The notes: generated by a model from the sequence alone, not told the origin. A DNA stretch of 35,362 nucleotides from Chloroflexales bacterium (GCA_022360155.1 JAKSDJ010000725.1:1-35362), one strand, 5' to 3'. Counted from the stretch's first letter, positions 1 through 35,362 are shown. Translations and numbers: made by a program.

Positions 1-2
1 GC

Positions 3-77
3 ATTAACATATCGTTACAAACAGACGAGTCCCGCACCAGAGCAGTACCACAGTTTATTGACGCCCTCGCGCGTTAG
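3..77 (+). CDS. possible 3' end of an upstream gene (partial)
   Basis: Frame 3 is open from the window edge to a TAG stop at 75-77, giving 24 residues that end in VPQFIDALAR. The other two forward frames are less convincing: one stops almost at once, and the other runs on as low-complexity sequence past base 110. The acidic, helix-like tail looks like the C-terminus of a soluble protein, but it is too short to assign a family. It lies on the same strand as the DUF4388 gene that follows 283 bases later. Confidence 0.3.
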   Translation: MNISLQTDESRTRAVPQFIDALAR

Positions 78-360
78 GGGGTACCATGGTGACATGCGTC
101 TAAATCATTCCAGTATGTGACACATCGGGCCACAGGTTCAGATCGAGCCATTGCAGCTTGACGATGCGCGGCGGAGGCGTGACGCAATGTGGCGATATAA
201 ACACGCCTGTACCACATCAAGCCAAACTGAATAAGGATCTAAACCTTGCCTGTATCCAGAATGGCTATACTCCGACAACCTTGCAGTCATCCTACACAGA
301 CCATGCACTACCATTCTTCTTTCATCCTTACCCGTAGTACTATGTCCACGGAGTGTAAAC
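78..360. other. intergenic region before the DUF4388 gene
   Basis: No convincing gene is visible in these 283 bases. A TATACT hexamer at 266-271 could be a -10 element for the gene starting at 361, but no good -35 element lies at the usual distance. A short open frame starting near 246 overlaps the real gene in another frame and has no family resemblance. Confidence 0.4.
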
Positions 361-1119
361 GTGAATCTCGAAGGTTCCCTGCAACAATTCCCGCTTCAGG
401 AGTTGATCGAAATGATCGCGTACAGTTCGGTCACCGGCGTCCTCAAAATCTTTGGCTCCCCTGACTACGGTCAAATCTATTGTCGCAACGGCAATCCTTA
501 CCACGCAATCTATGGCGACTTGACCGGCCTTGATGCAGTTTCTGCGATCTTCGAGTCAGCAGCCACAACCTTCTCGTTTGTTGATAGCATCACCAACGAA
601 GCGGAGAGCCTCTGGGGCGATCCTTTCGAATTGGCCGATCAGGCTAGGCGTCTTGCGGTACGTTGGCGCGAAGTGCGTTCTCAGATAAGCGACCTGAACC
701 GCATCCCGCGCCAACTGGTCACGCTCGAACAAGCCCACAACTGCATCAGCCCAATACAACGAGAATACTTCGCTGCAATTGATGGGCAACATACTATCGC
801 AGAGCTTACCAAGAGTCTCGCCTGTGAAGCAATCGATCTCTGCGAAACAGTTGCACAGATGAACGAAGACGGCCTGATCGAACTACGCACTCCCAATCCT
901 ATCGTTGCGAAGGAGGACCCTCCTCCCGTAGCAATATCGTCTTCTCCGCATGGCGGGGGTCTGTTCGACAAACTCTTGGCGACACTGCCGCCCCAAAGAC
1001 CAGCCGAATCCCAATCGCAGACCACCGCAAGAACAGAACCCGAGTCAGCAGTGAATGGTCACAGTAGCGACTCGCATGCAAATCCCGAGGAAGACATCCT
1101 TCGCCTGCTCAGAGCATGA
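361..1119 (+). CDS. DUF4388 (PATAN-like) domain protein
   Basis: The 252-residue protein opens with a DUF4388-type domain (about residues 1-100: MNLEGSLQQFPL, then LIEMIAYSSVTGVLKI and a GQIYCRNG stretch). Such domains occur in bacterial signalling proteins and in regulators of gliding or polarity. Residues about 115-180 look like a helical, winged-helix-type segment (AIDGQHTIAELTKSL, MNEDGLIELR). The remainder is a low-complexity Pro/Ser-rich linker ending in a short acidic helix, EEDILRLLRA, which could be a docking tail. Start is GTG at 361, where the domain begins. No transmembrane segment or signal peptide is seen, so it is probably cytoplasmic. The partner and input signal are unknown; the next gene, cmk, is over 300 bases away and probably separately transcribed. 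Confidence 0.7.
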   Translation: MNLEGSLQQFPLQELIEMIAYSSVTGVLKIFGSPDYGQIYCRNGNPYHAIYGDLTGLDAVSAIFESAATTFSFVDSITNEAESLWGDPFELADQARRLAVRWREVRSQISDLNRIPRQLVTLEQAHNCISPIQREYFAAIDGQHTIAELTKSLACEAIDLCETVAQMNEDGLIELRTPNPIVAKEDPPPVAISSSPHGGGLFDKLLATLPPQRPAESQSQTTARTEPESAVNGHSSDSHANPEEDILRLLRA

Positions 1120-1321
1120 CACGAGATTTGGATATCATTCCAGCAATGGTTTCGACAGCAAAGCGCTTCATATCACTATGACGTAGTTTGTACAAATCGC
1201 TTGAAAGCGTGCTATTGTCAGCCCCCAACAGCGCCACAAACAAGGAAAGCGGCAATAGCGACGCCCCCGCCCCTTTTTGCGACAGTTTGCGGGTTATACA
1301 GTAGATCTCAAATATAGCCTA

Positions 1322-1351
1322 TTGCTACCTCTTGCCCCCTTATGCTAAAAT
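1322..1351 (+). promoter_or_regulatory. candidate sigma-70 promoter of cmk
   Basis: TTGCTA at 1322-1327 and TAAAAT at 1346-1351 are separated by 18 bases, a good match to a housekeeping promoter. Transcription would start near 1358, about 85 bases before the preferred cmk ATG. The -10 element lies inside the left arm of the inverted repeat at 1342-1400. Confidence 0.5.
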
Positions 1352-1400
1352 AGCGCATAGTGCCGCTTGTGAGAGTAAAAGCTATACGCTATTTTAGCAT
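1342..1400 (+). repeat. 19-base inverted repeat across the cmk promoter
   Basis: Left arm 1342-1360 (ATGCTAAAATAGCGCATAG) and right arm 1382-1400 are reverse complements at 18 of 19 positions, with a 21-base spacer. Because the left arm contains the predicted -10 element and mostly precedes the predicted transcription start, an operator binding a dimeric regulator, or DNA looping, fits better than an RNA hairpin. A hairpin remains possible if transcription starts further upstream. Confidence 0.65.
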
Positions 1401-1443
1401 CGTGCCTGGATACAGCACTGATGCAAATATCACCATACAACCC

Positions 1444-2154
1444 ATGCACACACCTTCAGTCATTACGATCGATGGGCCAGCCGGAGCGGGAAAGAGCACA
1501 TTGGGAGCATTGCTCGCCCAGCAGCTCGGGTATCTCTATTTCGATACTGGCGTCATGTACCGCGCGCTTACGCTGATCGCGCTACGACGTCGCCTTGACC
1601 TCGATGATGCGCTTGCCCTGGAACAGCTCGCCCGCCAGATCAAGATTGAGGTGCTTGAGCCAAGCACACCCGATGGTCGCCAATATACCGTATGCGTTGA
1701 TGGTGAGGATGTGACCTGGGCCATCCGCGCCCCTGAGGTCAACCGGGCTGTTTCTCAGGTTTCGCGTCACCCTGGCGTTCGGACCGAAATGGTACGGCAA
1801 CAGCAGGATATTGGTCGGCGCGGGAACGTTGTAATGGTAGGTCGTGACATCGGCACGATAGTGATGCCCCATGCAGAGCTGAAGATCTATCTCGAAGCTT
1901 CGCTCGATGAGCGGGCGCGCCGCCGGGCTGCAGAAGAGCGCAAACGAGGTCAAGAAACTGCCTTGGAACAGATCCGCGCCGATATTGCTCGCCGCGATGA
2001 ACTCGATCACCACGTTATGCGCCCAGCTAGCGATGCGCTTATCTTGAATTCTGATGATCTCTCACCAGATCGTGAAGTTGCCTGGATTCTCGAACGGATG
2101 CCCGTTGTGAAGCAGTCGCCAACGAAGGTTTCATCCCATAATACTCGCGTGTGA
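1444..2154 (+). CDS. cmk: cytidylate kinase
   Basis: The 236-residue protein phosphorylates CMP and dCMP to the diphosphates using ATP, a cytoplasmic step of pyrimidine nucleotide metabolism. It starts ITIDGPAGAGKST, with the P-loop at residues 11-18, followed by the YFDTGVMYRALT segment typical of Cmk, a central NMP-binding region containing VSRHPGVR, and the VGRDIGT and LEAS..ERARRRAAE lid motifs. Length fits the bacterial family (about 220-235). I chose ATG 1444 over an upstream in-frame GTG (1360) because family proteins begin a few residues before the P-loop; no clear ribosome site precedes the ATG. The stop codon lies in a small hairpin-like sequence (GTGTGA-TCT-TCACAC), and the next gene starts 27 bases later, so co-transcription is likely. 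Confidence 0.93.
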   Translation: MHTPSVITIDGPAGAGKSTLGALLAQQLGYLYFDTGVMYRALTLIALRRRLDLDDALALEQLARQIKIEVLEPSTPDGRQYTVCVDGEDVTWAIRAPEVNRAVSQVSRHPGVRTEMVRQQQDIGRRGNVVMVGRDIGTIVMPHAELKIYLEASLDERARRRAAEERKRGQETALEQIRADIARRDELDHHVMRPASDALILNSDDLSPDREVAWILERMPVVKQSPTKVSSHNTRV

Positions 2155-2181
2155 TCTTCACACCCGCGAAAGAGGCCATCT

Positions 2182-3759
2182 ATGAAAGAGTTCGACATTC
2201 TCTTCCTCTTCAAGTGGATTGATCGGTTTTTCAATGGACTTTTCGACGCAATCATCAAGTTCTTTGGTCTTCGTGATATCTTCCTTGCAGACATCGAACT
2301 GACCGAGGGCGAAGAAATACTCCATGTCACCGCACGTCACTGGTTAGTCTTATTCGGCAAGCTCGTGCTTCCTTTCATAGTGATGGTCTTTTTTGGCGTG
2401 CTGGCGTTCTATCGTGGCATTGGCGGCAGCTTTCTGGTGATCGACGGGGGTTCATTCCAAGAAGTAGAAGTTTTCTTCACGCAGGAAATGGACATTATCA
2501 ACCGTTTTATTGTTGGCACAATCGGGCTAATGTTTCTGTTGTTCGCCTATTCGCAATGGCGTGCGCCAGGACAGCAACGCTATCGCCAGATCCTGCTGAT
2601 CATTGGCAGCATACTAGCCCTGCTGCTCTACTTTCGGCTCCAAGGCGGTCAGGTCTTTTATATCGATCCGCTGGAAGCGCGCCCATTCGATCTGATTAAC
2701 TTGGTTCTGATTGCTATCGTTATCGGCGGTTTGCTGCGGATCATCTATCTTTTCGTGGACTGGGCCAATGATCAGTTGGTCTTGACCAACAAGCGCGTCA
2801 TCCGCGAAGATGAAGTTGTTATTATTCCGAAGCTGATTGAACGTAAGTCCCAGGATCAAATCGAAATCGACAACATCCAGAGCGTCAAAGCTAGTTCTAA
2901 CACTTATGTTCAAAACTGGTTTAACTACGGAACGGTCACAATCCAGTCGGCAAGCGTAGGATCAGACAATTTGGAGTTCGAAGCAGCGCGTAATCCTGGA
3001 AAAATGCAGTCGGAGATCAACGCTCTGGTAAAAGCGTTGCAAGGGCAGGAAAGCACAAGTGACTACACGCAAATGATCGACAAAAAGGTCTACAATATTT
3101 CGCCGCCCAAGGCCGAATCCAAACCGCCCGAGAAAATCCTCAAAGGCCCGCCTGTTCTACGCCGGCTGCTCGAAGAGAACCCGGTTTACGATGCAGGCAA
3201 GGGAACGTATACCTGGCATCCCCACTGGCTCTTCTTGCTTCAAGCCCTCATTGGGCCGTTTTTGCTGTTGTCTTTTGGCTTGATTGCCATATTCGTCGCA
3301 TTCCAGATTAACGCCCTGACCTTTGGCTGGATGCTGGTTGCCCTTGTGGCGCTGCTGCTTATTTTCGTCGTCTGGTCGATCTGGCAAATCGAGGACTATC
3401 GTAATGACAAGTATATTCTCACGCCAACCAATGTCGTCGATATCGAAAAAACGCCAATCGGCCCAGAGAACCGCCTCACGGCGAGCCTGGAAGCGTTGCA
3501 GAATGTTTCCTTTCAGACTACCTTCCTCGGTAACTGGGTCGGCTATGGCGATGTTGTCTTGACAACAGCCGGCGGGGGGGCGGATTTTACCTTCACGCGA
3601 GTGCCGAACCCCAGCGAGGTTGTTGACATCATCAACACCTACAGAGACGAGTTCAAGAAGGGCGAAAAAGAGCGCAGCTTGAACGAGATGTTGACCGTGC
3701 TGCACCATTACCACGAGGCGCAGAAACGACACAACGAACTACGCATTCAAAATCCTTAA
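2182..3759 (+). CDS. membrane protein with two bacterial PH (bPH2-type) domains
   Basis: The 525-residue protein appears to be a tandem duplication of membrane helices followed by a PH-like domain. The first half has hydrophobic segments at about residues 55-75, 110-127, 134-150 and 170-190, then WANDQLVLTNKRVI and SQDQIEIDNIQSV, the signature pattern of bPH2 (YdbS/YdbT-like) domains. The second half repeats this with two helices near 355-405, then YRNDKYILTPTNVVDIE and LEALQNVSFQ. The C-terminus is a charged helix. Function is unknown; bPH2 proteins are membrane-associated and have been linked to envelope stress in some bacteria. ATG at 2182 is preceded by AGAGG at suitable spacing. It follows cmk closely and precedes the exported protein gene by 14 bases. 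Confidence 0.8.
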   Translation: MKEFDILFLFKWIDRFFNGLFDAIIKFFGLRDIFLADIELTEGEEILHVTARHWLVLFGKLVLPFIVMVFFGVLAFYRGIGGSFLVIDGGSFQEVEVFFTQEMDIINRFIVGTIGLMFLLFAYSQWRAPGQQRYRQILLIIGSILALLLYFRLQGGQVFYIDPLEARPFDLINLVLIAIVIGGLLRIIYLFVDWANDQLVLTNKRVIREDEVVIIPKLIERKSQDQIEIDNIQSVKASSNTYVQNWFNYGTVTIQSASVGSDNLEFEAARNPGKMQSEINALVKALQGQESTSDYTQMIDKKVYNISPPKAESKPPEKILKGPPVLRRLLEENPVYDAGKGTYTWHPHWLFLLQALIGPFLLLSFGLIAIFVAFQINALTFGWMLVALVALLLIFVVWSIWQIEDYRNDKYILTPTNVVDIEKTPIGPENRLTASLEALQNVSFQTTFLGNWVGYGDVVLTTAGGGADFTFTRVPNPSEVVDIINTYRDEFKKGEKERSLNEMLTVLHHYHEAQKRHNELRIQNP

Positions 3760-3773
3760 CCAGAGATGGACTA

Positions 3774-5807
3774 TTGAACATACATAAGCGCCGTACAAGC
3801 GAATATAGCAATCTTCTCCAGGGGATGAAACCGAAAGCGGCTTTTTGGGGAGTGTCTATTCGCCGACTCCGCATTGCGCTCGCCATCCTGATCGGCGTTG
3901 TGAGCACGCTATTCATCGCCATTCCGTCAACAATGCTGGCCCAGGAAACAGATTCTTCCCCACTTCAAGTTGACATACGGGTTGGTTATGCAGGACACTA
4001 CCGCACCAGCCAGTGGTTTCCGGTTACAGTTACTGCCAGTAATGACGGCCCAGACCTCATCGGCACTCTCGAGTTGCGTTTCCCAGGGCAAAATAATACC
4101 GGTGTCTTTCAACGGGAAATCGAGTTGCCGCGTGGCTCACGGAAACAGGTGACGTTCAACGCCGTTTCCAACGATTTCACGCGCACAGCAGAACTACGCC
4201 TGGTTGTCAATAATACTGCTCTGGTCCAAGAGCGCATTCAACTCAAACCAGTTGAGCTAAGTCAGTTTATGGTTGGCGTGCTCAGCAGCGACCCGGCACT
4301 GCTCAACAGCCTTCTTGCGATGCAACTCGACTGGTCTTCAGGCACGAATGTCGTTCACCTCACATCAGAGATCCTGCACAATAGCGCCGTAGCGCTCAGC
4401 GGTATCGACGCCCTTTTTATTCACGACATCGACACCAACTCGTTCAGCAACGAGCAGCGCGCCACTTTGGAACTATGGGTGCGCTTAGGGGGCCAGTTGA
4501 TTATCGGCAGCGGAACAGATATGAACCAGACCACTGCTGGTCTGTCCGAACTGTTGCCGGTGACTGTGACGGATCTGCAAAGCGACGTGCCATTGACCGC
4601 GCTCGGAGCATTCTCTCGGCGCCATGATCCTAATGACCCGCCACCCAGCAGCACTGTTGCCATCGCCACGCTGAAACCAGGTGCAACAGCATTGGACCAA
4701 GACAGCCTCCTCGTTGCAAGCAGTTTGGGTGCCGGGCGCGTTATCTTCAGCGCATTCGGCCTAGCTGCGTTGCGCGCATGGGGAAGCGAGCATTTCCTTT
4801 GGGAGCGTGTACTCCAAGCCAACCCACGCGTCGAACCAGCAACCCTGTACCGCGTGCAGGGAAGCGATCCATTGCAGAACGGTCTGGATCTTCCAGCCTT
4901 ACAAGTGCTTCCGTTCTGGGTCATTCTCTTATTTATTCTCAGTTACATTATTATTGTTGGTCCGGTCAACTTCCTGATTTTACGTAGATTCGGTCGGGTC
5001 GAATTAGCATGGGGCACCATACCGGCGATCATTGTGTTGTTTGTGTTTGGTACGTATCTCACTGGGCTTGTTCTGCGCGGAACTCAGCCGCAAGTGTTTC
5101 AGTTTACAGTTGCCCAAGGCTTTGAGAACAGTCAAATGGGTCAAGCGACAGCGTTCGTCGGCATCTTCTCACCAAGCCGTCGCTTGTACACTATCACACT
5201 CCCACCCGAAACGCTGATGAGTACAAGTCGGTTCAACAGCGGCAATACCAATACCGCGCCTGTTGTCTGGACCGACAACCAGACTGAGGTGCGCGATGCC
5301 CTGGTTGATGTGTCGACAATGCGCACATTCGCTTTTGAGCAGCCGGTCAACCTGACTCTCGATATCGAAAGCGAGGTCCAAATCAACCAGCGGACCATTC
5401 AGGCCGAGATTCGCAATGTCGGCAGTGAGACATTACAGGACGCCCTGCTCGTTACTACAGACAGCGTCACACAGATAGGAACGCTTGAACCGGGCCAAGA
5501 ACGTTCGGTTGAATTGCAGACAAATATCGGGAATTTCCCACACGGAATAAATATAGCCTCGCTGGATGTTTTCGAACGGCAAAACATCCTCAGCAATCTC
5601 TTTCGATTCAACCAATTCGGCTTCAATGCTGCGGTTGGACCAAATCCAAATGCACAGCCTCCGTTTCGAGAAGGCCTCCCTGACCAGAATGGGGTTTATC
5701 TGTTAGCGTGGGGCACAAAACCGATCCTTGACTTGCAGATCAACAATAATGCTGCTGAACAGCAAAGTCTTGTTCTGTATATCATTCGGCTCGACAGCGA
5801 AATGTGA
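3774..5807 (+). CDS. large exported/membrane-anchored protein with GATase-like and C-terminal beta domains
   Basis: No named family is assigned. The 677-residue protein has a hydrophobic N-terminal segment (about 35-55) ending in an Ala-x-Ala-like site, so it is secreted or anchored. Next comes a beta-rich Ig-like region (VDIRVGYAGHYR...FPVTVTASNDG), then a segment resembling the glutamine-amidotransferase-like fold of DUF4350-type proteins (SGIDALFIHDID, LELWVRLGGQLIIGSG). Two strong membrane helices follow around 385-440, containing SYIIIVGPVNFLILRR, a motif I associate with membrane proteins encoded beside ABC transporters. The C-terminal 240 residues are beta-rich. The start is TTG at 3774, preceded by a weak AGATGG; an in-frame ATG at 3825 is an alternative. 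It lies directly before an ABC ATPase gene and may be its membrane partner. Confidence 0.65.
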   Translation: MNIHKRRTSEYSNLLQGMKPKAAFWGVSIRRLRIALAILIGVVSTLFIAIPSTMLAQETDSSPLQVDIRVGYAGHYRTSQWFPVTVTASNDGPDLIGTLELRFPGQNNTGVFQREIELPRGSRKQVTFNAVSNDFTRTAELRLVVNNTALVQERIQLKPVELSQFMVGVLSSDPALLNSLLAMQLDWSSGTNVVHLTSEILHNSAVALSGIDALFIHDIDTNSFSNEQRATLELWVRLGGQLIIGSGTDMNQTTAGLSELLPVTVTDLQSDVPLTALGAFSRRHDPNDPPPSSTVAIATLKPGATALDQDSLLVASSLGAGRVIFSAFGLAALRAWGSEHFLWERVLQANPRVEPATLYRVQGSDPLQNGLDLPALQVLPFWVILLFILSYIIIVGPVNFLILRRFGRVELAWGTIPAIIVLFVFGTYLTGLVLRGTQPQVFQFTVAQGFENSQMGQATAFVGIFSPSRRLYTITLPPETLMSTSRFNSGNTNTAPVVWTDNQTEVRDALVDVSTMRTFAFEQPVNLTLDIESEVQINQRTIQAEIRNVGSETLQDALLVTTDSVTQIGTLEPGQERSVELQTNIGNFPHGINIASLDVFERQNILSNLFRFNQFGFNAAVGPNPNAQPPFREGLPDQNGVYLLAWGTKPILDLQINNNAAEQQSLVLYIIRLDSEM

Positions 5808-5956
5808 AAGGTGAAGCGCAACACAGGAAGTGTCAAAGCTCAATGGGGGCGGTTGCCTTTGTTCTGACTTCGAACAACATACGATAAACGCGTAAGCCAT
5901 ACAAGCGCGTAACCATAACATTGTCGTTTCTGCATGACGTTTGAGCTCCTACGAAT

Positions 5957-6964
5957 ATGTCAATCATTGTCGAAACCCAAAATCTGACTCGAAGCTATGG
6001 CGCGACAACGCTGGCCCTCGATAGTTTGAACCTGCAAATCCCGCAGGGTGCGATCTACGGCTTCATCGGACCGAATGGCGCCGGCAAGACGACCACCATG
6101 CGTATTCTGACCACCCTGCTCTTGCCCAACAGCGGCGCGGCATGGGTCGAAGGCCACTCAGTCGTCAAGCATCCCAAGGCCGTCCGCAAAGCTGTCGGTT
6201 TTATGCCCGACTTCTTCGGCGTCTACGACTCGATGAAGTCCTGGGAATATTTGGATTTCTTTGCCGCCTCATACGGCGTACCCGCTGCACGTCGCCAGCG
6301 GATGATTGGCGATCTGCTCGATCTGGTCGACCTAAGCCACAAACGTGATGAGTATGTCATGGATCTCTCGCGCGGCATGAAGCAGCGCCTCAGTCTGGCG
6401 CGCACGATGGCCCACGACCCGGCGCTCCTTATCCTCGACGAGCCCGCCAGCGGGCTTGACCCACGGGCGCGTGTCGAGCTGCGCGAACTGCTCAAGGAAC
6501 TGCGTGCCCTGGGGAAAACGATCATGATTAGCTCACACATCTTGACCGAGCTCGCCGAGGTATGCACCCATATCGGGATCATCGAACAGGGCCGGCTGCT
6601 GGCGTCAGGGGATGTTGCTACAATCATACGCTCACTGCAACCGCACCGCATCTTCGAGGTTCACCTGCTAAGCGACCTAGAGGAAGCGGCCAACTTGGTA
6701 CGAGATCTGCCCGGTGTACTCGACGTACGCACCTTCCCTGAAGCAACGTCGCCAATGATCGAGATCGACTACGAGGGTGATGATTCGAGCGTTAGCGATC
6801 TGCTGGCCCAGTTGATCACCAGCGGGATGCGTATCACACATTTTGCCGGCCAGCATAGCGATCTGGAAGATATTTTCTTGCATGTGACCGAGCAGACAAT
6901 GCTCCCGATTATGACCACGTCCACAGCAGAACAGTCAGTCGACAAAAATGTCGCCCCAAAATAG
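5957..6964 (+). CDS. ABC transporter ATP-binding protein (CcmA/NatA type)
   Basis: The 335-residue cytoplasmic ATPase drives an ABC-2-type exporter. Walker A is GPNGAGKT (residues 38-45), the signature is LSRGMKQRL (137-145, a frequent variant in this group), Walker B is ALLILDEP (156-163), followed by the SGLDPRAR D-loop and ISSH switch histidine (194). A C-terminal regulatory extension of about 100 residues (HRIFEVHLLSDLEEAANLV onward) is typical of the NatA/DrrA-like group. No permease with six helices lies downstream; the only neighbours with membrane helices are the 677-residue protein before it and the 196-residue protein after it. ATG 5957 fits the family start but has no visible Shine-Dalgarno. 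Confidence 0.88.
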   Translation: MSIIVETQNLTRSYGATTLALDSLNLQIPQGAIYGFIGPNGAGKTTTMRILTTLLLPNSGAAWVEGHSVVKHPKAVRKAVGFMPDFFGVYDSMKSWEYLDFFAASYGVPAARRQRMIGDLLDLVDLSHKRDEYVMDLSRGMKQRLSLARTMAHDPALLILDEPASGLDPRARVELRELLKELRALGKTIMISSHILTELAEVCTHIGIIEQGRLLASGDVATIIRSLQPHRIFEVHLLSDLEEAANLVRDLPGVLDVRTFPEATSPMIEIDYEGDDSSVSDLLAQLITSGMRITHFAGQHSDLEDIFLHVTEQTMLPIMTTSTAEQSVDKNVAPK

Positions 6965-7090
6965 CTTGTATTCTCTTGAAACTTTCTGGCATTGGGTTAC
7001 GTCTAACTACACAACAATCGACGGTTCAGGGTTGCGCACGCCAAGATTCCTGAATCGCACCTTGCACTTCAACGCCATAAAGGAGGGATT

Positions 7091-7681
7091 ATGTCAAGCG
7101 AATACACCGATCAAGACACCGAGCGTGTGCGCCAATCTGAAGCCTCATCAGCGGGCAAGCCCACTCAGAACTTAGGGCAGTTGCCCTCATTCAGCGAAGC
7201 AACGCCTCCTCAACGCCGCTCGAACAACAATGTTATTGCTCTGCTTTTGATTGGTCTCGGCGCATTCATGTTGTTCGGCCAACTCTTTCCCAGCGGTGAT
7301 GATTTGATCGGCGGGATGATCTTGTTGACGATCGCGAGTTGTTTTCTCTTTTTCGCGCTGTGGAATCGCATCTATGGCCTTTTGATCCCTGGCTGCATCC
7401 TAGGCGGCCTGAGCCTAGGCATCCCCTTCGCTGAAATTACAGACGGCGTTTCAGTATTCTGGGGCCTTGCGCTGGGCTTCCTGGCGATTCTCTTCGTTGG
7501 CCGATCCCTGTTCCGTGTGTCCAACCATTGGCCGATCTATCCGGCGATACCGCTCTTTGCCGTTGGCACGATTGTCGCTATCGCCAACGCGCCTTCTTTT
7601 TTCATTGGCGGTTTGATCTGGTTGCCGCTCTTGTTGATTGGCGCAGGGTTGTATTTGGGATGGGGTCGACAAACAGCCTGA
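7091..7681 (+). CDS. small multi-pass membrane protein, function unknown
   Basis: The 196-residue protein has a soluble, polar N-terminus of about 45 residues followed by roughly five to six hydrophobic helices (VIALLLIGLGAFMLFG, GGMILLTIASCFLFFAL, LLIPGCILGGLSLG, VFWGLALGFLAILFVG, IYPAIPLFAVGTIVAI, GGLIWLPLLLIGAGLYLGW). It resembles the membrane part of LiaF/DUF5668-like proteins, but I cannot assign it. A strong ribosome site (AAAGGAGGG) sits just before ATG 7091, unlike the preceding ABC gene, 126 bases upstream. It may belong to the same transcription unit as the ABC ATPase. Confidence 0.6.
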   Translation: MSSEYTDQDTERVRQSEASSAGKPTQNLGQLPSFSEATPPQRRSNNNVIALLLIGLGAFMLFGQLFPSGDDLIGGMILLTIASCFLFFALWNRIYGLLIPGCILGGLSLGIPFAEITDGVSVFWGLALGFLAILFVGRSLFRVSNHWPIYPAIPLFAVGTIVAIANAPSFFIGGLIWLPLLLIGAGLYLGWGRQTA

Positions 7682-7766
7682 TCCAAGTGATATATGTTCC
7701 GTGACAAGTAACGAGGATCTGCTCTCAAGATCGAGCGGGTTTGCGCAATACTTGAGGTTGCTCTTG

Positions 7767-7772
7767 TATAAT
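7767..7772 (+). promoter_or_regulatory. isolated TATAAT between convergent genes
   Basis: A perfect -10 hexamer on the plus strand faces the sigma factor gene tail, with no open frame of credible coding character after it and no good -35 element. It could start a short RNA ending near the hairpin at 7872-7903, or be chance in an AT-rich spot. Confidence 0.25.
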
Positions 7773-7861
7773 CCTCCTAGATTGAATTGAAACTCGATTT
7801 ACGTCGACGAGATCAACATACCAACAGAGAACATCCAGGCAATATCGACATACAAGCGGGG

Positions 7862-7903
7862 CAAAAAGTATCAGGGCGCAACTGCAGATGCAGCCGCGCC
7901 CTG
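7862..7903 (-). terminator. intrinsic terminator of the sigma factor gene
   Basis: Read on the minus strand, CAGGGCGC pairs with GCGCCCTG (7872-7903) and an inner CTGCA/TGCAG stem is separated from it by a symmetric two-base internal loop. The hairpin is followed by ATACTTTTTG. It lies about 70 bases past the stop codon of the sigma factor gene. Confidence 0.75.
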
Positions 7904-7974
7904 TATTGTTACAACAGCCTCGGTAGAGCGTCATCTATCTCCCCGCCCCTTCCTCACTGGCTGCAGGTGCTCCC

Positions 7975-9036
7975 TTAGTCCAGGTACCCTTGAAGTCGCT
8001 GCCCCACACTAGGATGGCGCAACCGACGTAGCGCCTCAGCTTCGATCTGGCGAGTGCGCTCGCGGGTTATTCCGAAGGCCACGCCAACCTCCTCCAGCGT
8101 TCGACGACGCCCGTCGGTCAAACCATAGCGCAGTTGTAGGATCTTGCGTTCGCGTTCCGGTAACTCATTCAAAGCTGCATTCAACTCTTGATGAAGCATG
8201 TTTTGAGCCGCAATCTCCATCGGCGTTTCAAGGCTTTCATCGGCCAGCACCTCGCTTACTCGACCTTCGTCATCGTTGTTCAGCGGGTGTTCCAATGAAA
8301 CCGGCTGCGTCGAAGCCTGCAATAGGCGCTTGACTTTGCGCAAACTCATTCCCATCGTTTGCGCCAATTCTTCGGGAGTTGGTTCACGCTCCAATTGTTG
8401 CTCAAGGTTGTAGATCGCACGCCGTAGCTGACCAATCGACTCGCTGAGATGAACTGGCAGGCGAATAAGGCGGCTCTGTTCTGCAATCGAGCGCGTTACC
8501 GCCTGACGAATCCACCATGTTGCATAGGTGGAAAAGCGATTCCCTTTGGTATAATCAAACTTCTCGACCGCGCGCATCAATCCGATATTGCCTTCCTGGA
8601 CCAGATCCATAAACGACATCGAGCTGTTGTTAATATATTTTTTCGCGACGCTGACCACCAGGCGCAGATTCGCTTGAATCAGTCGACGGCGCGCGTCATC
8701 GCCTGACATCTTCTCGCGTTCTAGAACAACGCGCTCTTGGAAGGTGCGATAATTCTCGCTTTCAAGGCGCTTACGTGCGTCTGTACCACGTGCAATTCGT
8801 TGCGCCAAAGCCAATTCTTCTGCTGCGTTCAGGAGAGCGACTTGACCGATTTCGTGCAAGTAGAGTTGTACGGAATCTTGAACTGGTTCGCTGTCCTCGA
8901 CCTCATCGCTGCTGTCTTCTATAGCTTCAACGCCTTCCCGCAACGTTTGATTGTCCCACTCCTCTTCTACCTGGGGTGCAGGCTCTGCAAGCGCTAGATT
9001 ATTCTTAAAGCCTTTAGTTTTACGGAAGACGCTCAC
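7975..9036 (-). CDS. RNA polymerase sigma-70 factor, RpoD/SigA-like
   Basis: The 353-residue protein directs core RNA polymerase to -10/-35 promoters. Region 1.2 is at about 52-85 (DSVQLYLHEIGQVALL). Region 2 is at 115-185, including NLRLVVSVAKKY, FMDLVQEGNIGLMRAVEKFD and the -10 recognition part RFSTYATWWIRQAV. Region 3 follows (IRLPVHL, REPTPEELA), and region 4.2 is at about 295-350 (LEEVGVAFGITRERTRQIE). The acidic N-terminus is short and lacks a full region 1.1, so it could be a group 1 factor of the short type or a group 2 paralogue. The start is GTG at 9036, with AGGAG nine bases upstream; this fits the family better than any internal ATG. It stands alone with its own terminator. Confidence 0.93.
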   Translation of the reverse strand: MSVFRKTKGFKNNLALAEPAPQVEEEWDNQTLREGVEAIEDSSDEVEDSEPVQDSVQLYLHEIGQVALLNAAEELALAQRIARGTDARKRLESENYRTFQERVVLEREKMSGDDARRRLIQANLRLVVSVAKKYINNSSMSFMDLVQEGNIGLMRAVEKFDYTKGNRFSTYATWWIRQAVTRSIAEQSRLIRLPVHLSESIGQLRRAIYNLEQQLEREPTPEELAQTMGMSLRKVKRLLQASTQPVSLEHPLNNDDEGRVSEVLADESLETPMEIAAQNMLHQELNAALNELPERERKILQLRYGLTDGRRRTLEEVGVAFGITRERTRQIEAEALRRLRHPSVGQRLQGYLD

Positions 9037-9383
9037 GGTTCGTTTCTCCTTGACGACGCTCGACTAGGAAGGCCATCAATTGTGCCGACAGCGGCTAAAA
9101 CCAACTGCGGCGTTGTTGCACTATGCCACCAGCTTCTCGCACGGGTTACCGCAAAATGGTGTAACAGAGTGGATATATGGTAATGCGGATTTTCCGCACG
9201 TATTCTCTATCTCCGGTTTTTGCCTATATACCGTTGATACTACAATAAGAGATACGTATAACAGTATGGGTCTGGATCTATATTTTGAACACATTTTGCA
9301 CAGTACTTACCATACCTTCTCATCCCAGGAATCTAAGGCGACAACTTGCTCAATCTACATTTATAGGCGGCAAGCGCAATCGT
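9037..9383. other. intergenic region upstream of the sigma factor gene
   Basis: This AT-rich 347-base gap presumably contains the sigma factor promoter (minus strand). A TGTTATAC stretch near 9257-9264 on the minus strand resembles an extended -10, but no convincing -35 was found. A perfect small hairpin, TGCGGA-TTT-TCCGCA, lies at 9184-9198. A 106-codon plus-strand open frame crosses the gap but has no recognisable protein character. Confidence 0.4.
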
Positions 9384-10472
9384 TTATGACTGGCGATTGA
9401 CCACAAAGCGCGCTAATTCATACAGGGTATAGCGCGCTGACGTTGCCGGAAATTGCGCCAGATGAGCGATTGCTTGTTCAACATATCGTTGGGCGTCGGC
9501 CAAAGCGCGTTCGACACCGCCATATGTGATCACTTCAGCAACAGCTCCTTCGATGTCGGCAGCGGACGGATGAGACTGATTGATAATCTCACTCAGCGAC
9601 TTACTTCTGCCCTGCACAACTGCATAGATAAGCGGCAGCGTAATCGTGCCCTGACGCAGATCATTGCCTGCTGGCTTACCTAAAACGTTTTCATCGCCGA
9701 TAAAGTCGAGGACATCGTCCATAATTTGAAATGCCATGCCAAGGTCATAGCCGTAACGACCCATCGCCACAATTTGCTCATCAGTACCTTGACCGGCAGC
9801 CATACCTGCCTTACAGGCCGCTTCGAAGAGCGCGGCGGTCTTGCAACCAGTTTTGTAGAAGTACTGATTCAGCGCTTGTTCAAACGGCATCACATCCAGG
9901 ACCGGGCTGAGCTCGCCTTCGACGATGGTTTGTACCGCCTGCGCATAGAATGTAATAATGCGCGGATCAGGACTGAGCGCCATCTCTCCGGCTGCTAGCG
10001 CAAAGAAATAGTCGCCAACCATTAAGGCGACATCGTTGTCCCAGCGATTGTGAACGGTGATGCTTCCCCGTCGTCGCGCCGCCTGATCGACGAGGTCATC
10101 GTGAACGAGCGAGGCGGCGTGGATCAGTTCGGCGGAGGCGGCTGGATGGATTGCCGTCTCTAAATCATAATGGCCCATCCGCGCCGCTAACAGGACGAGC
10201 GCCGCGCGCAACCGTTTACCGCCAGCCTGCACCGTGAATGATCCCGCAGCCGCAATCAGCGGTGAACGTGATTCGGTACGCTCCAGAAGCAAGTGCTCGA
10301 CTGCAGCAAGATCAGCCTGAATATGCGCCCGCTTAAAAATATCTATCACATTTGCGGTATGCAATTTATTTGCCAGCGCATGATAAGACGCTAACGCAGC
10401 GCATTCGGTTCCAGCGAATGTGGTCGACGTATGCATTGCAGGCTCTGCCGAAATGGATCTATACGCAGCCAT
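9384..10472 (-). CDS. trans-polyprenyl diphosphate synthase
   Basis: The 362-residue enzyme condenses isopentenyl diphosphate onto an allylic diphosphate, making a long prenyl chain, probably for a quinone side chain. The isoprenoid synthase fold shows GGKRLR (84-89), the first Asp-rich motif HDDLVD (DD at 125-126), QIMDDVLDFIGD as the second (DD at 252-253), and KTAALF and KPAGNDLRQGTITLPLIYA motifs. It is about 40 residues longer at the N-terminus than usual; an internal Met at residue 13 is an alternative start, but GAGG lies near the first ATG. Chain length cannot be fixed from sequence alone; hepta- to decaprenyl is likely given the small residues before the first DDxxD. It is preceded by a strong promoter and an unusually rich leader. 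Confidence 0.9.
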   Translation of the reverse strand: MAAYRSISAEPAMHTSTTFAGTECAALASYHALANKLHTANVIDIFKRAHIQADLAAVEHLLLERTESRSPLIAAAGSFTVQAGGKRLRAALVLLAARMGHYDLETAIHPAASAELIHAASLVHDDLVDQAARRRGSITVHNRWDNDVALMVGDYFFALAAGEMALSPDPRIITFYAQAVQTIVEGELSPVLDVMPFEQALNQYFYKTGCKTAALFEAACKAGMAAGQGTDEQIVAMGRYGYDLGMAFQIMDDVLDFIGDENVLGKPAGNDLRQGTITLPLIYAVVQGRSKSLSEIINQSHPSAADIEGAVAEVITYGGVERALADAQRYVEQAIAHLAQFPATSARYTLYELARFVVNRQS

Positions 10473-10587
10473 GATGGCTCTACCTCATTTCTGTGAACAA
10501 TTTCTTGGTTACAGCGACCTTTCCGCTCGACAAGAAAACAGCAGGAGGGCTGCGACCCAGAAATGCCGGCGACTAATAGCAAATGAT

Positions 10588-10620
10588 TTGTGATTTATTT
10601 CACTTTTAAATATATCACAA
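10588..10620 (-). promoter_or_regulatory. palindromic operator candidate at the polyprenyl synthase promoter (CRP/FNR-like half sites)
   Basis: TTGTGAT at 10588-10594 and ATCACAA at 10614-10620 are a perfect 7-base inverted repeat spanning the -10 element and predicted start site. Within it, TGTGA-N6-TCACT at 10589-10604 differs at one position from the CRP-type consensus TGTGA-N6-TCACA. A regulator bound here would be expected to repress the gene at 9384-10472. Confidence 0.4.
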
Positions 10621-10636
10621 ACATTACTATTGTCAA
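10609..10636 (-). promoter_or_regulatory. sigma-70 promoter of the polyprenyl synthase gene
   Basis: On the minus strand a perfect TTGACA (10631-10636) is followed after 16 bases by TATATT (10609-10614), the latter preceded by an extended -10 TG. The predicted start is near 10602, giving a leader of about 130 bases before the ATG at 10472. A second TTGACA lies at 10673-10678, without a good partner. Confidence 0.65.
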
Positions 10637-11040
10637 TGCCCAAAATATTGGCATTATTGTAGCACAGTGTATGTCAATACTTTGCACAATATTTGCCCAT
10701 TTGTCTGTAATCTACAACACTCCTAAAGTTATAGTCTCAGGGTCTGGTTGCACGTTACACATAAGGCGAGACAGGCATACGAGCAGCGGATTGAGTTGCG
10801 CAGCGCGATCAACACAAAGAGCTTGAACACGAACATAGCCGCTAGACCGATGGTCCCGGCGTACGAGGAGAGAGAGCTGATAGATTGACAGCAGACAGCT
10901 ACGCTCTTCTCGATCACGTGTAAAGCGCACAACGAACTGATGAGGACAAGCTGATCAGATTCTATTCACGCGATTTCTCCGTTCGGGTCACAGCGCGTGC
11001 TGGGTTAGCCCAGAAGCTGATAAGACCTTTTAAGGGATCG

Positions 11041-11065
11041 TGTATAATAATGGGGCTCTTATACA
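11041..11065 (+). promoter_or_regulatory. candidate promoter region of the ECF sigma operon with inverted repeat
   Basis: TATAAT at 11043-11048 is embedded in an inverted repeat, TGTATAA (11041-11047) / TTATACA (11059-11065), with an 11-base spacer. No good -35 element is seen, so activation or a different sigma factor is possible. The leader to the start codon at 11157 would be about 100 bases. Confidence 0.4.
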
Positions 11066-11156
11066 AACAATCATCGTGGCATGCACACACATCCAGATAT
11101 AGGTATTATCACGTATATTCTGATGGGACGTTGATCCCGAATATGAGGTCATTACC

Positions 11157-11768
11157 TTGACCATGATGCAGCAACGCTTAAGTGATCTCACCGTCCTCGA
11201 TGATGAGACGCTCATGGCACAGGTAGCTTCGGGGAACAGCCGGGCCTTGGAACAACTCTATGACCGATACGCACGATCCGTGTATGGCCTGGCACTACGT
11301 ATGTTGGCAAATGCTGAATACGCCGAAGATATTGTGCAAGAGACGTTTTGGCGCATTTGGCGACGGAGCGCGACTTTTCGTCACGGGTATGGTCAATTTG
11401 CCCCCTGGCTCTTTGGCATTGCCCACAACCTATGTATTGACGAGCTTCGTCGGCAAAAATCACGCCCAATACCTGCCCACGCAGATGACACACAGCAAGT
11501 TTTATACGACTTGCCCGATACGCAGCATGATATGGACACGCTGACCTGGCAGTCAGAACGCCGCCGCCTGATAACCAGCGCGCTGCGTGGGTTGCCGCCT
11601 GATCAGCGTCAGGTTATTGAGTTAGCCTATTTTGGGGGGTTATCTCAACGGGAGATTGCCGAGCAACTGCAAGACCCGCTTGGCACTGTAAAGACGCGCA
11701 TTCGCCTGGGGTTGCAAAAACTCAAGCAACTGCTTCAGGCCCAAGGTGTCGATCACGGTGATCGCTAG
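11157..11768 (+). CDS. ECF-type RNA polymerase sigma factor (SigK-like)
   Basis: The 203-residue sigma factor has only regions 2 and 4. Region 2 covers about residues 28-100 (LEQLYDRYARSVYGLALRML, AEDIVQETFWRIW, FAPWLFGIAHNLCIDELRR). Region 4 covers about 135-195 (LPPDQRQVIELAYFGGLSQREIAEQL, LGTVKTRIRLGLQKLKQLL). The gene is 11 bases before an RskA-type anti-sigma gene, which should hold it at the membrane until a signal arrives. The start may be TTG 11157, which has GAGG at good spacing, or ATG 11163/11166; the difference is two or three residues. Regulation is probably autogenous, as usual for such pairs, but no duplicate of its promoter was recognised. Confidence 0.9.
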   Translation: MTMMQQRLSDLTVLDDETLMAQVASGNSRALEQLYDRYARSVYGLALRMLANAEYAEDIVQETFWRIWRRSATFRHGYGQFAPWLFGIAHNLCIDELRRQKSRPIPAHADDTQQVLYDLPDTQHDMDTLTWQSERRRLITSALRGLPPDQRQVIELAYFGGLSQREIAEQLQDPLGTVKTRIRLGLQKLKQLLQAQGVDHGDR

Positions 11769-11779
11769 ATTGTAGCCAC

Positions 11780-12682
11780 ATGAACCTGCACAACCATCAT
11801 CCAACTGACGATTTGCTTGCTGCTTACGCCCTGGGAGCACTCGATGCCGATGAAGCAATGCGGGTTGAAACTACCCTAGCAAACAACCCTGAGGCTCAGG
11901 CTGAACTCAAAGCGCTGAGTGAAATTGTCGCAATGTTGCCATATGCAGCTCAACCGATCGAGCCCTCAAACACTGTGAAACAACAACTGTTCGCTCGTGT
12001 GGCAGCGGATCAAGCGCAAGATCCGCCCGCCCAAATGCCTACAACGCTTCCTCCTGTAGCATTGCAGCCACAACGCGGCTGGCGAATGGCATCGGCGGCG
12101 GTTATGGCTATACTGCTCCTGCTCATTGTCGGGCTTGGCTCGTTCACGTTTTCGCTTCAATCAAGTATTGCCGAGCTTCAGCTTACGAACCAAAGTCTGG
12201 AGACGCGCTTGGCCGATCTCCAACAGACTCTGGCGGAAACCCAGACGAGCCAACAGCAACTGGCTGCCCAATTTGAAGCAAGCCAGAATAATGTTGCGAC
12301 GCTGATGACACGGCTGACCCAGGAAGAACAAGTCCTTACCTTTATCTCCGCCCCTGGGGTTGCAACCCGTATCCTCGAAGCGACCAACAGTCAAATTCGG
12401 GCAGCGGGCGAGATGTATATGTATCCCGGCCAAACGCAGGCGGTTGTGCTCTTCCGCGGGCTGTCGCCGCTCGAATCGGGCCGGGTGTATCAGTTTTGGC
12501 TGGCTAACAATGAGGGGCAAGTTGACGCAGGTATTTTCCACGTGGACGAAAGCGGCCTAGAACGCCTGATCGTCAATGCGCCGCGCGAGGTCAACGCTTT
12601 TACCCAAGTGATGTTGACCATTGAGCCAGAAGGCGGCAGCGACGCGCCAAGCAGCGAGGTTGTGCTCGAAGGATCGCTCTAA
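11780..12682 (+). CDS. RskA-type anti-sigma factor
   Basis: The 300-residue protein is a membrane-spanning regulator that should sequester the sigma factor encoded just upstream. The N-terminal anti-sigma domain (HPTDDLLAAYALGALDADEA, about 7-55) lies in the cytoplasm. One membrane helix spans about 104-124, followed by a Gln/Leu-rich coiled coil (about 128-185). The C-terminal RskA domain (about 190-300: APGVATRILEATN, AVVLFRGLSPLESGRVYQFWLANNEG, VMLTIEPEGGS) would be outside the membrane. The long coiled coil between helix and sensor domain is notable. The gene ends convergently with the acetyltransferase gene; the two stop codons overlap at 12679-12682. Confidence 0.9.
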   Translation: MNLHNHHPTDDLLAAYALGALDADEAMRVETTLANNPEAQAELKALSEIVAMLPYAAQPIEPSNTVKQQLFARVAADQAQDPPAQMPTTLPPVALQPQRGWRMASAAVMAILLLLIVGLGSFTFSLQSSIAELQLTNQSLETRLADLQQTLAETQTSQQQLAAQFEASQNNVATLMTRLTQEEQVLTFISAPGVATRILEATNSQIRAAGEMYMYPGQTQAVVLFRGLSPLESGRVYQFWLANNEGQVDAGIFHVDESGLERLIVNAPREVNAFTQVMLTIEPEGGSDAPSSEVVLEGSL

Positions 12683-13911
12683 GCTTCGAGCCACCAGTCT
12701 TCATTCTCTCCACAAGCCATCACAACGGGAAACAATACATCAAACAAGCTCAGCGCCGTATCATCGCAGTCCAAATCGCCTGTCGCCCGCAGGTCAGCCG
12801 GTGCGCGATATCCCAGGCAGAGTTGAGCCAAGGCCGGCACTTTGACCTTGCGCAGTCGCAGGTCGAACGCACGCGAGTCATTGCTTATTGCGACACGACC
12901 ATCCTGGAACGTCAGGATGATGCGTCCGGTTTCGAGCTCAATCTGGATGGTTCCGCTCCAACCCGCATAATGCGAAAGAGCCAGCCGACGCTCCAGTTCT
13001 GGCGTCAGCATGGCGAGCGCCCCTGACAGCCTAACAATACCGGCCAGATCGGCATGACCGTAGCGGTTCCCTTGTTCGGGCGCAGCAGCGACGTGGACTA
13101 TGCCGCCCATTTGCAAGGCAGCCTGCGACACGCAATGCTCCGGCGCCAGGGCCAAATACAGATGGGCCAGGCCTTGCTCGTACGCCTGAGCAAGCAGCGC
13201 CGTGATCAGGACACGCGCCACGCCGGCATCGGCTGCAGCAGCTTCCACAACACGCAATTTTGTACGCACCAAACGTTGCTCGACCGCCGCATACGCCACA
13301 ACCCGCTCTTGGCGATCTTGCAATACCTCCAGTTTGCCGCCTTGCGCGAAGCGCCAACGCCAGTCGGTCGCGGCGCGCACTTCGGTTAATGGCAAGTCGC
13401 GGTAGTTTGCGGCATAGAGGGCGGCAAGATCATCACTATCAGCGAGGGTGGCCGAGCGCAACTGGGCCGATGTTTCCGCGGATCGCGCCTCGCCCAGCGC
13501 CGCAGCGCCAAATCGATACGGTGCGAAGCCGAATGGTGCATACAGTTTCACTGGGCCGTGCAACATAGCAAAAGGAAAATCGTGCTCAACCAGTACCCCC
13601 AAATAGTCGCCTAGCAGGGCACGAAAGGCGCCCCGACCTCGCCAGTCTGGAGGTATATAGATGTCGTCGAGCCAGCCGACTTCCAGCGTTGCTACGCCCA
13701 GGCGCCGCCGCTCGTGGCGGATCAATGCATAGCCGATCAGCGCATTGTTCGCGAATGCAGCGCGGGTAAACGCAGAGCGATAGCGCGCTTGGGCCAGATG
13801 GCTGGCGAATAGGCGCGCAGCATCTTCACCCTGCCTAGCGTGAATGAACTCGGCAAGGCGTTGCTGTTCGCCTAGCTCGACAATAGCCCGGATCGTGACA
13901 TCGACAGACAT
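12679..13911 (-). CDS. Eis-like GNAT family N-acetyltransferase
   Basis: The 410-residue protein has the layout of the Eis family: an N-terminal GNAT domain, a second GNAT-like domain and a C-terminal SCP2-like domain. The first domain shows LGVATLEVGWLDDIYIPPDWRGRGAFRALL, with the acetyl-CoA loop RGRGAF (about residues 93-98), then KLYAPFGFAPYRFG. The second (about 150-280) has AAADAGVARVLITALLAQAYEQGL. The end (about 300-400: GTIQIELETGRIILTFQDGRVAIS) matches an SCP2-like fold. Eis proteins transfer acetyl groups to amines, including aminoglycosides in some species; the substrate here is unknown. ATG 13911 has GAGG about nine bases upstream. It probably has its own promoter in the 142-base gap before it. 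Confidence 0.8.
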   Translation of the reverse strand: MSVDVTIRAIVELGEQQRLAEFIHARQGEDAARLFASHLAQARYRSAFTRAAFANNALIGYALIRHERRRLGVATLEVGWLDDIYIPPDWRGRGAFRALLGDYLGVLVEHDFPFAMLHGPVKLYAPFGFAPYRFGAAALGEARSAETSAQLRSATLADSDDLAALYAANYRDLPLTEVRAATDWRWRFAQGGKLEVLQDRQERVVAYAAVEQRLVRTKLRVVEAAAADAGVARVLITALLAQAYEQGLAHLYLALAPEHCVSQAALQMGGIVHVAAAPEQGNRYGHADLAGIVRLSGALAMLTPELERRLALSHYAGWSGTIQIELETGRIILTFQDGRVAISNDSRAFDLRLRKVKVPALAQLCLGYRAPADLRATGDLDCDDTALSLFDVLFPVVMACGENEDWWLEA

Positions 13912-14053
13912 AGCAGGAACCTCTTATTAGTACCATATGGAGAACAGCACAAACCGTTTCAGTTGCAGCGACTAGCGACCAGGTTTTGCCGCATCGATAT
14001 ACCATTTTTCCATGCGCTTCATACGGCATGCTCACGACGAACGGACATGCGAC

Positions 14054-14776
14054 TCAGAAATTCCCCGCGAGAGCCGCATTCAGCATAATCAAGACAAAAC
14101 CATTCTGGAGAGCGTGATACAAAATACAAGGCAGAGTCGAACCACTCCATTCGCGGAGGAAAGCGAGCAACAAGCCCAACACAAACAGCGCTGGAAAGAT
14201 CAGCGGTATGAAATGAAACGCCGCAAAGATCGCTGCATTCAAGAGAATTGCAGGGACTGGGCCGTAGCGTTGTCGCAGCAAGGGGTAAATCATCCCGCGG
14301 AAGAAGAGTTCTTCCGCCAATGGCACGAGTCCAGCGACCAGCAACAAGACTAGCAGCAAAACTGGCAACGTGAAGGCTTGTCCGCCGGACAATGCTTCGA
14401 TTTGCGGGTTCTCAAACGTGCCGCCCTGGAACCGGGCAATCGTTGTGTTAACCGCTGCGATACCTATCAACCCAATAAACACCAGCGGCGGGGTCGCCAG
14501 AAAGGTCTGAATCGGCGCAGCTCGCATACCCAAGGCCTGCCAGCCTGCCCGTCGCGCAGCAAAGAGATAGACGCCAAACACCAGTAAACTGTAAATCCCA
14601 ACACTGGCAACATACAACACTGGCGACGCCAAACCGCTGCTTACTCCTAGTCCAGCCAACTGGATCGACACTTGGAGCGCAATAACCACTGCCACCGTAC
14701 CAAACACCACCAAGAGCAACGCCAAGCCGACATCGCGCCACCCCCAGGGAATCGAAACCGGCGCATCACTCGTCAT
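14054..14776 (-). CDS. CPBP family intramembrane metalloprotease
   Basis: The 240-residue membrane protein has about six to seven hydrophobic helices and the CPBP (CAAX protease and bacteriocin-processing) motifs: EELFFRG (E155, E156, R160), AAFHF (H188) and HALQN (H221, N225). These residues form the metal-dependent active site of Rce1-like proteases. The substrate is unknown. I chose ATG 14776 because AGGAG stands a few bases upstream and the ATG overlaps the Fur-family gene's stop as ATGA; a longer open frame begins inside that gene but its extra residues are out-of-frame Fur coding sequence. The overlap implies translational coupling and a role in the same metal-stress unit. Confidence 0.85.
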   Translation of the reverse strand: MTSDAPVSIPWGWRDVGLALLLVVFGTVAVVIALQVSIQLAGLGVSSGLASPVLYVASVGIYSLLVFGVYLFAARRAGWQALGMRAAPIQTFLATPPLVFIGLIGIAAVNTTIARFQGGTFENPQIEALSGGQAFTLPVLLLVLLLVAGLVPLAEELFFRGMIYPLLRQRYGPVPAILLNAAIFAAFHFIPLIFPALFVLGLLLAFLREWSGSTLPCILYHALQNGFVLIMLNAALAGNF

Positions 14777-15255
14777 AATTCTCCTCTGCCAATGTCTTCC
14801 TCGGACACCAAGGTTGGGGCAGACCCAGACATCTGCTGGCATTGCCGGCACAATCCAAAGACAGACAAATGCTCCAGACGGGCAGCAAAGCCATAACGCC
14901 GCTGCAGTTCCGCGCGTATCGTGTCGAATATCGTCGGATCGATTTCGAACATCGCCGCACAGTTTTCGCACACCAGGTGATGGTGCTGGTGATGCGTCGT
15001 CAGCGTATAGACCATATGCCCCTTCCCAAGGCTCGTCTCGCTGACCAGGCCAGCGACCCGCAACCATTTCAAGGTACGATAAACCGTCGCCATATCAATT
15101 TGGATGTTGGGGTATCGTACTGCCAACTGTTGGACAATATCATCAGCACTGAGATGGTAATCGCTCTGTTGGAGGATTTCCAGCATCAGCCGGCGCTGTG
15201 GGGTGAGCCGATATCCCAAGCCGCGTAGGTACCGAATAAGATCATCATAGTTCAT
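14773..15255 (-). CDS. Fur-family metalloregulator, possibly Zur
   Basis: The 160-residue DNA-binding repressor has the Fur layout. The winged helix is at about 1-80 (RLTPQRRLMLEIL, HLSADDIV, IDMATVYRTLKWL). A dimerisation and metal domain follows, with structural cysteine pairs CENC (C96, C99) and CRQC (C136, C139). Candidate regulatory ligands are H34, H88-H93 and E104; the Glu at the position where PerR has Asp favours Fur or Zur over PerR. Its setting between a CDF exporter and a CPBP gene, under an ArsR zinc sensor, makes Zur the best guess. Its ATG overlaps the exporter stop as ATGA, and its own stop overlaps the CPBP start in the same way. Confidence 0.88.
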   Translation of the reverse strand: MNYDDLIRYLRGLGYRLTPQRRLMLEILQQSDYHLSADDIVQQLAVRYPNIQIDMATVYRTLKWLRVAGLVSETSLGKGHMVYTLTTHHQHHHLVCENCAAMFEIDPTIFDTIRAELQRRYGFAARLEHLSVFGLCRQCQQMSGSAPTLVSEEDIGRGEL

Positions 15256-16370
15256 ACGAAATGGTGAGCCGTGAGCGCATGATGATCTCGCTCGGCGCTA
15301 TCTTGCGGATCCACATGGATGCTTGCTTCTGAAAGCGCGGGTAACTGATGAAGCAGGCGATGCCGGACTTCTTCGGCAATCGCATGGCTGTCGGCGGTAT
15401 TCAGGCTCGCCTCCACAACGATATGCAATTCAGCGTAGAGCTGGTGCCCGATCCAGCGCACCTTGGCTGCATGCAAATCGAGCACGCCCTCCACCGGGCG
15501 TGCCGTCTGCTCGATAGCGTCAACCAACCCGGGATCGACCGCGTCCATCAGCCGTTCCCAGATTCGTCGACCCGCATCGCGCAGCACAAAGAGGATCGCG
15601 ACGGTGATCAAGATGCCAATGATTGGATCAGCCAACTCCCAGCCTAGGAGCGCACCAATCGCGCCGCCTAAGACTGCCAAAGACGTAAAGCCATCTACGC
15701 GGGAGTGTTGTCCATCGGCAATCAGCGCCGCACTGCCAATCCGCTTGCCGACACGGATACGATACTGGGCGACGACTTCGTTCCCAATAAAACCGATGAT
15801 AGCGGCAGCAATCACCCAGCCGACATTGCGTAGCGGTTGCGGCTCGAACAGTCGCCGCACCGATTCGTAAGCGGCTAAAACCGCACTGAAGCCGATCATA
15901 AGTACGATGAAGATGCCAGCAATATCTTCCGCCCGTCCCCAACCATAGGTATACCGCCGATTGGGCGGGCGTCGCCCAATAACGAAGGCCACCCAGAGCG
16001 GCAGCGCGGTCAGCCCGTCAGAGAAGTTATGGATCGTGTCGGCCAGCAACGCCACACTACCGCTGAAGTAGACGACAATCACCTGCAAGAACGCCGTTAC
16101 TAGAAGGCCAGCCAGCGAGATTTTGACGGCGCGGATGCCCTGTTCGCTTCCGGTCAGCGCCCGATCAACTTGCGGCCCCTCGTGGCTGTGCGCGTGGAAG
16201 AAGACGCCGAACCATTTGCGCCAGCCCCGTACCGCGTGGTCGTGGTCGTGGCCATGGTCATGATTGTGGTCATGGTCATGGTCGTGGCCATGGTCATGAT
16301 TGTGGTCATGGTCGTGGCGATCCGTGTGTTGGTGTTCGGGCTTGGCGTTTGTAGCACTCTCGTGCATCAT
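15252..16370 (-). CDS. CDF-family zinc/cation efflux transporter, His-rich
   Basis: The 372-residue inner-membrane antiporter exports divalent cations, most likely Zn2+. Residues about 13-45 form a His/Asp-rich cytoplasmic tail made of a 12-residue unit (HDHDHNHDHGHD) given twice and then partly again. The membrane domain follows, with the metal-site motifs ALLADTIHNFSD in helix 2 and ALIADGQHSRVD in helix 5. The C-terminal ferredoxin-like domain (about 280-360) contains VRWIGHQLYAELHIVV. ATG 16370 is preferred over the in-frame ATG at 16391 because AGGAG lies seven bases before it. It follows the ArsR gene and overlaps the Fur-family gene, so efflux and a second regulator rise together. Confidence 0.92.
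   Translation of the reverse strand: MMHESATNAKPEHQHTDRHDHDHNHDHGHDHDHDHNHDHGHDHDHAVRGWRKWFGVFFHAHSHEGPQVDRALTGSEQGIRAVKISLAGLLVTAFLQVIVVYFSGSVALLADTIHNFSDGLTALPLWVAFVIGRRPPNRRYTYGWGRAEDIAGIFIVLMIGFSAVLAAYESVRRLFEPQPLRNVGWVIAAAIIGFIGNEVVAQYRIRVGKRIGSAALIADGQHSRVDGFTSLAVLGGAIGALLGWELADPIIGILITVAILFVLRDAGRRIWERLMDAVDPGLVDAIEQTARPVEGVLDLHAAKVRWIGHQLYAELHIVVEASLNTADSHAIAEEVRHRLLHQLPALSEASIHVDPQDSAERDHHALTAHHFV
16245..16316 (-). repeat. 36-base tandem repeat encoding the CDF His-rich tail
   Basis: Two copies of a 36-base unit lie at 16245-16280 and 16281-16316. The first 30 bases are identical and only the end of the second copy differs. Each unit encodes 12 residues. Such a repeat can expand or shrink by slippage, changing the number of metal-binding histidines without a frameshift. 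Confidence 0.85.
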
Positions 16371-16479
16371 CTGACTACTCCTTGAGAACATCCGGTCTTA
16401 CTCATCAAGCGTATTGACATAGAAGGCTTCTGGTGATTTCAGGCCTGTAGTGATCGAAGGAGACGCTATCCATACTCAT

Positions 16480-16881
16480 CTATGCTTCGGGATGGTCGGG
16501 CAGCGCATGGACGACATGGGCCAGATGATGCAATGCCTCGCGAAAGAGCGCCGCAACATGAACGTCGTCAACCGAATAGAAGACCCGCGTCCCCACACGG
16601 CGGAATTTGACGACACGCAAATCGCGCAAGCTCTTGAGTTGGTGCGACGTAGCCGATGGTGTAATACCAGCGATTTCTGCCAGTTCATTAACACTGTGCT
16701 CACCCTTAGTCAACGCGTAGACGATGCGCACTCGTGTTGGATCGGCGAGGGACTGAAACGTCCGCGCTACCAACAGCGCAACTTCGCCCGACAATTGCGG
16801 TGCGGACAGAAACACATCAACCACATCATCAGTCTCAGTAGCGGGCAGCGTTCGAACTTGAGCAGCAATCGATCGTGACAT
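16480..16881 (-). CDS. ArsR/SmtB-family zinc-responsive repressor
   Basis: The 133-residue winged-helix repressor should bind the operon promoter when zinc is low and let go when it is high. The helix-turn-helix is VNELAEIAGITPSATSHQLKSL (two halves, about 64-86), with the wing at VKFRRVGTRVFYSV. The last helix carries D106-x-H108-x10-H119-x2-H122, exactly the spacing of the alpha-5 zinc site of CzrA and SmtB. No N-terminal CxC or alpha-3 cysteine pair exists, so arsenic or cadmium sensing of those types is unlikely. It is the first gene of the unit, 109 bases before the CDF start, and its promoter is overlapped by an SmtB-like operator. Confidence 0.93.
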   Translation of the reverse strand: MSRSIAAQVRTLPATETDDVVDVFLSAPQLSGEVALLVARTFQSLADPTRVRIVYALTKGEHSVNELAEIAGITPSATSHQLKSLRDLRVVKFRRVGTRVFYSVDDVHVAALFREALHHLAHVVHALPDHPEA

Positions 16882-16899
16882 AGGACTGCATTACTGTAT

Positions 16900-16919
16900 A
16901 TATGAGCAAGTATGCATAT
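16900..16919 (-). promoter_or_regulatory. SmtB/CzrA-type operator of the zinc operon
   Basis: ATATG and CATAT flank a 10-base centre; the core read on the plus strand is TGAGCA-AG-TATGCA, matching the SmtB-type pattern TGAxCA-N2-TATxCA. It starts immediately after the -10 element and covers the predicted transcription start, the classic position for repression by the ArsR protein encoded 19 bases downstream. The match to the family consensus is from memory. Confidence 0.65.
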
Positions 16920-16946
16920 TTTAAGCAGTTGAGTCGCTTTTGTCAA
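16918..16946 (-). promoter_or_regulatory. consensus sigma-70 promoter of the zinc operon
   Basis: On the minus strand a perfect TTGACA (16941-16946) is followed after 17 bases by TAAAAT (16918-16923). The start should fall near 16911, giving a short leader of about 30 bases before the ArsR ATG. The strong promoter overlapped by an operator suggests low basal and high induced expression. Confidence 0.75.
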
Positions 16947-16990
16947 TACGTGTGTTGTCGTATTTGTCTGGATAGTACGCAGGCGGGAAG

Positions 16991-17137
16991 GTGCGCGAAC
17001 GCGCAGATGCGCTCGAACAAACTCACTGCGAAGACCGGTCAAGCAGCGCTAGAACCTGTTTTTTTCCTAACAAAAGATATCATAATGCATCGCCAATTGG
17101 GATGTATTTGCGATATAATGTTCATGCAACTATTTGC
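16991..17137 (+). promoter_or_regulatory. cbiMQO promoter region with palindrome and direct repeats
   Basis: A perfect TATAAT lies at 17114-17119, with no good -35 element, about 40 bases before the cbiM ATG. It is flanked by two copies of TATTTGC (17105-17111 and 17131-17137), 26 bases apart. Further upstream, TGCGCG-AA-CGCGCA (16992-17005) is a perfect palindrome. No cobalamin riboswitch was recognised. A weak -35 with flanking repeats suggests control by an unidentified metal regulator. Confidence 0.4.
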
Positions 17138-17157
17138 AACAGTAAGTGGAGGCGCCT

Positions 17158-18174
17158 ATGTTTGCCCAGTGGTTGGTCGACCGGTTGGTATTAGGTTTAC
17201 ATATTCCGGATGGATTTCTCAGTGTTCCTGTCGCATTGGCGTGGTGGATCTTGACAATCTTGGTCGTTACCATCGCCGTCAACAAAACAAGCAAAAGCCT
17301 GAATGAGCGGCAGGTTCCGCTGATGGGCGTTATGGCCGCCTTCATCTTCGCAGCGCAAATGCTGAACTTCCCCGTCCTCGGCGGCACGTCAGGGCACCTA
17401 CTTGGCGGCGCACTCGCCGCGCTCCTGCTTGGTCCCTGGGCCGGCGTCCTGGTGATGACTTGTGTCGTCGGACTTCAGGCGCTACTGTTTCAGGACGGCG
17501 GGCTGCTCGCGATGGGCGCCAATATCTTCAATATGGGGATTGCCACAACGCTGGTCGGGTATGGGCTTGGCGTTCCACTACTACGCGCATTCGGCGGCAG
17601 ACCATGGGGCCTGGCGCTGACCGGATTCGTTGCCGGCTGGGTTTCGGTGATGCTAGGCGCTGCACTGACTGCGTTACAGCTTTCGCTATCCGGCCTCGCA
17701 GCAGCGATTGTTTTTCCAGCAATGCTCTTCGTCCATGCTTTTATCGGCATCGGCGAGGGACTGATCACGATGGCAGCAATTGCTTTCGTTGTCAGTACGC
17801 GCCCCGATCTGGTCGACTCATTGGCGGTCTACCTTGACCCAACGGCGGCGCAGCGACCCATAAGTCGCGGTCTGCTCGGCGCGGTCACCGGATTCGGTTT
17901 GGCGATTGCGCTGGGCGCGACCCTGCTTGCGCCTCTGGCTTCGGGCGATCCGGACGGATTGGAGCGCGTCGCCGAGGATCAGGGTTTTATCGACCGTGCC
18001 CAGGATGCGCCGTTTAATCTTCTGCCCGACTATGCCATACCCGGACTAGAGGGCGGATTCTCGACCATTCTGGCGGGTATTGTCGGGCTGCTGATCGTAT
18101 TCGCCCTCGTCTACGGCATCACCATGATGCTTCGGGGCCGCAACACCGCTACATCCGACCCCCATCACAAGTAG
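17158..18174 (+). CDS. cbiM: CbiM-type cobalt/nickel ECF transporter S component with C-terminal PDGLE domain
   Basis: The 338-residue membrane protein is the metal-binding component of an energy-coupling-factor importer. The core (about 14-235) begins with HIPDGFLSVPVALAWW and contains GVMAAFIFAAQMLNFPV and GGTSGHLLGGALAALLLGPWAG, both typical of CbiM. The end holds SGDPDGLERVAEDQGF and a last helix, the PDGLE domain that substitutes for CbiN. ATG 17158 is chosen because GGAGG lies five bases before it; a GTG at 17146 is in frame but badly placed. In studied CbiM/NikM proteins the metal is bound by a free N-terminal Met-His; here the His is residue 15 after a short hydrophobic extension, so processing may be needed. 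cbiQ follows. Confidence 0.9.
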   Translation: MFAQWLVDRLVLGLHIPDGFLSVPVALAWWILTILVVTIAVNKTSKSLNERQVPLMGVMAAFIFAAQMLNFPVLGGTSGHLLGGALAALLLGPWAGVLVMTCVVGLQALLFQDGGLLAMGANIFNMGIATTLVGYGLGVPLLRAFGGRPWGLALTGFVAGWVSVMLGAALTALQLSLSGLAAAIVFPAMLFVHAFIGIGEGLITMAAIAFVVSTRPDLVDSLAVYLDPTAAQRPISRGLLGAVTGFGLAIALGATLLAPLASGDPDGLERVAEDQGFIDRAQDAPFNLLPDYAIPGLEGGFSTILAGIVGLLIVFALVYGITMMLRGRNTATSDPHHK

Positions 18175-18239
18175 GTGGAGTCGCAGACCCGCAACGGTGA
18201 TTAACCCGTTTTCACAGACGCTCCCTGAATGGAAACCCT

Positions 18240-19040
18240 ATGTCTTTATCAAGTACGCTACTCGACCGCTACATTGACCATCAAAGCCCGGTTCACGCCC
18301 TAGACCCGCGTGTGAAGGTACTGTTGACCTTTGGGTACATCCTGGCAGTGGCGCTGCTGCCGCCAGGATCATGGCTAGCGCTGGGCATCTTCGCTGCGCT
18401 GCTCTGGTGGGCGGTATGGCAGGCGCATCTTCGATTACGAACGATTATTACGCGGTCATTCGTCGCTTTGCCCTTCGCGTTGGTCGCCGTCTCGGTCGTT
18501 TTCACCCAGCCCGGCGCACCGTTATTTCGCTTCCCAATGGGCTTTATCACGCTCACTGCCACCGACGCCGGCCTGGTTCTGTTTCTCAGTATTGTCCTCA
18601 AATCCTGGCTATCGGTTCAGGCTGCCCTGCTACTCACCACTACCACGCATTTTACCGATGTGCTGTATGCCATGCGGGGCTTGCGTCTCCCGGCAGTGCT
18701 TGTCGCTGTTCTTTCATTTAGCTATAGATATTTGTTCATTCTGATTGATGAGGCGCAGCGCTTGCTCCGCGCACGCGAGTGCCGCTGCGCCGAACAGCCC
18801 GGTCAACGCAGCGGCGGCAGCATTGCTTGGCGCGCTCGCGTAGTCGGGAGCATGGTCGGCACATTGTTTTTACGCTCCTACGAACGCAGCGAGCGGATTT
18901 ATGTCGCCATGCTCGCACGCGGTTATGATGGCGAGATTCGCACCTTACGCCCCCGCACCATGTCCACGAGTGAGCGGGGCCTGTTGATGACGGCCCTGGC
19001 CAGCTTCGCTGCACTGATCCTGTTCGCTTTCATTTTGTGA
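18240..19040 (+). CDS. cbiQ: CbiQ-type ECF transporter T component
   Basis: The 266-residue integral membrane protein couples the ATPase to CbiM. It has about five to six hydrophobic helices, the early HALDPRVKVLLTFGYILAVALL segment typical of EcfT/CbiQ, and the cytoplasmic coupling helices that end in Ala-Arg-Gly type motifs: LRARECR (about residues 175-182) and MLARGYDGEIRTL (about 228-240). ATG 18240 follows cbiM by 65 bases with a weak ribosome site. The order M-Q-O matches known cobalt transporters; the metal, Co2+ or Ni2+, cannot be fixed from sequence. Confidence 0.9.
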   Translation: MSLSSTLLDRYIDHQSPVHALDPRVKVLLTFGYILAVALLPPGSWLALGIFAALLWWAVWQAHLRLRTIITRSFVALPFALVAVSVVFTQPGAPLFRFPMGFITLTATDAGLVLFLSIVLKSWLSVQAALLLTTTTHFTDVLYAMRGLRLPAVLVAVLSFSYRYLFILIDEAQRLLRARECRCAEQPGQRSGGSIAWRARVVGSMVGTLFLRSYERSERIYVAMLARGYDGEIRTLRPRTMSTSERGLLMTALASFAALILFAFIL

Positions 19041-19109
19041 TCAAACAACTGGAACTTGTCGGAGATTGAAGAAGCCCCAGTCTTCAATATGGAGAGGTGA
19101 ATTATTACT

Positions 19110-19862
19110 ATGCAAACACTCGTCGCGCCTGATACCCGCGTCAACGGCACTGGACCAGCGCTCGACGTACACGATCTTCGCTATTGCTACCCCGATGGAA
19201 CCGAAGCATTGCGCGGGATCAACATACGTATTGCGTCCGGCGAAAAAGTCGCCCTGGTCGGCCCCAACGGTGCGGGAAAAAGCACACTCCTCTTGCACCT
19301 CAACGGCGTGCTGCGCTGCACCGACGGCGCTGTTCGCATCGGCGGCGACCCGGTCAACGATACCACCGTTCGCACTATTCGGGCGCGGGTAGGTATGGTT
19401 TTTCAAGACCCCGACGACCAACTCTTCTCGCCCACGGTCTTCGACGATGTCGCCTTCGGCCCGCTACACATGGGGCTGCCCGAGGGCGAAGTATATCAGC
19501 GCGTGAGTTGGGCTTTGGAACAGGTCGGCATGAGCGGCTTCGAGCAGCGTATGCCCCACCACCTCAGCATTGGTCAGCGCAAGCGCGTGTCGCTGGCTAC
19601 CGTGCTCTCGATGCAGCCTTCCATTCTTGCGCTCGACGAGCCCTCGGCTGGGCTCGACCCGCGCGCGCGGCGGAGCCTGGTGGCGCTTTTACAAGAATTA
19701 CCGCAAGCTATGCTGGTTTCGACCCACGACATGCGCCTGGTCCAGGAAGTCTTTCCACGCATGGTCATTCTCGCCGAGGGGAAGATCGCCGCCGACGGAC
19801 CTAGCGCCGACCTGCTAACCGACTCAGCGCTGCTGGAACGGTATGGCTTAGAACGCCCGTAG
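19110..19862 (+). CDS. cbiO: CbiO-type ECF transporter ATP-binding protein
   Basis: The 250-residue ATPase powers the metal importer. Walker A is GPNGAGKS (51-58), the Q-loop is MVFQDPDDQLFS (97-108), the signature is LSIGQRKRV (152-160, as in other ECF ATPases), Walker B is ILALDEPSAGLDP, and the switch His is in VSTHDM. Only one ATPase is encoded, so a homodimer is expected, as in other CbiMQO systems. GGAGAGG precedes ATG 19110 at a slightly long spacing. The gene ends facing pntB, with an inverted repeat in the 131-base gap. Confidence 0.93.
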   Translation: MQTLVAPDTRVNGTGPALDVHDLRYCYPDGTEALRGINIRIASGEKVALVGPNGAGKSTLLLHLNGVLRCTDGAVRIGGDPVNDTTVRTIRARVGMVFQDPDDQLFSPTVFDDVAFGPLHMGLPEGEVYQRVSWALEQVGMSGFEQRMPHHLSIGQRKRVSLATVLSMQPSILALDEPSAGLDPRARRSLVALLQELPQAMLVSTHDMRLVQEVFPRMVILAEGKIAADGPSADLLTDSALLERYGLERP

Positions 19863-19888
19863 CATGTTACCTAAGCATAGGCTCGTCA

Positions 19889-19947
19889 CGCCTTACCCAT
19901 CGCCCACCCCGCGTGTTCAGCGAGCGAGGCAAGTGATGAGTAAGGCG
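19889..19947. terminator. inverted repeat between convergent cbiO and pntB, possible bidirectional terminator
   Basis: CGCCTTAC-C-CATC at 19889-19901 pairs with GATG-A-GTAAGGCG at 19935-19947, 12 of 13 positions, around a 33-base GC-rich loop. A second pairing of CATCGCCC with the GGGGCGATG at 19954-19962 would compete. No T-run follows on either strand, so termination is only inferred from the tail-to-tail setting. Confidence 0.4.
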
Positions 19948-19993
19948 AGGCGACGGGGCGATGAGACCAAGCCATCAGGTCAGCGCGGCAGCA

Positions 19994-21376
19994 TCACACC
20001 TCCTTCAACGCATTGACGAGATCGAGCGTGCCCTTTTTGGCATCAGAAAAGAACATCAATGTGTTGTCGGCAGCGAAGAGCGGATTGGGAATACCGGCAA
20101 AACCGGGGCTAAGGCTGCGCTTGATCACGATCACACTCCGCGCCTTATCGACATTCAAGATCGGCATCCCGGCAATCGGACTAGACGGGTTGGTGCGCGC
20201 CACCGGGTTGACCACGTCGTTCGCGCCGATCACAATGGCGATATCGGCCTGCGCGAACGTTGGATTAATCTCGTCCATCTCTTTGAGCTTCTCATAGGGC
20301 ACATCTACCTCGGCCAGCAAGACATTCATATGCCCCGGCATCCGTCCGGCTACCGGGTGAATGGCAAACTCCACCTCAACGCCTCTGTCTTCCAGCAACT
20401 CCACCAGATCGCGCACAGCGTGCTGTGCCTGGGCAACCGCCATACCGTAGCCGGGCACAATAACCACCCGCTGTGCGCCTTCCAGCAACATGGCCAATTC
20501 CTCCGCCGTTGACGCCTTCACCTTGCCGGCATAGACATCGTCAGCCGATTCAACGCTCTCGCTTGGAACCCAGACACCAAACAGCACATTGGTGAGCGAG
20601 CGATTCATCGCCTTGCACATGATATTGGTCAAGATCACGCCCGACGCACCAACCAACGAGCCGGTAATAATCAAGGCGTTGTTGTTGAGCACGAACCCGG
20701 TCGCAGCGGCGGCCAATCCAGAATACGAGTTGAGCAGCGCGATAACCACAGGCATATCGGCGCCGCCGATTGGCAGTACGAGCAAGACGCCCAAGAGCGC
20801 AGCAACCGCGAGCAATCCCCAGTAGATGTTGGTCATCGAGGGGTCAAACACCAGCCAACCACCGAGAGCCACGGCAACGATCAGCAGAATGGCATTGATA
20901 AACTTTTGCCCTTTCAGATGCAGCTCTAGCGTATAGCCTTGCAACTTCCCGAAAGCGACCAGACTGCCCCAAAACGTGATTGAGCCGATCAGCCCGGCGG
21001 CGGCGGTGGCGATGGTAAACTGTGCCGACTGGACCGCTGCTGGATCGATAACCAGCATTTCCAGCAGCGCCGCACCCGCCACCAGCATCGAAGCTGCGCC
21101 GCCGAACCCGTTGAGCAAGGCGACCATCTGCGGCATTGCCGTCATCTGAATACGCAGCGCTAGAACCGCGCCAATCGCTGCGCCAACCACCAAGCCAACT
21201 AGAATCAGCTCGTAGCTCAAAATAGCGTGGTCGAATAGTGTGACAACGACTGCAATCAACATACCCACCGCACCGAGCGTATTACCGCGCACCGCAGTAC
21301 GCGGATGGGTCAATCCCTTCAGGCCAAGAATAAAGCACACCGAGGCCAAGAGATAGGCGAGGTTGATCATAACCAT
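19994..21376 (-). CDS. pntB: NAD(P) transhydrogenase subunit beta
   Basis: The 460-residue subunit forms part of the membrane proton channel and the NADP(H)-binding domain III of the transhydrogenase, which reduces NADP+ with NADH using the proton gradient. About residues 1-265 are membrane helices (LAYLLASVCFILGLKGL onward). Domain III (about 285-460) shows VIVPGYGMAVAQAQH, GHMNVLLAEVDVPYEKL, IGANDVVNPVAR and PGFAGIPNPLF, all signature motifs. Start is ATG 21376, with GGAAGGA somewhat far upstream; an in-frame ATG two codons later is possible. It is nine bases after pntAb, completing the three-gene operon. Confidence 0.95.
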   Translation of the reverse strand: MVMINLAYLLASVCFILGLKGLTHPRTAVRGNTLGAVGMLIAVVVTLFDHAILSYELILVGLVVGAAIGAVLALRIQMTAMPQMVALLNGFGGAASMLVAGAALLEMLVIDPAAVQSAQFTIATAAAGLIGSITFWGSLVAFGKLQGYTLELHLKGQKFINAILLIVAVALGGWLVFDPSMTNIYWGLLAVAALLGVLLVLPIGGADMPVVIALLNSYSGLAAAATGFVLNNNALIITGSLVGASGVILTNIMCKAMNRSLTNVLFGVWVPSESVESADDVYAGKVKASTAEELAMLLEGAQRVVIVPGYGMAVAQAQHAVRDLVELLEDRGVEVEFAIHPVAGRMPGHMNVLLAEVDVPYEKLKEMDEINPTFAQADIAIVIGANDVVNPVARTNPSSPIAGMPILNVDKARSVIVIKRSLSPGFAGIPNPLFAADNTLMFFSDAKKGTLDLVNALKEV

Positions 21377-21385
21377 CGTTTATGC

Positions 21386-21667
21386 CTATTCCTTCCTGCG
21401 AAACATCGCCAGCATCCGGTTCGTGACCATAAACCCCCCGATCACATTGATTGTCGCAAAAATGATGGCGAGGACGCCCAGAATCGTCGTCAGAAGCGAT
21501 TGCTGCGCCCCGGCAGAAAGCAGTGCGCCAACCAGAGTAATACCCGAAATTGCATTCGACCCCGACATCAGCGGCGTATGCAGCGTGGGCGGCACCTTGG
21601 TGATAATCTCAAATCCGATAAAGATAGCCAGGACAAATACTGTCAACGCAACCACAAACAGTTCCAT
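21386..21667 (-). CDS. pntAb: NAD(P) transhydrogenase subunit alpha part 2 (membrane)
   Basis: The 93-residue protein is the small membrane part of the alpha subunit, encoded separately as in the three-polypeptide (Rhodospirillum-type) enzyme. It contains three hydrophobic helices and the family motif VPPTLHTPLMSGSNAISGITLVGAL, followed by LGVLAIIFATINVIGGFMVTNRML. ATG 21667 has AAGGA upstream. It lies between pntAa (23-base gap) and pntB (9-base gap) and must be co-expressed with them. Confidence 0.95.
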   Translation of the reverse strand: MELFVVALTVFVLAIFIGFEIITKVPPTLHTPLMSGSNAISGITLVGALLSAGAQQSLLTTILGVLAIIFATINVIGGFMVTNRMLAMFRRKE

Positions 21668-21690
21668 ATGCTTGTTCCTTGCCCTTCATT

Positions 21691-22857
21691 TTAATTCGCT
21701 GCTTGTCCAGCTTCGGCTAGCACACACACGCGAGGGTTAACGATCATGCTTTCGTGCGTGACCAGCGACTCGTGAACAATCTCGTCGTCCCTGTTCAGTT
21801 GGAGCTGTCCGTCTTTGATGATCAAGCGTAGGAAGTTGACCAAGTTGCGACTGTAAAGCTGGCTGGCATGGTTGGGGACAGTGGCGGAAAGGTTGGTTGG
21901 GCCTAAGATTGTGACATCGTTGACCACAAGCGTTTCGTTGGCGCGGGTCAACTCGCAATTGCCGCCACGTTCAGCCGCGAGATCCACGATCACCGACCCT
22001 GGTTGCATCGCTTGCACCATGGCTGCTGTGATCAGCACCGGAGACCTTTTACCGGGGATAGCTGCGGTAGTAATAACCACGTCGCTACGCGCCACAACTG
22101 TTGCCATCAACTCCTGCTGACGATGATAAAAGTCCTCGCCAAGCGACTGCGCATAGCCGCTTTTGTCCTCGGAAGCGCCCGGCTCCAGCGACAACTCCAC
22201 AAACTTAGCGCCGACGCTCTCGACCTGTTCCTTTACGACTGCGCGCACATCGTAGGCTTCAACTTGGGCGCCCAAGCGTTTGGCAGTCGCAATTGCCTGT
22301 AATCCAGCAACCCCCGCCCCAATCACAAAGACGCGCGCCGGCGTGACTGTTCCCGCAGCAGTCATGAGCATCGGGAACATGCGCGGCAGTAGGTTAGCAG
22401 CCAACAAAACCGCCTTGTAGCCCGAGACAGTGGCCATCGACGACAAAGCATCCAGGTTTTGCGCGCGGCTGATTCGCGGCACAAGCTCGATGGCAAAAGC
22501 AGTGACGCCTCGCTCGGCCAGATTCTGCACTAGATGCGGTTCGCCCAAAGGCTCTAGAAAAGCGATCAGCCATTGCTGCGGTTGCATGAGATGCAGGTCG
22601 GCCAAGCCCAACTGGGGATTTGCACCGCCAGCCCGCACCTGGAGCAGTCCATCGGCGGCGGCAAAAACCTCTTCGCGCGACGGAGCGATCCGCGCACCGC
22701 GTTCCTGGTATAGCGCATCGGGCAACTGGGCTTCCACTCCTGCACCGCGTTCCACCAGAACGTCCAGACCGAGTTTGAGCAGCGCTGGCACGTCGGCAGG
22801 TATCAAGGCGACACGCTTTTCCCCAGGAAAGGTCTCTTTTGGGACTCCAACAATCAT
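21691..22857 (-). CDS. pntAa: NAD(P) transhydrogenase subunit alpha part 1 (NAD-binding)
   Basis: The 388-residue peripheral subunit binds NAD(H) (domain I) and is related to alanine dehydrogenase. It begins MIVGVPKETFPGEKRVALIP and contains the Rossmann motif VIGAGVAGLQAIATAKRLGA with the acidic end AYDVR, then AIPGKRSPVLI, VDLAAERGGNCE and GPTNLSATVPNHASQLYSRN, as in the family. ATG 22857 is chosen, with AGGAG six bases upstream; the open frame extends 12 codons further but those residues precede the conserved start. It is first in the pnt operon, with a leader of about 170 bases. Confidence 0.95.
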   Translation of the reverse strand: MIVGVPKETFPGEKRVALIPADVPALLKLGLDVLVERGAGVEAQLPDALYQERGARIAPSREEVFAAADGLLQVRAGGANPQLGLADLHLMQPQQWLIAFLEPLGEPHLVQNLAERGVTAFAIELVPRISRAQNLDALSSMATVSGYKAVLLAANLLPRMFPMLMTAAGTVTPARVFVIGAGVAGLQAIATAKRLGAQVEAYDVRAVVKEQVESVGAKFVELSLEPGASEDKSGYAQSLGEDFYHRQQELMATVVARSDVVITTAAIPGKRSPVLITAAMVQAMQPGSVIVDLAAERGGNCELTRANETLVVNDVTILGPTNLSATVPNHASQLYSRNLVNFLRLIIKDGQLQLNRDDEIVHESLVTHESMIVNPRVCVLAEAGQAAN

Positions 22858-22922
22858 CGGATCTCCTCTCTCTTCTCGACGAGTTGTGAGCACGTTTGTC
22901 CACCGCTATACCCATGGCGATA

Positions 22923-22940
22923 TTGTGTTTTTTTTCACAA
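22923..22940 (-). promoter_or_regulatory. palindrome in the pnt leader
   Basis: TTGTG (22923-22927) and CACAA (22936-22940) flank eight Ts on the plus strand. TGTG-N8-CACA is the spacing of CRP/FNR-family sites, though one half lacks the usual adjacent A. It lies about 65 bases before the pntAa ATG and would also fold as a weak RNA hairpin. Confidence 0.3.
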
Positions 22941-23033
22941 AAACTTGGCCGCAATCAAGAACTTTAAGAATGCCAGTCTTGTGCTCTGGGACACACATCA
23001 CGGGATGGGTTGCATAGCTAGGTGGCAAGATTC

Positions 23034-23042
23034 AGTATAACA
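23034..23042 (-). promoter_or_regulatory. extended -10 promoter candidate of the pnt operon
   Basis: On the minus strand TGT-TATACT is an extended -10 element. No good -35 hexamer is placed correctly, as is common for extended -10 promoters. The start would fall near 23027. Confidence 0.4.
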
Positions 23043-23081
23043 TGGTCTGCGCAAGATATTGTTGAAGTGTTCTTCGAGGCA

Positions 23082-23120
23082 GAGAACCTTCTCAACAAGA
23101 TCCTTGTTAGGCAAGTTCTC
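23082..23120. repeat. symmetric two-part inverted repeat upstream of the pnt promoter
   Basis: GAGAAC (23082-23087) pairs with GTTCTC (23115-23120) and, inside, AACAAG (23094-23099) pairs with CTTGTT (23103-23108), with equal six-base unpaired stretches on both sides. It sits roughly 45-85 bases upstream of the pnt -10 element and after the AAA/TPR gene, with an A-run on the plus strand after it. An operator or the 3' end hairpin of the AAA/TPR transcript are both possible. Confidence 0.45.
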
Positions 23121-23192
23121 AAAAAACAAAGAGGTTGTATTAGTGACGGTAGTGCATCGTAGTCAGCCAAATCACGCGCGGCTCGGAGTGTG

Positions 23193-25880
23193 CTACGGGG
23201 ATTGCGCATCCATCCGCGCCACCTCCAAATCCATTCCAAGTTGGGCAAAGAGGGCGTACGCTTCCTGCCACATCGCCTGCCCCCGTTCCTTATCGCCGCT
23301 TTGGAGTGCATAACACGCCCATTCGCGCAACGTACGCGCCCGTTCGCTAGCCAGGCCAAGGATGCGGAACATACGCTCACTCTCGGCAAAACACGTTGCC
23401 GCACCAGCGTGTTCGGACAGATGCGCCATCGCCATACCCATAACTCGCCACGCTGTGCCGATGTCGTTCTTATTTGTAACCCGACGTGCCATATCCAGTG
23501 ACTGTTGTGCTGCAGCAAACCCCTCTTCGAAGCGGCGCCGCCCCAAACAAACCAGAGCTTGCGTATAGTAGAACGTGGCAAATTTGGTTAACTGGCTCGA
23601 TCCAGCCAGGGTAAATGCGCGTTCCAGATCCTTCTCGGCGCCGGCATAATCACCCAGTTCGGCACGAGCGCGGGCCAAGCCAACAAAAGCAAACACTTCA
23701 ACGAGGCGTAGCTCTGCTTCGCGTGCTGTTGCAAGCGCCTCTTTGAAAAAGGTGATGGTTGTCTGATAATCGCCACGATTGCGGAAATTGGTCGCGATAT
23801 TGTTCAGAGTCATCGCAGTGCTTGTGAGATCACCTAGATGACGAAAGATGCTCAATGCTTCCTGTTGATGATTCACGGCCTGAACATATTCGCCGTGATA
23901 CTGTTCTGCGGCGCCAAGCAGATCAAGGCTGCGCGCCAACTCCAATGGGGTGTTGAGCTTTCTGCTCAACGCCACCGCTTCCTCGCCGATTGCCCGCGCC
24001 ACCGTTATATCGCCCAGGCGAATACACGACCAACCCTTGGCATACAACGCCAGCGCCTGATCTTGCTGACTTCCTTCAGCACGAGCCACATCCTCAGCTT
24101 GCGTCGCATATTTCAGGGCAGCCTGCGGGTCGCCCTGATTCGCCATCGACCAGGAGAGACAAAACAGAGCCTGCACTTGCGCTGGAACATCGCCAACAAG
24201 CGCAGCAATGTTCCGCATGGTCTCAAACGCAACCGCAGCTTTCGCATACTGCGCCTGAGCGCCCAGTGTCCGCCCCAACCCATTGTAGAGCGTAATTCGC
24301 AGCGGGTTATGCGCTGCTTTATCCGGCAAAAGCGCCAATGCTTTATGGTAGCAACTCATTGCCGCTTCCTGCGCATAGGCGTTTTGAGCCTGTTTTCCAG
24401 CCCGTTCCAACCACACTGCTGCGGTGGCAGATTCGCCGGCCCGCTCGTAATGTTCGGCGATCAATCGGGCATGACCGCCCGAGCGCTCACCAAGCTGCTC
24501 GATCAACCATGCCGCCACTTGCGCATGATAGCGAGCCCGTTCTGGTTCCGGGATACTCGTGTAAACCAATTCGTGGAGCAACGTGTGCTTAAACTGGTAC
24601 GCTTGCTCATCGCCCAAGATAGCGTGCTGATCTTCGAGAATCAACCCATAGCGCTGGAGCATAACAAAAACCTGATCGAGCAGCAGTTCGGTCTGAGTGG
24701 CGCCTGAAACATTGCTCGTACTGAGCCGTGCTACGGCGCCAGCCCAAAACACCCGCCCAACAACCGCGGCACACTCGAGTACCATCCGTTCTGGCGGATC
24801 AAGCGCCTCTAGGCGTGCATACAACACTTCGGTTATCGTTGCCGGGATACGGATGTTCCGGATTTGCCCTGACTCGAGTTGCCAATAATGGGGATCAAGC
24901 TGAACCGTCCCATCGGTAATCAACATCTTGACTAGCTCTTCAATATAATATGGATTGCCGCCGGACTGGTTCACGATCAAATCGCGGATGACAATTGGCA
25001 GCCTAACTGTACTCTGGACCAATTCCCCAACCAGAAGACGGCTATTCCGCTCATCCAAAGCTTGCAGTCTCATGTGCATAAAACGGGGTAATCCTTGTTC
25101 CCAGTCCGGATGGCGTTCGAAGAAGCGACAGCGTGTGGTGCATACGATCAACAATGGCGCCGCTTGGATCTCACCAAGCGCCTGGATGAGGAAATTCAGC
25201 GAGCTTTCATCAGCCCAATGGATATCTTCCAGCAGACAAATCACCGGATGGGTTGCCGCCAGCGCAGCGAAGTACTGGATTGCATAACGTATCGCCCGGC
25301 TATGGATTTGCTGAAAGTCGTTTTGAATAGGCTGCAGGTATGGACTGGTCGAGAAGTCGAAACCCAGCAGATGCCCAATAAAATGCGCCTTTTCGATGCT
25401 ACCCGCCCCAAGCACATCACTAATGCCTTGTTCCAGTTTGCTACGGACCAGGTCCACCGGGTCATTCTCTGTAATTTGGCAAGCCGATGCCAAAAGACCC
25501 ATCAACAAAACATAGGGTAAATCACTAACACGCTGATCAGCCCAGGCTTGCAGGATAGTAAGGGGTTCAGGCAGCCGTTCGAGCCACTGACAATACTCGC
25601 AGATCAGGCGAGATTTACCAATTCCAGGCTCGCCAGTAATTGTGACCAGGTACGACTCCTGCATCTCTAGCGTCGTATGGAGAACATCGAGCAGTTGTTG
25701 CAATTCGGCGTCACGGCCAATCATTCGCGTCGGAGCAACAGTATTCTGATGTTGATTAATCGCAACAAGTTTGGCATAGAGCGTGGCAATCGAGGCATCA
25801 ACAACTGCATCCCCAAGGCTAGCCCGTTGGGACTCCAAATGGGCGATTGCCTGTTCGAGTTGTGAGCGCTCGGTCAACAT
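23193..25880 (-). CDS. AAA ATPase/TPR signalling protein lacking a cyclase domain
   Basis: The 895-residue protein has an N-terminal helix QLEQAIAHLESQRASLGDAVVDA (in two halves, about 7-29), which I associate with the start of class III adenylate/guanylate cyclase-AAA-TPR proteins in Chloroflexota. In those, a cyclase domain follows; here the sequence passes directly to the ATPase (GRDAELQQLLDVL at 55-67). Walker A is GEPGIGKS (83-90) and Walker B VICLLEDIHWAD (213-224), as in STAND/MalT-like ATPases. From about 480 to 880 are TPR-like helical pairs (KALALLPDKAAHNP, YATQAEDVARAEG, LNNIATNFRNRGDY). No DNA-binding domain ends it. It is probably a cytoplasmic signalling scaffold. The ribosome site before ATG 25880 is weak. 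It stands alone between leuD and pnt. Confidence 0.85.
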   Translation of the reverse strand: MLTERSQLEQAIAHLESQRASLGDAVVDASIATLYAKLVAINQHQNTVAPTRMIGRDAELQQLLDVLHTTLEMQESYLVTITGEPGIGKSRLICEYCQWLERLPEPLTILQAWADQRVSDLPYVLLMGLLASACQITENDPVDLVRSKLEQGISDVLGAGSIEKAHFIGHLLGFDFSTSPYLQPIQNDFQQIHSRAIRYAIQYFAALAATHPVICLLEDIHWADESSLNFLIQALGEIQAAPLLIVCTTRCRFFERHPDWEQGLPRFMHMRLQALDERNSRLLVGELVQSTVRLPIVIRDLIVNQSGGNPYYIEELVKMLITDGTVQLDPHYWQLESGQIRNIRIPATITEVLYARLEALDPPERMVLECAAVVGRVFWAGAVARLSTSNVSGATQTELLLDQVFVMLQRYGLILEDQHAILGDEQAYQFKHTLLHELVYTSIPEPERARYHAQVAAWLIEQLGERSGGHARLIAEHYERAGESATAAVWLERAGKQAQNAYAQEAAMSCYHKALALLPDKAAHNPLRITLYNGLGRTLGAQAQYAKAAVAFETMRNIAALVGDVPAQVQALFCLSWSMANQGDPQAALKYATQAEDVARAEGSQQDQALALYAKGWSCIRLGDITVARAIGEEAVALSRKLNTPLELARSLDLLGAAEQYHGEYVQAVNHQQEALSIFRHLGDLTSTAMTLNNIATNFRNRGDYQTTITFFKEALATAREAELRLVEVFAFVGLARARAELGDYAGAEKDLERAFTLAGSSQLTKFATFYYTQALVCLGRRRFEEGFAAAQQSLDMARRVTNKNDIGTAWRVMGMAMAHLSEHAGAATCFAESERMFRILGLASERARTLREWACYALQSGDKERGQAMWQEAYALFAQLGMDLEVARMDAQSP

Positions 25881-25982
25881 CTTTACGGATCTTTATTTAT
25901 GTGCTAAATATCCTAACTCTCCTATTATACATCAAAATACATGCAAGCGCTTGATGTTTCGGCTTTTAAACCAAAATATAAC

Positions 25983-26042
25983 AAATCAGCAGTTTCAAAG
26001 CACAAGACAAACGCAGAATCTGTGCTTTGAGACTACTGATTT
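25983..26042 (-). terminator. 22-base imperfect inverted repeat after leuD, likely terminator hairpin
   Basis: Arms 25983-26004 and 26021-26042 match at 20 of 22 positions around a 16-base loop; read as minus-strand RNA, one of the two mismatches becomes a U-G pair. It begins 21 bases after the leuD stop and is followed on the minus strand by a U-rich stretch (GTTATATTTTGG). The stem is longer than most intrinsic terminators. Confidence 0.6.
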
Positions 26043-26063
26043 GCCCGAATCTATCTTATCCGT

Positions 26064-26675
26064 CTATATTCCAGTTGTATTTACACGCGCTGGGCGGGTC
26101 GCCTCATACACAGCGATTGAATCTTCTTGCTGGCTGAGGAATCCCAACTGATCGACACCATTAAGCAGGCAATATTTTGCAAAGCTATCGATAGGAAAAT
26201 GGACCTCGCGACCATCGGGCAACCGCAAGGTCTGGTTTGCGAGATCTACGGTCAGCGCCGTTTCTGGCTCCTCCGCACACAGGCTGACTAACTGGTACAA
26301 GGTCTCGCTATCCACAACGATAGGCAACAAGCCGTTCTTAAGCGCATTGTTCCGAAAAATATCAGCAAAATAGGTACTGATGATCGCTTTGAAACCATAG
26401 CCCTGCAATGCCCACGGTGCATGCTCGCGTGAACTGCCGCAACCAAAATTATGCCCGGCAACCAGAATTTGTGCGCCAACTGTTTCGGGACGATTTAGGA
26501 CGAAGTCGGGATTGGGCGCGCCACTCGCATCGTAGCGCCAGTCAGCGAACAATGATTCGCCCAGGCCCGCCTTATTCGTTGTTTTCAAGAAGCGAGCCGG
26601 GATGATCTGATCGGTATCGATATTCTCGACCGGCAGTGCAGCGACTTTGGCCGTAAAGGTATTGATTGGTTCCAT
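26064..26675 (-). CDS. leuD: 3-isopropylmalate dehydratase small subunit
   Basis: The 203-residue subunit completes the aconitase-type enzyme that isomerises 2-isopropylmalate to 3-isopropylmalate, and probably citramalate to methylmalate after CimA. It has [16 protein letters not shown] near the start, [19 protein letters not shown] (about 74-92) and [13 protein letters not shown], all conserved. ATG 26675 is selected since AGGAG precedes it and the family begins near here; the open frame extends 17 codons further, toward the end of leuC. It follows leuC by 28 bases. Confidence 0.96.
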
Positions 26676-26703
26676 ACTAACTCCTACAAGTGACAAGGCT
26701 GCA

Positions 26704-28131
26704 CTAGCTGAGCAACGTGCGCACATCTGTGATCCGCCCGTTCAGGGCGGTGGCGGCTGCCGTGAGCGGGCTAGCCAAGAAGGTTCGTCCGCCTTTGCCC
26801 TGGCGACCTTCAAAGTTGCGATTACTCGTACTGACCGCGTATTGGCCTGGCTGCAATTGATCACCGTTCATCGCGATGCACATCGAACATCCTGCTTCGC
26901 GCCACTCTGCGCCCGCCTCCCTGAAGACACGATCGAGTCCTTCGGTTTCGGCCTGGCGTTTGACTTGCTGCGAACCAGGTACAACAAGCACACGCACGCC
27001 GTCGGGGACTTTCCGGCCTCGCATCAAGCCCGCCGCCAGACGCAGATCGCTGATCCGCGAGTTGGTGCAACTGCCGATAAAGATCACATCAACCGGATGG
27101 CCCAGCAGCGGTTGGCCGGGTCGCAGCCCCATATAGGTCAAGGCTTTATCTAAAGCCGTGCGCGCACTGGGATCGCTCAGAATCATTGGATCGGGAATAG
27201 CCCCGGTAATCGGCATGCCCATCCCCGGATTCGTGCCATAGGTAATCATTGGAGTCAGAGCGCCGGCGTCCAGTGTAACGGTGTGATCGTATGTTGCACC
27301 GTCATCAGTCGACAACGCGCGCCAATCAGCGAGCGCCGACTCCCATGCTGCGCCTTGGGGAGCGTGGGGGCGCCCTGCAATGTAGTCGAAGGTCATCTCG
27401 TCCGGGGCGACCATACCGGCCCGCGCGCCGCCTTCGATACTCATATTGCAAATAGTCATGCGCTCTTCCATCGAGAGGGCGCGCATCGCTTCGCCGGTAT
27501 ATTCAAAGACATAACCCGTACCGCCGCCAATGCCGATCTTCGCGATAATAGCAAGGATAATATCCTTAGCGGTGACGCCGGGATGGAGCCGCCCATCGAC
27601 CCGAACTTCCATCGTTTTCGGCTTGTCCTGAAGTAAGCACTGGGTTGCCAGGACATGGGCGACTTCGCTGGTTCCAATGCCAAAGGCCAATGCACCAAAG
27701 GCGCCATGCGTGCTGGTGTGGCTGTCGCCGCACACAATCGTCATCCCTGGCTGAGTCAACCCTTGCTCTGGGCCAATTACGTGGACGATGCCTTGATTCT
27801 GGCTGCCGAGGGCATAGAGCGGGATGCCGAAGTCAGCGCAGTTACGCTCTAGCTGAGCCAGTTGGGCTGCCGCTTGCGTGTCGGTCACCGGAATCATGCC
27901 GTGAGCATCACGCGGCGTCGTCGGCGTGCTGTGGTCCATCGTCGCCAGCGTGCGGTCGGGACGGCGTACCTTTAGCCCGCGCTCTCTAAGCTGGGTGAAA
28001 GCCTGGGGCGAAGTTACTTCGTGAACCAGGTGTAAGTCAATATAAAGCACTGCCGGGGTATCGGCAGTTTGCGGACGCACCAGGTGGGCATCCCAAATTT
28101 TCTCGAAAAGCGTCTTGGGGTGTTGGGTCAT
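26704..28131 (-). CDS. leuC: 3-isopropylmalate dehydratase large subunit
   Basis: The 475-residue subunit carries the 4Fe-4S cluster and active site. It begins [13 protein letters not shown], with [14 protein letters not shown] and the [31 protein letters not shown] stretch (in parts) typical of LeuC. Cluster ligands are seen in IGSCTNSR and in [12 protein letters not shown]. Length is typical of the bacterial type (about 465-475). ATG 28131 has GGAG eight bases upstream. A candidate promoter at 28217-28244 in the 171-base gap from cimA suggests leuCD can be transcribed apart from the rest of the cluster. Confidence 0.97.
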
Positions 28132-28216
28132 AATCTTAACTCCATGCGCGCAAGCAAGAGGTAAACAGGCACAGAGACCAGCAATGAAATCCCTTGCACC
28201 TGTTCACGCTTTCTTT

Positions 28217-28244
28217 ATATTATTATTGACAATTCCTCTGCCAA
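28217..28244 (-). promoter_or_regulatory. candidate sigma-70 promoter of leuCD
   Basis: On the minus strand TTGGCA (28239-28244) and TAATAT (28217-28222) are 16 bases apart. Transcription would start near 28210, about 80 bases before the leuC ATG. The leader contains short complementary segments, AACAGG and CCTGTT, able to form a modest hairpin. Confidence 0.5.
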
Positions 28245-28302
28245 GTGAAACCCATTCCTGGATGACTGATCATCTCCACAACTGTTTCGAGGCTCTTCCA
28301 TT

Positions 28303-29952
28303 TTATGAGGACGACAGCACTGCTGTATCACACCTCGCCTCTTCCTGAACGCTGGCGCGCAACAATGGCAACTCCAGGCTATCCCACAGCGCTTGCCAAC
28401 TGGCCTCGATAATGTTCTGCGAGGCGCCGATGGTGCTCCAACGTTCTTCGCCACGAGCGCTCTCGATCAGCACCCGCGGCGTTGCCGCCGTGCCACGATG
28501 TTCGTCAATAATTCGCACTTTGTAATCGACCAGACGAACCTCGGCCAGTTCGGGGTAGTGCGGCAACAGCGCCTTCCGTATCGCCCGATCGAGCGCGTTG
28601 ACTGGACCGTCGCCCTCCGCAGCGGTATGCATCACTTCGTCGCCAATCCGCACCTTGACCGTCGCCTGTGATGCCATATTGTTATCGCCGCGCTTCTCAA
28701 CAATGACGGTGAAGTCGAGCAATTCAAAGGGCGCTACATAGTCGGGCGCACTCCGCCGCACCAGCATCTCAAAGCTGCCCTCGGCGGCCTCGAACTGGAA
28801 GCCGCGGCTCTCCAAATCCTTGACCTGCTGCAAGACAGCGCGTTCGTTACCATTCAGAGCCAGCCCCATATCATCGGCGCGCATGCGCACATTTCCGCGC
28901 CCAGACAGCTCGCTGACCACAACACGCTTCTGATTGCCAACTAGGTTTGGTTCAATGTGCTGGTAACTCTCTTCGGCCTTGGCAATCGCCGCCACGTGGA
29001 TACCGCCCTTGTGCGCAAACGCGCTCCGCCCAACATAGGGCGCATGGGTGTCGGGGTTGAGGTTAGCAACAGCGGCGACATAGTGCGCTACTTCGGTTAG
29101 GCGACGCAACTGGTCTGCTGCAAGACACTGATAATCGAGCTTGAGTTGCAGGTTGGCGATCAGCGGGATCAGGTCCATATTGCCACAGCGCTCGCCATAA
29201 CCGTTGATCGTGCCTTGAACCTGTACACATCCTTCTTGCACGGCTGCCATCGCATTTGCAACCGCCAGAGCGCCATCATTGTGGGTATGAATGCCCAGTA
29301 ATGGCGCTGTAAGCGCCGCCTGAGCAACGCCATGCGCTTCCGTGAGCCACTGGTGCGCCGCTATAAAATCGCGTACCGCACGCACGACCTGGGTGACCCA
29401 GCTAGGCAATGAACCGCCGTTGGTATCACAAAGCACCAGGTAATTGGCCCCCGCCCGCGCCGCGGCGCCGAGCGTCGCCAATGCGTAGGACGGGTTCGCG
29501 CGGTAGCCATCGAAGAAGTGCTCGGCGTCGTAGACCACTTCCTTGCCCAGAGCCTTGAAGTAAGCCACGCTATCGGCAATCATTGCCAGATTTTCGTCGA
29601 GCGATGTTTCGAGCACCTTCTCAACATGCAGCGTCCAGCTCTTGCCCACCAGGGTGACAACCGGCGTATTCGCCGCAACCAGGGCCTGGATGTTCGCATC
29701 ATCTGCGCAAGAAGTGTGGGCATGGCGCGTGCTGCCAAAGGCGGCGATCTTGGCATGCTGCAACGGCGCATCACCGACTCGTTGGAAGAATTCGGCGTCC
29801 TTGGGATTCGATCCCGGCCAGCCGCCCTCGATATAGTGAACCCCCAACGAGTCTAGTTCGAGGGCGATCTTTAGTTTATCGTCACAGGAGAGTGAGAGTC
29901 CTTCGCGCTGGGTTCCGTCGCGCAAGGTCGTATCATACAGTAGAATTTGCAC
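28303..29952 (-). CDS. cimA: (R)-citramalate synthase
   Basis: The 549-residue enzyme joins pyruvate and acetyl-CoA to citramalate, opening the threonine-independent route to 2-oxobutyrate and isoleucine. The TIM-barrel domain starts LLYDTTLRDGTQREGLSLS, with GGWPGSNPKD, CDTNGGSLP and HTHNDGALAVANAMAAV (about 218-234), then GTINGYGERCGNMDL. The EGGWPGSNPKD motif marks the citramalate synthase branch rather than LeuA. The C-terminal part (about 395-525) is a LeuA-type regulatory domain, so feedback by isoleucine is likely. The start is GTG 29952 with AGGAG six bases upstream. It follows a possible short peptide gene by 56 bases. Confidence 0.93.
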   Translation of the reverse strand: MQILLYDTTLRDGTQREGLSLSCDDKLKIALELDSLGVHYIEGGWPGSNPKDAEFFQRVGDAPLQHAKIAAFGSTRHAHTSCADDANIQALVAANTPVVTLVGKSWTLHVEKVLETSLDENLAMIADSVAYFKALGKEVVYDAEHFFDGYRANPSYALATLGAAARAGANYLVLCDTNGGSLPSWVTQVVRAVRDFIAAHQWLTEAHGVAQAALTAPLLGIHTHNDGALAVANAMAAVQEGCVQVQGTINGYGERCGNMDLIPLIANLQLKLDYQCLAADQLRRLTEVAHYVAAVANLNPDTHAPYVGRSAFAHKGGIHVAAIAKAEESYQHIEPNLVGNQKRVVVSELSGRGNVRMRADDMGLALNGNERAVLQQVKDLESRGFQFEAAEGSFEMLVRRSAPDYVAPFELLDFTVIVEKRGDNNMASQATVKVRIGDEVMHTAAEGDGPVNALDRAIRKALLPHYPELAEVRLVDYKVRIIDEHRGTAATPRVLIESARGEERWSTIGASQNIIEASWQALWDSLELPLLRASVQEEARCDTAVLSSS

Positions 29953-30008
29953 TGCTCGCTCCTTTGTCAGTTATAAGTTGCCGATATCATGAAAGGTCGA
30001 AAACCTGA

Positions 30009-30098
30009 TCAAAGTTTGCGTGCGGTGCGGATGAAGGGCAGCAGGAAAGCAAAGGAACACTTTCCTACTGCCAGAGTCACCTCCACTTGGTTTTGCAT
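30009..30098 (-). CDS. possible 29-residue peptide or leader ORF upstream of cimA
   Basis: An ATG at 30098 has a consensus ribosome site (AGGAG, five-base spacing) and opens a 29-codon frame ending in TGA at 30009. The predicted peptide begins MQNQVEVTLAV, has a hydrophobic SFAFLLPFI centre and ends RTARKL. It lies between the flavoprotein gene (31 bases downstream of its stop) and cimA (56 bases before its start). It lacks a run of Leu, Ile or Val codons as in classical attenuators, so it may be a small membrane peptide, a coupling ORF or chance. Confidence 0.4.
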   Translation of the reverse strand: MQNQVEVTLAVGKCSFAFLLPFIRTARKL

Positions 30099-30129
30099 GC
30101 TTGCTCCTACCATTGCGGGCAGGTGGCGG

Positions 30130-31101
30130 TCATGTACCTAACTGGCGCGGCGCGGATTGCGTTAGCAAGTATTGATGGGCGCTGACTGCGGCGCGGGCGC
30201 CATCGCCAATCGCGATTAACACCTGTTCGCCCAGGGCTCGGGTGACATCACCCGCTGCAAACAGACCCGAAATATCGGTCGCCCCGCTGCCATTGGTTTG
30301 CACAAAGCCATCCTGGTCAGTGATACCGAAGTTCTTCACCAGGTCGCTTTGCGGTTCCCGCCCTACATCAACATACGCCACATCCACATTCAAGGATCGC
30401 GGCTGGCCAGCCCGTTCAACCACCAACTGCTCGACCTTAAATCTACCAACTACCTCGGTTAATCGATAGCCCGCCAGCACTTCGACATTTGGGCGTTGTG
30501 TCAGCGCTTGGGCTATCGGAAGGGACATAATCTTCGTGTCTGGAATGACTAGATACACCTGTGCTGCTGTTTGGGCAAATTCGGCCGCTCCATACAGTGC
30601 ATATTCGGTGGTGCCCACCACGCCAACCGAGCGATTCGCAATCTGCTGCGAGTGCGTAGTCACCGAATATCCGAGATTACCAACAAGCAATTCACCGGCG
30701 CCGGGCACTTCGAGCGAACGGGGTTTCGCTCCCGTCGCTAACAACACTGTCACGCCCTGTTGGACCCCATGATGCTTGGTTGCGACATGAAAGACATCAC
30801 CTTCCCGCTTGATCTGCGTCACAAGATCATTCAACACCCGTCCTGTCCTGGTCTTGATCTGCCGCTCGAAGAGATGCACGGCAGAGCTGCCGATCAAATG
30901 GTCTTCTTCGTCCTCCGCATCTGGGAAATCGAAATGGACGACAATACTTCCCACAAGATAATCGCGATCCGCCGGCGTCACCTGATCGACTCGTCCCCCC
31001 AGCTTTTCATAGATCATCAAGAAATTGATCTGCTTGCCAATCGCATACATCGCTGCCGACTGACTTGCTGGGCCACCACCAATGATAATCAGATCATGCA
31101 T
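30130..31101 (-). CDS. thioredoxin-reductase-like FAD/NAD(P) flavoprotein lacking cysteines
   Basis: The 323-residue protein has the two-Rossmann fold of thioredoxin reductase/AhpF relatives. The FAD motif is DLIIIGGGPASQSAAMYA (3-20), with ATGAKPRSLEVPG in the middle and GLFAAGDVTRALGEQVLIAIGDGARAAV near the end. At the place of the redox CxxC motif (about 143-150) it reads LGYSVTTH, and the whole protein has no cysteine. The second nucleotide motif is degenerate (VVGTTEYA instead of the usual GGGDSA type). It therefore cannot be a classical thioredoxin reductase; a ferredoxin- or flavodoxin-linked reductase or a regulatory flavoprotein is possible. ATG 31101 has AGGAGGA upstream. It sits between pheA and cimA. 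Confidence 0.8.
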   Translation of the reverse strand: MHDLIIIGGGPASQSAAMYAIGKQINFLMIYEKLGGRVDQVTPADRDYLVGSIVVHFDFPDAEDEEDHLIGSSAVHLFERQIKTRTGRVLNDLVTQIKREGDVFHVATKHHGVQQGVTVLLATGAKPRSLEVPGAGELLVGNLGYSVTTHSQQIANRSVGVVGTTEYALYGAAEFAQTAAQVYLVIPDTKIMSLPIAQALTQRPNVEVLAGYRLTEVVGRFKVEQLVVERAGQPRSLNVDVAYVDVGREPQSDLVKNFGITDQDGFVQTNGSGATDISGLFAAGDVTRALGEQVLIAIGDGARAAVSAHQYLLTQSAPRQLGT

Positions 31102-31395
31102 TCCTCGCTCCTCCTTGAGTTTTTACTATGCCGCATTCCTACCCACATCATCGACGTGGATAGAAACCAGCTTCCAATACGGCTAGTGGAACGTAGGGTG
31201 GGTGCAGGTCATTATAAAGGATTTATTTATATACTGCAGTGATATATCAGATCTATGACAAACAGTTCAGCGCCGTTTTACCCTTTCAAGATATGAATAA
31301 TAGAAGGCGCTCTGGGCTGATGCCCATGATCCATTTTGATAGTGTGGCAGATGGGCCGCACTATCGAAATGAACAGCTTTTGGTCAAGCGATCCG
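31102..31395. other. intergenic region between pheA and the flavoprotein gene
   Basis: These 294 bases on the plus strand contain no gene. A minus-strand TATAAT at 31211-31216, after an AT-rich stretch, may be the -10 element of the flavoprotein gene, though its -35 is poor. The inverted repeat at 31332-31371 is nearer the pheA stop. Confidence 0.45.
31332..31371 (-). terminator. 40-base near-perfect inverted repeat after pheA
   Basis: CATTT, GATAGTG and GGC on one side pair with GCC, CACTATC and AAATG on the other: 15 pairs interrupted by two single mismatches (C opposite A read on the minus strand) around a six-base loop. It begins 25 bases after the pheA stop. There is no U-run, so it may be a processing or stability hairpin or an operator rather than a true terminator. 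Confidence 0.5.
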
Positions 31396-32235
31396 CTAAA
31401 GCTCAGACTTCCAACGCGGATAGCTGCCAAATACCTTGAACATACCGGTCTTTTCTCTAATCCGGTCCAATGCCTGGGCTATATGCCTATCAGTACGGTG
31501 ACCATCGACATCGACGAGAAAAATATATTGGCCCAATACTTCCTTCGAGGGACGCGACTCCAGCTTGGTCATATTGATATGGGCTTGCGCAAGTTCCTCC
31601 AGCGCGTCAACCAGAACGCCAGCCCGATCTTCACGAAATCCGAAGCAAAAACTGGTTTTATCACTGCCGGTGGGCAGCGCGTCGTGCTGCGCCAATACGA
31701 TAAAGCGCGTGACATTGCTGAGGTTATCGGCAATGTCGCGGGCCAAAATCTGCGCTCCTGTCAACTCAGCCGCGCGCAGCGTGCTGATGGCCGCCGCCGC
31801 ACGCTCATCGGCAAGGGCCTCGGCGGGCGCGGCGCTATTACTCAACGACGCAACCGTCGCGACTCCGGGCAGACAGCGTTCCACAAAGCGGCGACACTGC
31901 GCCAACGACTGCGGATGTGCGTAGAGAACCTGGATCTGCGAGAGCTTCACTCCTGCTCGCGCCACCAGGTATTGCCGGATCGGGATAACCGTTTCGCCGG
32001 CGATTTGCAGCCGGGTCTCGTGGATCAATAAGTCCAGCGTGAACGTGACACTTCCCTCCAGCAGGTTCTCAATCGGCAACACCCCAACCTGCGCCGCTCC
32101 GGTTTCGATAGCGGTAACGACTGCCGGGATGCTCATCAACGGCAGGTAAGTTGCATCGGGACGATTGTCCGCATAGGCCATCGCCGCTTCTTCGCTAAAG
32201 GTGCCCGGCGGACCAAGATAAGCAATTGTTTGCAT
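31396..32235 (-). CDS. pheA: prephenate dehydratase
   Basis: The 279-residue enzyme converts prephenate to phenylpyruvate in phenylalanine synthesis. The catalytic domain (about 1-180) starts TIAYLGPPGTFSEEAA, contains VGVLPIENLLEGSV and ends in NVTRFIVLA, with the conserved Thr-Arg-Phe. The C-terminal ACT domain (about 195-275) has DRAGVLVDALEELAQAHINMTKLESRPSK, including the ESRP motif of phenylalanine binding, so feedback inhibition is expected. No chorismate mutase domain is fused. ATG 32235 fits the family; an upstream in-frame start lies in the hairpin region and is rejected. No ribosome site is visible. It is 67 bases after leuA. Confidence 0.95.
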   Translation of the reverse strand: MQTIAYLGPPGTFSEEAAMAYADNRPDATYLPLMSIPAVVTAIETGAAQVGVLPIENLLEGSVTFTLDLLIHETRLQIAGETVIPIRQYLVARAGVKLSQIQVLYAHPQSLAQCRRFVERCLPGVATVASLSNSAAPAEALADERAAAAISTLRAAELTGAQILARDIADNLSNVTRFIVLAQHDALPTGSDKTSFCFGFREDRAGVLVDALEELAQAHINMTKLESRPSKEVLGQYIFLVDVDGHRTDRHIAQALDRIREKTGMFKVFGSYPRWKSEL

Positions 32236-32264
32236 ACGCACAACACGGTGCTTGAAACGTAGCG

Positions 32265-32300
32265 CAAACAGCGTAAACACAGCATCGCTTACGCTGTTTG
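32265..32300 (-). terminator. perfect 12-base hairpin between leuA and pheA
   Basis: CAAACAGCGTAA (32265-32276) and TTACGCTGTTTG (32289-32300) are perfect reverse complements with a 12-base loop. It begins two bases after the leuA stop codon on the minus strand. No U-run follows, so it may attenuate or protect the mRNA end rather than end transcription fully. Confidence 0.55.
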
Positions 32301-32302
32301 GC

Positions 32303-34003
32303 TCACTCGCCTTTACCCAGCGTACTCATACCGAACATATCCACGGCGTAGACCGGCGCATCCTTGTCATAGCCGGCGGCATAGGCGGCTGCTTCGGCTT
32401 TGATTCGTTCCTGGCGCGCGGCAAGCATTTTGTTCAGCGCCCCCATGTAGGCTGCCGCCGCCGCGACAATGGTATCCATATTGACGCCATAGCCGCTAAA
32501 AATGGCGGGGCCGCGCCGTCCAATACCATTCTGAACGCCCTTCTTGCCGCCGTTTTCGGTCACGCCCTGCTCACGGATGCGAACCGTCACCTCAGCAACC
32601 GCATCAAGACCTTCGGTAATCGCGTTGATCGAAAACTCTATCAGCTCATTCGGGCGCTGCACAACCCGGTTGATCGCTTTGTAGACAGCATCGACTGGGC
32701 CAGTGCCGTGGGCGCTATCGGTACGAATCTGTCCGTCGGGGCAACGCAGCCGAACCGTCGCAGCCGGCGTCATGCTCGTTCCACTGGTAAATTGGACGTG
32801 TTCGAGTGTATAAATTTCGGGCGTGTGTTGAGTCTCACCCGCGATCAGCGCTTCGATGTCGCGGTCATCCACGATTTTCTTCTTGTCGCATAGATCTTTG
32901 AAGCGGGCGAAGACATGCTGAAAATCCTCGTCGTTAAGCTGGTAGCCCATTTCCTCGACATGCTTGCGGAAGGCATGGCGACCACTGTGCTTGCCCATAA
33001 CCAGCAAATTGCCATCAAGGCCCACCGTTTCCGCATTCATGATTTCGTAAGTCATACGGTTCTTTAGGACGCCATCCTGATGGATTCCCGATTCATGGGC
33101 AAAAGCGTTCGCCCCGACGACCGCCTTGTTCGGCGGCACAGGCACACCAATAAAGGTGCTGACCATACGGCTGCTCCGGGCTAGCTCTTGAGTATCGATC
33201 TGAGTACGCACGTTGTAAAACTGGGCGCGGGTGTGGAGCGCCATCACCACTTCTTCGAGCGAAGCATTCCCAGCCCGTTCACCAATACCGTTGATGGTAC
33301 ACTCGATCTGGCGCGCTCCAGCGTGAACACCAGCCAAACTGTTAGCGACGGCAAGGCCCAGGTCATCATGGCAATGGGTCGAGATCACAACGTGTTCAGC
33401 ACCAGGAACACGCCTGCGAATATTGGCGATCATCGCGCCATATTCCTCTGGGGTCGCGTAGCCGACCGTATCGGGAATATTGAGCGTCGTGGCGCCTTCT
33501 GCAACAGCAGCCGCTAAAACCTGGTGCATAAACTCGGGGTCGGAGCGACTAGCGTCCATCGGCGAGAACTCAACGTCGTTGCAGAGTGACCGGGCATAGC
33601 GAACCATCTTACGCGCCCGCTGCAACACTTCTTCGCGCGAGGAGCGCAACTGGTGTTCGATATGGATGTCAGATGTGGAAAGAAATGTATGGATGCGCTT
33701 TTTGGCAGCCGGCTGGATGGCGGCCCAGGCTTTGTCAATATCGTCTTGGTTGGCCCGCGCCAGCGCCGCAATGACGGGCCCATCCGCCGTACCGACCTCG
33801 CGGGCGATTTCGTGGACTGCGGCCCAATCGCCGGGCGACGCGGCAGGAAACCCGGATTCGATAATATCTACGCGCAAACGCGCGAGCTGACGTGCAACTT
33901 CCAATTTCTCTTCCAGCGTCATCGTACATCCCGGCGACTGTTCGCCGTCGCGCAGGGTAGTGTCGAAGATACGTACATGATCCTCGCCTACATGGGGTTC
34001 CAT
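32303..34003 (-). CDS. leuA: 2-isopropylmalate synthase
   Basis: The 566-residue enzyme condenses acetyl-CoA with 2-oxoisovalerate, the first committed step to leucine. The barrel domain starts [20 protein letters not shown], with [42 protein letters not shown] and [16 protein letters not shown]. The linker holds [17 protein letters not shown] and [12 protein letters not shown]. The C-terminal regulatory domain (about 410-535) includes [13 protein letters not shown] and [16 protein letters not shown], so leucine feedback is expected. It is somewhat longer than usual, with an Ala-rich tail of about 40 residues. ATG 34003 has AGGAG ten bases upstream. It follows ilvC by 125 bases that contain a hairpin. 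Confidence 0.96.
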
Positions 34004-34060
34004 ATCGGTATTGCTCCTTAACGCTACACAAACGACACGTTACAAACTATACGTTTAGCT

Positions 34061-34085
34061 CCCGTGCGCGGGAAGCGCACACGGG
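34061..34085 (-). terminator. GC-rich hairpin between ilvC and leuA
   Basis: CCCGTGCGC (34061-34069) pairs with GCGC-AC-ACGGG (34075-34085) through nine base pairs with a two-base bulge and a five-base loop. There is no U-run after it on the minus strand. It may set the relative mRNA levels of ilvC and leuA. Confidence 0.4.
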
Positions 34086-34128
34086 AATATAGATGGACAT
34101 CTCAAACTGAGCTAGCGGCTATTTTTCA

Positions 34129-35163
34129 TCAGGCGCCGCCCTGGCCTGGTTCGACTTCCCGCGGGTTGACGAACGGCATCATCCGCCGCAGTTCACGTCC
34201 GACTTGCTCGATCGGATGCTCGATATCTTTGCGCCGCAATGTATTGAAGCGCGGGCGGCCTTGGTGGTTCTCTTCGATCCATTCTTCGGCAAACGCACCG
34301 CTCTGGATATCGGCCAGCAGTTGCCGCATCGTCGATCGGATCTCCTCGTTGATGATCTGCGGGCCGGCGGCGTAATCACCATATTCCGCCGTATCACTGA
34401 CCGAATAGCGCATATAATTCAGGCCGCCCTGATAGAACAGATCAACGATCAGCTTGAGTTCGTGCATACACTCGAAGTAGGCCACTTCCGGTTGATAGCC
34501 CGCCTCGATCAGCGTCTCGAAGCCCGCCTTGACCAGCGCACTGACGCCCCCGCACAATACCGCCTGTTCGCCGACCCGATCGGTCTCTGTTTCTTCGGCA
34601 AAGGTCGTCTTGAGCACTCCGGCACGGGTGCAGCCTAAGCCCTTGGCATAGGCTAGCGCATCTTCGAAGGCGCCGCCGGTCGAGTCTTGCTCGACCGCGA
34701 TCAACGCCGGCACGCCGCCATCCTGCGTATAGACCTCACGCACGCGATGGCCGGGGGCTTTTGGCGCAACCATGCTGACATCAATGCCTTTCGGCGGGAT
34801 GATCTGCCCAAAACGAATATTGAAGCCATGCGCGAACATAAGCGTTTTGCCCGCTTCCATATGCGGTGCAATATGGTCGCGATAGATATCGGCCTGACCA
34901 ATATCCGGTGTCAGGATCATAATGACTTGGGCATCGCGAGCAGCATCTCCCACAGTCTGTGCGGTAAGCCCTGCTGCTTCGACCTTGGCCCAACTCTTGC
35001 TGCCGGCATAAAGACCGACCCGCACATCTAAGCCGCTATCTTTGAGGTTCATCGCGTGGGCATGGCCCTGGCTGCCAAAGCCAATAATTGCGATTGGCTT
35101 GTTTTGTAACCGCTCCAGATCCGCCTGCTTATCGTAAAAAAGCTCTGCCACAATATCCTCCAT
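34129..35163 (-). CDS. ilvC: ketol-acid reductoisomerase
   Basis: The 344-residue class I enzyme rearranges and reduces acetolactate or acetohydroxybutyrate with NADPH and Mg2+. The Rossmann domain has [21 protein letters not shown] (in parts, about 24-43). The cofactor loop [13 protein letters not shown] has two serines placed to bind the NADPH phosphate. [11 protein letters not shown] and the knotted C-terminal domain follow, with [14 protein letters not shown] and [19 protein letters not shown] for metal binding. ATG 35163 is chosen: the longer frame adds 29 residues that overlap the end of ilvN and are not family-like. No strong ribosome site is seen, so coupling to ilvN, 46 bases upstream, may matter. 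Confidence 0.96.
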
Positions 35164-35209
35164 ATATCGAAAACCGAGGCTTGAGTCGTCTTTGCTCAAT
35201 CCGCAGCCC

Positions 35210-35362
35210 TTAGTTAAGCGCCGTTGCCAAATGCCCGTTGGTCTCGACATATTCCGATGCCTGATGCGTACGTGAACCGCGCACCATAGCGATCCGACCA
35301 GTCCGCATCATTTCCTTGACCCCAAAAGACCGGACGACCTCGATAAAGTTTTCGACCTTCGA
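35210..35362 (-). CDS. ilvN: acetolactate synthase small subunit, C-terminal part (cut by window edge)
   Basis: The minus-strand frame from the window edge to TAA at 35210-35212 encodes 50 residues, including [21 protein letters not shown] and RIAMVRGS (given in parts), matching the end of the IlvN/IlvH regulatory subunit, where the family usually reads FIDLLRPFGI.E..RTG..AM.RG. This subunit confers valine feedback on acetolactate synthase. Its place just before ilvC supports the call; ilvB is expected beyond the window. Confidence 0.85.

Follow-up and report, generated by a model that had tools for sequence, protein, structure and literature searches.

A putative divergent metal-homeostasis locus in a Chloroflexales bacterium, with an ArsR-CDF-Fur-CPBP gene cluster beside a cbiMQO importer

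Gene content of the locus

We analyzed a stretch of 35,362 nucleotides from a Chloroflexales bacterium (GCA_022360155.1, JAKSDJ010000725.1:1-35362), which we call the window. (The genome is a draft with 1048 contigs and 6% estimated contamination.) A first-pass annotation had described four genes on the minus strand, for an ArsR, a CDF, a Fur-family, and a CPBP protein. We found the genes in that order (Table 1), and all four proteins score well over the Pfam cut-offs for their families (HTH_5, Cation_efflux with ZT_dimer, FUR, and Rce1-like). The two ATGA overlaps are also present, between CDF and Fur (GTATGAACT, 15252-15255) and between Fur and CPBP (TTATGACG, 14773-14776). Alignments to relatives of the CDF protein reach residues 377-378 of 379, and alignments to relatives of Fur begin at residues 1-2. 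The genes united by the overlaps are thus complete, and an assembly join is less likely. The automatic ORF list placed the start of CPBP at 15067, inside fur. If translated from the ATG at 14776, which overlaps the fur stop, CPBP has 240 residues, aligns with its relatives along nearly its whole length, and has its EExxxR, FxxxH, and HxxxN motifs at residues 155, 184, and 221.

The ArsR and CDF genes are 88 bp apart. From arsR to fur, the genes lie on the same strand, are chained through cdf, and share one predicted promoter; a search of the window for sigma-70-like promoters found no promoter-like site upstream of fur. We infer that arsR-cdf-fur-cpbp is a single operon, transcribed as one unit.

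Table 1. Genes and putative regulatory sites of the locus, in window coordinates
Feature	Position	Strand	Basis
CPBP (type II CAAX protease-like) membrane protein gene	14054..14776	-	EExxxR, FxxxH, HxxxN motifs
Fur-family regulator gene, Nur-like	14773..15255	-	Best solved relative 3EYY; two CxxC motifs
CDF cation exporter gene	15252..16391	-	His-rich N terminus; HxxxD in TM2 and TM5
ArsR/SmtB-family repressor gene	16480..16881	-	Alpha-5 metal motif D-x-H-x10-H-x2-H complete
Probable ArsR operator, ATATGCATACTTGCTCATATAT	16898..16919	-	Palindrome overlapping -10/start region
Sigma-70-like promoter of the four-gene operon, TTGACA-17-TAAAAT	16946-16918	-	11/12 consensus positions
Sigma-70-like promoter of cbiMQO, TCGCCA-18-TATAAT	17090..17119	+	Promoter search
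Nur-box-like operator, ATGCAACTATTTGCAA (TTGCAA-N4-TTGCAA, one mismatch)	17124..17139	+	Promoter comparison
cbiM/nikM, ECF S-component fused to PDGLE domain	17146..18174	+	Domain search
cbiQ, ECF T-component	18240..19040	+	TIGR02454 CbiQ above cut-off
cbiO, ECF ATPase	19110..19862	+	Domain search

The first-pass annotation did not mention cbiM-cbiQ-cbiO (17146-19862), which diverge from the ArsR gene. As these genes are on the opposite strand and 265 bp from arsR, operons for export and import lie back to back in the window. By its predicted components, CbiMQO is a nickel/cobalt-type ECF importer. The likely start of cbiM is the ATG at 17158, with GGAGG ahead of the start codon. No separate CbiN was found for this importer. 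Control by a cobalamin riboswitch was considered and rejected, as a search of the window gave no Rfam match. (The same genome has a second cbiM system, cbiM-cbiN-cbiQ, on contig C210, which also has a cobalamin riboswitch. There, at L172, the riboswitch precedes a B12-type ABC transporter, Opp/NikA-like ABC genes, and cbiM-cbiN-cbiQ, all in one long co-directional run.)

The window's CbiM (at 17146-17215) and the CbiM proteins of seven other loci (L024, L026, L029, L030, L031, L080, and L082) are extended at the N terminus, ahead of the conserved xHIPDGF. In NikM/CbiM, the free N-terminal amine is a metal ligand, so in this subfamily the ligand would be missing unless the extension is cleaved. 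The residues just before xHIPDGF (VLG, VLA, or ALA) could be a short signal-peptidase site.

The CDF protein scores 250 bits against TIGR01297 (cut-off 82) and includes the ZT_dimer domain (PF16916). Against the NCBIfam equivalog for the Co/Ni exporter DmeF, it scores 43 bits, below the cut-off of 250. HxxxD in both TM2 and TM5 is the usual pattern of zinc exporters.

The ArsR protein belongs with SmtB, CzrA, and NmtR and probably has an operator of its own. Its SmtB/CzrA-like character and its predicted place in one operon with the exporter agree with the first-pass annotation. It scores 87.5 bits for HTH_metalloreg (cut-off 55), and its best solved relatives are SmtB and NmtR, followed by CzrA. 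Its alpha-5 motif, DVHVAALFREALHHLAH, fits D-x-H-x10-H-x2-(H/E) on the last helix. This set of residues fits sensors of Zn, Co, or Ni, so the metal bound is predicted to be one of these. Together, the paired HxxxD motifs of the CDF protein and the D/H/H/H of alpha-5, which fits Zn/Co sensors such as CzrA, suggest zinc as a possible signal for the export half. The N terminus, MSRSIAAQ, lacks an NmtR-type His3 ligand. (The ligands of NmtR include the N-terminal His3; PMC7055735.) In the Chloroflexota arsR-cdf group, ArsR proteins encoded beside CDF genes end in a conserved LPDH, similar to the tail of NmtR (L074, L076, L078, L129, L132, L134, L140, and L153).

The probable ArsR operator recurs in relatives. 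Upstream of arsR-cdf in G001, a nearly identical sequence (ATATGAGTATCTGCTCATATAT) occupies the equivalent position, where related palindromes of the TATCTGAGTA type are found in other arsR-cdf loci.

The Fur-family regulator and its candidate operator

Among solved structures, the best match to the window's Fur protein is Nur from Streptomyces coelicolor (3EYY, E = 2.6e-27), followed at lower significance by Mycobacterium tuberculosis FurB/Zur (2o03, 7e-18), S. coelicolor Zur (3mwm, 3e-12), and Escherichia coli Zur (4mtd, 2e-9). The four-histidine M-site of Nur was reportedly described by An et al. in 2009 as H33, H86, H88, and H90. In the alignment to 3EYY, these positions are all histidine in the window's Fur (H34, H89, H91, and H93). 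Several cbiMQO-linked relatives, however, have Asp or Ala in place of H89, so the ligands are not enough to identify the metal. At the second nickel site of Nur (H70, H72, and H126), the window's Fur keeps only the H126 position (as H129). This second site is possibly a crystallization artefact (PMC7055735).

Genomic context is more informative and points towards nickel or cobalt. Fur relatives that are 58-61% identical often adjoin cbiMQO. The window's Fur lies in a 10-member clade with 96% SH-aLRT support, and all six transporter-flanked members of this clade, the window included, have cbiMQO. (cbiMQO is also found beside further Fur relatives from other families.) More distant relatives, at about 39-45% identity, adjoin znuABC, some of them with the same type of operator-like box (described below). 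The metal therefore does not follow from box or clade, and a zinc role for the wider clade is possible.

The first-pass annotation took the locus to respond to zinc, with a Zur-like regulator. This reading is not well supported, given a Nur-like Fur, a neighboring ECF importer of the Ni/Co type, and the other Fur paralogs in the same genome. On contig C384, at what is likely the Zur locus (L108:3311-13941), one paralog is divergent from two COG0523 (CobW) genes, and another leads a znuA-znuC-znuB operon. Because these paralogs adjoin znuABC and COG0523 genes, they are better candidates for Zur. (The window's Fur scores 53.8 bits against the NCBIfam Zur equivalog, whose cut-off is 167; this model is narrow, so the low score is weak evidence.) Zur was not our first choice of identity for the window's Fur, given the synteny, the nearest structure, and the genome's other paralogs.

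As for the importer, we favor nickel, and cobalt next. The preference for nickel comes from the Nur-like Fur, the cbiMQO synteny, the separate system with CbiN and a riboswitch, and the genome's potential users of nickel, taken together. (The genome has a urease alpha subunit gene and matches to the NiFe-hydrogenase family, PF00374, some of which could be related complex I subunits.)

A comparison of fur/cbiMQO promoters from relatives revealed a box, TTGCAA-N4-TTGCAA, just after the -10 element. In the window, it lies four bases past the TATAAT of the cbiM promoter. A box or its remnant directly follows the -10 element in ten genomes of the promoter alignment; in G020 and G056, it is clear in one half only. 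Allowing up to two mismatches, 33 of the 61 hits to the box fall within the marked fur/cbiM promoters, which make up 4.4% of the 1.01 Mb of fetched loci (binomial P = 8e-29, which overstates independence because the genomes are related). Spacers of 1-3 or 5-9 gave no comparable excess, and a spacer of 0 gave a smaller one (13/44). Across the whole window, two-mismatch sites are as numerous as expected by chance, so the argument for the box rests on its position and on the relatives. The box of S. coelicolor Nur is tTGCaa-N5-ttGCAA (PMC3919588). The Chloroflexota box has the same half-sites, with a spacer that is conserved as 4 instead of 5.

We consider the window's Fur the likely binder of the box at cbiM. 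Several relatives carry a box at the promoter of fur itself or at a shared divergent promoter; no box was found in the 450 bp that precede fur in the window. In other Chloroflexota, the box is also found before Fur genes at znuABC-type transporters (L038:7541-7554, L175:3886-3899, L173:1340-1353, and L185:1612-1625), and one type of box may serve two kinds of importers. In the window's own genome, there are 43 one-mismatch sites, and about 20 of them are copies of one repeat. None is on the contigs with the hydrogenase-family matches (C183, C890, and C162) or the urease match. Given this absence and the many repeat copies, we do not claim a wider regulon. (The sequence TTGCAACCTTTGGCAA has ~20 copies in this genome, such as C66:25577, C262:2794, and C398:12072, and is probably part of a repeat or a mobile element.)

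Gene order in relatives and probable history of the locus

We examined about 120 gene neighborhoods, about 63 of Fur (in whose tallies the window is included twice) and 56 of CDF. The first-pass annotation had suggested looking for a conserved ArsR-CDF-Fur-CPBP order, and we saw this order in no other genome examined. The four-gene order is therefore an arrangement of one genome. Only in the window is a CDF gene within 1.5 kb of fur. The parts do recur: arsR adjoins cdf in 10 of the 56 CDF neighborhoods, and 19 loci, the window among them, have cbiM no more than 3 kb from fur. Insertion of a stand-alone arsR-cdf unit between fur and cbiMQO is the probable origin of the locus.

CPBP has a history of its own. 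Nearly all of the same-family genomes that we searched have a good match to it, and its usual place in the relatives is after leuD or pntAB, without metal genes. In some of them, an anti-sigma/ECF-sigma pair follows. (The window's ECF sigma factor and anti-sigma pair is at 11157-12682, and such a pair is near the CPBP gene in G001 and G016 as well.) The window retains the order leu, pntAB, CPBP, and sigma pair, interrupted after pntB by the metal module. Most simply, CPBP would have been resident already when the module arrived upstream of it. Because of this placement, we think that CPBP is most likely a passenger, co-expressed with the metal genes and not part of their function. The earlier suggestion that it remodels a membrane target under metal stress found no support, since CPBP is at the leu/pnt locus in relatives that lack metal genes there. 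A functional metal role for CPBP is disfavored, as it adjoins leuD or pntB in most relatives with readable context.

Among the neighborhoods examined, G002 is the only other case in which the same CPBP directly follows Fur, so the Fur-CPBP neighborhood may predate the insertion of arsR-cdf. (At this locus, L023:8148-10396, Fur, CPBP, and a gene for a CorA-family Mg/Co/Ni channel are in a row.) In L032, a weaker CPBP relative is one gene away from fur.

A candidate circuit and its precedents

We think it probable that this is a divergent metal-homeostasis locus, in which ArsR controls a CDF exporter and a Nur-like Fur, and Fur closes cbiMQO. What we see in the sequence is the gene order, the overlaps, the promoters, both conserved palindromes, and the synteny of the units elsewhere; we infer transcription as one unit, the pairing of protein and box, the identity of the metal, and the direction of the response. 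Apo-ArsR would repress arsR-cdf-fur-cpbp at the palindrome (16898-16919) over the -10/start region. If Ni, Co, or Zn rose, metal-bound ArsR would release the operator, and the CDF exporter and additional Nur-like Fur would rise together. Metal-loaded Fur would bind the box on the cbiM promoter (17124-17139) and turn off the CbiMQO importer. The insertion of arsR-cdf would have moved fur from its own promoter, which is often boxed in relatives, to the ArsR promoter. Because the importer's likely repressor is encoded in the export operon, an excess of metal would be expected to start export and stop import at the same time. The first-pass annotation had proposed such a link, and the sequence supports that part, with a Fur-family import repressor in the predicted operon and a boxed importer adjacent; zinc and Zur are not supported, and the link is already known from the mycobacterial smtB-zur.

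How do other explanations compare? If the operon served zinc stress (with ArsR as zinc sensor, CDF as zinc exporter, Fur as Zur, and CPBP remodeling a membrane target), we would not expect the closest Fur relatives to be at cbiMQO instead of znuABC, nor Zur candidates at znuABC and COG0523 genes elsewhere in the genome. The Fur's score of 53.8 against a Zur cut-off of 167 and the place of CPBP at the leu/pnt locus also disagree with this explanation, and we judge it unlikely, even though the paired HxxxD motifs, the likeness of ArsR to SmtB, NmtR, and then CzrA, and the znuABC genes beside some more distant Fur relatives all fit it. A sub-case of our proposed circuit is that the two halves sense different metals: an excess of zinc (or cobalt), sensed by ArsR, would raise the repressor of Ni/Co import and close a broad-range ECF importer. 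The ArsR/CDF features lean towards Zn/Co and the Fur/ECF features towards Ni/Co, and the arsR-cdf and fur/cbiMQO units are apart in all relatives examined. A shared metal would be simpler, however, and the metal of each half is a prediction, so we see crosstalk as possible, if on the doubtful side.

The juxtaposition might also be an accident, in which arsR-cdf landed by fur without any regulatory effect and fur has a promoter inside cdf. That the gene order is not conserved agrees with this, but the ATGA overlaps join complete genes and the region upstream of fur has no promoter-like site or box, and we consider an accident quite improbable.

If our proposed circuit is correct, the amount of import repressor is under the direct control of the excess sensor. 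We tentatively suggest, short of an even chance, that a rewired Nur-like repressor under an ArsR efflux promoter forms a two-sensor loop in ~6 kb, possibly for two metals, along with a widespread Chloroflexota operator, TTGCAA-N4-TTGCAA, for cbiMQO and znuABC-type importers. After the known precedent, this would be another, separately assembled instance, outside the Actinobacteria, of an excess sensor that controls an import repressor, and it would give a concrete operator for a poorly studied clade of Chloroflexota Fur proteins. It would also illustrate how position can wire a stand-alone efflux unit into the control of an importer. If the halves sense different metals, the locus would be a clean system for studying metal crosstalk.

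Several parts of the locus resemble known systems. Like SmtB, CzrA, and NmtR, the window's ArsR has the alpha-5 motif D-x-H-x10-H-x2-H, a (probable) palindromic operator over its promoter, and an exporter gene alongside; where SmtB has Cys61 in alpha-3N, it has a serine. S. coelicolor Nur (3EYY; PMC7055735, PMC3919588) is the best solved relative of the window's Fur and shares the four M-site histidine positions and, with the candidate box, the TTGCAA half-sites. The two differ in the spacer (5 in S. coelicolor versus 4), in the window's lack of histidines at Nur positions 70 and 72, and in their targets, which are sodF and nikABCDE for Nur and apparently cbiMQO in the window. The M, Q, and O components of the Cbi/NikMQO ECF transporters (PMC2667541) are all present, without a separate CbiN and with a CbiM-PDGLE fusion and an N-terminal extension before the conserved histidine. 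Cobalt-specific CbiMNQO systems have CbiN and/or a cobalamin riboswitch, and both are missing from this locus.

The closest precedent for the control logic is smtB-zur (Rv2358-furB; PMC6103462, PMC7174638), in which an excess sensor of the ArsR/SmtB family and a Fur-family import repressor share one operon. In mycobacteria and Corynebacterium diphtheriae, zur is co-transcribed with the SmtB-like sensor and induced by zinc (PMC6103462). The genes overlap in some species, and in M. tuberculosis the import regulator is induced by excess metal. In M. smegmatis, SmtB controls the CDF exporter ZitA, while smtB-zur itself appears to be constitutive (PMC7174638). A CDF exporter is thus under an ArsR-type sensor there, as proposed for the window, but the mycobacterial CDF gene is elsewhere in the genome instead of inside the operon. 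The targets are zinc genes in the precedent and, apparently, a divergent Ni/Co-type ECF importer in the window, where the regulator is Nur-like by sequence. The logic in which an excess sensor induces an import repressor is already known, and the parts of the locus are ordinary; the wiring is found in one genome only. It differs from the precedent in having a Nur-like regulator, a CDF gene inside the operon, and a divergent ECF importer as the apparent target.
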